NCBI RefSeq assembly: GCF_016134045.1
Contig: NZ_CP065915.1
Location: 620,001-684,000 of the forward strand
Source: Pelagovum pacificum
GTDB taxonomy: Bacteria > Pseudomonadota > Alphaproteobacteria > Rhodobacterales > Rhodobacteraceae
Direction: 5' to 3'
Length of the DNA stretch: 64,000 bases
Every line of letters starts with the position of its first letter. Positions within the stretch are counted from its first letter, which is position 1. Made by a program: the position numbers and the translations under genes. Positions 1-64,000 of this stretch are shown here, in pieces. The notes under the pieces are model-generated. The model was not told where the DNA came from, did not search any database, and saw only the letters and a list, made by a program, of their open reading frames with translations.

Positions 1-318
1 GTTCAGGCCGTCGAGGAAGCCGGCACCACCGACGTCGACACGATCATCGACGCGATGGTCGGCCAGACCTTCCCGAACCTGACCGGCGGCACCGCCGAGA
101 TGCTGCCGAACCACCACCTGACGAAGCCGGTCCTTATCGGCGAGATCCGCGACGACGGCCAGTTCGACATCATCTCCCAGACCGAAGAGGTGCCGGGCGA
201 TGCATGGACCGACTTCCTGCCGTCCTCCGCGCCGCTCACCTCGGACTGGCCCGGCCTCGGCTGCGGCATGTACAACACCGAGACCGAGACCTGCGTGCAG
301 CTGACCTCGAACTACTGA
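1..318 (+). CDS. urtA: Urea ABC transporter substrate-binding protein UrtA (C-terminal fragment)
   Basis: The gene is cut by the window start; frame 1 is open from base 1 to the TGA at 316-318, giving the last 105 residues. The tail (LTGGTAEMLPNHHLTKPVLI, then GEIRDDGQFDIISQT) is typical of the periplasmic urea/short-chain amide binding protein of the Urt system. UrtA captures urea in the periplasm and delivers it to the UrtBC channel. The identification is supported by the complete urtBCDE set immediately downstream in the same orientation. The N-terminus, signal peptide and promoter lie outside the window. A perfect GC-rich palindrome follows 20 bases after the stop. Confidence 0.93.
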   Translation, partial: VQAVEEAGTTDVDTIIDAMVGQTFPNLTGGTAEMLPNHHLTKPVLIGEIRDDGQFDIISQTEEVPGDAWTDFLPSSAPLTSDWPGLGCGMYNTETETCVQLTSNY

Positions 319-338
319 TCGTCCTGACGGACGACGAC

Positions 339-362
339 GGGCGCGCCGGATCCGGCGCGCCC
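339..362 (+). promoter_or_regulatory. Perfect 24-bp palindrome (hairpin) between urtA and urtB
   Basis: The left arm GGGCGCGCCGGA (339-350) is followed directly by its exact reverse complement (351-362). In RNA this folds to a very stable stem with a minimal loop. No T-run follows, so it is not a classic terminator. Position after a binding-protein gene and before its permease is typical of mRNA-stabilising or attenuating stems that keep the binding protein in excess (inference). Confidence 0.7.
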
Positions 363-394
363 GACCCCAACTCTCCTGCATCGGAACCGTGCTC

Positions 395-2356
395 ATGATC
401 CGCCGCGCCGCGCTGCTTCTGGCCCTGATCCTACTCGTGCCGCTGCACGCCACCGCCCAGGAGGCCGGGCAGGGACCGCTTCAGGACCTTCTCCAGTCCG
501 AGGCCGAGTCCGTCGCCGACCCTTCCCGCCGGACGATCGGCGAGGTGCTGACCCGCATGACCGAAAGCGGCGTCGAGGGCGTGCCCCGGTTCTTCGAGCT
601 CTGGCAGAACCGCGAGATCTACCAGCGCGACGAGGACGGCCTGTTCTTCACGGTCGAGGAGACCGACGAGGGCTACACGCTCTTCGATATCGCGACGGGC
701 GAGGAAGTCGGCACCATGCCGCCCCGCACCATGTCGCAGCTCATCCCGAACGCCGGTGTCCGCCGCGAGATCGGCGGCGCGCTTGTCGAGTTCCAGTTGA
801 TGGACCCCGACCTGTCCCGCCGCACCGCCGCCGTCGACGCCATCGCCCGCAGCCCGTCGGCCGACCAGCTGGAACCGCTGCGCGGCGCCATCGAGGGCGA
901 GGAAAACGACGCGCTGAAGGCCCGCAAGGAGGCGCTCGTCCAGATCCTGATCGCCCGCTTCGCCGACGACACGGAGGAGCGTATCGCCGCGATCGAGACT
1001 CTCGGCGGGGACATCTCGCTCGACACCCGCGCGGCGCTGAACCAGCTGCTGCGCACGACTTACGAAGTGGCCGAGACGCTGCCCGAGGGTGCCAACGTCG
1101 CCCGGATCATCGAACCCGGCAGTGAGGACCTGTCGCGCGAGGACGCCTATCAGGACCTCGTCGACGAAGGGTTCGCCGCGCCGCGCATCTCCACCGCCGA
1201 CGTGAAGCAGGCGCTCGTGTCGCGGATCGAGGACGGCCGGATCGGTGACACGCCGGTCTCCACCCTCGATACCGAGGAGGGGCGGCTCGCGGTCTACGAC
1301 CGGCTGGTCGCGGAAGGCGAGGTGCCCGAGTTCTTCACCGAGGAAGAGATCGACGCCGCGCTCGACCAGTACGTCTTCGCAGACATCTACGTCGAGGACG
1401 ACGCGGAGGTCACCGCGGCCGCGTCCCGCGCGATCTCGGGCATCGAGACGCAGGTCGGCATGTTCCGCTTCGCCGATGTCGGCATGGACGCGCTGTCGCT
1501 CGCCTCGATCTACTTCCTCGCGGCCATCGGGCTCGCCATCACCTTCGGCGTGATGGGGGTCATCAACATGGCCCACGGCGAGTTCATCATGATGGGCGCC
1601 TATACCGGCTACGTCGTGCAGCTCGTGGTGCCGAACTACACGCTGTCGATCATCCTCGCGCTGCCGCTCGCCTTCGCGGTGACCTTCGCCGCCGGCGTGG
1701 CGATGGAGCGACTGGTGATCCGCTGGCTCTACCATCGCCCGCTCGAGACGCTGCTCGCGACCTTCGGCATCTCGATCGCGCTGCAGCAGCTGGCGAAGAA
1801 CATCTTCGGCACGCAGGCCCGGCCGCTGACCTCGCCGTCCTGGCTGAACGGCGCGATGGAGGTGAACGACGTGATGTCGATCGCCTACATCCGGATCGGA
1901 ATCTTCGTCCTCGCCCTGATGTTCCTCGTGCTGATCCTGTTCGTGCTGAACCGCACGCGGCTGGGCCTCGAGGTGCGTGCGGTGACGCAGAACCCCGGTA
2001 TGGCGGCCTCAATGGGCATCAACCCCGACCGCATCAACATGCTGACCTTCGGCCTCGGCTCCGGCATCGCCGGGATCGCGGGGGTGGCCATCGGCCTCTA
2101 TGCGCAGGTGACGACAGAGATGGGCTCCAACTACATCGTGCAGAGCTTCATGACTGTCGTCGTCGGCGGCGTCGGCAACGTCTGGGGCACGCTCGCGGGC
2201 GCCACGCTGATCGGCGGCCTGCAGAAGGGGATCGAGTGGTTCAACCCGGGCAACACGCTCGCCGCGCAGACCTACATGATCCTGTTCATCATCCTGTTCA
2301 TCCAGTTCCGGCCGAAGGGCATCGTCGCCCTCAAGGGCCGCGCGGCGGGAGACTGA
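395..2356 (+). CDS. urtB: Urea ABC transporter permease UrtB
   Basis: Inner-membrane permease of the LivH family for urea uptake. The 653-residue protein has an N-terminal signal-like segment (LLLALILLVPLHATAQ), a soluble periplasmic-type extension of about 340 residues, then the LivH-like membrane domain beginning near VGMDALSLASIYFLAAIGLA, with the conserved ITFGVMGVINMAHGEFIMMG segment. The long extension is the known feature separating UrtB from ordinary LivH (about 300 residues). ATG 395 is chosen over GTG 389 because GGAA at 383-386 sits 8 bases before it. It is followed by an intergenic repeat and then urtC. Confidence 0.95.
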   Translation: MIRRAALLLALILLVPLHATAQEAGQGPLQDLLQSEAESVADPSRRTIGEVLTRMTESGVEGVPRFFELWQNREIYQRDEDGLFFTVEETDEGYTLFDIATGEEVGTMPPRTMSQLIPNAGVRREIGGALVEFQLMDPDLSRRTAAVDAIARSPSADQLEPLRGAIEGEENDALKARKEALVQILIARFADDTEERIAAIETLGGDISLDTRAALNQLLRTTYEVAETLPEGANVARIIEPGSEDLSREDAYQDLVDEGFAAPRISTADVKQALVSRIEDGRIGDTPVSTLDTEEGRLAVYDRLVAEGEVPEFFTEEEIDAALDQYVFADIYVEDDAEVTAAASRAISGIETQVGMFRFADVGMDALSLASIYFLAAIGLAITFGVMGVINMAHGEFIMMGAYTGYVVQLVVPNYTLSIILALPLAFAVTFAAGVAMERLVIRWLYHRPLETLLATFGISIALQQLAKNIFGTQARPLTSPSWLNGAMEVNDVMSIAYIRIGIFVLALMFLVLILFVLNRTRLGLEVRAVTQNPGMAASMGINPDRINMLTFGLGSGIAGIAGVAIGLYAQVTTEMGSNYIVQSFMTVVVGGVGNVWGTLAGATLIGGLQKGIEWFNPGNTLAAQTYMILFIILFIQFRPKGIVALKGRAAGD

Positions 2357-2377
2357 TCATGGCGCAACCCGCTCTTT

Positions 2378-2430
2378 CATCTGGCGATAAATACTTCTGG
2401 GGGGGCCGCAGGCGGGGGGCAAAGCCCCCC
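2378..2430 (+). repeat. Structured intergenic repeat, copy 1
   Basis: The unit starts CATCTGGC, continues ATAAATACTTCT, a G-run, CCGCAGGC, and ends in a perfect hairpin GGGGGGC-AAA-GCCCCCC (2414-2430). The same ordered blocks occur in reverse orientation at 6437-6504, so this is a dispersed element and not a coincidence of composition. It occupies the urtB-urtC gap, 44 bases before urtC. It might act as an internal processing or attenuation signal (inference). Confidence 0.75.
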
Positions 2431-2474
2431 ATGGATCGACGCGCGCAGCGCGGCGAGCCAACCGGGAGGATGCA

Positions 2475-3752
2475 ATGACCGACGTCACCGAACCCCTCGC
2501 GCGGGCGAGCGCTACGCGCCGGAAGGGCTTCATCGCCTCGAACCCCTCCGTCCTGTGGTTCCTGCTCTGCCTCGCGCTGTTCACCCTCGGCGTGACGCTG
2601 CTGTCGGAGGCCGCGGGGAGCGGCGCGATCTCCACGTCCTTCGTGAAGGTGCTGGGCAAGACGCTGTGCCTCTGCCTCGTCGCCGTCGCCATGGACGTGG
2701 TCTGGGGCTATTGCGGCATCCTCAGCCTCGGCCACATGGCGTTCTTCGGGCTCGGCGGCTACGCGATCGGCATGTGGCTGATGTACGAGCGGACCAAGTC
2801 CATCGTTGTCGAAAGCCTCGCCGGACAGCCCCTGCCCGCCACGCCGGAAGAGGTGCGCGAGGCGATCGGCACCCAGATCTTCGGCGTCGTCGGAAGTGCC
2901 GAGATTCCGCCGATCTGGTACTTCGCCGACAGCCTGTTCCTGCAGCTTCTGCTGGTCGTCCTGGTGCCGGGCGTGCTGGCGCTGATCTTCGGCTGGCTCG
3001 CCTTCCGCAGCCGGGTCACCGGCGTTTACCTGTCGATCCTGACGCAGGCGATGACCCTCGCGCTGTCGCTCTACCTGTTCCAGAACGAGAGCGGGCTGCG
3101 CGGCAACAACGGCTTGTCGGGGCTTCAGAATATTCCCGGCCTCGAAGACCTCGGGCAGGCGCGGGTCTCGATCCTGTTCCTGTGGGCCTCGGCGCTCGCG
3201 CTGGGCGCGGGATACGTGCTGTTCGCGTGGATCGTGTCAGGCAAGATGGGCTCCGTGATCCGGGGCATCCGCGACAACGAGAGCCGGGTGCGCTTCCTCG
3301 GCTACCATGTCGAGAGCTTCAAGCTCTTCGTCTTCACCGTCACCGCGATCGTCGCGGGCATCGCGGGGGCGCTCTATTATCCGCAGGCCGGCATCATCAA
3401 CCCAAACGAGATCGCGCCGATCGCGTCGATCTACCTCGCGGTGTGGGTGGCCATCGGCGGACGCGGCCGGCTCTACGGCGCGGTCATCGGCGCGGCGCTG
3501 GTGTCGCTGCTGTCGAGCTGGTTCACCGGGGGCGGTGCGCCGGACGTGAACCTCGGCTTCTACACGATCGAATGGACCAACTGGTGGACCGTGCTGCTCG
3601 GCTTCTCCTTCGTGGCGGTGACGCTGTTCGCGCCGAAGGGGATCGGCGGGCTGTTCGACCTGTTCGGCTGGCGCCCGGTGAAGGCGGACCGGCAGGGCGA
3701 CTACGGCCCCGACAAGGGCGCATGGCGCCGGCAGGAAGGCGAGGAAGAGTAA
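2475..3752 (+). CDS. urtC: Urea ABC transporter permease UrtC
   Basis: Second membrane subunit (LivM family) of the urea importer, 425 residues with about ten hydrophobic segments. The conserved LivM signatures are visible: VVWGYCGILSLGHMAFFGLG in the N-terminal half, SGLRGNNGLSGLQNIPG in the middle and GKMGSVIRGIRDNESRVRFL in the cytoplasmic loop that contacts the ATPases. A strong GGGAGGA ribosome site precedes the ATG. The stop overlaps the urtD start as TAATG, so translation is probably coupled. The charged tail (KGAWRRQEGEEE) is not conserved-looking. Confidence 0.95.
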   Translation: MTDVTEPLARASATRRKGFIASNPSVLWFLLCLALFTLGVTLLSEAAGSGAISTSFVKVLGKTLCLCLVAVAMDVVWGYCGILSLGHMAFFGLGGYAIGMWLMYERTKSIVVESLAGQPLPATPEEVREAIGTQIFGVVGSAEIPPIWYFADSLFLQLLLVVLVPGVLALIFGWLAFRSRVTGVYLSILTQAMTLALSLYLFQNESGLRGNNGLSGLQNIPGLEDLGQARVSILFLWASALALGAGYVLFAWIVSGKMGSVIRGIRDNESRVRFLGYHVESFKLFVFTVTAIVAGIAGALYYPQAGIINPNEIAPIASIYLAVWVAIGGRGRLYGAVIGAALVSLLSSWFTGGGAPDVNLGFYTIEWTNWWTVLLGFSFVAVTLFAPKGIGGLFDLFGWRPVKADRQGDYGPDKGAWRRQEGEEE

Positions 3753-4492
3753 TGGCGACGCTTCTCGAAGTTTCCGGCGTGTCCGTCACCTTCGACGGCT
3801 TCCGGGCGATCAACAACCTGTCGATCCAGATGGGCGAACCCGAGCTGCGCGCCGTCATCGGCCCGAACGGTGCCGGCAAGACGACCTTCATGGACATCGT
3901 CACCGGCAAGACGAAGCCTGACGAGGGCCGCGTGATCTGGGGCGACGACAACATCTCGCTGCTCGGTCGGAACGAGAGCCAGATCGCCCGCGCCGGGATC
4001 GGGCGAAAGTTCCAGAAGCCGACGGTGTTCGAGGCGCAGACCGTGCGCGAGAACCTGCAGATGGCGGTGAAGAACCCGCGCGGGCCCTTTGACGTGCTGT
4101 TCTGGCGCAAGTCGTCGGGCACGGAGGCGCGCATCCTCGAACTGGCGGAGGAGGTCGGCCTGCTCGACCATCTCGACCGGCCGTCGGGAGAGCTGAGCCA
4201 CGGCCAGAAGCAGTGGCTCGAGATCGGGATGCTGCTGGCGCAGGACCCGCGCCTTCTGCTGGTGGACGAACCCGCGGCCGGCATGACCCCGCAGGAACGC
4301 GAGCATACGACCGACCTGCTGAAGCGCGCGGCGCAGACGCGGGCGGTTATGGTGGTCGAGCACGACATGGAATTCGTGCGCCGGCTGGAGTGCAAGGTGA
4401 CCGTGCTGCACGAGGGCTCGGTTCTGGCCGAGGGCAGCCTCGACCACGTCACGAGCAATCCGCAAGTCATCGAAGTCTATCTGGGGCGCTGA
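3752..4492 (+). CDS. urtD: Urea ABC transporter ATP-binding protein UrtD
   Basis: First cytoplasmic ATPase of the urea importer, 246 residues, LivG type. Walker A is GPNGAGKTT, the signature is LSHGQKQWLEIGMLLAQ (LSHGQ rather than LSGGQ, usual in UrtD/LivG), Walker B is LLLVDEPAAGMT and the switch histidine is in MVVEHDMEFV. The start ATG shares one base with the urtC stop. Three bases separate it from urtE, so urtCDE are translated as one coupled unit. Confidence 0.95.
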   Translation: MATLLEVSGVSVTFDGFRAINNLSIQMGEPELRAVIGPNGAGKTTFMDIVTGKTKPDEGRVIWGDDNISLLGRNESQIARAGIGRKFQKPTVFEAQTVRENLQMAVKNPRGPFDVLFWRKSSGTEARILELAEEVGLLDHLDRPSGELSHGQKQWLEIGMLLAQDPRLLLVDEPAAGMTPQEREHTTDLLKRAAQTRAVMVVEHDMEFVRRLECKVTVLHEGSVLAEGSLDHVTSNPQVIEVYLGR

Positions 4493-4495
4493 GCG

Positions 4496-5191
4496 ATGCT
4501 GGACGTCAAGGACCTTACCCTCCGCTACGGCCAGAGCCAGATCCTGCACGGGATCTCGATGGTCGCCAGGCCCGGCGAGATCACAGCCGTGATGGGCACC
4601 AACGGGGTCGGCAAGACCTCGCTTCTGAAGGCGATCGCGGGACGGCATCCGTTCTCGGGCGGGTCGGTGTCGCTCGACGGCAGGGACCTCGGTCACCTGA
4701 ACGCCTACGGCGCGGCGCGGGCGGGGATCGCCTACGTGCCGCAGGGACGCGAGGTGTTTCCGCTGATGACGGTGCAGGAGAACCTCGAAAGCGGCTTCGC
4801 CTGCCTGCCTTCGTCCGAGCACAAGGTCCCTGAGCGGATCTTCGAGCTGTTCCCGATCCTCAAGCAGTTCCTGCATCGCCGGGGCGGCGACCTGTCGGGG
4901 GGCCAGCAACAGCAGCTTGCGATCGCGCGGGCGCTGATCACCAGGCCGCGCGTGTTGCTGCTCGACGAGCCGACCGAGGGCATTCAGCCCAACATCATCA
5001 AGCAGATCGGCGAGGTCATCAGGCTGCTGCGCGAGGAGGGCGAGATCTGCGTCGTCCTCGTCGAGCAGTATTTCGACTTCGCCTACGAGCTCGCGGACAC
5101 CTTCGTGGCGATCAACCGTGGCGCGGTGACGATCAACCGGCCCCGCGACGAGGTCGACCGCGAGACGATCCTGTCGGCGGTCTCGATCTGA
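4496..5191 (+). CDS. urtE: Urea ABC transporter ATP-binding protein UrtE
   Basis: Second ATPase of the urea importer, 231 residues, LivF type. Walker A is GTNGVGKTS, the signature LSGGQQQQLAIARAL, Walker B VLLLDEPTEGIQ, and the H-loop position reads VLVEQYFDF, with Gln replacing the switch His as is common in LivF/UrtE proteins. It closes the operon: a 12-bp hairpin follows the stop within 5 bases. No urease gene follows, so intracellular urea hydrolysis must be encoded elsewhere, perhaps upstream of the window. Confidence 0.95.
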   Translation: MLDVKDLTLRYGQSQILHGISMVARPGEITAVMGTNGVGKTSLLKAIAGRHPFSGGSVSLDGRDLGHLNAYGAARAGIAYVPQGREVFPLMTVQENLESGFACLPSSEHKVPERIFELFPILKQFLHRRGGDLSGGQQQQLAIARALITRPRVLLLDEPTEGIQPNIIKQIGEVIRLLREEGEICVVLVEQYFDFAYELADTFVAINRGAVTINRPRDEVDRETILSAVSI

Positions 5192-5195
5192 TCCC

Positions 5196-5222
5196 GTAGG
5201 ATGGGTCGGTGACCCATCCTAC
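5196..5222 (+). terminator. Palindromic hairpin after urtE
   Basis: GTAGGATGGGTC (5196-5207) pairs perfectly with GACCCATCCTAC (5211-5222) across a GGT loop. There is no T-run, so termination may be Rho-aided. The GTAGGATGGG core looks like short palindromic extragenic units that recur in proteobacterial genomes; no second copy occurs in this window. Confidence 0.6.
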
Positions 5223-5275
5223 CCGTGTCCCCACGCCACCCTCGTGCTTCGCAACGCCGCGGCGCGGTGCTAAGT

Positions 5276-5297
5276 CTTCTCCGAACCTACGGAGGAG
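5276..5297 (+). promoter_or_regulatory. Hairpin that hides the ribosome site of the MetE-like gene
   Basis: CTTCTCCG (5276-5283) can pair with CGGAGGAG (5290-5297), eight pairs with one G-U, leaving the loop AACCTA. The right arm is the whole Shine-Dalgarno of the gene starting at 5304. In the folded state initiation would be blocked, as in RNA thermometers or riboswitch expression platforms. I see no known SAM or SAH riboswitch consensus upstream. Confidence 0.5.
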
Positions 5298-5303
5298 AGA
5301 GCC

Positions 5304-6422
5304 ATGCCAACCCCGCCCTATCGCGCCGACCACGTCGGCAGCCTGCTCCGCCCCGACAGCGTGAAACAGGCCCGGCACGCCGCGCTGGAAGACAGGACGA
5401 TGCCGCTGGACGAGCTTCACGCCGTCGAGGATGCCGCTATCCGCGACCTGATCGCGATGCAGGAATCCGTCGGGCTGAAGGCGGTCACCGACGGCGAGCA
5501 GCGTCGCCAGTTCTGGCACTACGACTTCATGGGCGAGCTCACCGGCTACGAGATCGAGAAGCGCGACCCGGAGGAGGGCATCGCCTTCCACGGAGTGAAG
5601 ACCGCCCCGCTGGTGCCCGTCATCAACGACAAGCTCGATTTCCCGGCGGATCACCCGCACCTCGATCACTTCAAGTTCGTCGCGGCCAATACGACCGTGA
5701 CGCCCAAGATCTCGATCCCCGGCCCGTCCTGCCTGCATTTCCGCACCACGCCCGACAACATCCACGTGTCCGATTATGCCGATGTCGAGGTGCTGACCGC
5801 CGACATCGCGGCGACCTACAAGAAGGCCGTGCAGGCGTTCTACGACGCGGGGTGCCGCTACCTGCAGCTCGACGACATCTTCTTCGCCTACCTCTGCGAT
5901 CCCAAGCATCGCGCCGACAAGGAAGCGCTTGGCCAGGATCCGGACTGGCTGATCCAGCGCTATGGCTGGATGATGCGCGAGGCGATCAAGGACCGGCCCG
6001 ACGACATGGTGATCGGCATGCACATGTGCCGCGGCAACTTCCAGTCGACCTACGCCGCCGAGGGCGCCTACGACCTCGCCGCCGAGTCGATCTTCTCCAC
6101 CGGCGTCGACATCTTCTTCATGGAGTACGACACCGACCGTGCCGGCGGGCTGGAGCCGCTGAAGCTGCTGCCCAAGGGCAAGCAGCGCGTCATGCCGGGC
6201 TTCATCACGACCAAGACGGCGGACCTGGAGGATGTCGACTGGCTGAAGTCGAAGTTCGACGAGGCGTCGAAATATGCCGATCTCGACCAGCTCGGCATCG
6301 CGCCGCAATGCGGCTTCTCCTCGACCGAGGAGGGCAACAAGATCACCGCCGATGATCAGAAGCGGAAGCTGGAGCTCGTGGTGAAGACCGCCGAGACGAT
6401 CTGGGGCGGCGTCGAGGCCTGA
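5304..6422 (+). CDS. MetE C-terminal-domain-like (cobalamin-independent methionine synthase II family) protein
   Basis: A 372-residue stand-alone version of the C-terminal catalytic barrel of cobalamin-independent methionine synthase (YxjG/MetE-C family). Family marks are the N-terminal RADHVGSLLRP, the ligand-region DGEQRRQFWHYDFM, the zinc-site segments HMCRGNFQS and APQCGFSSTEEGN, and the IPGPSCLHF turn. Full MetE proteins are about 750 residues, so the folate-binding N-terminal half is absent; such proteins use various methyl donors or thiols and the substrate cannot be read here. It stands alone after the urt operon with an SD-sequestering hairpin in its leader. Confidence 0.8.
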   Translation: MPTPPYRADHVGSLLRPDSVKQARHAALEDRTMPLDELHAVEDAAIRDLIAMQESVGLKAVTDGEQRRQFWHYDFMGELTGYEIEKRDPEEGIAFHGVKTAPLVPVINDKLDFPADHPHLDHFKFVAANTTVTPKISIPGPSCLHFRTTPDNIHVSDYADVEVLTADIAATYKKAVQAFYDAGCRYLQLDDIFFAYLCDPKHRADKEALGQDPDWLIQRYGWMMREAIKDRPDDMVIGMHMCRGNFQSTYAAEGAYDLAAESIFSTGVDIFFMEYDTDRAGGLEPLKLLPKGKQRVMPGFITTKTADLEDVDWLKSKFDEASKYADLDQLGIAPQCGFSSTEEGNKITADDQKRKLELVVKTAETIWGGVEA

Positions 6423-6436
6423 GACCGCGCGGGGAA

Positions 6437-6504
6437 GGGGGGCTGTCTGCCCCCCTCCCGGCCTGCGGCCGGTTCACCCCCCGAGAGGTATTTTCGGCCA
6501 GATG
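6437..6504 (-). repeat. Structured intergenic repeat, copy 2 (inverted)
   Basis: Read on the minus strand it begins CATCTGGC, then GAAAATACCTCTC, a G6 run, GAACCGG, CCGCAGGCC, and ends in a hairpin whose arms GGGGGGC (6437-6443) and GCCCCCC (6449-6455) pair perfectly on either strand. A second nested stem CCGGCC-TGC-GGCCGG lies at 6458-6472. Block order matches copy 1 at 2378-2430. On the plus strand it follows the MetE-like gene and may serve as its terminator. Confidence 0.75.
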
Positions 6505-6579
6505 ACACGGGGGGCGGAGCGCTGGCGTGCCCGTCCGGTTCATGCTTGGATCGGGGCAGACGAGGAGGAGACCACCAAC

Positions 6580-7302
6580 ATGGCCAACGACGGGCCCCTG
6601 ATCCCGCGCAACCGGGCGCTCCACCCGGTGCCCTACGACCCGGACTACAAGACCTCGGTCACGCGCTCTCCCAACCTGCCGCTGATCTCGATGGAAAGCA
6701 CGGCGAGCGAAGAGACCGGACCCCGGTTCGGCCACTCGCTGATCGGGGAACATGACAACAACCTCGTGGTCAACTTCACCGGTGACTCCGCGATCGGCGA
6801 GCGCATCCTCGTGCATGGCCGCGTGGTGGACGAGCTGGGCCGGGGCGTGCCTGAGACGCTGGTCGAGATCTGGCAGGCCAATGCCGGCGGGCGCTATCGC
6901 CACGTCAAGGACGGCTACCTCGCCCCGCTCGATCCGAACTTCGGGGGCTGCGGGCGGACGCTGACGGACGGCGATGGCAACTACCGGTTCCTCACGATCC
7001 GGCCCGGTGCCTATCCCTGGCCGAACCGGGGCAACGACTGGCGGCCGATGCACATTCACCTGTCCGTTTTCGGACATTCGTTCGGGCAGCGGCTCATCAC
7101 GCAGCTGTACTTCCAGGGCGATCCGCTGATCGACCTCTGCCCGATCGCCGCGACGGTGAAGAGCCGCAGCCAGCTCGACCGGCTTGTCGCGCCGCTCGAC
7201 ATGGCGCATTCGCGGCCGCACGACTTCCTCGCCTACCGGTTTGACATCGTATTGCGCGGGCGGCGGCAGACGATGTTCGAAAACCGGCTGGAGGGCATGT
7301 GA
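6580..7302 (+). CDS. pcaH: Protocatechuate 3,4-dioxygenase beta subunit
   Basis: Beta subunit of the non-haem Fe(III) intradiol dioxygenase that opens protocatechuate to 3-carboxy-cis,cis-muconate. All four iron ligands are visible at Y106 (GGRYRH), Y145 (RPGAYPW), H158 and H160 (PMHIHLS), each exactly two residues short of the classical Pseudomonas numbering. The 240-residue length is normal. ATG 6580 is preferred to upstream starts because GAGGAGGAG lies just before it and the family N-terminus aligns. It is followed one base later by pcaG. No pcaBCDIJQ genes are near, so the lower pathway lies elsewhere. Confidence 0.93.
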   Translation: MANDGPLIPRNRALHPVPYDPDYKTSVTRSPNLPLISMESTASEETGPRFGHSLIGEHDNNLVVNFTGDSAIGERILVHGRVVDELGRGVPETLVEIWQANAGGRYRHVKDGYLAPLDPNFGGCGRTLTDGDGNYRFLTIRPGAYPWPNRGNDWRPMHIHLSVFGHSFGQRLITQLYFQGDPLIDLCPIAATVKSRSQLDRLVAPLDMAHSRPHDFLAYRFDIVLRGRRQTMFENRLEGM

Positions 7303-7303
7303 A

Positions 7304-7900
7304 ATGGTCCAGGTCCTGACCTACCTGCAGGAGACTCCGTCCCAGACCGCGGGGCCTTACGTCCATATCGGCTGCATCCCGAGCTTCACGGGCATCGATG
7401 GCGTCTATCCCGAGGACCTCGGCCTGTCGCCGATCTCGGACGGCGCGAAGGGCGAGATCATCACGATCACCGGCTCCGTCTACGACGGCACCGGCTGGGC
7501 GATGCGCGACGCGATGATCGAGAGCTGGCAACCCGACGCCGCCGGCCGTTTCGCCGGGCAGGACGGGGCGGATCCCGCCGTGTCGGGCTTCTGCCGCTTC
7601 GCCGCCGACAAGGACACAGGCGAATTCACGCTGCGCACCGTGAAGCCGGGCCCCGTGCCATGGCGCGGCGGGATGCAGGCGCCGCACATCTCGCTCTGGA
7701 TCGTGGCGCGGGGGATCAACATCGGGCTGTCGACGCGCATCTACTTCGAGGACGAGGATAACGGGACCGACCCGCTGCTGGCGCGGATCGAGCAGCGCCC
7801 GCGAGTCGATACGCTGATGGCGACGCGCACGGGCGAGGGGGCCTACCGCTTCGACATCCGGTTGCAGGGCGAGGGTGAGACGGTCTTCCTCGACATCTGA
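7304..7900 (+). CDS. pcaG: Protocatechuate 3,4-dioxygenase alpha subunit
   Basis: Alpha subunit of the same enzyme, 198 residues. It starts MVQVLTYLQETPSQTAGPYV, the typical PcaG N-terminus (E-T-P-S-Q-T-x-G-P-Y), and keeps the dioxygenase core (MIESWQPDAAGRF) and the C-terminal YRFDIRLQGEGETVFLDI strand. As expected for PcaG, the iron-ligand tyrosine and histidine set is incomplete, because the active site is provided by PcaH with only structural contributions from this subunit. The gene lies one base after pcaH, and the two products form the (alpha-beta-Fe) protomer. Confidence 0.93.
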   Translation: MVQVLTYLQETPSQTAGPYVHIGCIPSFTGIDGVYPEDLGLSPISDGAKGEIITITGSVYDGTGWAMRDAMIESWQPDAAGRFAGQDGADPAVSGFCRFAADKDTGEFTLRTVKPGPVPWRGGMQAPHISLWIVARGINIGLSTRIYFEDEDNGTDPLLARIEQRPRVDTLMATRTGEGAYRFDIRLQGEGETVFLDI

Positions 7901-7979
7901 GCCGGGGCGGGCGGGGCGTTGCCCTCGGCCGCAGGATCGCGATAGTGCGCCAGACGGCATCACCCGGGAGAGACGTCAG

Positions 7980-9164
7980 ATGTGGCTCAGCGATTTCCGC
8001 GTGGTCCTGCCGGACCGGGTGCTCGACCGTGGCTCGGTCCGCGTCGAGGACGGGCGCATCAGCGCGATCGCGGAGGGACTGGTCACCGGTGCGGCGATGG
8101 AGGGCGGCGGCCTGCTGCTCATGCCTGGCTTCATCGACATGCACGGCGACATGATCGAGCGCGAGGTCGAACCCCGCCCCGGCGTGCGGATGCCGGTCGA
8201 GCTTGGCCTGCGCGATCTCGACCGCCGGCTCAAGGCGTCGGGGATCACGACGGCCTATGCCTCGGTCGGTTTCCACCCCGGATCGGTCTACGGCACCCTG
8301 CGCCACCGCGACACGGCACGCGAGCTGCTGCGCTCGCTCAAGTCGATGGCGGGGGAGCTTAAGGTCGACCACAAGGTCCACGCCCGGATGGAGATCACCT
8401 TTCCCGAGGCGCTCGACATCGTGGAAGAGCTGATCGCCGACGGAACGGTCGACCTCGTTTCGCTGATGGATCACACGCCGGGGCAGGGCCAGTACCGCGA
8501 CGTCGAACGCTTCGTGCGCTTCATCGCCAACGAGCGCGGCATCGACGAGGAGGAGGCGCGCGGCGAGGTGGACCACAGGCTCGCCGAATCCCGCCGGCAG
8601 GCCGGAGCGGTGGAACGCGTCCTGCGCGCGATCTCCGAGGCCTGCGCCGCGCAGGGCATTCCGCTCGCCAGCCACGACGACGACACCGACGAGAAGGTCG
8701 CGCTGATGAAGCGCCTCGGCGCGAGCATCTCCGAGTTTCCCGTCACCGCCGATGCCGCGGCGGCGGCGCAGGCCGCCGGTCTTGCCGTCGCGATGGGGGC
8801 GCCGAACGCGCTGCGCGGGACGAGCTACTCCGGCAACCTCTCGGCGCGTGAGGCGCATCGGGCCGGGCTGCTCGACCTGCTGGCGGCGGACTATCATCCC
8901 TCGGCGATCCTGCCCGCCGTGCTTGTGCTGGCAGAGCAGGATCCGCGTGGCCTCGCCGGATCGACGCGACTGGCCACGTCCAATCCGGCGCGGGTCCTCG
9001 GGCTGACGGATCGGGGCGAGATCGCGGAAGGTCTCTCTGCCGATCTCGTGGTCGCGGATGACCTCGGCGTGGGCCACGTTCGCGCGACCTTCCGCGCTGG
9101 CCGGCAAATCTATTCCGACGGCTCGGTCCCCCTTCGCCTGCCGGTTTCGGCGTCTCCGGACTGA
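7980..9164 (+). CDS. PhnM-type amidohydrolase (alpha-D-ribose 1-methylphosphonate 5-triphosphate diphosphatase family)
   Basis: A 394-residue amidohydrolase of the PhnM branch. Characteristic segments are GFIDMHGDMIEREVEPRPGV (metal-binding strand 1 with the family's arginine-proline-glycine signature), SLMDHTPGQGQYRD and LASHDDDTDEK, and the C-terminal ATSNPARVLGL. In the C-P lyase pathway PhnM releases diphosphate from the ribosyl-triphosphate intermediate. No phnG-L genes accompany it; it stands 79 bases after pcaG. It may be a paralogue with another substrate, so the symbol phnM is withheld. ATG 7980 follows GGGAGAG. Confidence 0.8.
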   Translation: MWLSDFRVVLPDRVLDRGSVRVEDGRISAIAEGLVTGAAMEGGGLLLMPGFIDMHGDMIEREVEPRPGVRMPVELGLRDLDRRLKASGITTAYASVGFHPGSVYGTLRHRDTARELLRSLKSMAGELKVDHKVHARMEITFPEALDIVEELIADGTVDLVSLMDHTPGQGQYRDVERFVRFIANERGIDEEEARGEVDHRLAESRRQAGAVERVLRAISEACAAQGIPLASHDDDTDEKVALMKRLGASISEFPVTADAAAAAQAAGLAVAMGAPNALRGTSYSGNLSAREAHRAGLLDLLAADYHPSAILPAVLVLAEQDPRGLAGSTRLATSNPARVLGLTDRGEIAEGLSADLVVADDLGVGHVRATFRAGRQIYSDGSVPLRLPVSASPD

Positions 9165-9200
9165 CCATGGTCTTCGGCTGAACGGGCCCGCCCGATCAGA

Positions 9201-9875
9201 TCACTCGATGACGTCCATCGGCTCCAGCACCGCAGGGCCCTCGGGCAGGGACAGCACCCCGACCGCGTCGAGCCCGCCGAGCACGGAATCCACCGCCACC
9301 GTGGCGAGGATGATGCCCATCACCCGGCTGATGATGCTTGCCCCCGTCGTGCCGATCACGCCCTTCAGCCGTGCGGCGAGCAGCAGAAGCACCAGCGTGA
9401 TGACCAGCACGATGACCAGCAGCCCCGCCGTCACGACCTGATCGGGGATGGAGGTGCGGTGGTTGTCGGTCAGCACGACGATCGCCAGCATAGCCCCGGG
9501 CGAGGCGATGGACGGGATCGCCAGCGGAAAGACCGCCCCGGCGAGGTGATCGCGCTCCGCCTCCTCGATCTCGCGGGCCGGTTTGCTCTCGCCGAAGATC
9601 ATGGTCATCGCGAAGATGAACAGGATGATCCCGCCCGCGATCTGGAACGAGCCGAACCTGAGACCGAGCGCCTCGAGCAGCAACTGCCCCGCGACGAGGA
9701 AACCGAGCAGCACCAGCGTCGCCACCACGACCGCGCGCACGGCAAAGCGCCAGTGCAGCGCGGCAGGCACGCCCGCGGCGGCGAAGTAGAACACCGGCAG
9801 CGATCCGATCGGGTCCACGACCACGAACAGGGTGACGAACTCGCGCAACAAGGTGGGCCAGTCGAACTCGGGCAA
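9201..9875 (-). CDS. MarC-family integral membrane protein
   Basis: A 224-residue membrane protein of the MarC/YchE family with about six hydrophobic segments. The family motif FVVVDPIGSLPVF lies near the N-terminus and GASIISRVMGIILATVAVDSVLGG near the C-terminus. The function of MarC proteins is unknown; the old link to multiple antibiotic resistance in E. coli was not upheld. I take TTG at 9875 as start because AAGGA precedes it closely and the family length fits; a GTG at 9914 would add 13 residues. It is convergent with the PhnM-like gene. Confidence 0.82.
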   Translation of the reverse strand: MPEFDWPTLLREFVTLFVVVDPIGSLPVFYFAAAGVPAALHWRFAVRAVVVATLVLLGFLVAGQLLLEALGLRFGSFQIAGGIILFIFAMTMIFGESKPAREIEEAERDHLAGAVFPLAIPSIASPGAMLAIVVLTDNHRTSIPDQVVTAGLLVIVLVITLVLLLLAARLKGVIGTTGASIISRVMGIILATVAVDSVLGGLDAVGVLSLPEGPAVLEPMDVIE

Positions 9876-10051
9876 GGCGGTCCTTTCGGGGGCGACAGGG
9901 AATATCGGAAGCACGCGGGGACGTGGACGATTTATTTATACATCTCGGGCAATCATTGCCATGCGCACCGGCAATTTACCGGCGCGGCACATGGACACTT
10001 GGCGGTTGGCCGTTACCTTTGCCACGAAGAGACTCAGAGGGGAGCTATCGC

Positions 10052-12349
10052 ATGCAGAAGTTCGGCAAGAGCCAGCCGGTGAAACGGGTCGAGGACGTGC
10101 GCTTCCTGACCGGACACGGTGCCTATGTCGATGACGTCGCGCCCGAGGGGGCGCTGATCGGCTACGTCTTCCGCTCACCCGTCGCCCATGCCGCGATCAC
10201 CGCACTCGACGTGTCCGAAGCGCGGCAGGCGCCGGGCGTTCACCTCGTGCTGACACTCGCCGATCTGGAAGAGGCCGGCATGGACGTCGGCATGGACACC
10301 GAGCCGGTGAAGAACCGCGACGGCAGCAAGGGCGCCACGCCCGAGCGTCCGATCCTCGCCCGCGACCGTGTCCGCTTCGTGGGTGAGCCCGTCGCCTTCG
10401 TCGTCGCCGACAGCCTTGCGGAGGCGAAGAACGCCGCCGAGCTGATCGAGCTCGATTTCGACGAACTGCCCGTCCATGTCGAGACCGCCGTCGGGGGCGA
10501 GCCGATCCATGACGGCGTCGCCGACAACCGCGCCTTCGACTTCGGCCTCGGCCCGGAGGACGAAGTCGCGGCGGCCATCGACAAGGCGGCGCACGTCGTG
10601 CGCTGCAAGGCGATCGGAAACCGGATCATCGTCAACTCGATGGAGCCGCGCGGTTGCTACGCAGAGCTTCAGGGCAACCGCCTGCACCTCTGCTACAACG
10701 GGCAGGGCGTCTGGGGCATCCGCGACCTGATCGCCGAGAAGCTCAAGCTGGACGAGGCCGACGTGCGCGTCACCACGCCCGATGTCGGTGGCGGTTTCGG
10801 CATGAAAGGCTCCGACTACCCGGAACTGTACCTCGTTTCCCAAGCTGCCCGCGCGCTCGGCAAGCCGGTGCACTGGATGGGTGACCGGACCGAGTCGATG
10901 CTGTCCGACAACGGCGGCCGCGACCTGATCTCCGACACCGTGCTCGCCTTCGACGAGGACTATCGCATCACCGCCTACCGGGTGGACACCGTGTCGAATC
11001 TCGGCGCCTACAATTCCGGGTTCGCGCAGCACATCCAGTCGACGCTGTTCTCCAAGGTCATGCCCGGCGTCTACGACATCCCCGCCGCGTTCCTGCATGT
11101 CGAGGGCGTCTTCACCAACACGGTGCAGATCGACGCCTACCGCGGTGCCGGCCGGCCGGAGGCGATCTACGTCCTCGAACGGTCGATGGACAACGCGGCC
11201 CGGACGCTCGGCGTCGACCCGCTCGAGCTGCGGCGTCGCAACTTCATCGCGCCGGCCAACTTCCCCTTCACCTCGCCGACCAACGTCACCTACGACGTGG
11301 GCGAGTTCGACCGCGTCCTCGCGCGGGCCGAGGTTGAGGCCGACATCGCCGGCTTCGCCGACCGCAAGGCCGCGTCGGAGGCCGACGGCAAGCTGCGCGG
11401 CATCGGGCTCTGCTACTATATCGAGTCGATCCTCGGCGATCCGGGCGAGAACGCGAAGGTGGAGTTCAACGAGGACGGCACAGTGTCGATCTTCGTCGGC
11501 ACACAGTCGAACGGGCAGGGCCATGAAACGGTCTATGCCCAGTTCCTGGCCGACCAGACCGGGATCCCGGCGGACAGGATCAAGGTGATCCAGGGCGATT
11601 CCGACCTCATCAAGACCGGTGGCGGCACCGGCGGCTCACGCTCGGTCACGACCCAGACCAACGCCACGCTGGTGACGGTCGAAGCGATCACCAAGGGCTT
11701 CACTGCCTTCCTCGCCGAGGAAGAGGGTGTCGATGCCTCCGAGATCTCCTTCGATGACGAGACGTTCCGCATCCCGGGCTCCAACATGGCTCCGACCATG
11801 CTCGACGTCGCGGAGATGGCGCGCGCCAAGGGCAAGGAAGAGCTGCTGAAGTGGGATGAACGCGGGGAACTCGAACAGATGTCTTTCCCGAACGGCGCCC
11901 ACATCGCCGAGGTCGAGATCCAGCCGGAAACGGGCGAGACGACAGTGGTGAAATACACCGTGGTCGACGACCTCGGGAACCTCATCAACCCGATGCTGGC
12001 CGAGGGACAGGTCCACGGCGGCGTCGCGCAGGGCATCGGGCAGGCGATCAACGAACGCACCGTCTACGACGAGACCGGTCAGGCGCTGACCGCGACCTTC
12101 ATGGATTACGGGATGCCGCGCGCCTACGATGTGCCGTGGGTGGCTTTCCACTCCGAACCCGTGCCCTCGAAGAACAACCCGATGGGCATGAAGGGCTGCG
12201 GGGAGGCCGGCACCGTCGGCGCCTGTGCCGCCGTGGCGAACGCCGTGCAGGACGCGCTCTGGGATCGTGGCGTCCGCGACGTGCAGATGCCCTTCACCCC
12301 GCTGCGTGTGTGGGAACTGATGAACGAGGCACAGGGTGCCGCTGCGTGA
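10052..12349 (+). CDS. Molybdopterin-binding large subunit, xanthine dehydrogenase / form II CO-dehydrogenase-like
   Basis: A 765-residue molybdenum hydroxylase large subunit. Visible motifs: the N-terminal KRVEDVRFLTGHGAYVDD, the pterin contacts VGGGFGMKG and GQGHETVYAQFLADQTGIP, GTGGSRSVTTQ, and the catalytic glutamate region GCGEAGTVGAC. The active-site loop reads AYRGAGRPE, the form II signature, not the AYxCSFR of true CO dehydrogenase, so aldehydes, purines or other heterocycles are likelier substrates. No FAD (CoxM) or 2Fe-2S (CoxS) subunit gene is adjacent. ATG 10052 follows GAGGGGAGC; a longer in-frame extension lacks a ribosome site. Confidence 0.88.
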   Translation: MQKFGKSQPVKRVEDVRFLTGHGAYVDDVAPEGALIGYVFRSPVAHAAITALDVSEARQAPGVHLVLTLADLEEAGMDVGMDTEPVKNRDGSKGATPERPILARDRVRFVGEPVAFVVADSLAEAKNAAELIELDFDELPVHVETAVGGEPIHDGVADNRAFDFGLGPEDEVAAAIDKAAHVVRCKAIGNRIIVNSMEPRGCYAELQGNRLHLCYNGQGVWGIRDLIAEKLKLDEADVRVTTPDVGGGFGMKGSDYPELYLVSQAARALGKPVHWMGDRTESMLSDNGGRDLISDTVLAFDEDYRITAYRVDTVSNLGAYNSGFAQHIQSTLFSKVMPGVYDIPAAFLHVEGVFTNTVQIDAYRGAGRPEAIYVLERSMDNAARTLGVDPLELRRRNFIAPANFPFTSPTNVTYDVGEFDRVLARAEVEADIAGFADRKAASEADGKLRGIGLCYYIESILGDPGENAKVEFNEDGTVSIFVGTQSNGQGHETVYAQFLADQTGIPADRIKVIQGDSDLIKTGGGTGGSRSVTTQTNATLVTVEAITKGFTAFLAEEEGVDASEISFDDETFRIPGSNMAPTMLDVAEMARAKGKEELLKWDERGELEQMSFPNGAHIAEVEIQPETGETTVVKYTVVDDLGNLINPMLAEGQVHGGVAQGIGQAINERTVYDETGQALTATFMDYGMPRAYDVPWVAFHSEPVPSKNNPMGMKGCGEAGTVGACAAVANAVQDALWDRGVRDVQMPFTPLRVWELMNEAQGAAA

Positions 12350-13421
12350 TTACTTCCTCGGCCTGTTCGGGCGCAAACCCGTTCAGGCCGAGGGCAGGGG
12401 CCGCCATCGCGGCCCCGCGACGCATGTCATCGTGCTGGACGGCACGATGTCGACCTTGCGGGAAGGACACGAAAGCAACGCGGGCCTCGCGTTCAAGCTG
12501 CTGCGCGAGGTCGGCCGCAAGACCAACCTGACCGTCTATTACGAAGCCGGCATTCAGTGGCGCGACTGGTCGCAGACCGTCGACGTGGCCGCCGGGCGTG
12601 GCATCAACCGCCAGATCCGCCGCTCTTACGGCACGCTCGCCTCTCGCTACCGGGAGGGCGACAAGATCGTGCTGATCGGCTTCTCGCGCGGGGCCTACGC
12701 GGTGCGCTCGCTCGCCGGGATCGTCGACATGGTCGGCCTGCTCCGGAACCGACACGCCACCGTCCGCAACGTCCGCCAGGCGTTCCGCCACTACCGCAAC
12801 GGCGGACGCGGCCCTGTGGCGGAGACGTTCCGCGAGAAGTTCTGCTACCCCGACGTGAAGATCGAGGCGGTGGCGGTCTGGGACACGGTGAAGTCGCTCG
12901 GTATCCGCTTTCCCGTCCTCGGCCAGTGGGTCGACGAGAAGGACCGCTTTCACAACCACGAACCCGTCGGGGTCGTGCACAATGCCTTCCAGGCCCTCGC
13001 GCTTGATGAAAACCGCGATGCCTACGCGCCGGTGATGTGGCACCGCCCGAACGGCTGGTCCGGCACGATGGAGCAGGTCTGGTTCCGCGGAACGCACGGT
13101 GACATCGGCGGCCAGTTCAGCGGCGCTGATCAAAGCCGACCGCTGTCGAACATTCCGCTGGTGTGGCTGCTGGACCGGGTCGAAAGCGTCGGCGTGCCGC
13201 TGCCCGAGGGCTGGCGCGACCGCTTCCCGCAGGACGCCGATGCGCCGTCGATCGGGCGCTGGCGCGGCTGGGGCAAGATTTTCATCATGCGCCGCAAGCG
13301 TATCGTGGGGCGCGACCCGTCGGAATTCATACATCCGACCGCTGCTGAACGGATGTCCGGGCCGCTGCCCTGTCCGGTGTGGCAGCCGCCCGCGGCTCAT
13401 ACGACATTGGCAGGGGAGTAA
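12336..13421 (+). CDS. DUF2235 alpha/beta-hydrolase domain protein
   Basis: A 361-residue protein with a DUF2235 hydrolase fold. The nucleophile elbow is GFSRGAYAVR (Ser117), preceded by the family strand VIVLDGT (residues 31-37) and followed by AVWDTVKSLG and WFRGTHGDIGG, which carry the acid and histidine positions. Type VI effector phospholipases of the Tle1 group share this domain, but there is no secretion gene, Rhs or VgrG nearby and no signal peptide, so a cytoplasmic hydrolase is the safer reading. It starts at GTG 12336, overlapping the upstream oxidoreductase gene by 14 bases in another frame. Confidence 0.8.
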   Translation: MPLRDYFLGLFGRKPVQAEGRGRHRGPATHVIVLDGTMSTLREGHESNAGLAFKLLREVGRKTNLTVYYEAGIQWRDWSQTVDVAAGRGINRQIRRSYGTLASRYREGDKIVLIGFSRGAYAVRSLAGIVDMVGLLRNRHATVRNVRQAFRHYRNGGRGPVAETFREKFCYPDVKIEAVAVWDTVKSLGIRFPVLGQWVDEKDRFHNHEPVGVVHNAFQALALDENRDAYAPVMWHRPNGWSGTMEQVWFRGTHGDIGGQFSGADQSRPLSNIPLVWLLDRVESVGVPLPEGWRDRFPQDADAPSIGRWRGWGKIFIMRRKRIVGRDPSEFIHPTAAERMSGPLPCPVWQPPAAHTTLAGE

Positions 13422-13469
13422 CCGGACACCTGTCCGGTTGTTGCGCGCGCGAAACATTGTCCGCGCGCG
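13420..13469. terminator. Two stem-loops between convergent DUF2235 gene and metF
   Basis: AACCGGACA (13420-13428) pairs with TGTCCGGTT (13431-13439). A second stem, CGCGCGCG at 13444-13451 and 13462-13469, follows with a ten-base loop. They fill the gap between converging genes and probably end transcription from both sides. T-runs are short, so strength is uncertain. Confidence 0.5.
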
Positions 13470-13502
13470 TCCGTCGCTATCTGTTTCTGGAGTCGTGTCG
13501 CC

Positions 13503-14369
13503 TCAGGCGACGTCGCGCAGTTCAACCTTCGGCTTGATGCCGAGCGCGTGACACACGTCCCGCGTCAGGTCGGGCTTGTTGAGCGTGTAGAAGTGGAGGT
13601 GCTCTACCCCGCCCTGCATCAGGTCGTCGCACAGTTCGGTCGCGAGTGCCGTGGCAAGCAGGTCCTTGTCGGCCTGCGTCTCGGCATGGTCGAACGCATC
13701 GGACACGACCTGCGGGATCGAGGTGCCGGTCATGTTGGCAAACTTGCGTGCGCCGTTCCAGTTCTCGATCGGCAGGATGCCCGGCACGATCGGCGCGTCG
13801 ATACCGGCCTTCTCGCAAGCGTCGCGGAAGCGGAAGAACGTCTCCGCCTCGAAGAAGAACTGCGTGATCGCGGAGGTCGCGCCCGCGTCGATCTTGCGCT
13901 TCAGGTACTCGACGTCGGCCGCGGTATCCGCCGCGTCGGGATGCTTCTCGGGGTAGGCGCCGACGTGGATCAGGAACTTGCCGGTGTCGGCCAGCGCTTC
14001 GATCAGCTCGACCGAGTTGGCGAAGCCGTCGGGATGGGCCGTGAAGCTGCCCTCGCCCTTGGGCGGGTCGCCGCGCAGCGCGACGATGCGGTTCACGCCG
14101 ACCTCGGAATAGCCCTTGGCGATCTCCAGCGTCTCCTCGCGGGAGGCGTTGACGCAGGTCAGGTGCGCCGCGACGTTGAGGCCGGAGGTCTTGTGGATCG
14201 TGCCGACCGCCTCGTGCGTCAGTTGCCGCGTGGTGCCGCCCGCGCCGTAGGTGACGGACACGAATTCCGGCGACAGCGCCGACAGCGCATTGACGCAATC
14301 CCAGAGCCGGAAGGACCCTTCGAGGTTCTTCGGCGGAAAGAATTCAAACGAAACGGAAGGCGTGGGCAT
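13503..14369 (-). CDS. metF: Methylenetetrahydrofolate reductase
   Basis: FAD enzyme that reduces 5,10-methylene-THF to 5-methyl-THF for methionine synthesis; 288 residues. The N-terminus has the catalytic-glutamate motif SFEFFPPKN, followed by SVTYGAGGTT, the THF/FAD segment IVALRGDPPKGEG, the strand GAYPEKHPDA and ITQFFFEAETFFRF. ATG 14369 is chosen because AAGGA lies 8 bases upstream; a GTG at 14393 would extend it by eight residues without a usable site. It is divergent from the MetR-type regulator across a 93-base region with an inverted repeat. Confidence 0.95.
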   Translation of the reverse strand: MPTPSVSFEFFPPKNLEGSFRLWDCVNALSALSPEFVSVTYGAGGTTRQLTHEAVGTIHKTSGLNVAAHLTCVNASREETLEIAKGYSEVGVNRIVALRGDPPKGEGSFTAHPDGFANSVELIEALADTGKFLIHVGAYPEKHPDAADTAADVEYLKRKIDAGATSAITQFFFEAETFFRFRDACEKAGIDAPIVPGILPIENWNGARKFANMTGTSIPQVVSDAFDHAETQADKDLLATALATELCDDLMQGGVEHLHFYTLNKPDLTRDVCHALGIKPKVELRDVA

Positions 14370-14421
14370 TGGGGTCGTCCTTTTGTTCGCCACTCTTGTC
14401 TCATGTCATGCTTCGTGAGAC

Positions 14422-14453
14422 AAACTCATAACCCTCACCACGATGATGAGTTT
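14422..14453. promoter_or_regulatory. Inverted repeat in the metF-metR intergenic region
   Basis: AAACTCAT (14422-14429) and its exact reverse complement ATGAGTTT (14446-14453) are separated by 16 bases, placing the arm centres about 24 bases apart. It lies 10 bases before the regulator start and about 50 before metF. This is a likely operator for the divergently encoded LysR/MetR protein, although it does not match the enteric MetR box TGAA-N5-TTCA. Confidence 0.6.
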
Positions 14454-14462
14454 CGTTCGATA

Positions 14463-15368
14463 ATGCATATCGAGTTCCGGCACCTGCGAACGATCCAGGC
14501 GATCCACGAAACCGGCGGGCTGGCCCGCGCTGCCGACCGGCTCAACATCACGCAATCCGCCTTGTCCCACCAGATCAAGGGGATCGAGGACCAGGCGGGG
14601 GTGGAGCTCTTCGTGCGCCGCTCCAAACCGCTGAAGCTGTCGGCGGCGGGAATGAAGCTGCTGGCCGCCGCGGACGAGATCCTTCCCCGCGTCGCCGCGC
14701 TCGAGGCGGAGTTCGCGGGGTTGCAGGCGGGCTCGTCCGGGCGGCTTCATATCGCGATCGAGTGTCACGCCTGTTTCGAGTGGCTGTTCCCGGTGCTCGA
14801 ACAGTTCCGCAAGGCCTGGCCCGAAGTCGATGTCGACATCCGCCCCGGGCTCGCGTTCGACGCGTTGCCCGCGCTCCAGAAGGAGCAGGTCGATCTCGTC
14901 GTCTCCTCCGACCCGGAGGACCTGCCCAACGTCGAGTTCACACCACTGTTCGATTACGAGCCGGTGTTCGTCGCGTCCGCCGCGAACCCGCTGGCCGAGA
15001 AGACCTTCATCGAGGCCGAGGATTTTCGGGACCAGACGCTGATCTCCTACCCGGTGGACCGGGCGCGGCTCGACATCTTCTCGCAGTTGCTGACGCCGGC
15101 AAGGGTGGAGCCCCGCGCGATCCGGCAGGTGGAGCTGACGGCGGTGATCCTGTTGCTCGTCGCATCGAACCGTGGCGTGGCGGTTCTGCCCGACTGGGTG
15201 GTGCGTCAGGTGCGCTACAATTCCGACTACGTGACACGGCCGCTGACGAAGTCGGGCCTGACACGGCGGCTCTATGCCGCGACGCGGTCGGACGACATGG
15301 GCAAACCCTACATGGCCAACCTCGTGCGACTCGCCCGGCAGGAAGCGGTGAAGCTGCAGCGGGGCTGA
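14463..15368 (+). CDS. metR: LysR-family regulator, MetR-type
   Basis: A 301-residue LysR transcription factor. The N-terminal winged helix-turn-helix is clear (FRHLRTIQAIHETGGLARAA, then LNITQSALSHQIKGIEDQAG). The effector domain begins near residue 90 with GRLHIAIECHACFEWLFPVL; the H-x-C-F-E-W-L segment is characteristic of MetR proteins, which respond to homocysteine. Divergence from metF makes activation of metF the obvious role, with autoregulation from the shared region. The symbol is based on this context plus the segment above, not on a tree. Confidence 0.85.
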   Translation: MHIEFRHLRTIQAIHETGGLARAADRLNITQSALSHQIKGIEDQAGVELFVRRSKPLKLSAAGMKLLAAADEILPRVAALEAEFAGLQAGSSGRLHIAIECHACFEWLFPVLEQFRKAWPEVDVDIRPGLAFDALPALQKEQVDLVVSSDPEDLPNVEFTPLFDYEPVFVASAANPLAEKTFIEAEDFRDQTLISYPVDRARLDIFSQLLTPARVEPRAIRQVELTAVILLLVASNRGVAVLPDWVVRQVRYNSDYVTRPLTKSGLTRRLYAATRSDDMGKPYMANLVRLARQEAVKLQRG

Positions 15369-15402
15369 GGCACGCGGCCACGACGGCGTTTCGGGCCGGG
15401 AC

Positions 15403-15431
15403 TGGACGGGGCGCGTCGAAGGCCCTATACG
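15403..15431 (+). promoter_or_regulatory. Candidate sigma-70 promoter of suhB
   Basis: TGGACG (15403-15408) and TATACG (15426-15431) are separated by 17 bases, each matching 4 of 6 consensus positions. Transcription would start near 15438, leaving a leader of about 30 bases before ATG 15469. Confidence 0.4.
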
Positions 15432-15468
15432 CGCGGCCCGACCCCACCAGACAAGAGAGACGCGACCG

Positions 15469-16257
15469 ATGGCCCTGAGCGCGAACATGAACGTCATGAT
15501 CAAGGCGGCCCGTGCGGCCGGGCGCTCGCTGGTAAAGGACTTCCGCGAGGTCGAGAACCTGCAGGTTTCCTCGAAGGGACCGGGCGACTTCGTTTCCCGC
15601 GCCGACCGCCGCTCGGAAGAGATCATCCGCGAAATCCTCGTCGAGGCCCGCCCGAATTACGGCTTCCTCGGCGAAGAGGGCGGCGAGATCGAAGGCAAGG
15701 ATCCGACGCGCCGCTGGATCGTCGATCCGCTCGACGGCACCACGAACTTCCTGCACGGCATGCCGCACTGGGCGGTCTCCATCGCGCTGGAATACAAGGG
15801 CCAGATCATCGCGGGCGTCGTTCACGACCCTGCCAAGGACGAGCTTTTCTTCGCCGAGAAAGGCGAGGGGTCCTGGATGAACCAGTCGCGGCTCAGGGTT
15901 TCCGGTCGCACCCGGATGATCGAGAGCGTCTTCGCCACCGGCCTGCCGTTCGGCGGCCGCGGCGACCTGCCCGCGACCGTGCGTGAACTGGCCCGTCTGC
16001 TGCCCGCGACCGCCGGCGTGCGCCGCTGGGGCGCGGCGTCGCTCGACCTTGCCTATGTCGCGGCCGGTCGCTTCGACGGCTACTGGGAGCGGGGTCTGAA
16101 CGCCTGGGACGTCGCCGCCGGTCTCCTCATCGTCCGCGAGGCCGGAGGATTCGCCGAGCCGATCCGCCCGACGCGCGACATCGTTGAAGATGGCGAAATA
16201 GTTTGCTCGAACGAGCCGATATTCACCCAATTTGCCAAGGTAATCAGGGGCGAATAA
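15469..16257 (+). CDS. suhB: Inositol-1-monophosphatase family protein (SuhB)
   Basis: A 262-residue Mg2+-dependent, Li+-sensitive type phosphatase. The metal-binding motifs are FLGEEGGE (Glu pair), WIVDPLDGTTNFLHGMP (the D-P-L-D-G-T-T-N motif) and the C-terminal GLNAWDVAAGLLIVREAGG. These cover the whole active site. SuhB-type proteins hydrolyse inositol and related sugar phosphates and, in enteric bacteria, also act in rRNA transcription. It is monocistronic, with its own candidate promoter. Confidence 0.92.
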   Translation: MALSANMNVMIKAARAAGRSLVKDFREVENLQVSSKGPGDFVSRADRRSEEIIREILVEARPNYGFLGEEGGEIEGKDPTRRWIVDPLDGTTNFLHGMPHWAVSIALEYKGQIIAGVVHDPAKDELFFAEKGEGSWMNQSRLRVSGRTRMIESVFATGLPFGGRGDLPATVRELARLLPATAGVRRWGAASLDLAYVAAGRFDGYWERGLNAWDVAAGLLIVREAGGFAEPIRPTRDIVEDGEIVCSNEPIFTQFAKVIRGE

Positions 16258-16301
16258 GCGCCTGCCACATTCCCGCCACAAAGTTTGGGCGAATTCGTGG
16301 C

Positions 16302-16556
16302 ATGAAACGCCGCTGCCACATTTTCCGCCATAATTCGTTTCGCGCAGATGAGCGCGGTGCGATGACCGTCGACACGGTGATGCTGATCGCGCTGGCCGCC
16401 AGCATCTGCGTGTCCCTGACCATTGTCGTCGGGGGCGGCGCGGTGAAGACCGGCGATACATCGGCGTCGAGGGTCGAGAGCGCGGTCGCCCTGTTCGCGT
16501 GGAACGAAGCGTCCACCGATCCCGGCACTGCCCGCAGGCCCGGCGCGGGCTACTGA
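16302..16556 (+). CDS. Small Flp-pilin-like single-span membrane protein
   Basis: An 84-residue protein with a basic N-terminus, then the segment DERGAMTVDTVMLIALAASI leading into one hydrophobic helix (about residues 26-47), then a polar tail ending in GAGY. The (D/N)E-x-G-A-x-T-V-(D/E) sequence before the helix resembles the prepilin cleavage region of Flp/TadE-type pilins, with Gly-Ala in place of the usual G/x-x-x-x-E(Y) arrangement. No tad/cpa cluster is near. It is a real-looking orphan: it fits exactly between suhB and the converging VOC gene. Function not recognised beyond this. Confidence 0.55.
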   Translation: MKRRCHIFRHNSFRADERGAMTVDTVMLIALAASICVSLTIVVGGGAVKTGDTSASRVESAVALFAWNEASTDPGTARRPGAGY

Positions 16557-16559
16557 GCG

Positions 16560-16937
16560 TCAGGGAAGCGGTGCGAAGAGGTCGACGTGGTAGCCTGCCG
16601 GGTCCACGACCGTCGCGTAGCGCTGGCCCCAGAAGGCATCCCACGGCGCCGTCTGCACGCTGAATCCCGCGTCTGCGACCGCTGCGGCCTTTCCATCCAC
16701 CTCGGCCGGGCTGTCGCAGAGGATCGCGAAGGCCGCATGGTTCGCGGGACGCGGCACCTCGCCGGTCAGCTTCTCGATCAACGCGGCGCTGTCGATCATC
16801 AGCCGGATACCAGCGGCGGCGGGCTCCACATGGTCGGCAGAGAGGTCGACCCCGGCGAAATCGAAGCCGAGGGCGGTGTAGAAGGCGACGGTCGCCTCCA
16901 TGTCGGTGGTCGTCACGCTGACGGCGTCGATCCTCAT
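16560..16937 (-). CDS. VOC-superfamily (glyoxalase/bleomycin-resistance-like) protein
   Basis: A 125-residue vicinal-oxygen-chelate protein. The N-terminal repeat begins MRIDAVSVTTTDMEATVAFYTALGFDFAG and the second ends VVDPAGYHVDLFAPLP, the usual beta-alpha-beta-beta-beta pair; D-P-x-G-x-x-(V/L)-x-L/F is the common C-terminal mark. The metal-ligand histidine at the first strand is replaced (VSVTTTD), so catalytic glyoxalase activity is doubtful and a binding role is possible. Its start overlaps the rhomboid gene stop by four bases (ATGA type), so both are likely co-transcribed leftward. Confidence 0.75.
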   Translation of the reverse strand: MRIDAVSVTTTDMEATVAFYTALGFDFAGVDLSADHVEPAAAGIRLMIDSAALIEKLTGEVPRPANHAAFAILCDSPAEVDGKAAAVADAGFSVQTAPWDAFWGQRYATVVDPAGYHVDLFAPLP

Positions 16938-17680
16938 TTGCGTCTCCTCACGGTCGGCACCGAGGTGGTGCTCATCCGGTAGCTTGCTGCGGGGTGCGGC
17001 GGGTGGCCCTCGGTGCGGTCCCAGTAGGTCTGACCGCCGCGCCGGAGCCAGACCGGCACGGTCAGCACGAGCCCGACGATGAAGCCGCCCGCATGCGCCC
17101 AATAGGCGGTGCCGCCGGCGGCGACGTCCGCGCCGAGACCGCTGAAAAGCTGGATCGCGAACCAGATGCCAAGCATGATCCACGCCGGCACCGGGATGAT
17201 CCGGAAGATGATGATGAGGATCAGCAGCACGTCGACCTTCGCCTTCGGAAACAGCAGAAGGTAGCCGCCCATGACGCCCGCGATCGCGCCGGATGCGCCG
17301 ACCATCGGCACCAGTGCGGTCGGCCCGGCGGCATATTGCGCGAAGGCCGCGCCAAGGCCGGAGGCGACATAGAACAGGGCGAAGCCGCCGTGGCCCATCG
17401 CTTCCTCCATGTTGTCCCCGAAGATGTAGAGGAACAGCATATTGCCGAGGATGTGCATGAACCCGCCATGGATGAACATGTGGGTGAACAGGCCGGTGTA
17501 GCCGTAGCCGTCGCTCAGGAAGGCGGGGACCATCGCGTAGCGCTCGTAGAACTCCAGCAAAGCCCGGTCGGACGTGTGCGCCCCGAGCCCGTAGAGGAAG
17601 ACGAGCACGTTGATCGCGATCAGCGTGTAGACCACGTAGGGGGTCTGTTCGGACGGGTTGTGGTCTCGGATCGGAAACAT
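16934..17680 (-). CDS. Rhomboid-family intramembrane serine protease
   Basis: A 248-residue polytopic protein of the rhomboid family. The catalytic Ser130 lies in VGASGAIAG and His196 in WAHAGGF, forming the Ser-His dyad; the conserved HMFIHGGFMHILGN segment (residues 67-80) contains the oxyanion-region His and Asn. About six to seven hydrophobic segments surround these motifs. Such proteases cleave transmembrane substrates within the inner membrane; substrates cannot be predicted. It is the first gene of a two-gene leftward operon with the VOC protein. Confidence 0.88.
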   Translation of the reverse strand: MFPIRDHNPSEQTPYVVYTLIAINVLVFLYGLGAHTSDRALLEFYERYAMVPAFLSDGYGYTGLFTHMFIHGGFMHILGNMLFLYIFGDNMEEAMGHGGFALFYVASGLGAAFAQYAAGPTALVPMVGASGAIAGVMGGYLLLFPKAKVDVLLILIIIFRIIPVPAWIMLGIWFAIQLFSGLGADVAAGGTAYWAHAGGFIVGLVLTVPVWLRRGGQTYWDRTEGHPPHPAASYRMSTTSVPTVRRRK

Positions 17681-17799
17681 GGCTGAAAGGTGAGGGCTGG
17701 GGCGGTGGCGTCAAGTGGCAACATCGCCGTTTGCCCAACTCGCCAACCCGGTTGCAGGCAAACTGCGGCGAGCCCGCCGTGATGACAGGAGGTAAGACG

Positions 17800-18324
17800 A
17801 TGCATGTGATCCTCTCGGGGTGTTCGGGCGGGGGCAAGTCGACGCTGCTGGCCGAACTCGCGCGGCGCGGCTACGCCACGGTGCCCGAGCCGGGGCGGCG
17901 GATCGTCCAGCGCGAGCAGCGGAGCGGCGGGCGCGCGTTGCCGTGGGTCGATCTCGCGGCCTTCGCGCGGGAAGCCGTCGCGATGGCACGGGCGGACCGG
18001 GCGGCGCTGACTGCGGACGCGGGGCCGGTTTTCTTCGATCGGGGGCTGATCGACGCGGCCGTGGCGCTGGAGGCGGCAACGGGCGCGCCGGTGTCGGAGA
18101 CGCTTGCCGGTGATCCGCCATTTCACAGGACGGTCTTTCTGACGCCGCCGTGGCGGGCGCTGTTCGCCAGTGATGGAGAGCGGCAGCACGGTTTCGATGA
18201 GGCGCGCGCCGAATATGAGCGCCTTCGCGCGGCCTTTCCGGCGCTCGGCTACGAAACGGTCGTATTGCCCGAGGCCGGCGTCGCGGCACGCGCCGACCTC
18301 GTTCTCGAAGCGCTGGGCCTTTAG
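17800..18324 (+). CDS. P-loop AAA-type ATPase/kinase-like protein
   Basis: A 174-residue nucleotide-binding protein. Walker A is SGCSGGGKST (residues 6-15), followed by a conserved YATVPEPGRRIV block, a putative Walker B/DR motif VFFDRGLIDAAV and a C-terminal region resembling small-molecule kinases and the AAA_28 domain family. Function unknown; possibly phosphorylation of a small metabolite or nucleotide. ATG 17800 has an ideal AGGAGGT seven bases upstream, which rules out the longer in-frame start. It converges with putA, overlapping its stop by four bases. Confidence 0.72.
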   Translation: MHVILSGCSGGGKSTLLAELARRGYATVPEPGRRIVQREQRSGGRALPWVDLAAFAREAVAMARADRAALTADAGPVFFDRGLIDAAVALEAATGAPVSETLAGDPPFHRTVFLTPPWRALFASDGERQHGFDEARAEYERLRAAFPALGYETVVLPEAGVAARADLVLEALGL

Positions 18325-21300
18325 CCCGCCACGGCGGCAAGAAGCTGCGCGTTGCCGCCGGCAGCGGTCGTGTCGATGCAGACGTGACGTTCGTGACAGA
18401 CGTGGCCCTTGTCGGGCCGGAAGGTCACCAGCGGCACCAGCGGCCCGTCGCGGCGGGCGAGCGCCTGTTCCATCACGCGCGCCTCGTCCGCGTCTCCCCA
18501 CCAGAGCACCGCCGACAGGCCGGGCAACGTGGCGAGGTCATCGGGCGCCAGTGAGCCGGTCGCGATCACGGGTTCTCCGCCGAGGGCGCGGACCTCTGTC
18601 GCCTGCGCCTCGGCCACCTCCTTCGACGGGCCAAGGCAGAGGATGCCCGAGCGGCGCACGAAGGTCAGGCGGTTCGACTCGCCGGTCGGGCCGGGCAGGT
18701 CGAGCGTGTCGAGCTCCGCCTCAGCCATCTTGCCGAATGCCTTGGCGATGCGGTCGCTGCTGTCCTGGCCGGTCCATGCGGTGCCGGTGCGCTCGGCGCC
18801 CTTCGGCGCGAAGCGGGTCAGGTAATTCGGGCCACCGGCCTTCGGACCGGTGCCCGACAGCCCTTCGCCGCCGAACGGCTGGGAGCCGACGATGGCGCCG
18901 ATCTGGTTGCGGTTCACGTAGGCGTTGCCGACGTGGATGTCGTCCATCACCTCCTGCACGCGGTCGTCGATGCGGGTGTGCAGGCCGAAGGTCAGCCCGT
19001 AACCCTGCGCGTTGATCCGCTCGATCACGTGATCGACCTCTGTCGCCTTGAAGGTCGCGACGTGCAGGACCGGACCGAAGACCTCGTGCGTCAGGTCGTC
19101 GATGTCGGAGACCTCGATCAGTGTCGGCGCGACGAAGGTGCCCGCGTCGGGCGTGGTCAGCTCGTGCAGCACCCGACCCTCGGTGCGGGCTGTGGCGACG
19201 TAATCGGCGATGGAGGCACGGGCCTCCTCGTCGATCACCGGGCCGACGTCGGTCGACAGCTCCCACGGATCGCCGAGCTGCAGCGTGTCCATCGCGCCCT
19301 TCAGCATCGTCAGAAGTTTCGGGGCGATGTCCTCCTGCACGTAGAGGCAGCGAAGCGCGGAGCAGCGCTGACCCGCCGACTGGAAGGAGGAAGCGAGGAT
19401 ATCGCGCACCGCGTGCTCGGGCAGGGCGGTGCTGTCGACGATCATCGCGTTGAGGCCACCGGTTTCCGCGATCAGCGGGGTGCCGGGGGCGCAATGGTCG
19501 GCCATGCTCGCGCGGATGCGACGCGCGGTTTCGGTCGAGCCGGTGAAGGCGACGCCTGCGAGCGACGGTTCGGTGACGAGCGCGGCGCCGGTCGACCCGT
19601 CGCCGGGCAGCAGTTGCAGCGCTGCGGTTGGGACGCCGGCGGCGTGCAGCAACTCGACCGCGCGGGAGGCGATCAGAGGCGTCTGCTCGGCGGGCTTGGC
19701 GATCACCGCGTTGCCCATGCTGAGGGCGGCGGCGATCTGGCCGGTGAAGATGGCGAGCGGGAAGTTCCAGGGCGAGATGCAGACCCACGTCCCTGTGTTG
19801 CCCTCGTCGCGGGAGCCGGCGGCGTAGTAGCGCAGGAAGTCGACCGCCTCGCGGACCTCGCCGATGGCGTCGGGCAGGCTCTTGCCCGCTTCGCGGTGGA
19901 GGATGGCGAAGAGTTCCTCTGCGTGGGCCTCGTAGGCGTCGGCGGCCGCGTTCAGGATCGCGGCGCGGTCGCCCGTGCTCCACGGAGTTGCGGCGGCGTG
20001 GGCGGCTTTGGCGTCGGCCTCCGTGGCGTAGGTCACCGTGCCGACGAGGTCGGCCGGGTCGGCAGGATTGCGGACTTCGTGGCTCTCGCCGTTCAGCGCG
20101 GTGTTGTGCCATTCGTGCTTGCGGAACGCGCCTCGCGCGGCGTCGATCGCGGCGAGCGTCGGGCGGTGCGTCTGGTCCCAGCCTTTCGAGTTCGCGCGCT
20201 CGGGGGCGAACATCTCCGGCCCCTCGGCGATCGGGGCGGGGGACCGTTTCGCGGCGAACGGATCGGCGGCGACGACTTCGGGCGGGACGGACTCGTCGAC
20301 GATCTGGTTCACGAAGGAGGAGTTCGCGCCGTTCTCCAGCAGGCGGCGGACGAGGTAGGCGAGCAGGTCCTCGTGCGCGCCGACCGGGGCGTAGATGCGG
20401 TGACGGGTCTTCTCCTGACCGAGGACGAGGTTGTGCAGCGTCTCGCCCATGCCGTGCAGGCGCTGGAATTCCCACGACTCGCGCGGCATGTCCTTCGCCA
20501 TCTCGAGGATGGTCGCCATCGTGTGCGCGTTGTGCGTCGCGAACTGCGGGTAGAGCCGGTCGGTCATGCCGAGCAGCTTGCGGGCGTTCGCGGCGTAGGA
20601 GATGTCGGTCGCCACCTTCGAGGTGAAGACGGGGAAGCCCTTGAGGCCCATGACCTGCGCGCGCTTGATCTCGGCGTCCCAGTAGGCGCCCTTCACGAGG
20701 CGGACCATGATGCGCTGCCCGGTCCGTCCGGCGAGGTCGTGAACCCAGTCGATCACGTGTCCGGCTCGCTGTCCGTAGGCCTGCACGACGATGCCGAACC
20801 CGTTCCAGCCGTCGAGCGAGGGATCGGTGAGCGCGGCCTCGATGACGTCGAGCGAGATGGCGAGCCGGTCGCTTTCCTCGGCGTCGATGTTCAGCCCCAT
20901 CTTCGCGTCCTTCGCCAGTTGGCAGAGCCGGACGAGGCGCGGCACGATCTCGGCCAGCGCGCGGTCGTGCTGGGCTTCCTCGTAGCGTGGGTGCAGGGCG
21001 GAGAGTTTGACCGAGATGCCGGGGTTCTTCGTGACGTCGTCGGCCGTCGCGCTGCGGCTGATCGCGGTGATCGCCGTGGCGTAATCGTCGAGGTAGCGGA
21101 GTGCGTCGGCCTCGGTCCGGGCGGCTTCTCCCAGCATGTCGTAGGAATAGGTGTAGCCCTTCGCCTCCATCTTCGCGGCGCGGGACATGGCGCGGTCGAT
21201 GTCCTCGCCCAGCACGAACTGGCGGCCCATCTCGCGCATCGCGCGCCCGACGGCAGTGCGGATCACCGGCTCGCCCAGTCGCTTCACCGCACCCCGCAGC

Positions 21301-21731
21301 GCGCGGAACGGCGCCTGCCTGTCGTCGTCGAGCACGCGGCCGGTCAGCATCAGCGCCCAGGTCGAGGCATTGACCAGCGAGGACGCGGACTTGCCCAGGT
21401 GCTTGCCCCAGTCGGACGGGGCGATCTTGTCCTCGATCAGCGCGTCGATCGTCTCCGCGTCGGGGACGCGAAGCAGCGCCTCGGCAAGGCACATCAGCGC
21501 GATGCCCTCGTCGGTGGAGAGGCCGTACTCGGCCAGGAAGACCTCCATCAGACCCGGACGTGAGGCGGCGCGAATCTCCTTTACCAGCGCGGCCCCGCGG
21601 GCCGAGATGGTGGCGCGGGCCTCGGGCGGGAGCGCGGCGTCCTCGGTCAGGGCGGAGACGGTCGTCTCCTCGTCGGCGTAGGTGGCCGCGTCGATACGGG
21701 CGCGGAGGTCGGCGGTGTCGTCGCGTGGCAT
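18321..21731 (-). CDS. putA: Bifunctional proline dehydrogenase / L-glutamate gamma-semialdehyde dehydrogenase
   Basis: Two-step proline catabolism to glutamate in one 1136-residue polypeptide. Residues 1-~480 form the FAD-dependent PRODH barrel (LLGEDIDRAMSRAAKME-like region, KLSALHPRYE, NIDAEESDRL, LVKGAYWDAEIKRAQ). From about 530 to 1000 is the NAD-dependent aldehyde dehydrogenase (CISPWNFPLAIFTGQIA, FTGSTETAR, ETGGLNAMI, catalytic Cys in SAGQRCSALR). A short C-terminal domain follows. There is no ribbon-helix-helix DNA-binding domain at the N-terminus (present in E. coli PutA of 1320 residues), so regulation is left to the divergent Lrp-type gene. Confidence 0.96.
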   Translation of the reverse strand: MPRDDTADLRARIDAATYADEETTVSALTEDAALPPEARATISARGAALVKEIRAASRPGLMEVFLAEYGLSTDEGIALMCLAEALLRVPDAETIDALIEDKIAPSDWGKHLGKSASSLVNASTWALMLTGRVLDDDRQAPFRALRGAVKRLGEPVIRTAVGRAMREMGRQFVLGEDIDRAMSRAAKMEAKGYTYSYDMLGEAARTEADALRYLDDYATAITAISRSATADDVTKNPGISVKLSALHPRYEEAQHDRALAEIVPRLVRLCQLAKDAKMGLNIDAEESDRLAISLDVIEAALTDPSLDGWNGFGIVVQAYGQRAGHVIDWVHDLAGRTGQRIMVRLVKGAYWDAEIKRAQVMGLKGFPVFTSKVATDISYAANARKLLGMTDRLYPQFATHNAHTMATILEMAKDMPRESWEFQRLHGMGETLHNLVLGQEKTRHRIYAPVGAHEDLLAYLVRRLLENGANSSFVNQIVDESVPPEVVAADPFAAKRSPAPIAEGPEMFAPERANSKGWDQTHRPTLAAIDAARGAFRKHEWHNTALNGESHEVRNPADPADLVGTVTYATEADAKAAHAAATPWSTGDRAAILNAAADAYEAHAEELFAILHREAGKSLPDAIGEVREAVDFLRYYAAGSRDEGNTGTWVCISPWNFPLAIFTGQIAAALSMGNAVIAKPAEQTPLIASRAVELLHAAGVPTAALQLLPGDGSTGAALVTEPSLAGVAFTGSTETARRIRASMADHCAPGTPLIAETGGLNAMIVDSTALPEHAVRDILASSFQSAGQRCSALRCLYVQEDIAPKLLTMLKGAMDTLQLGDPWELSTDVGPVIDEEARASIADYVATARTEGRVLHELTTPDAGTFVAPTLIEVSDIDDLTHEVFGPVLHVATFKATEVDHVIERINAQGYGLTFGLHTRIDDRVQEVMDDIHVGNAYVNRNQIGAIVGSQPFGGEGLSGTGPKAGGPNYLTRFAPKGAERTGTAWTGQDSSDRIAKAFGKMAEAELDTLDLPGPTGESNRLTFVRRSGILCLGPSKEVAEAQATEVRALGGEPVIATGSLAPDDLATLPGLSAVLWWGDADEARVMEQALARRDGPLVPLVTFRPDKGHVCHERHVCIDTTAAGGNAQLLAAVAG

Positions 21732-21852
21732 GGATTGGATCCTGTGGGGCTCTGGTCCTGTCGGTTCGTCCCATGATACCGCAGGATCGGAAGGCTATTC
21801 GGCCAATGACGGCGGACGGGCAGGACATTCGCCCGAAGTTGGAGCATCAGAC

Positions 21853-22326
21853 GTGACAGATGACCTGCAGGCGATGGACCGGTTCGACCGCGCGATCCTC
21901 GACGTCTTGGCGGTGGACGGGCGGATCAGTGTCGCCGACCTTGCCCGCAAGATCGGGCTGACCAAGTCCCCGACGCAGGCGCGGCTGCGCCGGCTGGAGA
22001 GGGACGGCACGATCCGGGGCTACCGGGCACTCGTGGATCCGATCCGGCTGGGGCGCGATCACGTCGCCTTCGCCGAGGTGAAGCTGACCGACACGCGAGA
22101 GGCCGCGCTGACCGCCTTCAACGAAGCGGTGCTGGCGATCCCGGAGATCGAGGAATGCCACATGATCGCCGGTGCGTTCGACTACCTGCTGAAGGTCCGC
22201 ACCAATTCCATGGCCGGTTACCGGACGCTGCTGGCCGAGCGGATCTCGACCTTGCCCAATGTCGCTCAGACCTCGACCTACGTGGCGATGCAGGCGGTGA
22301 AGGAAGGCGGACTTGACGCGGGCTGA
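21853..22326 (+). CDS. putR: Lrp/AsnC-family regulator, probable proline-responsive PutR
   Basis: A 157-residue Lrp/AsnC regulator: N-terminal helix-turn-helix (FDRAILDVLAVDGRISVADL, then IGLTKSPTQARLRRLERDG) and a C-terminal ligand-binding RAM domain (EIEECHMIAGAFDYLLKVRT). It sits divergently to putA with 121 bases between them, the standard arrangement for a proline-sensing activator of putA in Rhodobacteraceae and other alphaproteobacteria. GTG 21853, with GGAG eight bases before it, is taken as start; ATG 21874 is an alternative. Confidence 0.85.
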   Translation: MTDDLQAMDRFDRAILDVLAVDGRISVADLARKIGLTKSPTQARLRRLERDGTIRGYRALVDPIRLGRDHVAFAEVKLTDTREAALTAFNEAVLAIPEIEECHMIAGAFDYLLKVRTNSMAGYRTLLAERISTLPNVAQTSTYVAMQAVKEGGLDAG

Positions 22327-22347
22327 CGTTGCGACAGCTTAGGAGGC

Positions 22348-22893
22348 ATGAAGCTTGTCTTGCCCCTCCTGCTGGTCGCGCAAACTGCTCTTGCGCAAGA
22401 GGACACGTGTCCGCAAGCGCCCGACCATTCCGCAGAGACCGACCGCATTATTGCCGAGCTGCGGGTCGCGCCCGACGAGGCGACGGCGCGCCGGATCTCG
22501 CAAGGGCTCTGGTCGGCGTGGCTGGAGGCGCCGGATGCACGGGCTCAGGCGTTGCTTGACCGGGGCATGGCCCTGCGCGAGCAATTCGCCTTTCTCGAGT
22601 CCCGTGACGTGCTGGACGAGTTGGTCGAGTACTGCCCGGATTACGCAGAGGGCTACAACCAGCGGGCGTTCGCGAGCTTCCTGCGTCGGGATTTCGACAG
22701 TGCGCTGCCCGACCTTGAGCGGGCGCTCGAGCTGAACCCGAAGCATGTCGCCGCCCTGTCGGGCAAGGCGCTGACCCTGATGGGCCTCGGCCGGGACGAA
22801 GAGGCGCAACGTGCCCTGCGCTCCGCCCTCGACCTCAACCCCTGGTTATCGGAGCGGGCGCTGCTCGACGAGCCGGAGGGCGAGGACATCTGA
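22348..22893 (+). CDS. Exported tetratricopeptide-repeat protein
   Basis: A 181-residue protein with a short signal peptide (KLVLPLLLVAQTALA, cleavage before QED). The mature part carries two to three TPR-like helical pairs, the clearest at YAEGYNQRAFASFLRRDFDS followed by ALPDLERALELNPKHVAALS and the next unit ending in ALDLNPW. TPRs mediate protein-protein contact; a periplasmic scaffolding role is likely. It follows the putR gene by 21 bases and might be co-transcribed with it. Confidence 0.75.
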   Translation: MKLVLPLLLVAQTALAQEDTCPQAPDHSAETDRIIAELRVAPDEATARRISQGLWSAWLEAPDARAQALLDRGMALREQFAFLESRDVLDELVEYCPDYAEGYNQRAFASFLRRDFDSALPDLERALELNPKHVAALSGKALTLMGLGRDEEAQRALRSALDLNPWLSERALLDEPEGEDI

Positions 22894-22906
22894 CCGTGGG
22901 AGGTGC

Positions 22907-22937
22907 CTTCGAAGGCGCTTGGTCAAGCGCTTCGAAG
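22907..22937. repeat. Near-perfect long palindrome before tRNA-Leu
   Basis: CTTCGAAGGCGCTTG (22907-22921) and CAAGCGCTTCGAAG (22924-22937) are reverse complements except for one bulged base. It is followed by a 13-base palindrome GTGTCC-T-GGACAC (22937-22949). Both lie between the TPR gene and the tRNA. The first could be an RNA hairpin ending the upstream transcript; no T-run follows. Confidence 0.55.
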
Positions 22938-22991
22938 TGTCCTGGACACGGGTTGCCGTCGCCGCGCCTTTCGGCCAAGGATCGCATCCGT

Positions 22992-23075
22992 GCCCGCGTG
23001 GTGGAATGGTAGACACAGGGGACTTAAAATCCCTAGCCGTATGGCGTGCCGGTTCGAGTCCGGCCGCGGGCACCA
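22992..23075 (+). tRNA. tRNA-Leu (anticodon UAA)
   Basis: Acceptor arms GCCCGCG (22992-22998) and CGCGGGC (23065-23071) pair perfectly, with discriminator A and encoded CCA at 23073-23075. The anticodon arm GGGGA-CTTAAAA-TCCCT places UAA at 23025-23027. The T arm reads GCCGGTTCGAGTCCGGC and a class II variable arm lies between, as required for tRNA-Leu. It decodes UUA (and UUG by wobble). Confidence 0.96.
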
Positions 23076-23104
23076 CTTGAATTACTGAACATTTGTGATG
23101 GCTG

Positions 23105-23140
23105 ACGTGGGACTGCGAACGGCGGCTCCCACGTGTTTTT
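23105..23140 (+). terminator. Intrinsic terminator of tRNA-Leu
   Basis: ACGTGGGA (23105-23112) pairs with TCCCACGT (23127-23134) across a 14-base loop and is followed by G and five T residues. It lies 30 bases after the tRNA and is on the same strand. Confidence 0.8.
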
Positions 23141-23192
23141 ACACGTCGTTCCCGTAGTCTCGGTCTGATCGGTCAGCGGTTGCCAACTGGTC

Positions 23193-24167
23193 TCAAGGCC
23201 ACAGCAGCCAGCAATAGGCGACGTAGCCGGCGACCAGCACGCCGCCTTCTCGACGGCCGATCCTCATCCCGGTCGCCGCGAACAGGACGAACACCAGCGA
23301 CACGAAGACCATGAGTGGCGCATCGAAGCGGACGATCTCGGCCGGGACCATCGACGGTGCAATCAGGGCGGTCGCCCCACCGATCCCGAGGATGTTGTAG
23401 ATGTTGGACCCGACGACGTTGCCGAACGCGACGTCTCCCTGGCGCTTTATCGCGGCGATTACGGACGTGACCAGCTCAGGCATCGAGGTGCCGACAGCCA
23501 CGATGGTCAGGCCGATGACGGTCTCGGACACGCCCAGGTCCCGGGCTATCTCGACAGCCCCGCTCACCAAGAAGGAGCCGCCGGCAATCACCAGACCGAG
23601 CCCGCCGAGCGCGATGAGGACCGGCACGAGCAGGCCCGCCGTCTCGGAGCGCCCCGCCAGGGACACGTCCGCCTCCGAGAGGGCCATGCTCTTGTCGTGA
23701 ATCGCTCCCGCGTCCCCGTGGGCGCGCTCCTGTCGGATGACGAACCAGAGATAGGCAACGAGCAGAACAAGCATGAGAGTGCCGACCGGGCGTCCCATGG
23801 GTACGAACACCGCCAGGACCGCGAACGCCGCGGCGATCGCCAGCATGATCGAGGCGTCCCGGCGCAGCGCAGAGCGGGCCACGACGATCGGACAGAGGAT
23901 CGCAGAGGCGCCGGCGATCAACAGGATGTTCGCCAGGTTGGAGCCGACGATGTTGCCGTACGCGATACCCGGCGATCCGCTGAGACCGGCCTGAACCGAG
24001 GTCACCAGCTCGGGCATGGATGTGCCGAAACCCACGAGGGTGAGGCCGATCACCAGCGGCGACATTCCGAGGCGTTCCGCAATCTGGACAGCCCCCCGGA
24101 CCAGAAGCTCGCCTCCGACGACCAGCAGTACGAACCCGCCCAGCAGCAAAATCCAAGTCGTGATCAT
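23193..24167 (-). CDS. Calcium/sodium (CaCA-family) antiporter
   Basis: A 324-residue inner-membrane cation antiporter of the YrbG type with two inverted halves. Each half has the alpha-repeat: GFGTSMPELVTSVQAGLSG with GNIVGSNLANIL in the first, and AVGTSMPELVTSVIAAIK with GNVVGSNIYNIL in the second; the paired glutamates in TSMPELVTS bind the cations. About ten hydrophobic segments are present. It is likely an exporter of Ca2+ driven by Na+ or H+. Monocistronic, converging on tRNA-Leu and its terminator. Confidence 0.9.
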   Translation of the reverse strand: MITTWILLLGGFVLLVVGGELLVRGAVQIAERLGMSPLVIGLTLVGFGTSMPELVTSVQAGLSGSPGIAYGNIVGSNLANILLIAGASAILCPIVVARSALRRDASIMLAIAAAFAVLAVFVPMGRPVGTLMLVLLVAYLWFVIRQERAHGDAGAIHDKSMALSEADVSLAGRSETAGLLVPVLIALGGLGLVIAGGSFLVSGAVEIARDLGVSETVIGLTIVAVGTSMPELVTSVIAAIKRQGDVAFGNVVGSNIYNILGIGGATALIAPSMVPAEIVRFDAPLMVFVSLVFVLFAATGMRIGRREGGVLVAGYVAYCWLLWP

Positions 24168-24332
24168 GTCGTTCCCCCGACGTTAACCTCGCTGGGACCT
24201 ATCCGGCCAGCGCGGCCAAGCAAGGGCGTTCCTTAGGTGTAGCAATATCTCGCGCATCACCTTCTGCGGGAAACTGGTTCGAGGTGAGTGGGTCCCGGAT
24301 CGCCGAACCTTAAACGTCTGGCTACCCGAAGT

Positions 24333-24365
24333 AAAAAGAGCGCCCGCGCATGAACGCGGACGCTC
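24333..24365 (-). terminator. Intrinsic terminator of the Dabb gene
   Basis: On the minus strand GAGCG-T-CCGCG pairs with CGCGG-G-CGCTC around a six-base loop (24338-24365, one mismatch) and is followed by TTTTT (24337-24333). The remaining part of the 24168-24406 gap shows nothing else I can name. Confidence 0.75.
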
Positions 24366-24406
24366 GAAGAGCACCTATGTTCCAAGCGCCGGCGACCCCT
24401 GATCCT

Positions 24407-24712
24407 TCAGACGTCCAGATCAACCACGATGAGTCCGTCGATCCCTCCGACGGCGTTCTCGACGATTTGGGAGCCCAGGGCCCGGTGTTCGGGGTGCTCC
24501 AGGTAGGCTTCCAGATCGGCGAGACTGTCGAAGTCTATGACGAAGCCATGCATGAACCCGCGCTCGATCTGTTCGGGGGAAACCGAGTGGCCCCCGGTGA
24601 AACTGCGCGCTCCGGGGAGCTTCTCGGTCAGCTCCGCAAGACCTCCGAAAATCCCGGAGATCCTGTCCTCGGTATCGGGTTGGAACTTGATCAGGACGAT
24701 GTGGCGTATCAC
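24407..24712 (-). CDS. Dabb (stress-responsive A/B-barrel) domain protein
   Basis: A 101-residue dimeric alpha/beta-barrel protein. Family marks are the N-terminal MIRHIVLIKFQPD, the central GARSFTGGHSVSPE, MHGFVIDFDSLADLEAYLEHPEH and the final VVDLDV strand. Dabb proteins are found in stress responses and some cyclases or decarboxylases; enzymatic role here unknown. Monocistronic with its own terminator. The 258 bases upstream (24713-24970) contain no gene or clear motif beyond a weak GTGA-TCAC dyad. Confidence 0.8.
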   Translation of the reverse strand: MIRHIVLIKFQPDTEDRISGIFGGLAELTEKLPGARSFTGGHSVSPEQIERGFMHGFVIDFDSLADLEAYLEHPEHRALGSQIVENAVGGIDGLIVVDLDV

Positions 24713-24970
24713 GGTGGTCTCCCTCTGGTGCCCATGCCGTCAGTGATCAGTCACAGGCGAAAGTGCAATGGACGCGCTCGGGCTTCCTCGAGTCCCGTTC
24801 CGGGGGGCCGGGGACCTCTTTCTGGCCGGCACGACCACCCGCAGGTCAGACGCACGGAAGGCACGGCGAGGCTGTCGTGGCTCTGCGCAGTCTCGAAGGT
24901 CCTTGGGCGACTCCGGGACCGCGTCCTGGTCGAACCCCGAGCTCAGTCGATGGCCTCAAGGCTTGCCGGG

Positions 24971-25498
24971 TCAGGGCTGGCGCGCGGCGTCGGTATCTCG
25001 CGGTTGGAGCAGGTCCTCCACGAACCACGATGCGAACTGCGCCCGGCCGGAGACGCCGGCTTTGGCGTAGATGCGGGTGAGCTGGGCACGGACCGTACCG
25101 TGCGCGGCGTTGCGCAGGTCGGCGATCTCGGCGACGTCGAGGCCCTTCAGTGCGAGCAGCCCGACGTCGCGTTCGGCCGGGGTCAGACCCCAACCTGAGA
25201 ACTGCGCGTCGATCACCCGGGCGAGTTCGCCTCTTGCGGTGTCGAGCGCACGTTCCTGCGCGCGCATCCGCCCGACGGCGTGGCGCAGCTGGAAGAAACC
25301 CGTGACGACGCTGAGGATCAGGGCGATGGCGACGAGCCCCTCGAACAGGCTGTGTGGCTCGTCCGGGCCGGCCGCGAAGTCGGCGAGCGCGTCTCCAACG
25401 AAGAAGACCGCAGCCGTGACCTGCAACACAAGAAACAGCGCAAGGGCCAGCGATTGCCGCCGGCCCCCGGTCGAGAGGTCCGCGCGCGGGGCGCTCAT
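24971..25498 (-). CDS. Membrane-anchored LuxR-type helix-turn-helix regulator
   Basis: A 175-residue protein with two hydrophobic helices (LALALFLVLQVTAAVFFVGD near residues 17-36 and LFEGLVAIALILSVVTGFFQ near 50-70), a short coiled segment, and a C-terminal LuxR/GerE helix-turn-helix (LTPAERDVGLLALKGLDVAE, then NAAHGTVRAQLTRIYAKAGV). The typical K-S-x-x-T-V recognition helix is replaced by A-A-H-G-T-V. A DNA-binding domain tied to the membrane with no receiver domain suggests direct sensing in the bilayer. Its start overlaps the cytochrome b gene by four bases. Confidence 0.75.
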   Translation of the reverse strand: MSAPRADLSTGGRRQSLALALFLVLQVTAAVFFVGDALADFAAGPDEPHSLFEGLVAIALILSVVTGFFQLRHAVGRMRAQERALDTARGELARVIDAQFSGWGLTPAERDVGLLALKGLDVAEIADLRNAAHGTVRAQLTRIYAKAGVSGRAQFASWFVEDLLQPRDTDAARQP

Positions 25499-26136
25499 CG
25501 CTTCTGCGGCCCAGTCAGCATCGGCCGCACGAGGTTGCGCTTGAGCGCGCGACTTTCGATCGCGACGCCGGCGACGTGCAGGGCGGCCAGGATGAGCAGC
25601 AGGTTGGCCATGATTTCGTGAACCTCTTTGGCGGCGTCCTTCATGGCCTCATTCTTCTCTCCGTCCCCGGCATTCGCAAGGACGGACCAGTCGCCCGCGG
25701 CGACGGCGGCCTTTTCTTCGGCGATGGTCACGGGGCTACGGGCGTCGGTCATCACCAGGCCGGTCAAGGTCACGCCGGCGAGCGCCGCCCAAAATGCGTA
25801 GACCATCAGCGCGCCGAGCGGGTTGTGCGAGCGGTGCTCCTTCGGCCTCCCTCGGAAAAGGCTGCGCAAATGTGCCAGCGCTGCGCGGGGCGCGGGCGGG
25901 AAGGCGGTGAAGCGGGCCTCCTCCGGGCCGACGAAGCCCCAGGCCAGGCGCAAGGCGAGCAGGGCCAGCACAGTCCAGCCAATCCACACATGCACCGTGC
26001 CGCCCGGTTTGACGAACAGGCCATTGGCCAGCACGGCGGCCGCGATGGCCCAGTGTGTCACCCGCACCAGTGGATCCCAGGGGTCGGGCGGCGCGATCGC
26101 GCCCCCCGTTCCTGTCCCGGCGGTCGAGTCAGTCAT
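25495..26136 (-). CDS. Cytochrome b/b561-type membrane protein
   Basis: A 213-residue di-haem-like cytochrome b domain protein with four membrane spans. Candidate haem ligand histidines lie at RVTHWAIAAAV in helix 1, GTVHVWIGW in helix 2, KEVHEIMANLL in helix 3 and ALHVAGVAIESR in helix 4, the pattern of Ni/Fe-hydrogenase-type cytochrome b561 proteins. It probably moves electrons between quinol and a periplasmic partner. It overlaps the PepSY gene by eight bases and the LuxR gene by four, so all three form one operon. Start ATG 26136 is set by the family N-terminus. Confidence 0.82.
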   Translation of the reverse strand: MTDSTAGTGTGGAIAPPDPWDPLVRVTHWAIAAAVLANGLFVKPGGTVHVWIGWTVLALLALRLAWGFVGPEEARFTAFPPAPRAALAHLRSLFRGRPKEHRSHNPLGALMVYAFWAALAGVTLTGLVMTDARSPVTIAEEKAAVAAGDWSVLANAGDGEKNEAMKDAAKEVHEIMANLLLILAALHVAGVAIESRALKRNLVRPMLTGPQKR

Positions 26137-26383
26137 CGGACTTGATCTCGGAGACCGTGCCGGAGGTCGGGTCGATGTAGACCTCCCACATGTGACCTTC
26201 GGCGTCTTGGCACTTCGCCTCGATCTTGCCGTCCTCGGCCTCGTAGTCCGGGGCGAGGCAGCCGGCGGCTTCGAGCGCGGCAGTGGCCTGTTCGGGCTCG
26301 GTGCCGACGAGGTCGCCAACCGCGGGCATGGCGGCAGCGGACAGCGGCAGCAGGATCAGGGCGGTGCTGAGAAGTTGCTTCAT
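26129..26383 (-). CDS. Periplasmic PepSY-domain protein
   Basis: An 84-residue exported protein: signal peptide KQLLSTALILLPLSAAA, then one PepSY domain (LVGTEPEQATAALEAAGCLA ... EVYIDPTSGTVSEIKSDD). The E-x-x-I/V-D-P-x-T-G-x-V core is the family hallmark. Small PepSY proteins next to a cytochrome b are often associated with redox or metal sensing at the membrane. Two cysteines (C42 and C58) could form a disulfide. First gene of the PepSY / cytochrome b / LuxR operon. Confidence 0.82.
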   Translation of the reverse strand: MKQLLSTALILLPLSAAAMPAVGDLVGTEPEQATAALEAAGCLAPDYEAEDGKIEAKCQDAEGHMWEVYIDPTSGTVSEIKSDD

Positions 26384-26533
26384 CGGATGGTCCTTTGTCG
26401 GGTTTGAAGGCGCAGCGTCATGCTGTCGCCTGTCACCGAAAAAGGGAGCAAATGCCGTCCGGTCGATTGGAGGAACGCTGACGGGGGGCCGCGTAAGCGG
26501 GTGCTTATGGCGCGGACCCGTCGCCGGAACGTG

Positions 26534-26559
26534 AAACGGGGCCCGCGAAGGGGCCCCGT
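26534..26559 (-). terminator. Hairpin terminator after the GH38-like gene
   Basis: AACGGGGCCC (26534-26543) pairs perfectly with GGGCCCCGTT (26550-26559); the loop is GCGAAG. On the minus strand the stem ends in GTTTCA. It lies 22 bases after the GH38 stop and also separates that operon from the PepSY gene promoter. The rest of 26384-26580 shows no gene. Confidence 0.75.
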
Positions 26560-26580
26560 TCGTCGTCGGTGCGATCGGGA

Positions 26581-29238
26581 TCAGTCGAGCCGGACGTAGG
26601 CCGTGCCGCCGGCGGGCAGGGATACGGTGACCTTGCCGTCACTGACATCGAGGTCGCCATCAGCGCGGGGCGCCTCGGCCGGGTCGACCAGCTTTGCCGT
26701 GCCGAAGCTGCGGCCGGGCGTGGCGAGGGTCACCTCACCTGCGTCGCCCGAGTTGACCAGCGTCACCAGAAGGCCGCCGTCGTCCCACGTGCGGCGCACG
26801 CGGGCGGTGACGTCCTTTGCACCCGACAGGTCCAGCAGCGTGCGCGGCGTGACCTCGGACGAGCCGTAGGCGCGGACGATCACCGGGGGCGTCGTCGCGG
26901 TCTCGGCGAAGGCCGTCGCCTCGGTCATGTCGAGCATGGCTTGCGGCAACAGGCGGAAGCGGAACGGGATGCCGCCGGCCTGCGTGATCGGGAAGTTGGT
27001 GTCCCAGTGGTTGTTCAGCAGCCAGAAGGCCACCGCCGGGTCGTTGCCCTTGCGGTCCGAGCCCGCATTCTCGGTCTGGATGCCGAAGGGCTGCGCCAGC
27101 GGCGCGTCGGGCGAGGCGATCACGAGGGCACTGTCGTCCGTCGCGACCGTCGCGAACCGCTGGATGCCGATCCACGCCTCGCAGGAGAGCGGGATCTGCT
27201 GGGTCGCCGCGTCGATCACCCGGTCGCCGACGTCGAGCCCGACCTTCGCGTTGGCGCCGGTCGTGCCGAAGACCATGTAGAAGGATTCCGGGTCGGTGAT
27301 CGGCATCTTGTGGATCATGCTGTCGACCTCGATCCCCTCACCGGCGTGGGGCAGGCGGTAATGGATCGTGGCCTTGTCGCCGTGACTCCAGGCGAGCTTG
27401 ACCTCGATGGACAGCGCGTGAGTGTCCTGGCTGACCTCGCCGATCGTGACGCTGTCGGCGGTGCGGCGGACGTAGTCCGTGGTTTCCGGCCAGATGACCG
27501 TTTCCATACGCGACCAGTCGTAGTTCCCGCCGAAGGTCGCGAAGCGGCCTTTCGAGGGGTCCTTCAGCGCCTCGTAGACCAGCTTGCCGGGCGCTTCGTC
27601 CGGGTTCACGCACTCGCGCCCCGTGCCCTTGTCCTTGAGCGAGCGGATCGAGCCGTCCTTCGGGTCGACCTCGAGCCGCCAGCGGTCGTTCTCGATCCAG
27701 CCGTCACCCGAGGCGATGCCGGGCGCCGGCTCGAAGGCCACGGGCTTCACGATGGCTTCGGAGTAGGGCGGCAGCTCGGCGGTGATGACGTGGGTCTTGC
27801 TCGGCACCTGTTCGCCACGGGACTGCATCTCGGTCAGGAAGTAGTTGCTCGAATGCGAGTCCAGGATCGTCTGCGGGGCAGACCCGGCGTGATCCGCCGG
27901 CACCGGCCAGGTGACCTTGCGGGCCACGGCCGAGGGGTTGGCGACGTAGTAGCTGTGTTCCTCGATCGGGCCGGGGTCGAAGACGTTGCCCTCGACGCGG
28001 ACGCCCTTGCCGTTCACCCGGCGCAGGATGTGGTCGCCTTCGATCTTGCCGTCGGCAACGTCGTGGACGTGGCGGATCGCCTCGGTCCGGGTCGCTTCGA
28101 GCGCCAGCGCGAAACCGTGGTGCGCCCGGTGGGTCTTCCAGCTGAGCTGCATCCGCGTGAACGGCGAATCCGGGCTGCTGTGAGAGCTGTAAGCGCCCCA
28201 GGTGTGTTCGTCGTAGTACTGGATTTCATCGGCGGCCTTGTCGAGCAGCTCGGTCTTGCCCGTCGCGGTGAAGCCGGCCAGCAGGTCGGTCACCGGCAGC
28301 AACCGCTCGCCCGTCCGGGCGACGACCGTCTCGTAGGAGGTGGAGCCGACACCGTCGACCCAGAAGTCGGACCAGTCACCAGCGTGCGCGGGCAGGGGGT
28401 TGCCCTCTTCCGCGACGGACTCGCGCATTCCGGCCATCGCCTGTTCGACCGTGCAGATGCGCAGGCGAGGCGAGCGGCCCTCGGCGTTCCAACGCTCCAC
28501 GAAGTCGGACACGCCCTGCGTGGCGAAGCCGTTGTCGGGGGCGGCGTTGTTGGTGATCGGCAGGATGGCCTTGGAGTAGGGGTAGTGGCGACGCTCTTCG
28601 AGGTCGGCGGTCACGCGATCCAGCGTCTTCTGCGTCAGCTCCATGTCGTTGTTGCCGAAGAAGAAGGTGTTCACGCCGACGGAGTAGTGCCAGCCGTGCA
28701 CGGTGAAGAGGTTCCGGCCGCTTGGGCTCGTCCAGTCGAAGACGCGCAGCATGTCGTTGTATTTCATGCCCCGGTGGGGGTTCGGCTCAAGCAGGAACCC
28801 TTCGACGCCGAGGTCGATGAGGATGTCGGTCCAGAACCAGCCGAGTCCGTTGACGTCGCATTGCATCGCGATCTTCGGGTCGAGTCCCTCGTCCCGCAGC
28901 GTCTTGAGGTGCTTCAGCGAGCGGATCGCGTTCGCCGGGCTGATGAGCGGCGTCCAGTGCACCGGCATCGCGCCGGCACCGACGAGGCCCTTCTCGTAGA
29001 GGTCGAGGAACCGGGCCTTCTGCTTGCCGCTGGCGTTCTGGAACCAGTCGGCGGTGATCGCGCTGACCTCGCAGGTCCAGCGGAAGCGGGCCTCCTCCGG
29101 GCGGTCCTGCTCGCGCTCCACCATGTCGAGCGCATCGTCGATGATCGCCCGCTGGTGCCGGAACAGCGTGTCCGCGTAGTCCGTGTACCCGATGTCCGTG
29201 TGGGTATGGTTGATGATGAGCAGTTCGTTGATGGCCAT
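26581..29238 (-). CDS. GH38-like alpha-mannosidase-type glycoside hydrolase
   Basis: An 885-residue cytoplasmic protein (no signal peptide) with an N-terminal GH38-type catalytic barrel: INHTHTDIGYTDY supplies the H-x-D zinc ligands (H13, D15), and MQCDVNGLGW carries the probable nucleophile/zinc ligand D128. The remaining two-thirds is beta-rich, as in GH38 enzymes, ending in a small Ig-like domain (VRRTWDDGGLLVTLVNSGDA). The closest use is hydrolysis of an alpha-linked mannoside or related glycoside after import. It lies beside a lactonase gene and opposite an ABC sugar importer, so it should act on the imported compound. Substrate unknown. Confidence 0.8.
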   Translation of the reverse strand: MAINELLIINHTHTDIGYTDYADTLFRHQRAIIDDALDMVEREQDRPEEARFRWTCEVSAITADWFQNASGKQKARFLDLYEKGLVGAGAMPVHWTPLISPANAIRSLKHLKTLRDEGLDPKIAMQCDVNGLGWFWTDILIDLGVEGFLLEPNPHRGMKYNDMLRVFDWTSPSGRNLFTVHGWHYSVGVNTFFFGNNDMELTQKTLDRVTADLEERRHYPYSKAILPITNNAAPDNGFATQGVSDFVERWNAEGRSPRLRICTVEQAMAGMRESVAEEGNPLPAHAGDWSDFWVDGVGSTSYETVVARTGERLLPVTDLLAGFTATGKTELLDKAADEIQYYDEHTWGAYSSHSSPDSPFTRMQLSWKTHRAHHGFALALEATRTEAIRHVHDVADGKIEGDHILRRVNGKGVRVEGNVFDPGPIEEHSYYVANPSAVARKVTWPVPADHAGSAPQTILDSHSSNYFLTEMQSRGEQVPSKTHVITAELPPYSEAIVKPVAFEPAPGIASGDGWIENDRWRLEVDPKDGSIRSLKDKGTGRECVNPDEAPGKLVYEALKDPSKGRFATFGGNYDWSRMETVIWPETTDYVRRTADSVTIGEVSQDTHALSIEVKLAWSHGDKATIHYRLPHAGEGIEVDSMIHKMPITDPESFYMVFGTTGANAKVGLDVGDRVIDAATQQIPLSCEAWIGIQRFATVATDDSALVIASPDAPLAQPFGIQTENAGSDRKGNDPAVAFWLLNNHWDTNFPITQAGGIPFRFRLLPQAMLDMTEATAFAETATTPPVIVRAYGSSEVTPRTLLDLSGAKDVTARVRRTWDDGGLLVTLVNSGDAGEVTLATPGRSFGTAKLVDPAEAPRADGDLDVSDGKVTVSLPAGGTAYVRLD

Positions 29239-29282
29239 GATATCCTCGGGCGATGCCCAGTTCTGGTGGGTTGAAGGGTGTG

Positions 29283-30335
29283 TCAGACGAAGGCGAGCGC
29301 CATCGGCGTGCCGACGGGAAGCTCGCAGGCGGGGCGCGGACCGGGTTGACCTTTCTCGAACGGCCAGACGGTGATGCGCCCCGAATCCTGGTTGGCGACG
29401 AGCAGAAAGCGCCCGTCAGGCGAGAAGGTGAGGTCGCGCGGCGTGGTGCCGCCGGCCGGGTAGCGCCCGGAGATGCGGGCCGTGCCCTTCGCGTCCGGCG
29501 ACAGCACGACCAATTCGTCCGTCAGACGAACGGAGACGACGATCTGCCCGTCGGGATGCAGCACGATGCCGGCGGGCTGGATCTCTGCGCCCGACGGATG
29601 GGCGAGGGGTTCGCTTCCCAGAAGGTCCGTCGCGCCATCGTTCCACGCGAAGGAGAAGACGGCACCGATCAATTCGCTGACGACGTGGAGCCGGGTCCCC
29701 TCTGCATTGAAGAGGAAATGGCGCGGGCCCGTGCCGGGCGGAAAGCCGATGTCGAGGTCCGGGCGCGGCACGACCGCATCGCCGGTGCGTTCGTAGATGA
29801 CCAGGCGGTCGATGCCGAGATCCGCCACGATCAGGTAACGGCCATCCGGCGAGAACCCGACGCAGTGGGCGTGGGCTGCCTCCTGCCGGGCCTTGTTGGG
29901 GCCGCTGCCCTTGTGGCGGAGGTGCTGCGGTTCGCCCGCTCCGAAGATCGTGACGCCGGCATCCGGTGCGGTGTCCCGTGGGCCGCCGTAGTTCGCGACG
30001 GCGATCAGGCCATCCGGCCCGGCAACGGCGTGGCAGCCCTCGTGCCCGCTTGCGGGCCATTTCGCGACCAGCTCCATCCGGTCGGTGTCGCGGTGCAGGC
30101 GAGCAGTCGCGAGAGCGCTTTGCGCGCCGTCGTCGCAATCGGTGACCACGTGGAAGCGGTCGGGCTCCGCAGCGCCGGTGATCCAAGACGAATCGTCGAG
30201 GCGTAGCGGCTCACCCACCTCCGTCAGCGCGCCTGTGGCCTCGTCGAATCGGCACAGGATGACGCCGGCACCGTCCGCCGCAGCATATTGCGGCGCCGGG
30301 CGCGTAAGGCTTCCGATGGCGAGATGGCGTTCCAA
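29283..30335 (-). CDS. Lactonase family (6-phosphogluconolactonase-like beta-propeller) protein
   Basis: A 350-residue seven-bladed beta-propeller of the Pgl/YbhE lactonase family. Repeating blade signatures are visible: GHEGCHAVAGPDGLIAVANY, HCVGFSPDGRYLIVADLGID, GTGPRHFLFNAEGTRLHVVS, LHPDGQIVVSVR and LTFSPDGRFLLVANQDS. In this cluster it would hydrolyse the sugar lactone formed by the neighbouring dehydrogenase (inference). It begins with TTG at 30335 (codon read from CAA), with GAGGAGAG just upstream and no earlier ATG in frame. It is 44 bases ahead of the GH38 gene, probably the same operon. Confidence 0.82.
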   Translation of the reverse strand: MERHLAIGSLTRPAPQYAAADGAGVILCRFDEATGALTEVGEPLRLDDSSWITGAAEPDRFHVVTDCDDGAQSALATARLHRDTDRMELVAKWPASGHEGCHAVAGPDGLIAVANYGGPRDTAPDAGVTIFGAGEPQHLRHKGSGPNKARQEAAHAHCVGFSPDGRYLIVADLGIDRLVIYERTGDAVVPRPDLDIGFPPGTGPRHFLFNAEGTRLHVVSELIGAVFSFAWNDGATDLLGSEPLAHPSGAEIQPAGIVLHPDGQIVVSVRLTDELVVLSPDAKGTARISGRYPAGGTTPRDLTFSPDGRFLLVANQDSGRITVWPFEKGQPGPRPACELPVGTPMALAFV

Positions 30336-30368
30336 GACCGCTCTCCTCTCCTCTAGTCGAGTAGCTTG

Positions 30369-30398
30369 TTGACAGCACTAGTATGGTAACCCTACAAG
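30369..30398 (+). promoter_or_regulatory. Candidate promoter of the rightward sugar operon
   Basis: A perfect TTGACA (30369-30374) is followed after 18 bases by TACAAG (30393-30398), 4 of 6 matches to the -10 consensus. Transcription would begin near 30405, which is compatible with the TTG start at 30431 but not with the ATG at 30383 lying inside the promoter. Confidence 0.55.
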
Positions 30399-30399
30399 T
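30377..30399. promoter_or_regulatory. 23-bp operator-like dyad in the divergent promoter
   Basis: The half site is ACTnGTAnGGT (30377-30387), mirrored by ACCnTACnAGT (30389-30399) around a single central A; 9 of 11 pairs match. It covers the spacer and -10 of the rightward promoter. The GGT-n-ACC core with outer dyads fits operators bound by GntR/FCD repressors, one of which is encoded in this operon at 36731-37462 (inference). Confidence 0.7.
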
Positions 30400-30430
30400 C
30401 GGGCAAGACGTTTTCGGGGAGGCGAACGAG

Positions 30431-31204
30431 TTGGGCGGAAAAACCTACCTCATCACGGGTGCAGGCAAGGGGATCGGGCAGGCGACTGCGCGCACCCTCG
30501 CGGCCGAGGGAGCGAATCTTGTTCTCATGGACCTGGACTCGGCGGCCCTGTCGGAGACGGCGACGGCCCTGGATGTCCCGGTCGAGATCGAGGTCGGGTC
30601 CGTGGCCGATGCGGATGCTTGCGAGCGCGCCGTCGCCAGGGCGCTCGACACGTTCGGCGCGCTGGATGGGCTGTCCCACAATGCGGGGATCCAGCGCTAC
30701 GGCGACGTGGTCGAGACGTCCCGCGCGCTTTGGGACGAGGTGATGAACACCAACCTCACCGGTGCCTTCCTGGTCGCGAAAGCCGCGATGCCGGCCCTGC
30801 GCGAGGCGCGGGGCGCGGTGGTCATGACCGCCTCCGTTCAGGCCTTCGCCGCGCAGAAGGGCGCGCTGGCCTACGTCGTCGCCAAGCACGGGATCGCGGG
30901 GCTGGTCGCGGCAATGTCCATCGACGAGGCCGCGAGAGGCGTCCGCGTGAACGGTGTCGCGCCGGGATCTGTCGACACGCCGATGCTGCGTGATGCGATC
31001 GCGCTCGACCCTGATCCGGACTCGCTGAATCGGGTGATCGACGGGATGCACCCGCTCGGCCGCCGCGCGCAGCCGGAGGAAGTCGCGAAGGTCATCGCCT
31101 TCCTGCTCTCCGACGCGGCTTCTTTCATCACGGGCGAAATGGTCCGCGTCGACGGCGGCATGCTCGCCCTGATCGGCGGTGCACCCGAGGCGGACAAGAC
31201 ATGA
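30431..31204 (+). CDS. SDR-family dehydrogenase (sugar oxidation candidate)
   Basis: A 257-residue classical short-chain dehydrogenase. The NAD(P) motif is TGAGKGIG, then NAG in SHNAGIQ, a catalytic Ser in MTASVQAFAA, and Y-x-x-x-K in AYVVAKHG, followed by NGVAPGSVDTPM. An Asp at the end of strand 2 (LVLMDLDS) favours NAD. In the cluster it is the candidate sugar-to-lactone oxidase. TTG 30431 is chosen because GGGGAGG precedes it by eight bases and a longer ATG start (30383) lies inside the promoter dyad. It overlaps the next gene by four bases. Confidence 0.83.
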   Translation: MGGKTYLITGAGKGIGQATARTLAAEGANLVLMDLDSAALSETATALDVPVEIEVGSVADADACERAVARALDTFGALDGLSHNAGIQRYGDVVETSRALWDEVMNTNLTGAFLVAKAAMPALREARGAVVMTASVQAFAAQKGALAYVVAKHGIAGLVAAMSIDEAARGVRVNGVAPGSVDTPMLRDAIALDPDPDSLNRVIDGMHPLGRRAQPEEVAKVIAFLLSDAASFITGEMVRVDGGMLALIGGAPEADKT

Positions 31205-32433
31205 AGATCGTCGACATCAAGGCCACCACAATTGCCCTGCCGCTCGAGGCGCCACTGCGCCACGCGCACGGCACGCACTGGGGGCGCTTCATCCGAACCA
31301 TCGTCGAAGTCGTCACCGACGAGGGCCTGTCCGGCTGGGGCGAACTCGGCGGCGGCGGCGAGGCGGCGGAGGAGGCGATCCGCGGGTTGCTGCCCTACCT
31401 GAAGGGCCATGACCCGCTGCAGCTGGAGCAGCTGCGCTGGAAGATCATGAACCCGGTCGCCAGCCTTTACAACAACCGGATGCAGCTCCATGCGGCGATC
31501 GAGATGGCCTGCATGGATGTCGCCGGGAAGGCGCGGAACATGCGCGCTTGCGACCTGATCGGCGGCGCGCTCCGCGAAGAGGTGCCGTTCGCGGCCTACC
31601 TCTTCTACCGCTATCCCGGCGAGCAGGGCGGCGGTGGCGAGACGACCCCGGACGAGATCGTCGCGGAGGCGCGGCGCCAGAAGGAGCTGCATGGCTTCAC
31701 CAGCCACAAGCTGAAGGGCGGGGTCTTCGCGCCCGACCACGACATCGAGGTCTTCACCGCGCTGGGCGCTGCCTTTCCGGGCGACCGGTTCCGGCTCGAC
31801 CCGAACTGCGCCTGGTCGGTCGAGGAAGCGATCCGCGTGGCCGAGGCGGTGGCCGGTGTGCGCAACGATTACCTCGAGGATTTCTGCTTTGGCCTCGAGG
31901 GGATGCGGCGGCTGCGCCAGCGGGTCAGCACGCCGACCTCGACCAACGTGGTCGTCGTCAACTTCGAGCAGCTCGCCGCCAATATCCGGCTGGAGGCGGT
32001 CGACGTCATCCTCCTCGACACGACCTTCTGGGGGGGGCTGCGGCAGGCCTACCGCGCGGGGCAGGTCCTGGAGGCGTTCCAGTTCGGGGCAGGGGTCCAC
32101 TCGTCCGGAGAGGCGGGGATCCAGCTGGCCTCCATGCTGCATCTCGGGGCGGCGTTGCCGAACATGAGCTTCGCGGCGGACGCCCACTATCACCACCTTC
32201 TCGACGACATCATCGTCGGCGGAAAGATGACCTACAAGGACGGCAAGCTGCCGGTGCCCCAGGGGCCCGGCCTGGGTGTCGAGGTCGATCGCGACAAGCT
32301 CGAGCATTACGCCGGGCACTTCCGCGAGGTCGGGGGCTACACCTACGACCGCGATCCGCACCGGCCCGACTGGTACTCGGTCTATCCCGAGACCCGGTTC
32401 GCCCGTCCCGAGAAATTCAAGGAAAGCACCTGA
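31201..32433 (+). CDS. Enolase-superfamily dehydratase, glucarate dehydratase-like
   Basis: A 410-residue mandelate racemase/muconate lactonising-family protein. The N-terminal capping domain (residues 1-~130) precedes the barrel. The segment FTSHKLKGGVFAPDHDIEVF carries the K-x-K type base region, RLDPNCAWS the first metal Asp and a following Asn as in glucarate dehydratases, LEDFC the second ligand, STPTSTNVVV the third region and GAGVHSSGEAG the His-Asp-partner loop. Together they point to the acid-sugar dehydratase branch. Expected role: dehydrating the aldonate produced by the SDR and lactonase to a 2-keto-3-deoxy acid (inference). Confidence 0.82.
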   Translation: MKIVDIKATTIALPLEAPLRHAHGTHWGRFIRTIVEVVTDEGLSGWGELGGGGEAAEEAIRGLLPYLKGHDPLQLEQLRWKIMNPVASLYNNRMQLHAAIEMACMDVAGKARNMRACDLIGGALREEVPFAAYLFYRYPGEQGGGGETTPDEIVAEARRQKELHGFTSHKLKGGVFAPDHDIEVFTALGAAFPGDRFRLDPNCAWSVEEAIRVAEAVAGVRNDYLEDFCFGLEGMRRLRQRVSTPTSTNVVVVNFEQLAANIRLEAVDVILLDTTFWGGLRQAYRAGQVLEAFQFGAGVHSSGEAGIQLASMLHLGAALPNMSFAADAHYHHLLDDIIVGGKMTYKDGKLPVPQGPGLGVEVDRDKLEHYAGHFREVGGYTYDRDPHRPDWYSVYPETRFARPEKFKEST

Positions 32434-33533
32434 TGTCCTCTGTCGAACTGCGCGACTTCGTGAAGCTCTACGGCGATTTCGTCGCCATCAAGGGCATCGA
32501 CCTCGACGTGGAGAAGGGCGAGTTCTGCGTCTTCGTCGGCCCGTCGGGCTGCGGCAAGTCCACGCTCCTGCGGATGATCGCGGGGCTCGAGACGATCTCC
32601 CACGGGGACCTCACCATCGGCGGGCGGCAGGTGAACGACGTGCCCTCGCGCGAGCGGGGCATCGCGATGGTGTTCCAGTCCTACGCGCTCTACCCGCATA
32701 TGACGGTGCGCGAGAACCTCGGCTTCGGATTGAAGATCTCGGGCCGCTCGGAGGAGGAGATCGAGACGCGCCGCAGCGAGGCGGCGACGATGCTCGGCCT
32801 CGATCCCTACATGGACCGCCGCCCGTCCGAATTGTCGGGCGGCCAGCGCCAGCGTGTCGCCATCGGCCGCGCCATGGTCCGCGAACCCGAAGTGTTCCTG
32901 TTCGACGAGCCGTTGTCGAACCTCGACGCCAAGCTGCGCAACCAGACCCGGGTTGAGATCAAGCGCCTTCAGCAGCAGCTCGGCGCGACGGTGATCTTCG
33001 TCACGCACGACCAGATCGAGGCGATGACGCTGGCCGACAAGATCGTCGTCCTGAAGGACGGCCGCATCGCGCAGACGGGGACGCCGCTCGACGTGTTCGA
33101 ACGCCCGCAGAACCAGTTCGTCGCGGGGTTCATCGGGGCACCCTCGATGAATTTCCTGCCCGGCGAGGTCATCAGCCGCGACGGCACCGGCGTGATCCGC
33201 GCGCTCGGCATCGACATTCCCGTCGACCCCTCCGCCTTCCACCTGCCGCCCGAGGGCACGCCGGTTACCGTAGGCGTCCGGCCCGAGGACATCGTCCCCG
33301 AGGGGCACGGCCAGCGGCCGGAACTCGGCACCGATGTGGAGGGGCGCGTGAACTTCGCCGAGATGCTCGGCAACGAAAGCCTGATTTTCCTCGATGTGGC
33401 GGGCACCGAGCTCGTCTCGCGGATGCAGCAGCCGCGCATGGTGTCGCCCGGCGAGGCGATGGCGCTGCGCATCAACGGGGCCCGTGTCCACCTGTTCGAT
33501 CACCAGACGGAAGACTCGCTGCGGAAGGCCTGA
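32433..33533 (+). CDS. ABC sugar transporter ATP-binding protein (MalK/UgpC type)
   Basis: A 366-residue CUT1-family ATPase that energises the importer encoded next to it. Walker A GPSGCGKST, Q-loop VFQSYALYPH, signature LSGGQRQRVAIGRAM, Walker B VFLFDEPLSNLDAKLR and switch FVTHDQIEAMTLAD are all canonical. The C-terminal third (from about residue 240, APSMNFLPGEV, VGVRPEDI) is the MalK regulatory OB-like domain. The start overlaps the previous stop by one base (TGATG). It may be shared with other importers, as is common for UgpC proteins. Confidence 0.92.
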   Translation: MSSVELRDFVKLYGDFVAIKGIDLDVEKGEFCVFVGPSGCGKSTLLRMIAGLETISHGDLTIGGRQVNDVPSRERGIAMVFQSYALYPHMTVRENLGFGLKISGRSEEEIETRRSEAATMLGLDPYMDRRPSELSGGQRQRVAIGRAMVREPEVFLFDEPLSNLDAKLRNQTRVEIKRLQQQLGATVIFVTHDQIEAMTLADKIVVLKDGRIAQTGTPLDVFERPQNQFVAGFIGAPSMNFLPGEVISRDGTGVIRALGIDIPVDPSAFHLPPEGTPVTVGVRPEDIVPEGHGQRPELGTDVEGRVNFAEMLGNESLIFLDVAGTELVSRMQQPRMVSPGEAMALRINGARVHLFDHQTEDSLRKA

Positions 33534-33573
33534 ACGACCGCACGATAACGAGAAGTGAAAGGGAGAGAGACAA

Positions 33574-34809
33574 ATGAAACTTGAGAAAGTCGTAGCATCC
33601 GCTGCGCTCGTGGCGGTGGTCGCCACGGGTGTCAGCGCGCAGGATGTGACGTTCTACAACGACAAGAGTGGCTGGGACGAAGGCTTCCAGGCGCTCTCCG
33701 AGGGCGCGTCCGAGGCGTCGGGCCTGTCGATCGCGCCTCAGATGCAGACGCCGACGGACCGCTACCAGGCGTTCGTGCAATCCTCGATCGCCGGCAACGA
33801 CACGCCGCCGATCTTCACCTGGTGGAACGGCAAGCAGCTGGAATCGCTGGTCGAAACCGGCCGGATCGCCGACCTGACCGAGGTCTGGGATGCCGCCATC
33901 GAGGCCGGCAACTACTCGCAGGCCGAGCGTGACCTCTTCACCGTCGACGGCACGCCCTACGCCATCCCGCTGAACGTCGCCCGCTGGCCGGTACTCTACA
34001 GCTACGAGGCGTTCGAAGCCGCGGGGATCGAGAATCCGCCGGAAACGTGGGATGAGCTGATCGCGGCGGCGGACGCCTTGAAGGAAGCCGGCTACGTGCC
34101 CTTCAACGCGCCTAACGTCGGCGGCTGGATGGGGCTGATCTGGTTCTCAGAACTGATGATCCGCACCGACCCGGACGCCTTCGTCGGCCTGACCGACGGC
34201 AGCGTGCCCTACAACGGTCCCGAGGTGCAGCGCGCCATGGATATCTGGGTCGACTTCTACGAAAAGGGCTACTTCACCGACCCGCGCGAGCAGGACGAGA
34301 CCCGCTTCTTCGTCAACGGCGACGCGGCGATGTACCTGATCGGCGAATGGACCGCCGGCATCCTCGCCAACCGTGGCATGGAGCCGGGTGAGGACTTCGG
34401 CGCCTTCATCATGCCGACTGTCGACGAGGACGTGGAGAACTCGATCATCATCGAGGCCGCGCCGATCGTGATGTCCGCCGAGGCGATGGAGGACATGCCC
34501 GAGCTCTCCGAGGCGGCCAGCTACCTCATGTCGCCCGAGGCCGGCAACGCGCTCGGTGAGGCGAACGGCATCTTCAACGGCAACCTGCTGGCCGACGCGC
34601 CGAACCCGATCGTCGCGCAGGTGAACGAGCTGATGGCCGAGCAGGAGCCGCGCGGCATCGTGCGCTGGTGGGAAGCGGTTCCCCCGGACCTGCAGGGCGA
34701 CCTCGTCTCGCAGATGGGGGCCTTCATGCTCGACCCGACCGCCGAGAACGCGCAGCGGGTCATGGACGACATGGAAGCGCTGAACGCCGACTACTGGATG
34801 TTCCAGTAA
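33574..34809 (+). CDS. ABC sugar transporter substrate-binding protein (family 1)
   Basis: A 411-residue periplasmic binding protein. Signal peptide: KLEKVVASAALVAVVATGVSAQ. The mature protein has the family 1 extracellular solute-binding fold (PPIFTWWNGKQLESLVETGR, PLNVARWPVLYSYEAF, ENPPETWDELIAAADALKE, TRFFVNGDAAMYLIGEWTAG). The W-W-N-G and aromatic residues near position 90 should stack against the sugar ring. A GC-rich hairpin follows immediately after the stop, before the permeases. Ligand unknown; probably a di- or oligosaccharide or glycoside given the neighbouring GH38-type enzyme. Confidence 0.9.
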   Translation: MKLEKVVASAALVAVVATGVSAQDVTFYNDKSGWDEGFQALSEGASEASGLSIAPQMQTPTDRYQAFVQSSIAGNDTPPIFTWWNGKQLESLVETGRIADLTEVWDAAIEAGNYSQAERDLFTVDGTPYAIPLNVARWPVLYSYEAFEAAGIENPPETWDELIAAADALKEAGYVPFNAPNVGGWMGLIWFSELMIRTDPDAFVGLTDGSVPYNGPEVQRAMDIWVDFYEKGYFTDPREQDETRFFVNGDAAMYLIGEWTAGILANRGMEPGEDFGAFIMPTVDEDVENSIIIEAAPIVMSAEAMEDMPELSEAASYLMSPEAGNALGEANGIFNGNLLADAPNPIVAQVNELMAEQEPRGIVRWWEAVPPDLQGDLVSQMGAFMLDPTAENAQRVMDDMEALNADYWMFQ

Positions 34810-34819
34810 ACTGACTGCC

Positions 34820-34842
34820 GGGGGCCGGCCCGACCGGCCCCC
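34820..34842 (+). promoter_or_regulatory. Hairpin after the sugar-binding-protein gene
   Basis: GGGGGCCGG (34820-34828) pairs perfectly with CCGGCCCCC (34834-34842); loop CCCGA. No T-run follows and the downstream genes belong to the same importer, so partial termination or 3' stabilisation of the binding-protein message is likely. Confidence 0.65.
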
Positions 34843-34871
34843 GCACGACCCTCACCCAGGACGCCAAGACC

Positions 34872-35816
34872 ATGCCCGATCTTCAGAACCCGCCGATCTC
34901 CAAGGCGATCCGGGACGAGGCCCGCCGGAGAGAGAGCGCCTCGCGCCGCCGGACGGGGCGCACCGCGCTGCTCTTCATCGCGCCGGCACTGGCGATGGTC
35001 GTGTGCTTCCTGCTCGCCCCCGTTGTGTTCAACGTGCTGCTGAGCTTCACCAAGTGGCAGCGTTTCTCCGGCATGGACGAGTTCGCGGGCTTCCAGAACT
35101 ACCGCCGCCTGTTCGCGGTGCCCTATTTCACGGACGTCATCATCAACACCTCGATGTGGGTCGTCGGTGCGATCGTCCTGCCGCTGGCCTTCGGCCTCGG
35201 CCTTGCGCTGTTGCTGCGGAACGTGCCGATGGAAGGCTTCTTCAAGAGCATGTTCTTCCTGCCGCGCGTCCTCGCGCCCGCTGCCGTCGGCACGCTCTGG
35301 TATTACGTCTACGCGCCGCACGGGGTCATCAACACGATGACCGGCGCGGTGACGGGGACAGAGACCGACTTCGGTTGGCTGTTCGAGGCCGGCAGCATCA
35401 CGCCCGCGATCATCATGACGTTCGTCTGGCAGACGCTCGGGATCAACATGGTGCTGCTGCTGCTGGGCATGGCCGCGATCCCGCGCGACCCGATCGAGGC
35501 GGCACGCGTGGATGGAGCGTCCGGCTGGCAGATTTTCCGCCACATCATCTGGCCGCTGCTGCTGCCGACCGTATTCGTCGTGACGATCCTCAACGTGATC
35601 GCCGGCTTCACCGCGTTCGACCTGATCTGGGTGATGGCCAACGGCTACCCGGCGCAACGGAGCCTCAGCCTCGCCGTGTATATGTATTACGAGACATTCT
35701 CGAACAGCCGGTGGGCCTACGGCGCGGCGATCGCCGTCATGCTCAGCGCCCTCGTCATCCTGGTGAGCTGGCTGCTGACGGTCATGCAAAGCCGCGTCGA
35801 AGACCGCATCCGCTGA
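34872..35816 (+). CDS. ABC sugar transporter permease (MalF type)
   Basis: A 314-residue CUT1 inner-membrane permease with six hydrophobic spans after a polar N-terminus. The ATPase-coupling EAA loop reads EAARVDGASGWQIFRHIIWPLLLP. Other family features: ALLFIAPALAMVVCFLLAPV in span 1 and FTAFDLIWVMANGYPA near the end, the P-loop-like segment facing the substrate. It pairs with the second permease 12 bases downstream. Confidence 0.92.
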   Translation: MPDLQNPPISKAIRDEARRRESASRRRTGRTALLFIAPALAMVVCFLLAPVVFNVLLSFTKWQRFSGMDEFAGFQNYRRLFAVPYFTDVIINTSMWVVGAIVLPLAFGLGLALLLRNVPMEGFFKSMFFLPRVLAPAAVGTLWYYVYAPHGVINTMTGAVTGTETDFGWLFEAGSITPAIIMTFVWQTLGINMVLLLLGMAAIPRDPIEAARVDGASGWQIFRHIIWPLLLPTVFVVTILNVIAGFTAFDLIWVMANGYPAQRSLSLAVYMYYETFSNSRWAYGAAIAVMLSALVILVSWLLTVMQSRVEDRIR

Positions 35817-35828
35817 AGGACAGGACCC

Positions 35829-36710
35829 ATGGCCGTAGACGTCACCGACCAGGCATTCATCAACGAGCTGATCCGCAAGGAGAAGAGCGGCCGCAAGCTG
35901 CACCTCACCCGCTTCGCGATCGCGGCGGTGCTGATGCTGATCTACCTCGTGCCGTTCTATTACCTGTTCGTCACCGTCTTCAAATCGACGGAGGAATACC
36001 TGTCCTCCGGCGTGCTGGAGCTGCCGCAATCCTTCGCGCCGTTCCTCGACAACGTCGCGGACGCGTGGCGGCTGGCGGGGATGGGCCGTGCCTCGTTCAA
36101 CTCGATGAGCTACGCGCTGATCGGGGCGTCGCTGGCGGTGGGGCTGGCCTCGGCGGCGGCTTTCGGGCTGACCCGGCTGCGGCTGCGCAGCGCGAACACG
36201 TGGTTCATGATGATCTTCGCGGGCACCCTGTTTCCGTTCCAGATGTTTCTCGTGCCGCTGTTCTTCGGTTACCAGCAGACCGGGCTCATCAACAGCTGGC
36301 TCGGCATGCTGCTGATTTACACGGCGATCTGCATTCCGTTTCCGCTGCTGGTGCTGCGCGGATCGTTCGGCGGCATCGCGCGCGAGATCGACGAAGCGGC
36401 GCGTATTGAAGGTGCCAGTGAATGGCGTGTCTACAGGTCGATGATCCTGCCAAATGCGAAGGGGCCGATGATCGCGCTGTTCCTGATCCAGTTCACTTTC
36501 ATCTGGAACGACCTGCTGTTCTCCTCGATCCTCGCGACCTCGCCCGAGGTGCGCTCGATCATGTCGGCCCTCCAGACGCTGCAGGGGACCTATGCCTCCA
36601 GCGGACCCAACGTCGTGGTGACCGCATCCCTTATCAGCAGTATACCGACGGTCCTGCTGTTCATCTTCCTGCGCCGGTACTTCATGGCCGGCTTGCAGCT
36701 CAGCACATGA
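35829..36710 (+). CDS. ABC sugar transporter permease (MalG type)
   Basis: A 293-residue partner permease. The EAA coupling loop is EIDEAARIEGASEWRVYRSM, followed by PNAKGPMIALFLIQFTFIWND; the N-terminal region has LVPFYYLFVTVFKSTEEY typical of MalG-like subunits. Six hydrophobic spans are recognisable. With the MalF-type subunit, the binding protein and two copies of the ATPase it completes one importer. The stop overlaps a possible GntR start (ATGA). Confidence 0.92.
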   Translation: MAVDVTDQAFINELIRKEKSGRKLHLTRFAIAAVLMLIYLVPFYYLFVTVFKSTEEYLSSGVLELPQSFAPFLDNVADAWRLAGMGRASFNSMSYALIGASLAVGLASAAAFGLTRLRLRSANTWFMMIFAGTLFPFQMFLVPLFFGYQQTGLINSWLGMLLIYTAICIPFPLLVLRGSFGGIAREIDEAARIEGASEWRVYRSMILPNAKGPMIALFLIQFTFIWNDLLFSSILATSPEVRSIMSALQTLQGTYASSGPNVVVTASLISSIPTVLLFIFLRRYFMAGLQLST

Positions 36711-36730
36711 CCGCGATGAAGGAACGACGC

Positions 36731-37462
36731 GTGAGCCGACCCGACACAAGAGAATTCCAGGCCTTTCACCGGCAAGACAAGGGGTCGATCACCTCGCAGG
36801 TTCATGCGCTGCTGCTCAACCGCATTCTCGACATGGACCTCAAACCCTTCGACGAGCTGTCGGAGGCGCGGCTCGCCAGCGAGCTCGGCGTGTCCCGCAC
36901 CCCGGTGCGCGAGGCGCTGGCCCGGCTGGCGCGGCGCAACCTCGTCGACATCTACCCGCAGCGGGGCACCTTCATCTCGCCGATCAACATCCAGCGCGTC
37001 ACCAAGGCCCGCTTCATCCGCGAGGCGCTCGAGCGACCGCTCGCCCGCGCGGCGGCGGAGAGCCTGTCGCCGGAGGTTGAAAGCCTGATGGAGCGCGAGA
37101 TCGCCCTTCAGACGACCTTCGCCAACCTTGGCGACGACAGCAGCTTCCTGCAGTCGGACGACAGTTTTCACATCCTGATTGCCCGTGCCGCCGGCTTCGA
37201 CAATATCTGGGAGGACGTGGGCGAGGTGCGCATTCACATGGATCGCATCCGCCGCCTGTCGCTGCTGAGCAAGGCCCGGATGCTGAAGATCACCGAGGAA
37301 CACACCGAGATATTCGAGGCCATTCGCAGCCGCGACCCGGATCGGGCCGAGGCGTCTGCGCGGGCGCATCTGCAATCGGTCTTCACCGACCTCGACAAGA
37401 TCCGTGGCGAGCATCCGGAGTATTTCTACGATGCCACCACCGCCGGACAGCCGGGCGCCTGA
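36731..37462 (+). CDS. GntR-family transcriptional regulator (FCD subfamily)
   Basis: A 243-residue repressor candidate. N-terminal winged HTH: LARASELGVSRTPVREAL-like sequence (ARLASELGVSRTPVREALAR) and RGTFISPI. The C-terminal FCD helical bundle (LERPLARAAAESLSPEVESL, DDSFHILIARAAGFDNIWED, HTEIFEAIRSRDPDRAEASA, H-rich ends) binds a metal and a small acid or sugar acid. GTG 36731 has AAGGA seven bases upstream; ATG 36707, overlapping the permease stop, is the alternative. The 23-bp dyad at 30377-30399 is its likely target, with a sugar acid from the pathway as inducer. Confidence 0.85.
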   Translation: MSRPDTREFQAFHRQDKGSITSQVHALLLNRILDMDLKPFDELSEARLASELGVSRTPVREALARLARRNLVDIYPQRGTFISPINIQRVTKARFIREALERPLARAAAESLSPEVESLMEREIALQTTFANLGDDSSFLQSDDSFHILIARAAGFDNIWEDVGEVRIHMDRIRRLSLLSKARMLKITEEHTEIFEAIRSRDPDRAEASARAHLQSVFTDLDKIRGEHPEYFYDATTAGQPGA

Positions 37463-38475
37463 TGGCGGGCAGGGTGGAAAGGCTCGTCGGTCGGTTCTGC
37501 TCGATCGAGGTGCAGCCCGAGGGCGCAATGGCGGTGCCCTGCGATTTCGACATCGGCGGGCGACGGGTGTCGCCCTTCGTCGTTGCGCCCTGGGCCGACG
37601 AACCGGCAGACGATCCTTCCGTGCCGCCGATCCTCAAGCGACTGCGTGGAGAGTGGCCCTGCGTCCCGTTCGGCGCGACTGGCCTCCCGGAGAGCCTGCC
37701 CGAGGACTGGGCGCAGGCGAGAACAGAAGTGCCGGACTGGCACGTCGCCGACCATGGGCACAGCTCGAACGCGGACTGGACGCTGACGGCGCGGGACGAG
37801 GACGGCCTGACGTACGGGCTGGACTACCCGGAGGGTCACCCGGTCGCCGCGCTCCACCGAACCGTCCGGGTGGACCTGAATGCACCCCGCGTCGTCCACG
37901 AGTTGGAGGTCTCGCCCCGCGCAGATGCCGCGCTGCCGATGGGGCTGCATCCGGTGCTGCGTCTTCCCGATACGCCGGGCGCCGCGCGGCTGGTCTTCCC
38001 CGAAAGCGCACGTGCCTGGACCTTCCCGGTGGAGGTCGAGCCCGACAAGACCGCCCTCGCCCCCGATCAGCGCGACCTGCCGCTGTCGGCGCTGCGTGCC
38101 TCGGATGGCAGCCCGCTCGACCCGACCCGCTTGCCGTGGGATGCGGAGACCGAAGACCTCTTGCTGATCACCGGCACCGGCGGCGAGGCGACGCTCGAGA
38201 ACCATGACGAGGGCTATGCGGTCACGCTCTGTTGGGATGCGGACGCGCTGCCGTCGCTGATGCTCTGGTTGTCGAACCGGGGCCGGGCGTTCGCGCCGTG
38301 GAATGCCCGGTTCAGGGGGCTCGGGATGGAGCCGGTCTGTGCGCCCTTCGACCTTGGCCCGGCCTTCACCGGACCCAACACGCCGCTGGCCCATGCTGGC
38401 GTGCCGACGTCTGTTCGGCTTACAGCGGGCGAGGCGTGGCGCACCAGACTGTCGATGTCGGTAAAGGCGCTCTGA
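37462..38475 (+). CDS. Aldose 1-epimerase family protein
   Basis: A 337-residue galactose-mutarotase-like beta-sandwich protein. Recognisable stretches are VEIQPEGAMA-like N-terminus (IEVQPEGAMAVPCDFDIGGR), SSNADWTLTARDEDGLT, and MGLHPVLRLPDTPGAARLVF, where the catalytic His lies in G-L-H-P; a C-terminal Glu/Asp region precedes GPAFTGPNTPLAHAGV. It interconverts anomers of the sugar so that the dehydrogenase can use it. Its start overlaps the GntR stop (TGATG), and a strong terminator follows, so it ends the operon. Confidence 0.82.
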   Translation: MAGRVERLVGRFCSIEVQPEGAMAVPCDFDIGGRRVSPFVVAPWADEPADDPSVPPILKRLRGEWPCVPFGATGLPESLPEDWAQARTEVPDWHVADHGHSSNADWTLTARDEDGLTYGLDYPEGHPVAALHRTVRVDLNAPRVVHELEVSPRADAALPMGLHPVLRLPDTPGAARLVFPESARAWTFPVEVEPDKTALAPDQRDLPLSALRASDGSPLDPTRLPWDAETEDLLLITGTGGEATLENHDEGYAVTLCWDADALPSLMLWLSNRGRAFAPWNARFRGLGMEPVCAPFDLGPAFTGPNTPLAHAGVPTSVRLTAGEAWRTRLSMSVKAL

Positions 38476-38485
38476 AACCACGAAA

Positions 38486-38515
38486 AAGGCCCCCGAAGTT
38501 TCCTCCGGGGGCCTT
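38486..38515. terminator. Bidirectional intrinsic terminator
   Basis: AAGGCCCCCG (38486-38495) pairs perfectly with CGGGGGCCTT (38506-38515) around a ten-base loop. A-rich sequence precedes and CTTGTTGT follows, so it works for the rightward sugar operon and for the leftward transglycosylase gene. Confidence 0.88.
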
Positions 38516-38538
38516 CTTGTTGTCTTGAGCAATCGGGA

Positions 38539-39339
38539 TCAGCTTCCGCCGTCGACCCGTGCAGCGGCAAGCGCGATCGCCTGCTGGTAGACCGTCGCCG
38601 CGTTCCACTCGTTCAGCACGCGGAAGTTGTTCGTGCCTTCGGAGTAGGGCTGACCCGGCTGCCAGCCTTTCTGGCGCAGATAGTTCGCGGTCGAGGCAAG
38701 CGCATCCGCCACGTTGTAGAGGTCGACCCGGCCGTCACCATTGGCGTCGACGCCGTAGCGCAGCGCGTTGCCCGGCAGGAACTGCGTGTGGCCGAGCTCC
38801 CCGTGCGCGGCACCGCGCTGACCGGGGGCCAGCATGCCACGGTCGACCATCTGAAGCGCGGCAAGCGCGTGCGGCGTGAAGAAGCCGGAGCGACGGCAAT
38901 CGTACGCCACGGTGGTGATGGAATCGACGACCGGCGTGTCACCCATGAAGCGGCCACCGCCGGTTTCCATGTAGTGAATGGCGAGCAGGATGCTCGACGG
39001 GACACCATAGGCGTTCTCGAGCGACTGGTAGAAGCCGGGGTTCGAGTTCTTGGCGTTCCGCAGGGTGGATGCGAAACTGTCGAGGGAACCGAGCCGGATC
39101 CGGATGAACTCGTCCAGCGAATAGCGGACGCCACGCTGGTTGCGGTCCGCGTTGATGGTCGATTGCGAGTACTGGGCGTTCGCAAGAGCCTGAAGGCCGG
39201 CGGGACCGACGCCGGCGGCAGACGCCTCGGCGGCGAATTCCTGCTTCCAGCGGCTGAAACCACTCGAGTCGTTGCCGCAGGTGGCGGCCTGAGCCGCGGG
39301 TGCGGCGAGCAGCCCGAGTGCAAGTATGAGGCGGCGCAT
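38539..39339 (-). CDS. Lytic murein transglycosylase (MltB-type)
   Basis: A 266-residue exported peptidoglycan lytic transglycosylase. Signal peptide RRLILALGLLAAPAAQA with cleavage before ATC. The catalytic Glu lies in ILLAIHYMETGGGRFMG, followed by SITTVAYDCRRSGFF, GELGHTQFLPGNALRYGVD (the MltB Q-F-x-P motif) and GDGRVDLYNVADALASTANY. It cleaves the MurNAc-GlcNAc bond, forming 1,6-anhydro ends. Start 39339 is set by GGAG and the signal peptide. It is divergent from the HtrA-like protease, and both may serve envelope maintenance. Confidence 0.9.
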   Translation of the reverse strand: MRRLILALGLLAAPAAQAATCGNDSSGFSRWKQEFAAEASAAGVGPAGLQALANAQYSQSTINADRNQRGVRYSLDEFIRIRLGSLDSFASTLRNAKNSNPGFYQSLENAYGVPSSILLAIHYMETGGGRFMGDTPVVDSITTVAYDCRRSGFFTPHALAALQMVDRGMLAPGQRGAAHGELGHTQFLPGNALRYGVDANGDGRVDLYNVADALASTANYLRQKGWQPGQPYSEGTNNFRVLNEWNAATVYQQAIALAAARVDGGS

Positions 39340-39448
39340 ATAAAATCTCCTGAAATGTGCCTTTTGCATGGAAACTAGCATGCGATGGACGCCCGGAAAA
39401 GGCAGGCTAACCTTCCTTGGGGGCAGGCAACGGTGAGGTAACGTAGGA

Positions 39449-40567
39449 ATGATGCGCGGGTTTCTGGTTGGCGTCGCGGTCTGTGCGATCAGCGTCGGGG
39501 TGGGGGTTTACGGCGGCTACCGGCTGACGTCCGAGTTTGAGGCCGCCGCGCCGGCACCGTCTCCGGTCGCCCAACCCACGGTCGCGCCGACCGCGCTGAC
39601 GGGGCGCGAGCAGTCGACGATCTCGCTGTTCCGTGCCTCGCGGGAGGCGGTCGTCTCCATCTCCACCTCGGGTCGGGTGGTCGATCCCTTCACCCGTCGC
39701 ACGTCGGAGCAGCCGGTGGGGTCGGGTTCCGGCTTCGTCTGGGACGACGAAGGGCACATCGTCACCAACAACCATGTGGTCGAGGGCGGCACGTCGGCCA
39801 CCGTCACGCTCGCCGACGGGCGCAGCTTCGATGCGCGGCTTGTCGGGCGCGACGCGGCGCACGACCTCGCCGTGCTGAAGATCGAGGGGCGCGACCTGCC
39901 GGGCGCACTGCCAATCGGCCAGAGCCAAGGCCTCGAGGTCGGACAGGAGGTGCTCGCCATCGGCAACCCGTTCGGGCTCGACTGGACGCTCACCACCGGC
40001 ATCGTCTCCGCCCTCGATCGGGAGCTTCCTGGGCAGGACGGGATCTCGAGCCGGGGGCTGATCCAGACGGATGCGGCGATCAATCCCGGCAACTCCGGCG
40101 GGCCGTTGCTCGACAGCGAGGGGCGGCTGATCGGCGTGAATACCGCGATCTTCTCGCCCTCCGGTGCCTCAGCCGGCATCGGCTTCGCGATCCCCGTGGG
40201 CAGCGTGCGCCGCGTCGTGCCCCAGCTCATTCAGCAGGGCCACTACACCCCGCCGTCCATCGGGGTGATCGCCGACGCACGCATCAACGCCGCGGTGAAC
40301 CGGCAGGGCCTGTCGGGTGTGCTCGTCCTCGGCGCGGAGCCGGGCAGCGCGGCGGAGGCGGCGGGTCTGCAGCCTGCGACGCTCGACCGGCAGGGGCGGA
40401 TCGTTCCGGGCGACGTGCTGATCGGCATCGGGGACTCGGACATCACCTCGCTCGACGATTACCTCGTCGAGCTGGACCGCCTGCAGGTCGGAGAGAGCGT
40501 CGAGGTGCGCTTCCGCCGCGACCGTCGCGAACGGACCGAAGTCATGCAGCTGACTGCCGGCATCTGA
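39449..40567 (+). CDS. HtrA/DegS-like S1C serine protease with PDZ domain
   Basis: A 372-residue envelope protease. An N-terminal uncleaved anchor (GFLVGVAVCAISVGVGVYGG) is followed by a proline-rich linker, the trypsin-like domain with triad His109 (TNNHVVEGG), Asp139 (DAAHDLAVLKI) and Ser216 (NPGNSGGPL), and one C-terminal PDZ domain (from about residue 265, SGVLVLGAEPGSAAEAAGLQ). One PDZ and a membrane anchor resemble DegS, but the role as sigma-E sensor cannot be assumed. Two adjacent ATGs (39449, 39452) are possible starts. Confidence 0.88.
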   Translation: MMRGFLVGVAVCAISVGVGVYGGYRLTSEFEAAAPAPSPVAQPTVAPTALTGREQSTISLFRASREAVVSISTSGRVVDPFTRRTSEQPVGSGSGFVWDDEGHIVTNNHVVEGGTSATVTLADGRSFDARLVGRDAAHDLAVLKIEGRDLPGALPIGQSQGLEVGQEVLAIGNPFGLDWTLTTGIVSALDRELPGQDGISSRGLIQTDAAINPGNSGGPLLDSEGRLIGVNTAIFSPSGASAGIGFAIPVGSVRRVVPQLIQQGHYTPPSIGVIADARINAAVNRQGLSGVLVLGAEPGSAAEAAGLQPATLDRQGRIVPGDVLIGIGDSDITSLDDYLVELDRLQVGESVEVRFRRDRRERTEVMQLTAGI

Positions 40568-40692
40568 GGCAGCGCCCCGTATCAATCCAGCGGATTCCGC
40601 CGCTTGCGGAAACCGTGCCTTGCGGGCCGGGTGTCGTCGTGGCCTGATGGACGCGACCGAGGCCGCCGGACGTGCCCGGCGAGAGGACCGCG

Positions 40693-41817
40693 ATGATCAC
40701 GCCCGACCCGATCGACACGTTTCGCAACTGGTTGCTCGGCCTGATGGCCATCATCCTGCTCGGCTTTGCGCTGAGGGTGATGCAGCCCGTTCTGGTGCCC
40801 GTGACCCTGGCGCTGTTCATCACGCTGGTGATCTCGCCTGTCGAACAGAAGGTCGCCTCGCTGTTTCCGCGCAACATGCGCTGGCCGGGGCTTCTGGCGG
40901 CGATGGCCGTGGTGCTGTCAGTCTTCGCCGTCTTCGTCGCGGTCATCTGGGTCGGGGCGCGACGCATCGCCGGGGCGCTGGTCGGCGTGCCGCGCCGCAT
41001 CAACACGCTGATCCGGGAAAGCGACCTCGACGAGCGAACGATGTTCGGCGCCGACCTCGAGAACCTGATGAGTCTCGTCGGTGAGCGGGGCGTCAGCTTC
41101 ATCTCCTCCATCGCGACGCGGATCATCAACTCGGCCTCGACCACGATCCTGACGCTGGCGCTCACCCTGTTCCTCGTCATCCTGATGCTGGCCGAAGCGC
41201 CACGCGCGCTGAAGAAGCTGGAGGCGCTGTCCGAAGCCGAGGATACATCGCGCTGGCGGCGGGCGACGCGACTGATCGCCCGCAAGCTGCGGCTCTACCT
41301 GATGGCCCGCGCGGCGCTCGGGCTCCTGACCTCGGTCTGTTACGTGCTGTGGCTCTGGTACTGCGAGGGTGAGCTGCTGATGGTCTGGGGGCTGATGACG
41401 TTCCTGTTCAGCTTCATCCCGAACCTCGGCTCCGTCCTGTCGATGGTTCTGCCGTCCTTCTACGTCTGGCTGACGGGGGACGGCACAGGCATCTGGCAGG
41501 TCATCATCGGTCTGCTGGTGATCGAGCAGGTGATCGGCAACTTCGTCGACCCGCATGTGCAGGGGCAGCAGGTCTCGCTCGCGCCCGTGGTGATCTTGTT
41601 GTCGGTGATCTTCTGGGGCTGGCTGTGGGGGCCGCTCGGCGCGTTGCTCGGCGTACCGGTGATGATCGCTGTCGTCGTGGCAGCCGCGCATATGGAGCCG
41701 GCGCGGCCCTTCGCGTTGATCCTGTCCGACCAATCGGACATGGAGGGGCTCGACCGGGTCGCGCTCGACATTCCCGAAGGTATGACCCTGCCGCCCGAGC
41801 TGCGCGACGGCACCTAG
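40693..41817 (+). CDS. AI-2E family transporter (PerM-like)
   Basis: A 374-residue polytopic protein of the AI-2E/PerM family with about eight hydrophobic spans. Conserved parts are FALRVMQPVLVPVTLALFIT in the first half and the C-terminal block FSFIPNLGSVLSMVLPSFYV, QVIGNFVDPHVQGQQVSLAP and GPLGALLGVPVMIAV. Members export small molecules or act as Na+/H+ antiporters; the substrate is unknown here. ATG 40693 follows AGAGGA and is preferred to a GTG 21 bases upstream. The stop overlaps that of the convergent LysR gene by four bases. Confidence 0.85.
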   Translation: MITPDPIDTFRNWLLGLMAIILLGFALRVMQPVLVPVTLALFITLVISPVEQKVASLFPRNMRWPGLLAAMAVVLSVFAVFVAVIWVGARRIAGALVGVPRRINTLIRESDLDERTMFGADLENLMSLVGERGVSFISSIATRIINSASTTILTLALTLFLVILMLAEAPRALKKLEALSEAEDTSRWRRATRLIARKLRLYLMARAALGLLTSVCYVLWLWYCEGELLMVWGLMTFLFSFIPNLGSVLSMVLPSFYVWLTGDGTGIWQVIIGLLVIEQVIGNFVDPHVQGQQVSLAPVVILLSVIFWGWLWGPLGALLGVPVMIAVVVAAAHMEPARPFALILSDQSDMEGLDRVALDIPEGMTLPPELRDGT

Positions 41818-42653
41818 CCGAAGCGTTCCGGCGCGGTCAGCAAGGAAGCGAGCGAGTCGAGCGCCGCACGGACCGGCGGATCGTGGCGCGCGTCGTGGTG
41901 CGAGACGAGCCATTCGTCGTGGGACAGCTCCCTGATCGGGGCGCCGAGCCGGACCAGCCCAGCCTCCGCATCACCTGCGAAACAGGGCAGCACGATATGC
42001 CCGATCCCGGCGAGCGCGAGGTCGAGACAAAGCCGCGCGTCACTCGCGGTCGTGACGATGGCGTCCGGGTCGTGGGCCCGCAGCCAGCGCTCCGACGGGG
42101 TGGAGGCGGCGGAAGACGGGATCGTGACGTAACCCTTCACCGCCTCCGAGGTCGCGTAGACCGCGTAGTCGATCCGCGCCATGCGCTGCCGCGCCAGCCA
42201 TGAATGCTCCGGCGGGCGGTTGCGGATGCCGATGTCCGCCTCCCGCCGGGCGAGGTCGATGTTGGCGTTCGAGGCGAGGAACTCCGGCAACCACGGATCG
42301 TCCGGCGACCAGAAGTCCCGAGCGTTGCGCGTCAGGTAGCGCGAGGTCCACAGACCCGCCGTGATCCGGATACGCGGCCGTCGCGTGCCGTCGTCGAGCC
42401 ATTCCTCCACGCCGGGGCGCACGGCGCGCAGCCCCTCCAGCCGGTCGGCGAGCGAGCGTCCCTCGGCGGTCAGCGCGTACCCCTTTGCGCCACGCAGGAA
42501 CAACCGCCTGTTCAGCCCCCGTTCCAGCCCGGTCATCCGCCGCGACAGCGTCGGCAGCGGCGTGCCCGTCGCCTCGGCCGCGCCGGAGAGCGAGCCCGCG
42601 TCGGCGACCGCGAGGAACAGGGCAAGATCGTCGAGGGCCGGAGCATCTTTCAT
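41814..42653 (-). CDS. LysR-family transcriptional regulator
   Basis: A 279-residue LysR protein. The N-terminal helix-turn-helix is LALFLAVADAGSLSGAAEAT plus PLPTLSRRMTGLERGLNRRL; the effector domain has DIDLARREADIGIRNRPPEH and LALAGIGHIVLPCF. It is close to regulators that control nearby oxidoreductase or efflux genes, but no target is obvious. It is divergent from a small open frame (42748) with a perfect ribosome site, and a TGCGC/GCGCA dyad lies 16 bases before its start. Confidence 0.85.
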   Translation of the reverse strand: MKDAPALDDLALFLAVADAGSLSGAAEATGTPLPTLSRRMTGLERGLNRRLFLRGAKGYALTAEGRSLADRLEGLRAVRPGVEEWLDDGTRRPRIRITAGLWTSRYLTRNARDFWSPDDPWLPEFLASNANIDLARREADIGIRNRPPEHSWLARQRMARIDYAVYATSEAVKGYVTIPSSAASTPSERWLRAHDPDAIVTTASDARLCLDLALAGIGHIVLPCFAGDAEAGLVRLGAPIRELSHDEWLVSHHDARHDPPVRAALDSLASLLTAPERFG

Positions 42654-42668
42654 TCGTGAAAGTCCCGT

Positions 42669-42682
42669 TGCGCAGGGGCGCA
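42669..42682. promoter_or_regulatory. Inverted repeat upstream of the LysR gene
   Basis: TGCGC (42669-42673) and GCGCA (42678-42682) flank AGGG: a T-N12-A arrangement near the LysR-box spacing T-N11-A. It lies 16 bases before the LysR start on the minus strand, a usual place for autoregulation. Short arms make this tentative. Confidence 0.4.
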
Positions 42683-42747
42683 CTGCCCGGAGGCTGATGT
42701 CCTCGCCATATTGCGCCCTATCGGAACCGCAAATCAAGGAGGCCAAC

Positions 42748-42996
42748 ATGAATGTCCTGCCAACGATCACGCCGGACCCGCTGGTGCGCACCGGCGTGAC
42801 AGAAGAAAAGCTGAATATCGAACGCCGCTATGCCAGTTTCCGAAAGTGGAACCGCCGCCGGCGCAGGCTGCTCCTGCTGCGCCGGGTTCGGGCGCTCTTC
42901 GCGCCCTCGGTCAGTCCCGCGTCCCGGCGAAGCGGGTCTGCCACTCCGCCCGCTGCTCGTCCGAGATCTTGGCGAACAGGTTATCCGGCACGCTGA
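42748..42996 (+). CDS. Possible small basic protein
   Basis: An 82-codon frame starts at ATG 42748 after AAGGAGG six bases upstream, an ideal ribosome site that would be hard to get by chance. The N-terminal 55 residues look protein-like ([20 protein letters not shown], then an arginine-rich helix [20 protein letters not shown]), whereas the last part, overlapping the metG 3' end, has the Arg/Ser/Pro composition of a shadow frame. It is divergent from the LysR gene. No family recognised; it may be a real short protein whose C-terminus is not conserved. Confidence 0.4.
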
Positions 42997-44623
42997 ACCC
43001 GTGGCCTGGCGGCAGGGCCTGAAGCGCGTCGGCCGCGCTGTCGGGCCAGCGGGTGTCGAGCGTGTTCAGAGCCGAGAACATCCGACCCGCCGTCTCCGGA
43101 AGGAAGGGGGCGGAGATCACGGCGTAGAGCCGGATCAGGTTGAGACCGAAGCGGATCTGGCCGGCGGCGCGGGTCTCGTCCTCCTTGAAGGTCGACCAGG
43201 GTGCGGCCTTCTGGAGGTACTCGTTGCCGGCGACCCAGATCGCCCGCAGCTCGGCCGCTGCCTTGCGGATGTCGATCGCATCGAGGTGACGCTCGTAGGC
43301 GCGCAGCCGGGTCTCGAGCTCCTCGATCAGCGCGGCCTCGTCGGGGCCGGCCTCGCCGCCGGTCGGGACGGTCTCGCCGAACTTGGAGCGGCAGAACTTG
43401 GTGACGCGGCTGACGAAGTTGCCGAGCACGTCGGCCAGGTCCTTGTTCACCGAAGACTGGAAATTCTCCCACGTGAACTCGGCGTCCGCGTTCTCCGGCG
43501 CGTGGGACAGCAGCCACCAGCGCCAGTAGTCGGCCGGCAGGATCTCGAGCGCCTGGTCCATGAAGACGCCGCGCCCGCGCGAGGTCGAGAACTGCCCGCC
43601 GTCGTAGTTCAGGTAGTTGAACGACTTGATGTAATCGACCATCTTCCACGGCTCGCCGGAGCCGAGCAGCGTGGCCGGGAAGGTCAGCGTGTGGAAGGGG
43701 ACGTTATCCTTGCCCATGAACTGGGTGTAGGTGACGTCGTCGGCGCCCTTGTCGGTGCGCCACCAGCTTTCCCATTCCTCGCCCTTGCCGGCATCGACCC
43801 ATTCCTGCGCGCAGGCGATGTATTCGATCGGCGCGTCGAACCAGACGTAGAAGACCTTGCCCTCCATGCCGGGCCAGTCCTCGGTTCCCTTCTTCACCGG
43901 CACGCCCCAGTCGAGGTCGCGGGTGATGCCCCGGTCCTTCAGCCCGTCGCCGTCGAATAGCCACTTCTTCGCGATCGAGGTGGTCAGGATCGGCCAGTCC
44001 GTCTTGCTCTCGATCCACTCGGCAAGCTGGTCCCGCATCCCGGACTGGCGCAGGAACAGGTGCTTGGTTTCGCGCATCTCGAGGTTGGTCGCGCCCGAGA
44101 TGGTGGAGTGCGGTTCGATCAGGTCGACGGGGTCGAGCTGCTTGGTGCAGTTGTCGCACTGGTCGCCGCGCGCGCTGTCGAAGCCGCAGTTCGGGCAGGT
44201 GCCCTCGATGTAGCGGTCCGGCAGGAAGCGGCCGTCCTCGGGTGAATACATCTGCGTTTCGGAGACTTCGGAGATCAGGCCGTTGTCGGCCAGCACGCCG
44301 GCGAAGTGCTGCGTCAGCGCATGGTTCTGCGGCGAGGAGGAGCGGCCGTAATGATCGAACGACAGGCCGTAATCGCGGGCGAGACCGGCCTGCACGGCGT
44401 GAAGTTCGGCGCAGTAGTCGGCAACCGGCTTGCCGGCCTTCTGGGCCGCGATCTCGGCAGGGGTGCCGTGCTCGTCGGTGGCGCAGAGGAACAGCACCTG
44501 ATGTCCCCGGCCGCGCAAATAGCGGGCGTAGAGGTCGGCGGGAAGCTGGCTCCCCACGAGGTTGCCGAGGTGCTTGATCCCGTTGATGTAGGGCAGGGCG
44601 GATGTGATCAGGTGGCGGGCCAT
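42911..44623 (-). CDS. metG: Methionyl-tRNA synthetase
   Basis: A 570-residue class I synthetase charging tRNA-Met. The HIGH-type motif is KHLGN (residues 17-21), the zinc knuckle [17 protein letters not shown], then [13 protein letters not shown], the editing/stem-contact region and the second signature [20 protein letters not shown], a K/QFSTS variant in place of KMSKS. The C-terminal anticodon-binding helices ([17 protein letters not shown], [17 protein letters not shown]) complete it. There is no C-terminal tRNA-binding dimerisation domain. Monocistronic, housekeeping. Confidence 0.96.
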
Positions 44624-44713
44624 CTTGCGTCCTTCGGTCGCGTCGCGCCCGCTTTAACGGCTGTGCGCGCCGAGGGCCAGTGGGGCCGGCGGGCTCTTCG
44701 CAGACGGGTGGCC

Positions 44714-45937
44714 TCAGCGGTCCCGGTCGCGCCGCAGCAGACGGCCGATTGTGAAGGAGGTCCGCGGCACCCAGACGTAGGGCGTGCGATGTTCCGGTGC
44801 CGCGCGGCGTCGCATCCGGAAGAACCCGAACACCGCGAGCACGATGTGACCCGCCCCGATGAAGGCGAACAGCGCGGACGGGCCGTAGGCGTCGATCAGC
44901 GCCGAGGTGAGGTAGGGCGCCGCGATGGCGCCGACCGCGAACCAGAACATCAGCGCGGCCGACAGCTCTACCCGCTCGTCGTCTTCCGCGAAGTCATGGG
45001 CATGCGAAGCGGCGACCGAGTAGATCGGGAAGCTCACCGCGCCGAACAGCGCCGAGGAGGCGAAGATCGCGAAGGTCCCGCTGCCCGAGATCGCGACGGT
45101 CAGCGCGCAACCCGCCGTCGAGGCGACCGACAGCCAGATCAGCACCCACCGGCGGTCGTAGCGGTCGGCAAGCATCCCCGCCGGGTACTGCGCGAGCGCC
45201 CCGCCACCGATCCACGCGGCGAGGAACAGGCCGATCTGGTCGGCCGAGAGCCCGACTTCCTGCCCGTAGATCGGACCGGTCATCCGGAAACTGGCGGAGG
45301 TCAGCGCGGCGACAATCACGCCTGCCACCGCGAGCGGTGAGCGGATCAGGGCGAGCTGCGGCCTCAGCTTCGGCGCGCCGCTGGTCGTCGGGGCAGGGGC
45401 CTTGGTGAGGGTCAGCGGCAGCATCGCGGCGACGCAGAACAGCGTGAGGATGTTGTAGGCGACGTAGACCTGCACGTCGGCCAGCGCGCCGATCATCAAC
45501 TGGGCGAGCAGCGCGCCGCTCATGTCGACGATCCGGTAGGCGCCCATAGTGCGGCCGCGCGTCTGGTTGCCGACACGGGCCTGCAGCCACGCCTCGATCA
45601 CGGTGAAACTGCCGGCGACGCAGATGCCCTGGCCGATCCGCATTACGGCCCAGGCCCAGGGATCGAAGACCAGCGTGTGCCCGATCAACCCGATTGCCCC
45701 CATCGCCGCGAAGCTCGCGAATGTGCGCGAGGCACCGACGCTGCCCATCAGGCGCGGCGCCCACCAGCACCCCGCGAAAAAGCCGAGGAAGTGCGCGGAG
45801 CCGAGCAGGCCGACCTCTTCCCGGCTGAAGCCGCCCGCGAGCCCGGTCAGCGCGTCGAGCGGCCCGACGCCGCCGGAGGCGAGCTGCAACATCATGACCG
45901 ACAGGAAGAGGGAGCCGAAGGCGAAAAGGGTGCGCAT
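44714..45937 (-). CDS. MFS transporter
   Basis: A 407-residue major facilitator protein with twelve hydrophobic spans in two halves. Signatures: G-F-x-x-G-x-x-x-A-P-R-L-M in the span 2-3 loop (GFFAGCWWAPRLMGSVGASR), the repeated ALAQYPAGMLADRYDRRWVL in the second half, and EAWLQARVGNQTRGRTMGAY, reminiscent of the YcaD group. Substrate unknown. A start at 45937 is used, as the MRTLFAFGSLFLSVMM segment begins span 1; slightly longer in-frame starts (45946, 45982) have no better ribosome site. Confidence 0.82.
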   Translation of the reverse strand: MRTLFAFGSLFLSVMMLQLASGGVGPLDALTGLAGGFSREEVGLLGSAHFLGFFAGCWWAPRLMGSVGASRTFASFAAMGAIGLIGHTLVFDPWAWAVMRIGQGICVAGSFTVIEAWLQARVGNQTRGRTMGAYRIVDMSGALLAQLMIGALADVQVYVAYNILTLFCVAAMLPLTLTKAPAPTTSGAPKLRPQLALIRSPLAVAGVIVAALTSASFRMTGPIYGQEVGLSADQIGLFLAAWIGGGALAQYPAGMLADRYDRRWVLIWLSVASTAGCALTVAISGSGTFAIFASSALFGAVSFPIYSVAASHAHDFAEDDERVELSAALMFWFAVGAIAAPYLTSALIDAYGPSALFAFIGAGHIVLAVFGFFRMRRRAAPEHRTPYVWVPRTSFTIGRLLRRDRDR

Positions 45938-46013
45938 GGCTCCCATTTGCGCCGAATCAATGGCGGGCGCCATGCCAAACACGACGCCCGCTCACGTGCT
46001 TCCGCCGAGGGTC

Positions 46014-46754
46014 TTACTGGGCGGTATAGCCACCGTCGACGAGGTGGTAGGAGCCGGTTACGAAGCTCGCCTCGTCCGACAGGAGCCACGCGGTCAGGTT
46101 GGCCACTTCCTCGGGCTCGCCCATCCGGCCGAGCGCGTGAAGCCCGGCGAGGTAGGTCTGCGTGTCGGCATCGAGGTGCTTCTCGATCAGCGGCGTGCGG
46201 ATGAAGCCCGGGCCGACTGCGTTGATGCGGATCTTGTCGGCAGCATGTTCGAGCGCGGCGGATTTCGTCAGCCCGACGACACCGTGCTTGGCGGCGACGT
46301 AGGCGGCCGAGTTCGCGATGCCGACCGAGCCGAGGATCGAGGCGATGTTCACGATGCTCGCGCCCTCGCCCATCTTGGGGATCGCGTAGCGCATGCCGTA
46401 GAAGACGCCGGTGAGGTTGACGCCGATGACCTGCCGCCAGCTGTCGGTGGGGTATTCACCGGTCTTCGCGGACTCCCCGCCGATCCCGGCGTTGTTGACC
46501 AGCATGTGCAGCCCGCCCGTCTTCTCGACGGCGGTGTCGATCATCGCCTTCACGCTCTCCTCGTCGGCCACGTCGACCGCGGTTGCGAAGCTCTCGCCGC
46601 CGGCCTTGGAGGCCGCAGCCTCGGCATCCTCGAGCTTGAGGTCGGCAAACAGAACCTTGGCGCCGCGCGCCGCGAGCAGGTTGGCGATGGCGAGCCCGAT
46701 CCCGGACGCCGCCCCTGTGACGATCGCTGTCTTGCCGTTGAAATCGCTGGACAT
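46014..46754 (-). CDS. SDR-family oxidoreductase
   Basis: A 246-residue classical SDR: TGAASGIG cofactor motif, Asp in LFADLKLED for NAD preference, NNAGIGG, Ser in IASILGSVG, Y-V-A-A-K in AAYVAAKHG and NAVGPGFIRTPLI. The C-terminal SFVTGSYHLVDGGYTAQ is typical of 3-oxoacyl-ACP reductase-like or sugar dehydrogenases. Divergent from an aldo/keto reductase across 223 bases. Start ATG 46754 follows GGAGAGAAAC. Confidence 0.82.
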   Translation of the reverse strand: MSSDFNGKTAIVTGAASGIGLAIANLLAARGAKVLFADLKLEDAEAAASKAGGESFATAVDVADEESVKAMIDTAVEKTGGLHMLVNNAGIGGESAKTGEYPTDSWRQVIGVNLTGVFYGMRYAIPKMGEGASIVNIASILGSVGIANSAAYVAAKHGVVGLTKSAALEHAADKIRINAVGPGFIRTPLIEKHLDADTQTYLAGLHALGRMGEPEEVANLTAWLLSDEASFVTGSYHLVDGGYTAQ

Positions 46755-46879
46755 GTTTCTCTCCATATTCCGGATGTGGCGGAACTCTCTGACGTCGCTC
46801 CGCGCCTGTCCTTGATATGGAACATGCGTCCGGAAATTTCCCGGTGCGGACATGCACGACGCTTGTCCGCTGGCGGGGA

Positions 46880-46911
46880 TTGAAGGCCGGACTTTCGCGC
46901 CGGGCCTTCAA
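46880..46911. repeat. Inverted repeat in the SDR / aldo-keto reductase divergent region
   Basis: TTGAAGGCC (46880-46888) and GGCCTTCAA (46903-46911) pair perfectly across a 14-base centre. It lies in the 223-base region between divergent oxidoreductase genes, 67 bases before the aldo/keto reductase start. It could be a repressor operator or a leader hairpin; no T-run follows. Confidence 0.5.
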
Positions 46912-46977
46912 GAGAGGGGCTTGTAGACCGGGGACGTATCCGTATCGTCGCCGCGACCAAGCGACAGGACAGAACAC

Positions 46978-48024
46978 GTGAAGAAAATTCCCCTCGGCTC
47001 GAGCGGCATCGAGGTCACCGACTGGTGCCTCGGGACCATGACCTACGGCAACCAGACCGGCGAAGCGGACGCCCATGCGCAGATCGACATGGCGCTCGAC
47101 GCCGGCATCGATTTCATGGATTGCGCCGAAATCTACCCGGTGAACCCTGTGCGCAGCGAAACGGTCGGCGTGTCCGAGCAGGTGCTCGGCAACTGGTTCG
47201 CCAAGTCCGGCAAGCGCGACCAGTGGAAGCTGGCCACCAAGATCTCCGGCATGAAGGGCGAGATGATCCTGCGCGAGGGCAAGGGCTACGACGGTGCCGT
47301 CCTGCGCCAGTGCGTCGATGACAGCCTGCGCCGCTTGCAGACGGATTACATCGATCTCTACCAGCTCCACGTGCCGATGCGCGGCACCTACGCCTTCCGC
47401 CGGAACTGGGGGTTCGATCCCTCCGCCCAGAACAAGGCGGAGACCGAAGCCTTCATGCTCGATATTCTCGAAGCGATGGACGACGTCATCAAGGCTGGCA
47501 AGGTTCGCGCCTTCGGGCTGTCCAACGAAAGCTGCTGGGGCACCTCGCAGTGGCTGAAGCTGTCGGACATGCACGGCCTGCCGCGCGTGGCCTCGGTGCA
47601 GAACGAATATTCGCTGCTCTGCCGCCTGTGGGACACCGACATGGCCGAGATGTCGGTGAACGAGGATGTGCTGCTGCTATCCTACTCGCCGCTCGGTGCG
47701 GGCCTGCTGACGGGCAAGTACCAGAACGGCGGCCTGCCGGAAGGCAGCCGCATGGCAATCAACGGCGATCTCGGCGGGCGCAAGTCCGATCGGGTGTTCG
47801 ACGCGGTCGATGCCTACCTGGCCATCGCCGAGAAGCACGGCCTCGATCCGCTGCACATGGCGCTTGCCTGGCAGAAGACGCGGCCCTTCCCGATCTGCGC
47901 GATCTTCGGCGCCACCAGTACCGAACAGCTCGAGCGCACGCTCGCAGGCTACGACGTCACCCTCTCCGACGAGGTGATCGCGGAGATCGAAGCCGCCCAC
48001 AAGGCGCACCCGATGCCGTTCTAG
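46978..48024 (+). CDS. Aldo/keto reductase (Tas-like)
   Basis: A 348-residue NADPH-dependent (alpha/beta)8 barrel. Motifs: LGTMTYGNQTG, ALDAGIDFMDCAEIYPVNPV (catalytic Asp-Tyr), KLATKISGMKG (Lys), YIDLYQLHVPMRGT (His) and GAGLLTGKYQNGGLPEGSRM with cofactor-binding residues near the C-terminus. It resembles E. coli Tas. Starts with GTG 46978 after AGGAC. Its stop is separated by one base from the convergent XRE gene stop. Confidence 0.87.
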   Translation: MKKIPLGSSGIEVTDWCLGTMTYGNQTGEADAHAQIDMALDAGIDFMDCAEIYPVNPVRSETVGVSEQVLGNWFAKSGKRDQWKLATKISGMKGEMILREGKGYDGAVLRQCVDDSLRRLQTDYIDLYQLHVPMRGTYAFRRNWGFDPSAQNKAETEAFMLDILEAMDDVIKAGKVRAFGLSNESCWGTSQWLKLSDMHGLPRVASVQNEYSLLCRLWDTDMAEMSVNEDVLLLSYSPLGAGLLTGKYQNGGLPEGSRMAINGDLGGRKSDRVFDAVDAYLAIAEKHGLDPLHMALAWQKTRPFPICAIFGATSTEQLERTLAGYDVTLSDEVIAEIEAAHKAHPMPF

Positions 48025-48025
48025 A

Positions 48026-48886
48026 TCACTGCACCATGGTCGCGCGCAGCCCGGCGATATGGCCGGGCAGCGCGCGGTCGGTGACGTCGGCCTCCCGCAC
48101 CAGCTTGTCGAAATGCCGGGTCAGCGCGCGCACGCGTTCCGTGTCGCGAAAGACCAGGTAGTTCGAGCCGAGGTAGATCACCGACAGCAGCGGCCCGAAC
48201 ACCGTGATCGGCGCGGAATAGAGCCGGTGCGCATCGAACAGGTAAATCCGCAGGGACGGGTAGAGTTGGTCGAGCAGCCGGACCATGTGTGACAGCTGCG
48301 TCTCGCGGATCGTGCGAGGGATGCCGGCATAATAGCCCTCCGCTCGCGCGAAGGCGCGCAGCTCGTGCAGGGGCAGGCAGATCTCGTAGTCCGACTGCGC
48401 CTGCCGCATCCAGTTGAGCCGGTCCATCGAGGCGCCGATCGCCTGCTCCGCCGTGCGACCGAGCCCGGCGGAATATTCCCAGTGCAGCATCTCGTTGGTC
48501 TTGAGCATGTCCGGCAGGCCCGCCGGGACGTGCCGGATCTTGTAGCCCTCCGCCTCCCGGTGCCAGTCGAAGATCCGCTCGTCGACGAGGGCGCGGGGCG
48601 CTTCCGTCATGGTCATCGCGAGCGCGACGAGGTCGGCGGCCTGCTCCGGCCGCTGGCTGAGGCCGAGCAGCCAGTCTGCCGACACGCCGAGCACGCTGGC
48701 GCATTGCGCCGCGACATGCGCGTTCGGCAACCGCGCCTCGTCCTTCAGCAATTGCGAGATGGTCGAGCGATCGACCCCCGCGCTCCGTGCGAGTGCTGAC
48801 TGGCTCACCCGGCGCTCCGCCATCGCGGCGAGGAGCCGCGTACGAAACAGTTGGGATCTCGCCCGTTTGTCCATTTTTGTCACCAT
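48026..48886 (-). CDS. XRE-family helix-turn-helix regulator with large C-terminal domain
   Basis: A 286-residue regulator. An N-terminal lambda-repressor-like HTH (RRVSQSALARSAGVDRSTIS, followed by LPNAHVAAQCASVLGVSADW) is joined to a ~190-residue domain of unknown fold (AEGYKIRHVPAGLPDMLKTN, AHRLYSAPITVFGPLLSVIY). The C-terminal domain may bind a ligand. ATG 48886 or ATG 48874 may be the start. It is divergent from the DUF2061/desaturase pair and probably controls it; a TTCCG/CGGAA dyad lies at 48909-48928 between them. Confidence 0.78.
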   Translation of the reverse strand: MVTKMDKRARSQLFRTRLLAAMAERRVSQSALARSAGVDRSTISQLLKDEARLPNAHVAAQCASVLGVSADWLLGLSQRPEQAADLVALAMTMTEAPRALVDERIFDWHREAEGYKIRHVPAGLPDMLKTNEMLHWEYSAGLGRTAEQAIGASMDRLNWMRQAQSDYEICLPLHELRAFARAEGYYAGIPRTIRETQLSHMVRLLDQLYPSLRIYLFDAHRLYSAPITVFGPLLSVIYLGSNYLVFRDTERVRALTRHFDKLVREADVTDRALPGHIAGLRATMVQ

Positions 48887-48988
48887 GACCAGAGAAATAT
48901 CAACATTGTTCCGTTTTGTGGATCGGAAACGTAATTCTCTACGTCATTTCTTTCAGATAGCCCTAAATCATTGGGACATGAGGGAAAT

Positions 48989-49192
48989 ATGGAGACGAAA
49001 ACACGGTCCGTCGTGAAGGCGGTCCTCTGGAATCTGCTTGGCCTCGCGGTGATGGCGCTGGTCGGGCTGATCATGACAGGCTCCATCGCGGTCGGGGGTG
49101 CAATGGCGCTCATCAACGCCGCGCTCGGCCTGTCGATGTACTTCATCTACGAACGGGTCTGGGACGGGATCGAATGGGGTCGCGATGCGTGA
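48989..49192 (+). CDS. DUF2061 small membrane protein
   Basis: A 67-residue two-span membrane protein. The sequence begins METKTRSVVKAVLWNLLGLA and ends in SMYFIYERVWDGIEWGRD, the DUF2061 signature (Y-x-x-x-E-R-x-W). The function is unknown; members often precede lipid or sulfur genes. It overlaps the desaturase gene by eight bases, so they are translationally coupled. Confidence 0.85.
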   Translation: METKTRSVVKAVLWNLLGLAVMALVGLIMTGSIAVGGAMALINAALGLSMYFIYERVWDGIEWGRDA

Positions 49193-50072
49193 TCCTCACT
49201 CTTCCGTCGAATGGCCGACACTGGGACTGCTGACGGCGTGCTACGTCGCCTGGGGCGTCGCGCTGTTCTGGCTCTCCACGGTGTCGCTCTGGCTGGCGGT
49301 GCCCGTCGTGGCGGTCGCTGCGGCGATGCACAGCTCGCTCCAGCATGAGGCGATCCACGGCCACCCGTTCCGGGACCGCAGGCTCAACGCGCTGCTTGTC
49401 TGGCCACCGCTGGACCTGTTCGTGCCTTACGGGCGCTTCCGGGACACGCACCTCGCACACCATCACGACGCGATCCTGACGGACCCTTACGACGATCCGG
49501 AGAGCAACTACCTCGACCCTGCCGTCTGGTCCGGGCTGTCGCGGCCGGTGAAGCTGGTGCTTCGGATGAACAACACGCTCGCGGGGCGGATGCTGATCGG
49601 ACCGCTGGCGGGCATGACCGCCTTCATCGCGGGCGACTGGGCACAGCGGCGCGACGGCAAGGTGCGAGAAGCGTGGCTGTGCCACCTGCCGGCGGTGGCC
49701 GCCGTGCTGGTGCTGGTCGTCACCTCGCCGATGCCGGTCTGGGCCTACCTGATCGCGGCCTACGGCGCGATGTCGATCCTCAAGATCCGGACGTTCCTCG
49801 AGCATCAGGCGCATGAGAAGGCCCGCGCCCGTACCGTCATCATCGAGGACAAGGGGCCGCTGGCGCTGCTGTTCCTGAACAACAACCTGCACGTCGTCCA
49901 CCACATGCATCCGCGCGTGCCGTGGTATCGGCTGCCGCAGGTCTACCAGCGCAACCCCGACCGCTATCTTGGCGTGAACGAGGGCTATCGCTACGGCTCC
50001 TATGCCGAGGTGATCGGCCGCTACCTGTTCAAGGCGAAGGACCCGGTGCCGCACCCGCTGCGCCACGGCTGA
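49185..50072 (+). CDS. Fatty acid desaturase-family di-iron membrane protein
   Basis: A 295-residue membrane desaturase/hydroxylase. The three histidine boxes are HEAIHGH (residues 54-60), HLAHHHD (89-95) and LHVVHHMHP near the C-terminus, which hold the di-iron site. Four hydrophobic spans flank them. Its short length and box spacing match the beta-carotene hydroxylase/small desaturase group; acyl-lipid or another lipid substrate is likely, but is not shown. Starts inside the DUF2061 gene end. Confidence 0.83.
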   Translation: MRDPHSSVEWPTLGLLTACYVAWGVALFWLSTVSLWLAVPVVAVAAAMHSSLQHEAIHGHPFRDRRLNALLVWPPLDLFVPYGRFRDTHLAHHHDAILTDPYDDPESNYLDPAVWSGLSRPVKLVLRMNNTLAGRMLIGPLAGMTAFIAGDWAQRRDGKVREAWLCHLPAVAAVLVLVVTSPMPVWAYLIAAYGAMSILKIRTFLEHQAHEKARARTVIIEDKGPLALLFLNNNLHVVHHMHPRVPWYRLPQVYQRNPDRYLGVNEGYRYGSYAEVIGRYLFKAKDPVPHPLRHG

Positions 50073-50115
50073 CACGGCGGCTTGCGCCTGCCCGGTTGCG
50101 GGCGCAAGAGGCTGC

Positions 50116-51021
50116 ATGGACGCCTGGATCTACCTCACTCTCGCCGCCGGTCTGGCGCTCACACTGCGGTTCATGCTGCAGAAAGTGCTCGCCGGCGGAC
50201 GGTTGAGCGCGGCAGGCGCGACCTTCGCTCGCTTCGTCTATTCCGCGCCGCTGGTCGCGCTGGTGGCCTTCACCTATTCGCAGGCCACGGCACAGGTCCG
50301 GCCCGGCCTGTCGGTCGAGTTCTGGGCCTACGCGATGGTTGGCGGCGTGAGCCAGATCCTCGCCACGATCCTTGTCGTACTGCTGTTCTCCCACCGGAAT
50401 TTCGCCGTCGGGATCACCTTCAAGAAGACCGAGGTGCTGCTCTCGGTCATTGTCTCGGCGCTGGTGCTGGGCGAGGGGGTGAGCGCGCCGGGTCTCGTCG
50501 CGATCCTGATGGGGCTGGTGGGGGTGATCCTGCTCTCCGACCCGCCGGGCGGCGGGCCGGGCACATGGCTGCGGCGGATCGCCAACCGGCCGGCGGGGCT
50601 CGGGCTCGCGTCGGGCCTGTTCTTCGCGATCTCCGGCGTCGGCTACCGGGGCGCATCGCTGTCCCTGTCGAGCGGCGACGCCTTCCAGCGCGCGATCGTG
50701 ACGCTGGCGTTCGTCACGGCGTTCCAGACCATCGTGCTCGGCACATGGTTGCTGCTGCGGCGACCGGGAGAAATCGGACGGGTGTTCAGAAGCTGGCGGG
50801 TGTCCAGCCTCGTCGGGCTGACCAGCATGGCGGGCTCGACCTGCCTGTTCACGGCCTTCACTCTGCAGAAAGTCGGATACGTGAACGCTGTCGGACAGGT
50901 GGAGCTTATCTTCTCGCTGCTCGCCTCTGCGCTGGTATTCCGCGAGACGATCAGCCGGCGCGAGTTGCTGGGTGTCGGGATTCTCGGCCTGTCGATCGTG
51001 ATGCTGGTTCTGGTGACCTGA
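50116..51021 (+). CDS. EamA/DMT-superfamily transporter
   Basis: A 301-residue drug/metabolite transporter with ten hydrophobic spans in two EamA repeats: LAAGLALTLRFMLQKVLAGG begins the first and LGLASGLFFAISGVGYRGAS the second, ending with VELIFSLLASALVFRETISR, where the E-L/I-F-S-x-L motif is typical of the last repeat. Probably an exporter of a small metabolite. It may be co-transcribed with the desaturase, 43 bases upstream. Confidence 0.82.
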   Translation: MDAWIYLTLAAGLALTLRFMLQKVLAGGRLSAAGATFARFVYSAPLVALVAFTYSQATAQVRPGLSVEFWAYAMVGGVSQILATILVVLLFSHRNFAVGITFKKTEVLLSVIVSALVLGEGVSAPGLVAILMGLVGVILLSDPPGGGPGTWLRRIANRPAGLGLASGLFFAISGVGYRGASLSLSSGDAFQRAIVTLAFVTAFQTIVLGTWLLLRRPGEIGRVFRSWRVSSLVGLTSMAGSTCLFTAFTLQKVGYVNAVGQVELIFSLLASALVFRETISRRELLGVGILGLSIVMLVLVT

Positions 51022-51069
51022 GACCGCCGGGCGCCGCTCGGCTGCGCCGTCGCCCCACCCGCCGTCCCG

Positions 51070-51636
51070 TCAGGCGATCCGCGTGATGCGCGCCTCGTTC
51101 GACTGCAGGAACGGCACGCCAGCCGGATCCGGCGTCGCCGCCGCTTCGGCGAGCGCGAGGCGCGTCGGAAAGGGCAGGTTCTGCTGCGCCGCTTCGTCGA
51201 TGCGGCGCCAGCCGAGTTCCGTCAGTTCCTCGTCCGCGTCGCCGAACCTGTCCGGGTCGGTGGCGAGGTCGTCGGCGTCGGCGAGAAAGAAGCGCGCGTC
51301 GTAGCGTCGGGTCGCCCCGCGCGGGGTGATCGCGCGGAAGATGAACCGCAACGGCGCACTGTGGCGCAGCGTCTGGCCGGTCTCCTCGGTCAATTCCCGC
51401 AGCGCGGCGGCGGCAACCGCGCCGGGTGGACAGTCCGAGCCGACAGCGAGGCGCGCCCGGCAAAGCGGGGTCAGCGGCACATCCGCCCCGAGGTCTACGG
51501 CATCGACAGCACCGCCGGGAAATACCAGCCGCGACGGCATGAAGACTGCACGCCCGCCGCGCCGGCCCATCAGGACCCGGTCGCCACGCCGCAGGATCAG
51601 CGTCGCGGCGTCGCGGATCGCCTCACTCTTCTCCAC
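51070..51636 (-). CDS. NUDIX hydrolase (NUDT19/CoA-type layout)
   Basis: A 188-residue Nudix protein. The helix of the Nudix box is intact at ALRELTEETGQTL (R-E-x-x-E-E-x-G), but the upstream Gly-x5-Glu half reads differently: VFPGGAVDAVDLG lies about 35 residues earlier, giving the split box seen in NUDT7/NUDT19-type and some CoA pyrophosphatase relatives. A hydrolase of nucleoside- or CoA-diphosphate compounds is expected. It overlaps the DUF983 gene by 14 bases. Confidence 0.78.
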   Translation of the reverse strand: MEKSEAIRDAATLILRRGDRVLMGRRGGRAVFMPSRLVFPGGAVDAVDLGADVPLTPLCRARLAVGSDCPPGAVAAAALRELTEETGQTLRHSAPLRFIFRAITPRGATRRYDARFFLADADDLATDPDRFGDADEELTELGWRRIDEAAQQNLPFPTRLALAEAAATPDPAGVPFLQSNEARITRIA

Positions 51637-52039
51637 CGAAGCCGTGCATCCGCCGTGCCCACTGGATGCCGACGACCAGCCCCTTGAGGCGGGGCAGCAG
51701 GAACAACGACATCGCCACGCTCGCCACCGTGAATATGGTGAACAGGACCAGCGGATCGGGCCGGAAAGCCGTGAAGACCACGTGGAGTAGCGGGGCCACG
51801 ATGTGGCCGACGACGAGGATGGTCAGATAGGCCGGACCGTCGTCGGCACGGTGATGGTACAGCGCCTCTTCGCAGACGGGGCAATGATCGACGACCTTCA
51901 GGTAGCCCTCGAACAGGGGGCCGTTGCCGCAATTGGGGCAACGCTTGCGGAACCCGCGCATCATGGCGCGCTTGGTCGGGCGGTCCTCTTCGGCGTGGGC
52001 GGGCATGGGCATGGTCATCTGTCTGGATTCGTCAAACAT
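51623..52039 (-). CDS. DUF983 zinc-ribbon membrane protein
   Basis: A 138-residue protein with an N-terminal zinc ribbon (RCPNCGNGPLF ... HCPVCEEALYHH) and two C-terminal hydrophobic spans (YLTILVVGHIVAPLLHVVF and PLVLFTIFTVASVAMSLFLL). This is the DUF983 architecture, of unknown function, often near cytochrome oxidase assembly genes in alphaproteobacteria. The ribosome site is weak for all candidate starts (52084, 52039, 52018); 52039 is a compromise. First gene of a two-gene operon with the NUDIX gene. Confidence 0.78.
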   Translation of the reverse strand: MFDESRQMTMPMPAHAEEDRPTKRAMMRGFRKRCPNCGNGPLFEGYLKVVDHCPVCEEALYHHRADDGPAYLTILVVGHIVAPLLHVVFTAFRPDPLVLFTIFTVASVAMSLFLLPRLKGLVVGIQWARRMHGFGGEE

Positions 52040-52251
52040 CGGGTGTCGCGTCCTCGGTTCACGAACTTTGAACGTGGGCCGCATGGGCCGGTCTGAAAAG
52101 GGGACAGAAGGTCATAGGGGCGGAATGTCGCAAATTCCGGCCGAAAGAAATTTCCTTCGCGAGGCGCGACGGAAGCGTCGCGGGCGCCCGTTGTAGGGGA
52201 TGTACCGGGCAGGAAGGACCAAGTCCGGGACCACAGAGCAAAGGAAGAACA

Positions 52252-52782
52252 ATGACCTACAAGACAGTCCTTCTGTTGGTGGCGATCGGCGCAGGCTACG
52301 GTGTGACGGCCGCGAACGCGCAGGGCCTTGGACCGATGGGCATGGAGCCTCCAACGTTCGAGTCGCTCGACACGGATGGAGATGGCCAGTTGAGCGAGGC
52401 CGAACTCCGCGCCCCGGTGCAGGAGCGCTTCGATGCCGCCGACACTGATGGTGACGGCACCCTGACCGCCGAGGAAATGACGGCAGCCGCGGAAGCGATG
52501 CGCGCCGAGCGGCAGCAACAGATGGTCGCGCGCATGATCTCGCGGCTCGATGCCAACGGGGACGGGGTGCTCTCCGTCGAGGAGTTCCGGATGCCGGCGC
52601 CGCGCCCGACGATGTTCTCCCGTCTCGATACGGATGAGAACGGGGCGATCTCGCCAGCGGAATTCGAGCAGGCGCGGGAGCGGATGCACGCCTTCGCGGA
52701 ACGTCGCGGTCCGGGTGGTCCCGGTCGCGACCACGGCGGACTGAGGGACGGGCACGGCAACGGCCCGCGCTTCTTCCGCTGA
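52252..52782 (+). CDS. Secreted four-EF-hand protein
   Basis: A 176-residue exported protein. Signal peptide: YKTVLLLVAIGAGYGVTAANA. The mature part holds four canonical 12-residue EF-hand loops beginning DTDGDGQLSEAE, DTDGDGTLTAEE, DANGDGVLSVEE and DTDENGAISPAE, each with acidic residues at positions 1, 3, 5 and 12, so four Ca2+ sites are plausible. A flexible Gly/Arg/His tail ends the protein. It precedes a CnrYXH-like sigma factor system and may be its target or its Ca2+ input. Strong GC hairpin follows its stop. Confidence 0.88.
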   Translation: MTYKTVLLLVAIGAGYGVTAANAQGLGPMGMEPPTFESLDTDGDGQLSEAELRAPVQERFDAADTDGDGTLTAEEMTAAAEAMRAERQQQMVARMISRLDANGDGVLSVEEFRMPAPRPTMFSRLDTDENGAISPAEFEQARERMHAFAERRGPGGPGRDHGGLRDGHGNGPRFFR

Positions 52783-52789
52783 CCCCCCG

Positions 52790-52818
52790 GGGCCCGGCGG
52801 TGCCCCTCCGCCGGGCCC
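52790..52818 (+). terminator. GC hairpin between EF-hand gene and ECF sigma gene
   Basis: GGGCCCGGCGG (52790-52800) pairs perfectly with CCGCCGGGCCC (52808-52818); loop TGCCCCT. No T-run follows, so read-through to the sigma gene at a lower level is possible. Confidence 0.6.
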
Positions 52819-52854
52819 GATTGCAGGAAGCGCCTCATGTGTCTAATTCGCTGA

Positions 52855-53457
52855 GTGTTGTACCAGGGTTCGATAGAAGCTGTGGACGGAGCCGAGGACG
52901 AAGACGCGGCGCTGCTGGCGGCCTATGCCTCGGGCGACCTTTCGGCCGCCCGCGTCCTGATGGCACGCCTTGCACCCCGGTCGCTGACACAGGCGAACCG
53001 GATGCTCGGCGACCGGTCGGAGGCCGAGGACATCGTGCAGGAGGCGATGGTCCGGCTCTGGCGGCAGGCGCCGGACTGGCGCACGGGGGAGGCGAAGGTC
53101 TCTACCTGGCTTTACCGGGTGGTTGCCAATCTCTGCACCGACCGGCTCCGATCCCGGCGGCGGCGCGACGTGAGTATCGACGCGGTGGCGGAGCCCGAAA
53201 GCGGGCGACCCTCAGTTGCGGAGGATCTGCAGGCGGAAGCCCGGATGGCGGCGCTGCGCAACGCGCTCGCCGATCTGCCGGAGCGGCAGGCGCAGGCCGT
53301 GGCGCTGAGGCATCTCGAGGGACTGTCCAACCCCGAGATCGCAGGGATCATGGACATCGGAATCGAGGCGGTCGAAAGTCTGACCGCCCGCGGAAAACGG
53401 ACGCTCGCGGCGATCCTCGCCGGACGCAAGGATGAACTGGGGTTCACCGATGACTGA
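52855..53457 (+). CDS. ECF-family RNA polymerase sigma factor
   Basis: A 200-residue extracytoplasmic-function sigma factor. Region 2 spans about residues 35-105 (LAPRSLTQANRMLGDRSEAE, DIVQEAMVRLWRQAPDW, STWLYRVVANLCTDRLR) and region 4 about 130-185 (LADLPERQAQAVALRHLEGL, IAGIMDIGIEAVESLTARGK). Start codon is uncertain: GTG 52855 has no clear ribosome site and GTG 52882 is an alternative. It overlaps the next gene by eight bases, as is usual for sigma and anti-sigma pairs. Confidence 0.88.
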   Translation: MLYQGSIEAVDGAEDEDAALLAAYASGDLSAARVLMARLAPRSLTQANRMLGDRSEAEDIVQEAMVRLWRQAPDWRTGEAKVSTWLYRVVANLCTDRLRSRRRRDVSIDAVAEPESGRPSVAEDLQAEARMAALRNALADLPERQAQAVALRHLEGLSNPEIAGIMDIGIEAVESLTARGKRTLAAILAGRKDELGFTDD

Positions 53458-53800
53458 GCCTTTGAACGACCGACAGCTCGACGCGCTGTTCGACACGACG
53501 CGGGAGCGCGGAACGATGGATGCCGGCGAGGCCTTCCTCGCCCGGCTGAGCGCGGATGCCGCCGCGGAGATGCCGCGCCGAATGGAAGCACCGCCGTCGC
53601 GGGGCGCGATCGGCACGATCTGGGCCGGCATCGGTGGCTGGGCGGGGTTTGGCGGTCTGGCCGCCGCGACTGTCGCGGGGCTCTGGATCGGGATCGCGTC
53701 CCCGGCGGGTATCGCGGACTTCACGGACAGCGTGCTTGGCGAAACGATGACCGTGTCGTTCGATCCGACGGCGGCGCTCTTCGAGACGGAGGAGGGCTGA
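53450..53800 (+). CDS. Probable membrane anti-sigma factor (CnrY-like layout)
   Basis: A 116-residue protein with a cytoplasmic N-terminus of about 55 residues (LNDRQLDALFDTTRERGTMD, then EAFLARLSADAAAEMPRR), one hydrophobic span (GGLAAATVAGLWIGIASPAG) and a short periplasmic tail (TMTVSFDPTAALFETEEG). No zinc-anti-sigma (HxxxCxxC) motif is present. The layout and place between an ECF sigma and a CnrX/Spy-like protein match CnrY. The ATG at 53450 lies inside the end of the sigma gene. Confidence 0.72.
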   Translation: MTEPLNDRQLDALFDTTRERGTMDAGEAFLARLSADAAAEMPRRMEAPPSRGAIGTIWAGIGGWAGFGGLAAATVAGLWIGIASPAGIADFTDSVLGETMTVSFDPTAALFETEEG

Positions 53801-53801
53801 C

Positions 53802-54293
53802 ATGTCAATGCCGCCCCCCCGCAGGCCCAACCGCTTCGTCCGGGTGATCTTCGTGCTGTCGCTCGCGCTGAACCTCCTCGTCGTCGGCGTGATCGTCGGG
53901 CGTCTCGTCGGTGGGCCGAAGTTCGGCCCGCCCCGGTTCGACATGGCGCTCGGCCCCGTCGGGCAGGCGTTCGAACCGGCCGACCGCCGTGCGATCCTTC
54001 AGGGGCTGCGCGCGCGCGACGATCTGGAGCTGCCGTCGCGGCGCGACTTCCGGCAATTCAGCGGGGAGCTTCTGGTCCTGCTGCGGGCCGAGCCCTTCGA
54101 CGAAGCGGCGCTCATCGAGGCGATGGAACGCCAGCGTCGCCGCTTCTCCGGCCTATTCGAGGCCGTTCAGACCGAGACGGTGGAGTTCATCGCCGGGCTG
54201 AACCCGGACGAGCGCGCGGCCTTCGCCGACCGGCTGGAGCAGTCGATGGACCGTCGCGGGCCGGGCAAGCCGGACGGCGCGCGCGGCGACTGA
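53802..54293 (+). CDS. Periplasmic heavy-metal-sensor/Spy-like (CnrX type) protein
   Basis: A 163-residue protein anchored by one N-terminal span (VRVIFVLSLALNLLVVGVIV). The periplasmic part is an all-helical hairpin resembling the CnrX/ZraP/Spy group (FEPADRRAILQGLRARDDLE, FDEAALIEAMERQRRRFSGL, LNPDERAAFADRLEQSM). Unlike CnrX and ZraP it contains no His and no Cys at all, so ordinary Ni/Co/Zn ligands are missing. It may sense unfolded protein, another metal via acidic residues, or a partner protein. Good GGAGG seven bases before ATG 53802. Confidence 0.78.
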   Translation: MSMPPPRRPNRFVRVIFVLSLALNLLVVGVIVGRLVGGPKFGPPRFDMALGPVGQAFEPADRRAILQGLRARDDLELPSRRDFRQFSGELLVLLRAEPFDEAALIEAMERQRRRFSGLFEAVQTETVEFIAGLNPDERAAFADRLEQSMDRRGPGKPDGARGD

Positions 54294-54295
54294 GG

Positions 54296-55696
54296 TCAGG
54301 CAGCGGACGCGGACGCCGAGAAGGAGATCGTATTCCGCCCCGCGTTCTTGGCGGCATAAAGCGCGGCATCCGCACGGCCCACGAGATTTTCGATCCCGAC
54401 ATCCGCGTCATGGTCGCCGCCCATCGTGATCCCGATCGAGACGGTGACGCTGATCGCGCGGCTGGTGCCGGGCAGGGCGAACGGCACTTCCTCGATCAGG
54501 CGGCAAAGCCGCGTCGCGGCCATCCGCGCCACGCGCACGCTGGCGTCGGGCATGGCGATCACGAACTCCTCTCCGCCGATCCGCGCGACGAGGTCGTGGG
54601 TCCGGGCATTCTCTGCCAGCCGGCGCGACACTTCGACGAGGATGGCGTCCCCGGCGGTATGTCCCCACTGGTCGTTGATCGCCTTGAAGTGGTCGATGTC
54701 GAGCACCATCACCGCGAACGGTCGGTTCCGGGTCGATGCGTTCTCGGCCATGTGCTGCATGTGGGACAGCGCGTAGCGCCGGTTGTAGAGCCCGGTCAGC
54801 GGGTCGGTGACGGCGGCGCGCAGCCCGTTGCGCAGGGTCGCACGCATCCGGTCGTTGCGGCGCTTGCGCGCCAGCAGGGTGCGGCAGCGGTGCGCAAGCT
54901 CCCGCATCCCGACTTCGTAGGTGACAAGATCGTTCGCCCCGAGGTCGAGCACCATCGCCGCCAGCCCCTCCGATCCCTTGGGCAGGATGACGAGCTGCGC
55001 GGCATGCCGCGTCTCGGACCGGGAGCGGAGTTCGGTCACGAGGCGGAACACCTCGTTGGAGGCGCGGTCGGCCTCGATGCAGCTCGCGTCGATCACGAAC
55101 AGGTCGTAACCGCGCTTGTGGTCGCCGGGGCCGAGCGCCTCGTGCGGTTCGATGACGGTGCAGCCGCCGGGCAGGGACTTGGCCACGGCGCGGGACCGGA
55201 TCACGCCGAGCGGGCTCTTGGGCACGATCATCGCGACGCGGGCATTGCGCAGGTAATCGGCGGGTGGATCGCACAGGCCGAGCGCGCGGGACGTGTCCTC
55301 GCGCAGGCGAAGCTCGTTGTCGGCGTCCCGTTCGCGCAGGAGCGACCGGATCCGGGCAAGGAGCAGGATCTCGTTCACTGGTTTCGACAGAACCTCGTCC
55401 GCCCCGGCCGCGAGGGCGGCGAGCCGTTCATCCGGGCCGCAGTTCTGGCCGATCGCGATGATGCGCGTCATCCGGGTCGCGAGGCTACGTTTCAGGTCGT
55501 CGAAGAGTGCCAGCGCCCCACGCGGTTCGTTGCCGAGGTCCATGACCACGAGGTCGGGCACGGTGGCCGATACCATCGCCCGCGCTTCTGCGATTCCGGT
55601 GGCGAGATAGACGTGGTAGTTCGCCGAGGTGAGCCGGACCTTCAGGAGAATGCGATTGGTAGCCGTGCCGTCGACTACAAGAATTCGGGCCGTCAT
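54296..55696 (-). CDS. pleD: PleD-type response regulator with GGEEF diguanylate cyclase domain
   Basis: A 466-residue protein with two receiver domains (REC1 ~1-120, REC2 ~150-275) and a C-terminal GGEEF cyclase that makes c-di-GMP. REC1 keeps the phosphoacceptor Asp53 (LVVMDLGN), but the acidic pair reads VVDGTATNR, one Asp being replaced by Gly. The active site is RIGGEEFVIAMP, and the RTHD inhibitory I-site lies five residues before it, so product feedback is intact. Start ATG 55696 fits PleD N-termini. It is divergent from the DUF3572 gene, a conserved pairing. Confidence 0.88.
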   Translation of the reverse strand: MTARILVVDGTATNRILLKVRLTSANYHVYLATGIAEARAMVSATVPDLVVMDLGNEPRGALALFDDLKRSLATRMTRIIAIGQNCGPDERLAALAAGADEVLSKPVNEILLLARIRSLLRERDADNELRLREDTSRALGLCDPPADYLRNARVAMIVPKSPLGVIRSRAVAKSLPGGCTVIEPHEALGPGDHKRGYDLFVIDASCIEADRASNEVFRLVTELRSRSETRHAAQLVILPKGSEGLAAMVLDLGANDLVTYEVGMRELAHRCRTLLARKRRNDRMRATLRNGLRAAVTDPLTGLYNRRYALSHMQHMAENASTRNRPFAVMVLDIDHFKAINDQWGHTAGDAILVEVSRRLAENARTHDLVARIGGEEFVIAMPDASVRVARMAATRLCRLIEEVPFALPGTSRAISVTVSIGITMGGDHDADVGIENLVGRADAALYAAKNAGRNTISFSASASAA

Positions 55697-55772
55697 ATCG
55701 CATCCTTTTCCGATTGGATTATGCTCGTGCCGGGCAGGTTGGTTCCTATTGGTTAAGAAAGGGTTGTGAAGA

Positions 55773-56066
55773 ATGGCGGAGCGCGGAATGTCTCCTGAAC
55801 GGGCCGAAGCCGTGGCGCTGATGGCACTCGGCTGGCTGGCGAGTGACGAGGAGTTGTGCGGCGTGTTCCTCGGCAGCACCGGGGCCTCCGCGGACGATCT
55901 GCGCGCGCAGGCGGGCGATCCGGCGTTCCTTGCGTCCGTCCTCGAATTCGTGACGATGGACGACGACTGGGTGCGGGCCTGCTGCGATGCCAACGGCCTC
56001 GATTACGAAACGCCGCTCAGGGCGCGTTACGCGCTGCCCGGCGCCGAGTCGGTTCACTGGACCTGA
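55773..56066 (+). CDS. DUF3572 family protein
   Basis: A 97-residue soluble protein. The block AVALMALGWLASDEELCGVF and VLEFVTMDDDWVRACCDANG match the small DUF3572 family of alphaproteobacteria. Function unknown. It is divergent from pleD; this order is recurrent, hinting at a link with c-di-GMP signalling. Starts ATG 55773 or ATG 55788 are possible. Confidence 0.8.
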   Translation: MAERGMSPERAEAVALMALGWLASDEELCGVFLGSTGASADDLRAQAGDPAFLASVLEFVTMDDDWVRACCDANGLDYETPLRARYALPGAESVHWT

Positions 56067-56101
56067 AGAAAGACCGTCCGGGACGGCAGGGGGACGCGAA
56101 G

Positions 56102-56800
56102 ATGGAGATCGACGGGATCGTCTTCGACAAGGACGGCACGCTCTATGATTTCAACGCGACGTGGTCGGGCTGGATGCTGCGGCTGCTGCACGAGGTCTCC
56201 GGCGGCGACCCGGTGCTGGTGGAGACACTGGCCGAAGTCGTCTCCTTCGACACCGACCGCTGCCGGTTCCGCAAGGACAGTCCCGTGATCGCCGGCACCG
56301 TCGACGAGGTCGCCGCGCTGATGGCGCCGTTCCTCGACATGGGCCCGGCCGAGATGGGCGAGGTGCTGCGCGCGTCCGGGGCAAAGGTCGAACAGCTGCC
56401 GGTCTGTGATCTGCCCGCACTGATGGGCGATCTGCGCCGGAATGGCTACGCGATCGGCATCGCGACCAACGATTCCGAATATCCGGCACGCGAACACCTT
56501 GAGCGGTCCGCCGTGCTCGACCTGTTCGACTTCGTGGCGGGGGCCGACAGCGGCTTCGGCGCGAAACCGGGGCCGGGTCAGCTGCTCGCCTTCTGCGAGC
56601 AAACGGGATGCGCACCGGATGCCTGCGTGATGATCGGTGACAGCAGCCACGACATGATCGCCGCGCGTCAGGCCGGGATGGTCTGCCTTGGCGTCCTGAC
56701 CGGCCCTGCGGAATATGCCGACCTCGCCCCGCATTGCGACGACGTGATCGAGTCGATCCGCGATCTTCCCGCGTGGCTGGAGGCGCGCAAGGCGGGCTGA
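56102..56800 (+). CDS. HAD-superfamily phosphatase (phosphoglycolate phosphatase-like)
   Basis: A 232-residue HAD hydrolase. Motif I is VFDKDGTLYDFN (nucleophile and acid Asp, with Lys in place of the usual variable residue), motif II is IGIATND, motif III Lys in GAKPGPGQ and motif IV MIGDSSHDMIAAR. The cap domain lies between residues 17 and about 90. It resembles Gph/PGP-type phosphatases acting on small phosphate esters. Start ATG 56102 is 35 bases after the DUF3572 gene. Confidence 0.85.
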   Translation: MEIDGIVFDKDGTLYDFNATWSGWMLRLLHEVSGGDPVLVETLAEVVSFDTDRCRFRKDSPVIAGTVDEVAALMAPFLDMGPAEMGEVLRASGAKVEQLPVCDLPALMGDLRRNGYAIGIATNDSEYPAREHLERSAVLDLFDFVAGADSGFGAKPGPGQLLAFCEQTGCAPDACVMIGDSSHDMIAARQAGMVCLGVLTGPAEYADLAPHCDDVIESIRDLPAWLEARKAG

Positions 56801-56890
56801 GGCGCCCCGAAACGACAGGTCGCGTCGCATTCGACGGGTCCGGCCCGCTGCCGCACGTCGCAGAATGGTCGCAAGGACCAGGAGACGCGC

Positions 56891-58456
56891 ATGGACGGGA
56901 ACGACAACGGCAGGAACCGCCGCCGCTCGGGCGGCAGGGCAGGCAACGCGGCGCGCCGCGGCACACAGCTCTTCCGGCAGATGCCGTGGCGGATCTCGCA
57001 GAACACCGACCGTCCGACCGAACCGCTCGACGAGGAGGGGATCGCCGCGATCCACGACGGCGCGATGCGCATCCTCGAAGAGATCGGCATCGAGTTCCTG
57101 AACGACGAGGCGCTGCAGCTCTTCCGCGAGGCCGGTGCGACGGTCACCGACGCCAATGTCCGGATGGGCCGGGACTGGGTGATGGAGATGCTCGCCCGCG
57201 CCCCGTCGGAATTCTCGATCACGCCGAGGAACGAGGCGCGGCGCATCGACGTCGGTGGCAGAAACCTGTTGTTCGGCAACGTCAGCTCACCGCCGAACTA
57301 CTTCGACCTGTCGCTCGGCCGGAAAGTGTCGGGGACCCGCGCGCAATGCGCGGACCTGCTGAAGCTGTCGCAGTTCTTCGACTGCATCCACTTCGTCGGC
57401 GGCTACCCGGTGGAGCCGTCGGACATCCACCCTTCGGTCCGCCACCTCGACGTGTTGCACGACAAGCTCCGGATCACCGACAAGGTCGTGCACGCCTATT
57501 CGCTCGGCAAGGAGCGGGTCGAAGACGTGATGGAGATGGTGAAACTCGCCGCCGGCCTGAGCGAGGAGGAGTTTCGCGCCCAGCCCCGCATGTACACCAA
57601 CATCAACTCCACCTCGCCGCTGAAGCACGACCTGCTGATGATCGACGGCTGTCTGCGGCTGGCGCGGCGGGGGCAGGCCGTGATGGTCTCGCCCTTCACG
57701 CTCGCCGGGGCGATGGCGCCGGTGACCATGGCGGGGGCTGTGGCCCTCTCGATTGCCGAGGCGCTGTCGGCCATTGCGTTGTTCCAATACGTCGCGCCGG
57801 GCTGTCCCTGCGTCTTCGGCACCTTCACCAGCAACGTCGACATGAAGTCCGGCGCGCCTGCCTTCGGCACGCCCGAATACATGCGCGCCACGCAGATGAC
57901 CGGGCAGATGGCGCGGTTCTACGGTCTGCCGCTCCGCTCCTCCGGGGCATGCGCGGCGAACGTTCCCGACGGACAGGCGATGTGGGAGACGTCGAATTCA
58001 CTGTGGGCGGCGGTCCAGTCCGGCACCCACATGGTCTATCACGCCGCCGGCTGGCTGGAGGGGGGGCTCGTCGCGAGCCCCGAGAAGTTCGTCATGGATT
58101 GCGAAGTGATCCAGATGATCCAGCGCTACATGGAGCCCGCGCTGACCGCCACGACGCCCGATGACATCGCGCTGGAGGCGATCCGTGAAGTCGGCCCGCG
58201 CGGCCATTACTTCGGCATCGACCACACGCAGGACCGCTACGAGGAGGCCTTCTATCAGCCCTTCGCCAGCGACTGGCGCAACTTCGAGGCCTGGCAGGCG
58301 GCGGGTGGGACCTGGACCGCAGAACGGGCGCACGGCCTGTTCCGACAGATCGTCGACACGTTCGAGCCGCCCCCCATGGCCGAGGACCGGGCCGAGGCGC
58401 TGGCCGACTTCGTCGAGCGCCGGACGGCCGAAGGCGGCGCCCCCACCGACTTCTGA
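56891..58456 (+). CDS. Trimethylamine methyltransferase (MttB) family protein, non-pyrrolysine
   Basis: A 521-residue member of the MttB superfamily. It starts after a basic tail with PLDEEGIAAIHDGAMRILEE and has the family core (GNVSSPPNYFDLS, CIHFVGGYPVEPSD, NINSTSPLKHDLLMIDG, and SSGACAANVPDGQAMWETSN). No in-frame TAG interrupts it, so it lacks pyrrolysine and belongs to the MtgB-like group that demethylates quaternary amines such as glycine betaine or related compounds. No corrinoid protein or reactivase gene is adjacent. 90 bases after the HAD gene. Confidence 0.87.
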   Translation: MDGNDNGRNRRRSGGRAGNAARRGTQLFRQMPWRISQNTDRPTEPLDEEGIAAIHDGAMRILEEIGIEFLNDEALQLFREAGATVTDANVRMGRDWVMEMLARAPSEFSITPRNEARRIDVGGRNLLFGNVSSPPNYFDLSLGRKVSGTRAQCADLLKLSQFFDCIHFVGGYPVEPSDIHPSVRHLDVLHDKLRITDKVVHAYSLGKERVEDVMEMVKLAAGLSEEEFRAQPRMYTNINSTSPLKHDLLMIDGCLRLARRGQAVMVSPFTLAGAMAPVTMAGAVALSIAEALSAIALFQYVAPGCPCVFGTFTSNVDMKSGAPAFGTPEYMRATQMTGQMARFYGLPLRSSGACAANVPDGQAMWETSNSLWAAVQSGTHMVYHAAGWLEGGLVASPEKFVMDCEVIQMIQRYMEPALTATTPDDIALEAIREVGPRGHYFGIDHTQDRYEEAFYQPFASDWRNFEAWQAAGGTWTAERAHGLFRQIVDTFEPPPMAEDRAEALADFVERRTAEGGAPTDF

Positions 58457-58490
58457 TCCCCGGGCGGGCTGTTCACGCTTCCGTGATCGG

Positions 58491-58517
58491 CTGAAACGTC
58501 TAACTTTCTTCTGAAAC
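58491..58517. promoter_or_regulatory. Direct repeat upstream of the fasciclin gene
   Basis: CTGAAAC occurs at 58491-58497 and again at 58511-58517, exactly 20 bases apart (two helical turns). The pair is about 75-100 bases before the fasciclin start. It is consistent with a tandem regulator site, or with an ECF-type -35 element (TGAAAC). No other element was recognised in this gap. Confidence 0.35.
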
Positions 58518-58590
58518 TCCCCTGCGACGGGCTGCGTGGTTGCGCACATATCCGGCAGATGAAGCTGCCGATAACAGGAGAGAGACAGAC

Positions 58591-59148
58591 ATGAAGACCA
58601 AGATTCTTGCCACCGCCGCAGCCGCCCTTTTCGCCACTGGTGCCATCGCTCAGGACAACCCCACCGTTGGCGGCGCGCCGATGATGGCTGACATGAACAT
58701 CGTCGAGAACGCGATGAACTCGCCGATCCACACCACGCTCGTCGCCGCCGTCGCCCAAGCCGGCCTCGTCGAGACGCTGCAGGGCCCCGGCCCGTTCACC
58801 GTCTTCGCGCCGACCGATGACGCGTTCGCCAAGCTCGACGCCTCGGCCATCGAGCAGCTGATGATGGACGAAAACAAGGACCAGCTGGCCCAGATCCTGA
58901 CCTGCCACGTGGTTGCCGCCGACGCGATGTCGGACGCCATCATGGGCATGATCTCGGATGACGGCGGCATGCACCCCGTCCCGACCGTTGGCGGCTGCAC
59001 CCTGCAGGCGCAGATGAACGGCGACGAAATCACGCTGACGGATGAAAACGGCCGCACCGCGACCGTCACCATCGCCGACGTGGACCAGTCGAACGGCGTC
59101 ATCCACGTGATCGACACGGTTCTTCTGCCGGCCGGCCAGGCGGGCTGA
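58591..59148 (+). CDS. Secreted fasciclin-domain protein
   Basis: A 185-residue exported protein. Signal peptide: KTKILATAAAALFATGAIAQ. One FAS1 domain follows (HTTLVAAVAQAGLVETLQGP, then GPFTVFAPTDDAFAKL, ILTCHVVAADAMS, VIHVIDTVLLP), with the H1 and H2 boxes of fasciclins. FAS1 proteins mediate adhesion or extracellular-matrix contacts; bacterial ones are often surface or periplasmic stress proteins. Good ribosome site AGGAGAGAG. A UUCG-loop terminator follows. Confidence 0.9.
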   Translation: MKTKILATAAAALFATGAIAQDNPTVGGAPMMADMNIVENAMNSPIHTTLVAAVAQAGLVETLQGPGPFTVFAPTDDAFAKLDASAIEQLMMDENKDQLAQILTCHVVAADAMSDAIMGMISDDGGMHPVPTVGGCTLQAQMNGDEITLTDENGRTATVTIADVDQSNGVIHVIDTVLLPAGQAG

Positions 59149-59192
59149 ACTTCGTAGTTAACGAGTACCGCAACCGTCCGTTGCAGTCGGGT

Positions 59193-59218
59193 GGGGGTCG
59201 TCCTTCGGGGCGGCCCCC
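59193..59218 (+). terminator. Intrinsic terminator of the fasciclin gene
   Basis: GGGGGTCGTCC (59193-59203) pairs with GGGCGGCCCCC (59208-59218), eleven pairs including two G-U, closed by the extra-stable loop TTCG. ATTCGTTTC follows. Confidence 0.78.
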
Positions 59219-59233
59219 ATTCGTTTCAGGGCC

Positions 59234-60238
59234 TCATTCCTCGGTCAGGCAGTCGGCCAGCTTGCCGGCCATGTCCCGCAGAAGTGCCGGGTAGAAATCC
59301 GGGCCCGTCTCGATGCCGCCGCCGAGCGGATCGACTTCCTTCACGGCGATGTCCGTCCCCTCGATCGTCAGCGCGGGCCATTCCGCGCCGGACTGCGGAT
59401 CGACGAGGATGCAGCGCGTGCCATCTTCAGCGAACTGTTCTTTCAGGGCAGCGATCCGCGCCGGGCCGGGCGCCTGTGCGTCGGACAGCGTGACCGCGCC
59501 GGACATCGTCAGCTCGAACCGGTCGAAGAAATAGCCGTAGGCATCGTGGCCGACCGCGAAGGTCGCGTCTCCGGGGTCGCCGAGCTGTGCGGTGATCTCG
59601 CTGATGAGTGAAGCGAGGTCGTCCTGCGCCGCTTCGGCATTCTCGGCATAGGTTTGTGCGTTCTCGGGGTCCGCCTCGGAAAGGGCCTCGGCGATGTGGG
59701 TCAGCCAGACGCCCGCGTTGAACGGGTCGAGCCAGGCGTGTGGGTCGAAGTCCCCGTGATCGTGGCCGTGTCCGGCGTGCGTGTCATGGTCCTCGTGATC
59801 CTCGCCCTCGTGGTCATGATCGTCATGCGCCTCGTCCGCGTGATCATGCTCGTCGTGGTCGTGGTCGTGGTCATCGCCGTCGACACCATGGTCATGCGCG
59901 TCCGACAATTCCCGCTTCGGCCAGCCGTCCGTCTCCAGCAATTCGAGCGTCGCGCCGCTGCCAAGCGTCTCTATCGGGTCGGCGAGCCAGGGCTCCAGCC
60001 CTTCGCCCATCCAGACGACGAGGTCGGCATCGGACAGCCGTCGCGCATCCGACGGCCGGAAGGAATAGTCGTGCGGCGAGGCCCCGGGCGGCAGCAGGAC
60101 CTCGGGTTCGCCGACGCCCTCCATCACGCGTGCGACAAGGCTGTGAACCGGCGCGATGTCAGTCATCACGCGGGGCACCTCGGCCGATGCGGAGGTTGCG
60201 GCGAGTACTAGGCTGATGGTGGTCGTTCTGCGAATCAT
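59234..60238 (-). CDS. znuA: Zinc ABC transporter substrate-binding protein ZnuA
   Basis: A 334-residue periplasmic zinc-binding protein. Signal peptide: TTTISLVLAATSASA. Zinc ligands lie at His56 (ASPHDYSF), His168 (DPHAWL), His in FAVGHDAYGYFF and a C-terminal Asp. Between them is a long, very His/Asp-rich loop (about residues 115-161), a typical ZnuA feature that gathers zinc. It is divergent from zur-znuCB, with a Zur box between, so zinc starvation induces it. ATG 60238 fits the signal peptide. Confidence 0.95.
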   Translation of the reverse strand: MIRRTTTISLVLAATSASAEVPRVMTDIAPVHSLVARVMEGVGEPEVLLPPGASPHDYSFRPSDARRLSDADLVVWMGEGLEPWLADPIETLGSGATLELLETDGWPKRELSDAHDHGVDGDDHDHDHDEHDHADEAHDDHDHEGEDHEDHDTHAGHGHDHGDFDPHAWLDPFNAGVWLTHIAEALSEADPENAQTYAENAEAAQDDLASLISEITAQLGDPGDATFAVGHDAYGYFFDRFELTMSGAVTLSDAQAPGPARIAALKEQFAEDGTRCILVDPQSGAEWPALTIEGTDIAVKEVDPLGGGIETGPDFYPALLRDMAGKLADCLTEE

Positions 60239-60281
60239 CGGGCTGGTCTTCTTGTTGTCAGGGTCGCGAAGGGCTATACTT

Positions 60282-60304
60282 GAAATGTTATAACGTAACA
60301 AGTC
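60282..60304. promoter_or_regulatory. Zur box between znuA and zur
   Basis: The core TGTTA (60286-60290) and TAACA (60296-60300) form a dyad around TAACG, with outer G-A and T-C matches, 8 of 11 pairs over 23 bases. It resembles the alphaproteobacterial Zur site (GAAATGTTATA-type). Lying 44 bases before znuA and 15 before zur, it can repress both directions. Confidence 0.8.
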
Positions 60305-60318
60305 ATCGGAAGCGGACC

Positions 60319-60801
60319 ATGACGGAAGCCGTCGGATTCCAGAGCCACGATCACGACAACTGCGTCAGCACGGCGCTCGCCTCGGCAGAAGAAATCTGTG
60401 CCGCGCGCAAGGTGCAGTTCACCCCCGTGCGGCGTCGCGTGCTCGAGATCCTCCTCGAAGACCACGAAGCGCTCGGCGCGTACGATGTGCTCGCCCGGCT
60501 GGAGGCCGAGGGTCTCGGCTCCAAGCCGCCGGTCGCCTATCGCGCGCTGTCGTTTCTGGTCGAGCAGGGCTTCGCGCACCGGATCGAACGATTGAACGCC
60601 TTCGTCGCCTGCTCCGAACCGGGGCGCCGGCACGAGGCCGCATTCATGATCTGCCGCGCCTGCGGCACCGTCGCCGAGGCGAAGATGTCCGCGCCGCTGG
60701 TCCCTGCCGCCCGGGCCTCCGGTTTCGCGGTTGAGCGCACGGTGATCGAGGCAGAGGGTCTTTGCCCCGCCTGTCAGACAGAGGCCACGCCGGCATGCTG
60801 A
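60319..60801 (+). CDS. zur: Zinc uptake regulator Zur (Fur family)
   Basis: A 160-residue Fur-family repressor. The winged-helix domain (FTPVRRRVLEILLEDHEALG, VAYRALSFLVEQGFAHRIE) is followed by a dimer domain with two Cys pairs, CRAC and CPAC, which hold the structural zinc, plus a His-rich N-terminus (QSHDHDNC). It binds Zn2+ and represses its own operon and znuA. ATG 60319 is 15 bases after the Zur box. It overlaps znuC by seven bases. Confidence 0.92.
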   Translation: MTEAVGFQSHDHDNCVSTALASAEEICAARKVQFTPVRRRVLEILLEDHEALGAYDVLARLEAEGLGSKPPVAYRALSFLVEQGFAHRIERLNAFVACSEPGRRHEAAFMICRACGTVAEAKMSAPLVPAARASGFAVERTVIEAEGLCPACQTEATPAC

Positions 60802-61547
60802 TCGAGGCCAGGGGCCTCAGCGTCCGGCAGGGTGGCCGCGAGGTCCTCAGTCACGTCGACATCCAGGTCGCCCCGCGCGAGATCGTGACACTGGTCGGGC
60901 CCAACGGCTCCGGCAAGACCACGCTGCTGCGCGCGCTCATCGGGGCAGTGCCGCCGAGCGCGGGCAAGATCGAGCGCAAGCCCGGCCTGCGGATCGGCTA
61001 TGTCCCCCAGAAGCTGCATGTCGACTCCACGCTGCCGCTGACGGTTCGGCGTTTCCTCGATCTGCCGCACCGGGTGTCCCGCGCGGAGGCCGAGCGGGCG
61101 CTCGAGAGGTCCGGCGCCAGCAGTTTCGCCAAGCAGCAGATGGCGAGGCTCTCCGGCGGTCAGTTCCAGCGCGTCCTGCTGGCGCGGGCGCTGTTGATGA
61201 AGCCGGAACTCCTGATCCTCGACGAGGCGACACAGGGCCTCGACCAGTCCGGCTCCGCCGACTTCTACCGCCAGATCGAGGCGGTGCGGGACGAACTCGG
61301 CTGTGGGGTCCTGATGGTCAGCCACGAGCTGCACGTCGTGATGAGCGCCAGCACACGCGTCGTCTGCCTGAACGGCCACGTCTGCTGCGAAGGCACGCCG
61401 GAGACGGTGACCGCCGCCCCGGCGTGGCGCGAGCTGTTCGGGACGGGCACCGGCGGCGCGCTCGCGCTCTACCGGCACGAGCATGATCATGATCACGATC
61501 ATACGCACGACCATGACCACGCCCACCATCACGGGACGCCGGGCTGA
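60795..61547 (+). CDS. znuC: Zinc ABC transporter ATP-binding protein ZnuC
   Basis: A 250-residue ATPase. Walker A GPNGSGKTT, Q-loop IGYVPQKLH, signature LSGGQFQRVLLARAL, Walker B LLILDEATQGLD and switch VSHELHVVM. The C-terminal tail is a run of His-Asp repeats (about 20 residues), which may bind zinc on the cytoplasmic side. Shares an operon with zur and znuB; its stop abuts the znuB start. Confidence 0.95.
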   Translation: MLIEARGLSVRQGGREVLSHVDIQVAPREIVTLVGPNGSGKTTLLRALIGAVPPSAGKIERKPGLRIGYVPQKLHVDSTLPLTVRRFLDLPHRVSRAEAERALERSGASSFAKQQMARLSGGQFQRVLLARALLMKPELLILDEATQGLDQSGSADFYRQIEAVRDELGCGVLMVSHELHVVMSASTRVVCLNGHVCCEGTPETVTAAPAWRELFGTGTGGALALYRHEHDHDHDHTHDHDHAHHHGTPG

Positions 61548-62339
61548 ATGCTGGACGACTTTCTGGTGCGGGCCGCGCTTGCCGCGCTCGGCGTGGCGGT
61601 GCCTGCCGGCCTCGTCGGCTGCTTCGTCGTCTGGCGACGGATGACCTATTTCGGTGAGGCGACATCCCATGCCGCCGTGCTCGGCGTGGCGCTCTCGCTC
61701 GCCATGTCGGTGTCGGTCGTCTGGGGGGTGGTCGCGGTCGCGCTGGTCATGGGGCTCGCGCTGCACCTGCTGGAAGGGCAGGGACAGGAGACGGGAAGCG
61801 CGCTCGGCGTCCTCGCCCACGGGGGCCTCGCCGCCGGTCTGCTCGCCGTGTCGCTGGTGCCGGGGACGCGGGTCGACCTCGACGCCTACCTGTTCGGCGA
61901 CGTTCTGACGGTGTCGCGCGGCGACCTCGCGGTGATCTGGACCGGTGGCGCGGTCGTCGTCGCGGTCCTGGTGTGGCGATGGTCGGCGCTCCTCGCCTCC
62001 ACCCTCAGCCCGGATTTTGCCCAGGCCGCCGGCATCGACGCCCGACGCGAGGGGCTGGTGCTGATCCTGCTGATGGCGCTGATGGTGGCGGTGGCGCTCA
62101 AGGTGGTCGGCGCGCTGCTCATTACGGCGCTGCTCATCATCCCCTCCGCCGCCGCCCGGGGCCTGACCCGCACACCCGAAGGAATGGCGGCCCTCGCGGC
62201 CGGCTTCGGGGTAATATCGGCGCTCGGCGGGCTGTGGCTCGCGCTTCAGTTCGACACGCCGGTGGGGCCGAGCATCGTCTGCCTCGCCGCCGGTCTCTTC
62301 GCCGTCGCGTCGGTCGTGGGCGCGCTGAAGCCGCGCTAG
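61548..62339 (+). CDS. znuB: Zinc ABC transporter permease ZnuB
   Basis: A 263-residue ABC-3 family permease with seven to eight hydrophobic spans. Family marks: FVVWRRMTYFGEATSHAAVL near the N-terminus, LDAYLFGDVLTVSRGDL in the middle, and KVVGALLITALLIIPSAAAR near the C-terminus, the segment that couples to ZnuC. It begins immediately after the znuC stop, ending the zur-znuCB operon. Confidence 0.95.
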   Translation: MLDDFLVRAALAALGVAVPAGLVGCFVVWRRMTYFGEATSHAAVLGVALSLAMSVSVVWGVVAVALVMGLALHLLEGQGQETGSALGVLAHGGLAAGLLAVSLVPGTRVDLDAYLFGDVLTVSRGDLAVIWTGGAVVVAVLVWRWSALLASTLSPDFAQAAGIDARREGLVLILLMALMVAVALKVVGALLITALLIIPSAAARGLTRTPEGMAALAAGFGVISALGGLWLALQFDTPVGPSIVCLAAGLFAVASVVGALKPR

Positions 62340-62340
62340 C

Positions 62341-62778
62341 TCAGAGGTCGAGCCAGATGGTCACCGGCCCGTCGTTCAGCAACTCGACCTTCATGTCCGC
62401 CCCGAACCGTCCGGTCTGGACTTCGGGACCCAGCTTGCGCAGTTCCTCGGCCAGCGCGAGGTAGAGCCGCTCTGCCTCCGCCGGTGGCGCGGCGGTGGAA
62501 AAGCCGGGCCGGTTGCCCCGGCTCGTGTCGGCGGCAAGCGTGAACTGGCTGACGACAAGCGCCTCGCCCCCGGTGTCGAGCAGCGAGCGGTTCATCTTGC
62601 CCGCCTCGTCCTCGAAAATCCGCATCTTCGCAATCTTGCCGGCCAGCTTGGCGGGCAGGTCATCGCCATCGCCCTGCATCGCGCAGGCGAGGATCAGGAG
62701 GCCCGGACCGATCTCGGCGATCCGCTCTCCCCCGACGGTGACAGAGGCCCGGGTGACCCGCTGGAGCAGCGCCCTCAC
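62341..62778 (-). CDS. dtd: D-aminoacyl-tRNA deacylase
   Basis: A 145-residue proofreading enzyme that removes D-amino acids from tRNA. Motifs: [20 protein letters not shown] at the N-terminus, [18 protein letters not shown] with the catalytic-site SQFTL, and the Gly-cisPro motif [10 protein letters not shown] at the C-terminus. Its start overlaps the kinase stop by four bases, so the two form an operon in this order: kinase then dtd. Confidence 0.94.
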
Positions 62779-63689
62779 AGTTCCGAGGCCCAGGGCGGGT
62801 TCGCCCCGGCGCGCGACACGGTGACAGCCGCCGCCTTCGCACCAAGCTCCAGCGCAGCGCGAAAGGTTTCTTCGTCGAGGTTGGCGATCCGCTGCTTGGT
62901 CAGGCCGCCGCGCGCGTGAAGGCTGGCCAGAACGCCCGCGTTGAACGTGTCGCCGGCCCCGACCGTATCGACGACCTCGGCCTTGGTGGCGGGCACGTCG
63001 ATCACGTGGTCGATGGAATAGCCCGTCACGCCATGCTCGCCGCGCGTGATGAGCACGAGGTTCGGTCCCATCCCCAGCAGGCGTGAGGCCAGCCGACTGA
63101 TTTCGCCGTCGCCCTCCAGCCAGTGCAGGTCTTCCTCGGACATCTTCACGATGTCTGCGGCCTTCAACATCCGCTTCAGCCGGCCCCGGTAGGCTTGCTC
63201 ATCCTTGATGAAGCCGGGGCGGATGTTGGGGTCGATCATCGTCACGGCGCGCGGCGCTTCGCGCAGCATCAGCGCTTCGTAGGCGCTGCCGCAGGGCTCG
63301 ACCGCGAGGGAGATGCCACCGAAGAACAGCGCGCGCTGCGTGACTTCGGGCAGGTCGGCCTCCGACAGCATACGCCCGGCGGTGTTGTCATCGTAGAAAA
63401 GGTATTGCGCGTTGCCGTTCGTCAGCCGCACGAAGGCCAGCGTCGACGGCCGGTCCGAGATCACGGCGGGGGAGGAATCGACGCCGCTTTCCGAGAGCGA
63501 GCGCAGCAGTATCTCACCGAAGAAGTCGCTCGAAATGCCTGAAAAGAAGCTCGTCGGCGCGCCGAGACGGCCGAGCGCGACCGCCGTGTTGAAGACGGCA
63601 CCGCCGGGGGCGGGCAGAAACGCGGAGTCGCCGGCGTCGGTCTGCCGCGGCAGCATGTCGATAAGGGCTTCGCCACAGGCCAGGATCAT
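62775..63689 (-). CDS. PfkB-family sugar kinase (fructokinase-like)
   Basis: A 304-residue ribokinase-family kinase. The N-terminal sugar-binding motif is [20 protein letters not shown], with later IDPNIRPGF and the C-terminal ATP/anion-hole motif [16 protein letters not shown] including the catalytic Asp. Fructose or 2-keto-3-deoxy acid kinases share this pattern. A KDG kinase could complete the catabolic cluster at 26581-38475, but distance and lack of specific evidence leave it open. Confidence 0.82.
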
Positions 63690-63781
63690 CGGATGGTTCC
63701 TTGTCGTTCAGGTCGCGCGCGGACAATGGCCTCCGGAGCGGTCGGGCGCAAGAAGACTGCGACCGGAAGTTGAACGCGGGC

Positions 63782-64000
63782 CTAGCCGTTGGCGTAGAGA
63801 TACCCCACCCCGGCGGCGACGATCAGCCCGAGGATCACAGCGAACGCGATCTTCCACGCGGAGTAGGGCCGCTCGCCCTGCACCTTGCCGGTACGGCCGT
63901 TGACGACGAAGCGGTAGCTCTTGCCGTTGTAGCGGTAGGCGGCCATCCAGACCGGCAGCAGGATGTGCTTGAAGGTCACGTCCCGCACGTCCGTCGAGAT
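63782..64000 (-). CDS. Membrane protein fragment, C-terminal part (zinc-ribbon-type protein)
   Basis: The gene runs past the window end; 72 codons plus the stop at 63782-63784 are visible. The frame continues to base 64000 without a stop. It contains VRDVTFKHILLPVWMAAYRY, NGKSYRFVVNGRTGKVQGER, and one C-terminal hydrophobic span (IAFAVILGLIVAAGVGYLYA). This end is typical of proteins with a TFIIB/primosomal-type zinc ribbon at the N-terminus, here outside the window. Function not assigned. It reads leftward towards the kinase gene, 92 bases away. Confidence 0.6.
   Translation of the reverse strand: MSTDVRDVTFKHILLPVWMAAYRYNGKSYRFVVNGRTGKVQGERPYSAWKIAFAVILGLIVAAGVGYLYANG

Follow-up and report, generated by a model that had tools for sequence, protein, structure and literature searches.

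A conserved EF-hand/ECF sigma factor gene cluster of Pelagovum pacificum with CnrYXH-like architecture and a possible link to calcium

Here we describe a four-gene cluster at positions 52252-54293 of a stretch of Pelagovum pacificum DNA (64,000 nucleotides; the window), in which the genes for an EF-hand protein, an ECF sigma factor, a short protein and a PF13801 sensor follow one another in this order (ORF list, Pfam). By analogy with CnrYXH, the cluster likely works as an autoregulated system of the same kind, in which the part that responds to calcium is likely the EF-hand protein. More specifically, we propose, with a probability of roughly 0.48, that it is a self-amplifying relay: the sensor and the short protein would hold the sigma factor, and the EF-hand protein would report periplasmic calcium to the sensor. 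Little is known about how bacteria convert extracellular calcium into a transcriptional response.

The four genes and their products

All four genes lie on the + strand: the EF-hand gene at 52252..52782 (176 aa; Pfam EF-hand families, matched in four stretches), the sigma gene at 52855..53457 (200 aa from a putative GTG start), the gene for a predicted one-span anti-sigma factor at 53450..53800 (116 aa; an alternative start at 53432 gives 122 aa) and that for a predicted membrane-anchored periplasmic sensor with a putative CnrX/CpxP/Spy-like fold at 53802..54293 (163 aa). The sigma ORF contains Sigma70_r2 and r4_2 domains (Pfam) and belongs to the PRK12524 subfamily (NF009176), scoring 283.3 bits against a curated cut-off of 264 (NCBIfam). 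The four gene types of the original prediction are thus borne out by ORFs, Pfam and NCBIfam, as is its gene order; the overlaps that it described between the genes are restricted to the sigma/short-protein pair, the short-protein and sensor genes being one base apart and the EF-hand and sigma genes 72 bases apart, with a GC hairpin inside this gap. The six nearest flanking ORFs encode EamA transporter, NUDIX, DUF983, GGDEF, DUF3572 and HAD proteins (Pfam), and the whole cluster, flanks included, is syntenic on a Phaeobacter plasmid; no metal efflux genes were found among these six ORFs or in the annotated Phaeobacter synteny. A search against Rfam gave no family match.

The EF-hand protein, likely secreted judging by a putative Sec signal peptide at about residues 1-24, has loops at residues 40-51, 64-75, 100-111 and 126-137. 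All four have D1, D/N3, D/N5, G6, S/T9 and E12, in agreement with the prediction of four canonical Ca2+ loops. It is very improbable that this protein binds lanthanides instead of calcium and that the cluster senses rare earths. Such a role would fit the weak match to NCBIfam lanmodulin (NF053806, 47.5 bits) and the compact spacing of 12 residues that separates loop 1 from loop 2, but the score is far below the cut-off of 135 and the remaining gaps are 24 (loops 2 to 3) and 14 residues (loops 3 to 4), so that the series as a whole departs from the 12-13-residue spacing between adjacent EF hands of lanmodulin. Moreover, while the available text of the lanmodulin source gives Pro at position 2 in at least one EF loop as the criterion (PMC10232371), none of 399 loops (4 in the window, 125 from Rhodobacteraceae and 270 from the class) has this residue, and Asp at position 9 is found in 28 of the 399.

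The sensor matches PF13801 (Metal_resist) at 63.7 bits against a gathering cut-off of 29.2 (Pfam). This family membership, shared at E 0.001 or better by 38/38 aligned sensors, together with a three-part logic identical to that of CnrYXH and the sensor cores of some Rhodobacteraceae relatives, which have as many as 6 His, would suit a sensor that, like CnrYXH, responds to heavy metals (Ni, Co, Cu, Zn) but binds them through other ligands. We consider this unlikely: the window sensor has no His and no Cys in its 163 residues, just as predicted, the most His-rich column of the sensor alignment has His in only 47/160 rows, and the flanking genes are not those of metal efflux. Because of this column count, we read the family as having no conserved His site, which is not in itself a demonstration of calcium sensing. 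Sensor cores free of His and Cys occur in 14/35 Rhodobacteraceae and 10/125 class-wide loci. The view that the absence of His and Cys marks a switch away from metal, also part of the original prediction, is weakened by the similar His/Cys content of sensor cores encoded with and without an EF-hand gene (means of 2.95, n = 60, and 2.74, n = 65; p = 0.50). For the same reason we rejected the idea that the EF-hand protein replaces metal-binding histidines of the sensor.

In structure comparison the sensor comes nearest to CpxP, Spy, CnrX and ZraP, with CpxP and Spy ahead of CnrX; here the VIA-align rows re-examine Foldseek matches and cover the families that Foldseek lists. Among solved structures, the sensor sequence search found one unrelated match and not CnrX, and the sensor profile gave weak matches with an EF-hand protein on top, followed by Spy and CpxP. 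The lead of CpxP and Spy is consistent with a different role, in which the sensor/anti-sigma/sigma core responds, in the style of these two proteins, to a damaged envelope or to misfolding in the periplasm, and the EF-hand protein is only the main output, an envelope protein with a calcium-buffering or stabilising function. This alternative, which also accommodates the presence of the core without an EF-hand gene in half of the class-wide loci and the position of the EF-hand gene as the promoter-proximal target, seems rather unlikely to us and less probable than the calcium relay.

The short protein is inferred to be an anti-sigma factor from its position and architecture. The alignment of its relatives and an AlphaFold2 model (mean pLDDT 77.5) predict N-terminal helices at residues 7-20 and 27-40 and a membrane helix at 63-82, followed by a short periplasmic tail. 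Small residues recur at every fourth position of the membrane helix (G69-A73-G77-G81), and this small-xxx zipper is found in 30/35 Rhodobacteraceae and 70/122 class-wide proteins, compared with means of 4.3 and 5.1, respectively, after shuffling. The membrane helix of the sensor has its own near-invariant residues, namely a Ser (35/35 Rhodobacteraceae, 120/125 class-wide) and an Asn (35/35 and 123/125). Pfam had no match for the window short protein and no family over the cut-off for six anti-sigma candidates of the class. Searched against solved structures, the profile of 34 short-protein relatives retrieved nothing relevant and no CnrY chain; short domains of this kind diverge fast.

Conservation of the cluster

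The genes are grouped beyond chance, and sigma factor, short protein and sensor stay associated across Alphaproteobacteria. Among uncut loci with a PRK12524-type sigma gene, a PF13801 gene lies 3' of the sigma gene in 35/35 Rhodobacteraceae and 119/128 class-wide loci, and an EF-hand gene lies 5' of it in 32/35 and 63/128, while other ECF loci have 0/39 for either gene, the PF13801 gene being judged with an HMM that could miss distant members at these control loci. Co-conservation of the EF-hand gene with the rest of the module had been put forward as the test of the original prediction, and these counts come out in its favour. EF-hand ORFs occupy the slot before the sigma gene 99 times, compared with 6 occurrences elsewhere in 1.21 Mb of Rhodobacteraceae and class-wide loci.

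The locus set retained 80 of 101 relatives, and cut loci were left out of the counts (1/36 Rhodobacteraceae, 9/137 class-wide and 2/41 other ECF loci). An EF-hand call stands for two or more regex loops; locus L028, which encodes an EF protein with one regex loop, is accordingly counted as lacking the EF-hand gene, together with L015 and L034. The sensor HMM was built on the Rhodobacteraceae rows plus L040-L042, three intermediate loci outside the positive and control sets that all have the sensor, with an EF-hand gene in L042. The EF-hand gene is missing from about half of the class-wide clusters.

Promoter element and intergenic hairpin

A predicted ECF-type promoter core, GCGACGGAA-N14-CGTT, heads the cluster at 52166..52192 (+ strand). 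The element with its 14-base spacer is present in 31/35 rows, the pattern having left the other four unscored, and its site lies before the EF-hand gene if there is one and otherwise close 5' of the sigma gene. It reaches at least the 99th percentile of shuffles in 34/67 loci with and 15/67 loci without the EF-hand gene, compared with 0/41 other ECF loci (the two sets of 67 are the loci uncut upstream, not the 128 above). Of 99 loci with an EF-hand gene, 69 carry GACGGnn-N14-CGT within 400 bases upstream of the first EF loop, versus 9/916 control pieces. In the P. pacificum genome the exact N14 element occurs once, at the head of the cluster; two further matches, with N15 and N16 spacers, lie inside long opposite-strand ORFs, and with one mismatch allowed there are 10 matches, its own site included, versus 11 for the reversed control. 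No broad regulon was found in this genome. Across 120 family genomes, 36 of which have no match, the element occurs 174 times versus 43 for the reversed control, and this excess is real. We read 30 of the family sites: EF-hand genes follow 14 of them, while the other 16 lie elsewhere, including before HlyD-type genes and an rpoH-like gene; these 16 are at most candidate targets of this sigma factor.

The form of this element bears on the published EF-hand/sigma pair CaBP-SigV of Caulobacter vibrioides (May 2026; PMC13171946). The 5'RACE-mapped cabp promoter has a -35 GGAAA, 13 nt and CGTTCA (PMC13171946), which can equally be written GGAA-N14-CGTT and so has the same spacing as the cluster promoter of the window. 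It is induced by EGTA, and its main activator is SigV (PMC13171946). By analogy, this EGTA-induced, SigV-dependent promoter of the same form lends independent support to a calcium link for the cluster. Acid also induces the cabp promoter (PMC13171946), which speaks for an envelope-damage sensor.

Another possibility is that the element is read by a general stress sigma factor of the EcfG/SigT type, for which the cluster would be just one target among others. The -35 GGAA and -10 CGTT resemble those of EcfG promoters, and both the excess in the family genomes and the 16/30 sites not before EF-hand genes would agree with a wider role. EcfG promoters have a longer spacer, however, and the element combines a fixed 14-base spacer with an extended GCGAC -35, has one exact site in its own genome, and tracks the head gene in loci with and without an EF-hand gene while other ECF loci stay below the threshold. 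In Caulobacter, sigV and cabp do respond to SigT, but SigV is the main activator (PMC13171946). Taken together, we regard control by a general stress factor as quite improbable.

A GC-rich hairpin between the EF-hand and sigma genes (52790..52818, + strand; detected by folding energy) has an MFE of -34.8 and a z of -1.9 in the window. Over 33 rows (the window and 32 Rhodobacteraceae) the mean z is -2.4, with 19/33 below -2, versus a mean of -0.13 and 1/36 below -2 for a control region after the sigma stop. No T-tract terminator was found at the hairpin, which is possibly a partial transcription stop or an mRNA stabiliser.

The proposed relay and known systems

According to the calcium relay that we favour, the sensor and the short protein would tether the sigma factor to the membrane, with the two N-terminal helices of the short protein binding sigma in a CnrY-like manner and its small-residue helix packing on the sensor membrane helix with the near-invariant Ser and Asn. 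The EF-hand protein would pass information on calcium in the periplasm to the sensor; loss of calcium from it, or loss of the EF-hand protein itself, would change the sensor and release sigma. The freed sigma factor would transcribe the EF-hand gene first, and read-through past the hairpin would supply sigma's own regulators at a lower level. A broader proposal, that this is a widespread alphaproteobacterial calcium pathway in which a CnrX-type receptor and anti-sigma factor are coupled through their membrane helices and a detachable secreted EF-hand subunit, gained or lost repeatedly and amplified by sigma, reads calcium, is doubtful; if true, it would amount to a calmodulin-like input to bacterial transcription across the inner membrane. 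The cluster also cautions that an annotation as 'periplasmic heavy metal sensor' may not mean that the product senses heavy metals.

The architecture is CnrYXH-like, as originally predicted: like CnrYXH and NccYXH of Cupriavidus metallidurans, the cluster combines an ECF sigma factor with a short one-span anti-sigma factor and an anchored periplasmic PF13801 sensor (both predicted here), and the short protein shares with CnrY two predicted short helices before the span. It differs in its sensor without His, the lack of adjoining metal efflux genes and the added EF-hand gene, as well as in gene order, since the sigma gene precedes those of the short protein and the sensor whereas in CnrYXH it comes last. 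CpxP, Spy and ZraP, the nearest folds of the sensor domain, are soluble periplasmic proteins that belong to two-component systems or act as chaperones, and are not known as anchored partners of anti-sigma factors. Lanmodulin is similar in its several EF hands, some 12-residue gaps and likely secretion, while the window protein has calcium-type loops without the position-2 proline and is a member of an ECF cluster. The RpoE8 operon of Azospirillum brasilense, upregulated on RpoE6 overexpression, has a sigma factor, a hypothetical protein and a 'periplasmic heavy metal sensor' in the same order, according to the available text of the paper, the main text of which does not contain the word EF-hand (PMC12826043).

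The closest counterpart of the 5' half of the cluster is CaBP-SigV, where the gene of a periplasmic EF-hand protein likewise lies directly 5' of an ECF sigma gene and sigma activates the EF-hand promoter (the forward primer reads GCGCGACGGA); the Caulobacter protein has three EF motifs, one with Arg6, and the window protein four canonical ones. None of 137 class loci contains an exact match to the published primers; nine have near matches that differ at one or two positions, most of them to EF-loop-coding primers, and promoter-pattern searches of the G278 family (10 genomes), the G128 order (40) and the class (385) returned no EF-hand locus. In C. vibrioides itself, a PRK12524-subfamily match below the cut-off (E 1e-36 or better; such a match occurs in at least one of 14 control genomes, with up to 8 candidates scored in each) is a candidate sigV, and C. 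vibrioides is among the three of these 14 genomes with a PF13801 protein over the cut-off. The system had been called undescribed; this does not hold for the EF-hand/sigma pair, published in Caulobacter, and stands for the four-part cluster, for which we found no paper in the open-licence PMC literature. The CaBP-SigV authors describe two separate promoters and put a question mark in place of the membrane link (PMC13171946). The locus offers candidates for this link, a one-span anti-sigma factor and a PF13801 sensor, which together with the sharp promoter element reduce the missing Caulobacter step to a short list of deletions, reporters and binding tests.

A conserved four-gene sigma factor cluster

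The cluster comprises four forward-strand ORFs: an EF-hand gene (52252-52782), an ECF sigma factor gene (52855-53457), a gene encoding a short protein (53450-53800) and a PF13801 sensor gene (53802-54293). Three of the four proteins were assigned to families by Pfam and NCBIfam; the short protein, a predicted one-span anti-sigma factor, has no family in either. On the reverse strand, Pfam identified a DUF983 gene (51623-52084) and a GGDEF gene (54296 onwards) as the flanks. Apart from minor corrections, this is the arrangement originally noted. Equally accurate were the observations that the sensor is free of histidine and cysteine (residue counts of 0 and 0) and that the EF-hand protein carries four canonical Ca2+ loops (canonical at positions 1, 3, 5, 9 and 12). 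The sensor is the only PF13801 protein over the cut-off in its own genome. A plasmid of Phaeobacter sp. G2 has the identical ten-gene order including the flanks: DMT transporter, NUDIX, DUF983, EF-hand, sigma, hypothetical, 'periplasmic heavy metal sensor', diguanylate cyclase, DUF3572 and HAD. Relatives of the sigma factor sharing 44-49% identity (plasmid hits H2-H8) are carried on Burkholderia, Caballeronia, Ensifer, Rhizobium and Neorhizobium replicons.

We compared three sets of loci: Rhodobacteraceae and close kin (36 loci, 35 uncut), an alphaproteobacterial class-wide sample, and 41 more distant ECF loci as controls (39 uncut). For the class-wide set, 385 genomes were searched with NF009176, yielding matches at E 1e-36 or better in 126 genomes; all 137 matches besides our own were fetched (128 uncut), four of which are again from Rhodobacteraceae, each with both sensor and EF-hand gene. 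The sensor lies downstream in 35/35 uncut loci of Rhodobacteraceae and kin and the EF-hand gene upstream in 32/35; class-wide, the sensor is found in 119 of the 128 uncut loci, the EF-hand gene in 63 and both in 58, whereas the distant ECF loci have neither (0/39 each). A lack of co-conservation between the EF-hand gene and the module, which would have refuted the original proposal, is thus not seen, although about half of the class-wide clusters are without the gene. Three intermediate loci (L040-L042), excluded from both positive and control sets, have the sensor in 3/3 and the EF-hand gene in 1/3. Across the 1.21 Mb of the Rhodobacteraceae and class-wide sets, 99 EF-hand ORFs occupy the slot before the sigma gene versus 6 elsewhere. 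The cluster is real and widely conserved. Four loci sharing a genus code (L166, L172, L176 and L183) have a further small EF-hand ORF, of 121-125 aa with two loops, upstream of the first. At L216, L217, L233, L234 and L236 the EF-hand gene and sigma are present and the HMM finds no downstream sensor; perhaps another sensor serves there.

Promoter element and intergenic hairpin

A predicted promoter element, GCGACGGAAGCGTCGCGGGCGCCCGTT, lies upstream of the EF-hand gene (52166-52192), and no further exact site was found in the same genome. Among 35 rows (the window plus 34 relatives), 31 gave a score with the pattern, and each of these has a 14-base spacer; of the rest, L009, L012 and L023 are variants, and L036 has an exact site that the pattern misread. 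Using a weight matrix built from 34 sites and the 99th percentile of shuffled sequence as threshold, we found sites in 34/67 class loci with the EF-hand gene, 15/67 without it and 0/41 other ECF loci. Measured from a point near the sigma start, the best site lies ~630-1100 bases upstream in the former, that is, before the EF-hand gene, and at most ~255 bases away in the latter. A looser pattern, applied to the 400-base stretch ahead of the first EF loop, matched 69/99 loci with the EF-hand gene versus 9/916 control pieces. The remaining class loci have no such match, so there the element is either missing or has diverged. On the simplest reading of these sequences, the sigma factor would transcribe its own cluster, with the EF-hand gene, where present, as its first target.

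The pattern GCGACGGAA-N14-CGTT also precedes HlyD-type membrane-fusion-like genes, named from sequence, in 3 of 30 sites (L096, L117 and L118), which this sigma or a relative may also target. At L114 the element precedes an rpoH-like heat-shock sigma gene, likewise so named, and could join two responses.

Between the EF-hand and sigma genes (within 52783-52854) lies a conserved GC hairpin without a T tract. Its folding has a mean z of -2.4 (33 rows) versus -0.13 in 36 controls, and is weaker class-wide (mean z -0.97, n=67). The hairpin may set protein ratios, in which case the cell would produce more EF-hand protein than regulators.

Predicted membrane parts

The sensor model (mean pLDDT 86.1, 38 sequences) has a membrane helix at residues 11-35 followed by a helical periplasmic domain. 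Among solved structures its closest folds are those of CpxP, Spy, CnrX and ZraP, at scores too low for proof. The short-protein model (mean pLDDT 77.5, 34 sequences) consists of a pair of N-terminal helices followed by a single membrane helix and a short tail. In the sensor's membrane helix, a serine (S20 in the window) is kept in 35/35 rows of Rhodobacteraceae and kin and 120/125 of the class, and an asparagine four residues away (N24) in 35/35 and 123/125. The membrane helix of the short protein has a small residue at every fourth position (G69, A73, G77 and G81 in the window) in 30/35 and 70/122 rows, versus shuffled means of 4.3 and 5.1. Both features are new here, and suggest that the signal may pass through packing of these two helices against each other. 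The sensor serine and asparagine are near-invariant in class rows whether or not the EF-hand gene is present, so the EF-hand protein would be an accessory that reads the periplasm. At a median of 155 aa versus 124, the short protein is longer outside Rhodobacteraceae, and class anti-sigma candidates often have a YGADPxRWP-like motif (e.g. L150:2531-2986 (-) and L163:3558-4004 (+)); in a scan of six of them, Pfam gave no family over the cut-off.

Likeness to CaBP-SigV and CnrYXH

In the portions of PMC13171946 that we cite, the Caulobacter EF-hand gene cabp lies ahead of the ECF gene sigV, and its promoter, mapped by 5'RACE, reads GGAAA, 13 nt, CGTTCA. This equals GGAA-N14-CGTT, the same spacing as in the window element. 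The cabp forward primer ends GCGCGACGGA, which would fit the window's extended -35 if, as we infer, the primer abuts the -35. This promoter is activated mainly by SigV and induced by EGTA and by acid (PMC13171946). C. vibrioides is the one of 14 control genomes matching the sigma subfamily, with a score under the family cut-off, and, with E. coli and Synechococcus, one of the control genomes with a PF13801 protein over the cut-off. Our cluster probably belongs with CaBP-SigV, known on the Caulobacter side from the EF-hand/sigma pair, with membrane parts added.

Several observations speak against calcium as the signal. The EF-hand gene is missing in half of the class-wide clusters, and on a sigma tree built with FastTree from 171 rows (100 with it, 71 without) its presence changes at least 21 times (shuffled mean 54.5; 7 changes forced by starred branches); it thus comes and goes. 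Sensor histidine content is unrelated to its presence. In the same portions of PMC13171946, Caulobacter data conflict as to whether EGTA induction requires CaBP, and excess Ca2+ likewise raised activity. The main rival is an envelope-stress sensor with the EF-hand protein as output. That the EF-hand protein binds lanthanides instead of calcium is unlikely, because none of 399 loops has the position-2 proline of the lanthanide criteria (as excerpted from PMC10232371 and PMC11845868).

No account of the four-part cluster turned up in our searches of an open-licence PMC library. The authors of the CaBP-SigV study, in the sections cited, leave its membrane link open, and the cluster offers a directly testable link to this question. 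The Azospirillum brasilense RpoE8 operon likewise comprises sigma, hypothetical and 'periplasmic heavy metal sensor' genes (PMC12826043, in part). The predicted two N-terminal helices and membrane helix of the short protein match the layout of CnrY, the first helix of which binds sigma-4 and the second sigma-2 (PMC7406223, from the relevant excerpt). In that metal system, binding of cobalt or nickel to CnrX is proposed to trigger the release of CnrH by CnrY (PMC4598750, as excerpted). The cluster likely works similarly, but since it lacks both a histidine-based metal site and efflux neighbours, we do not class it as a member of CnrYXH.
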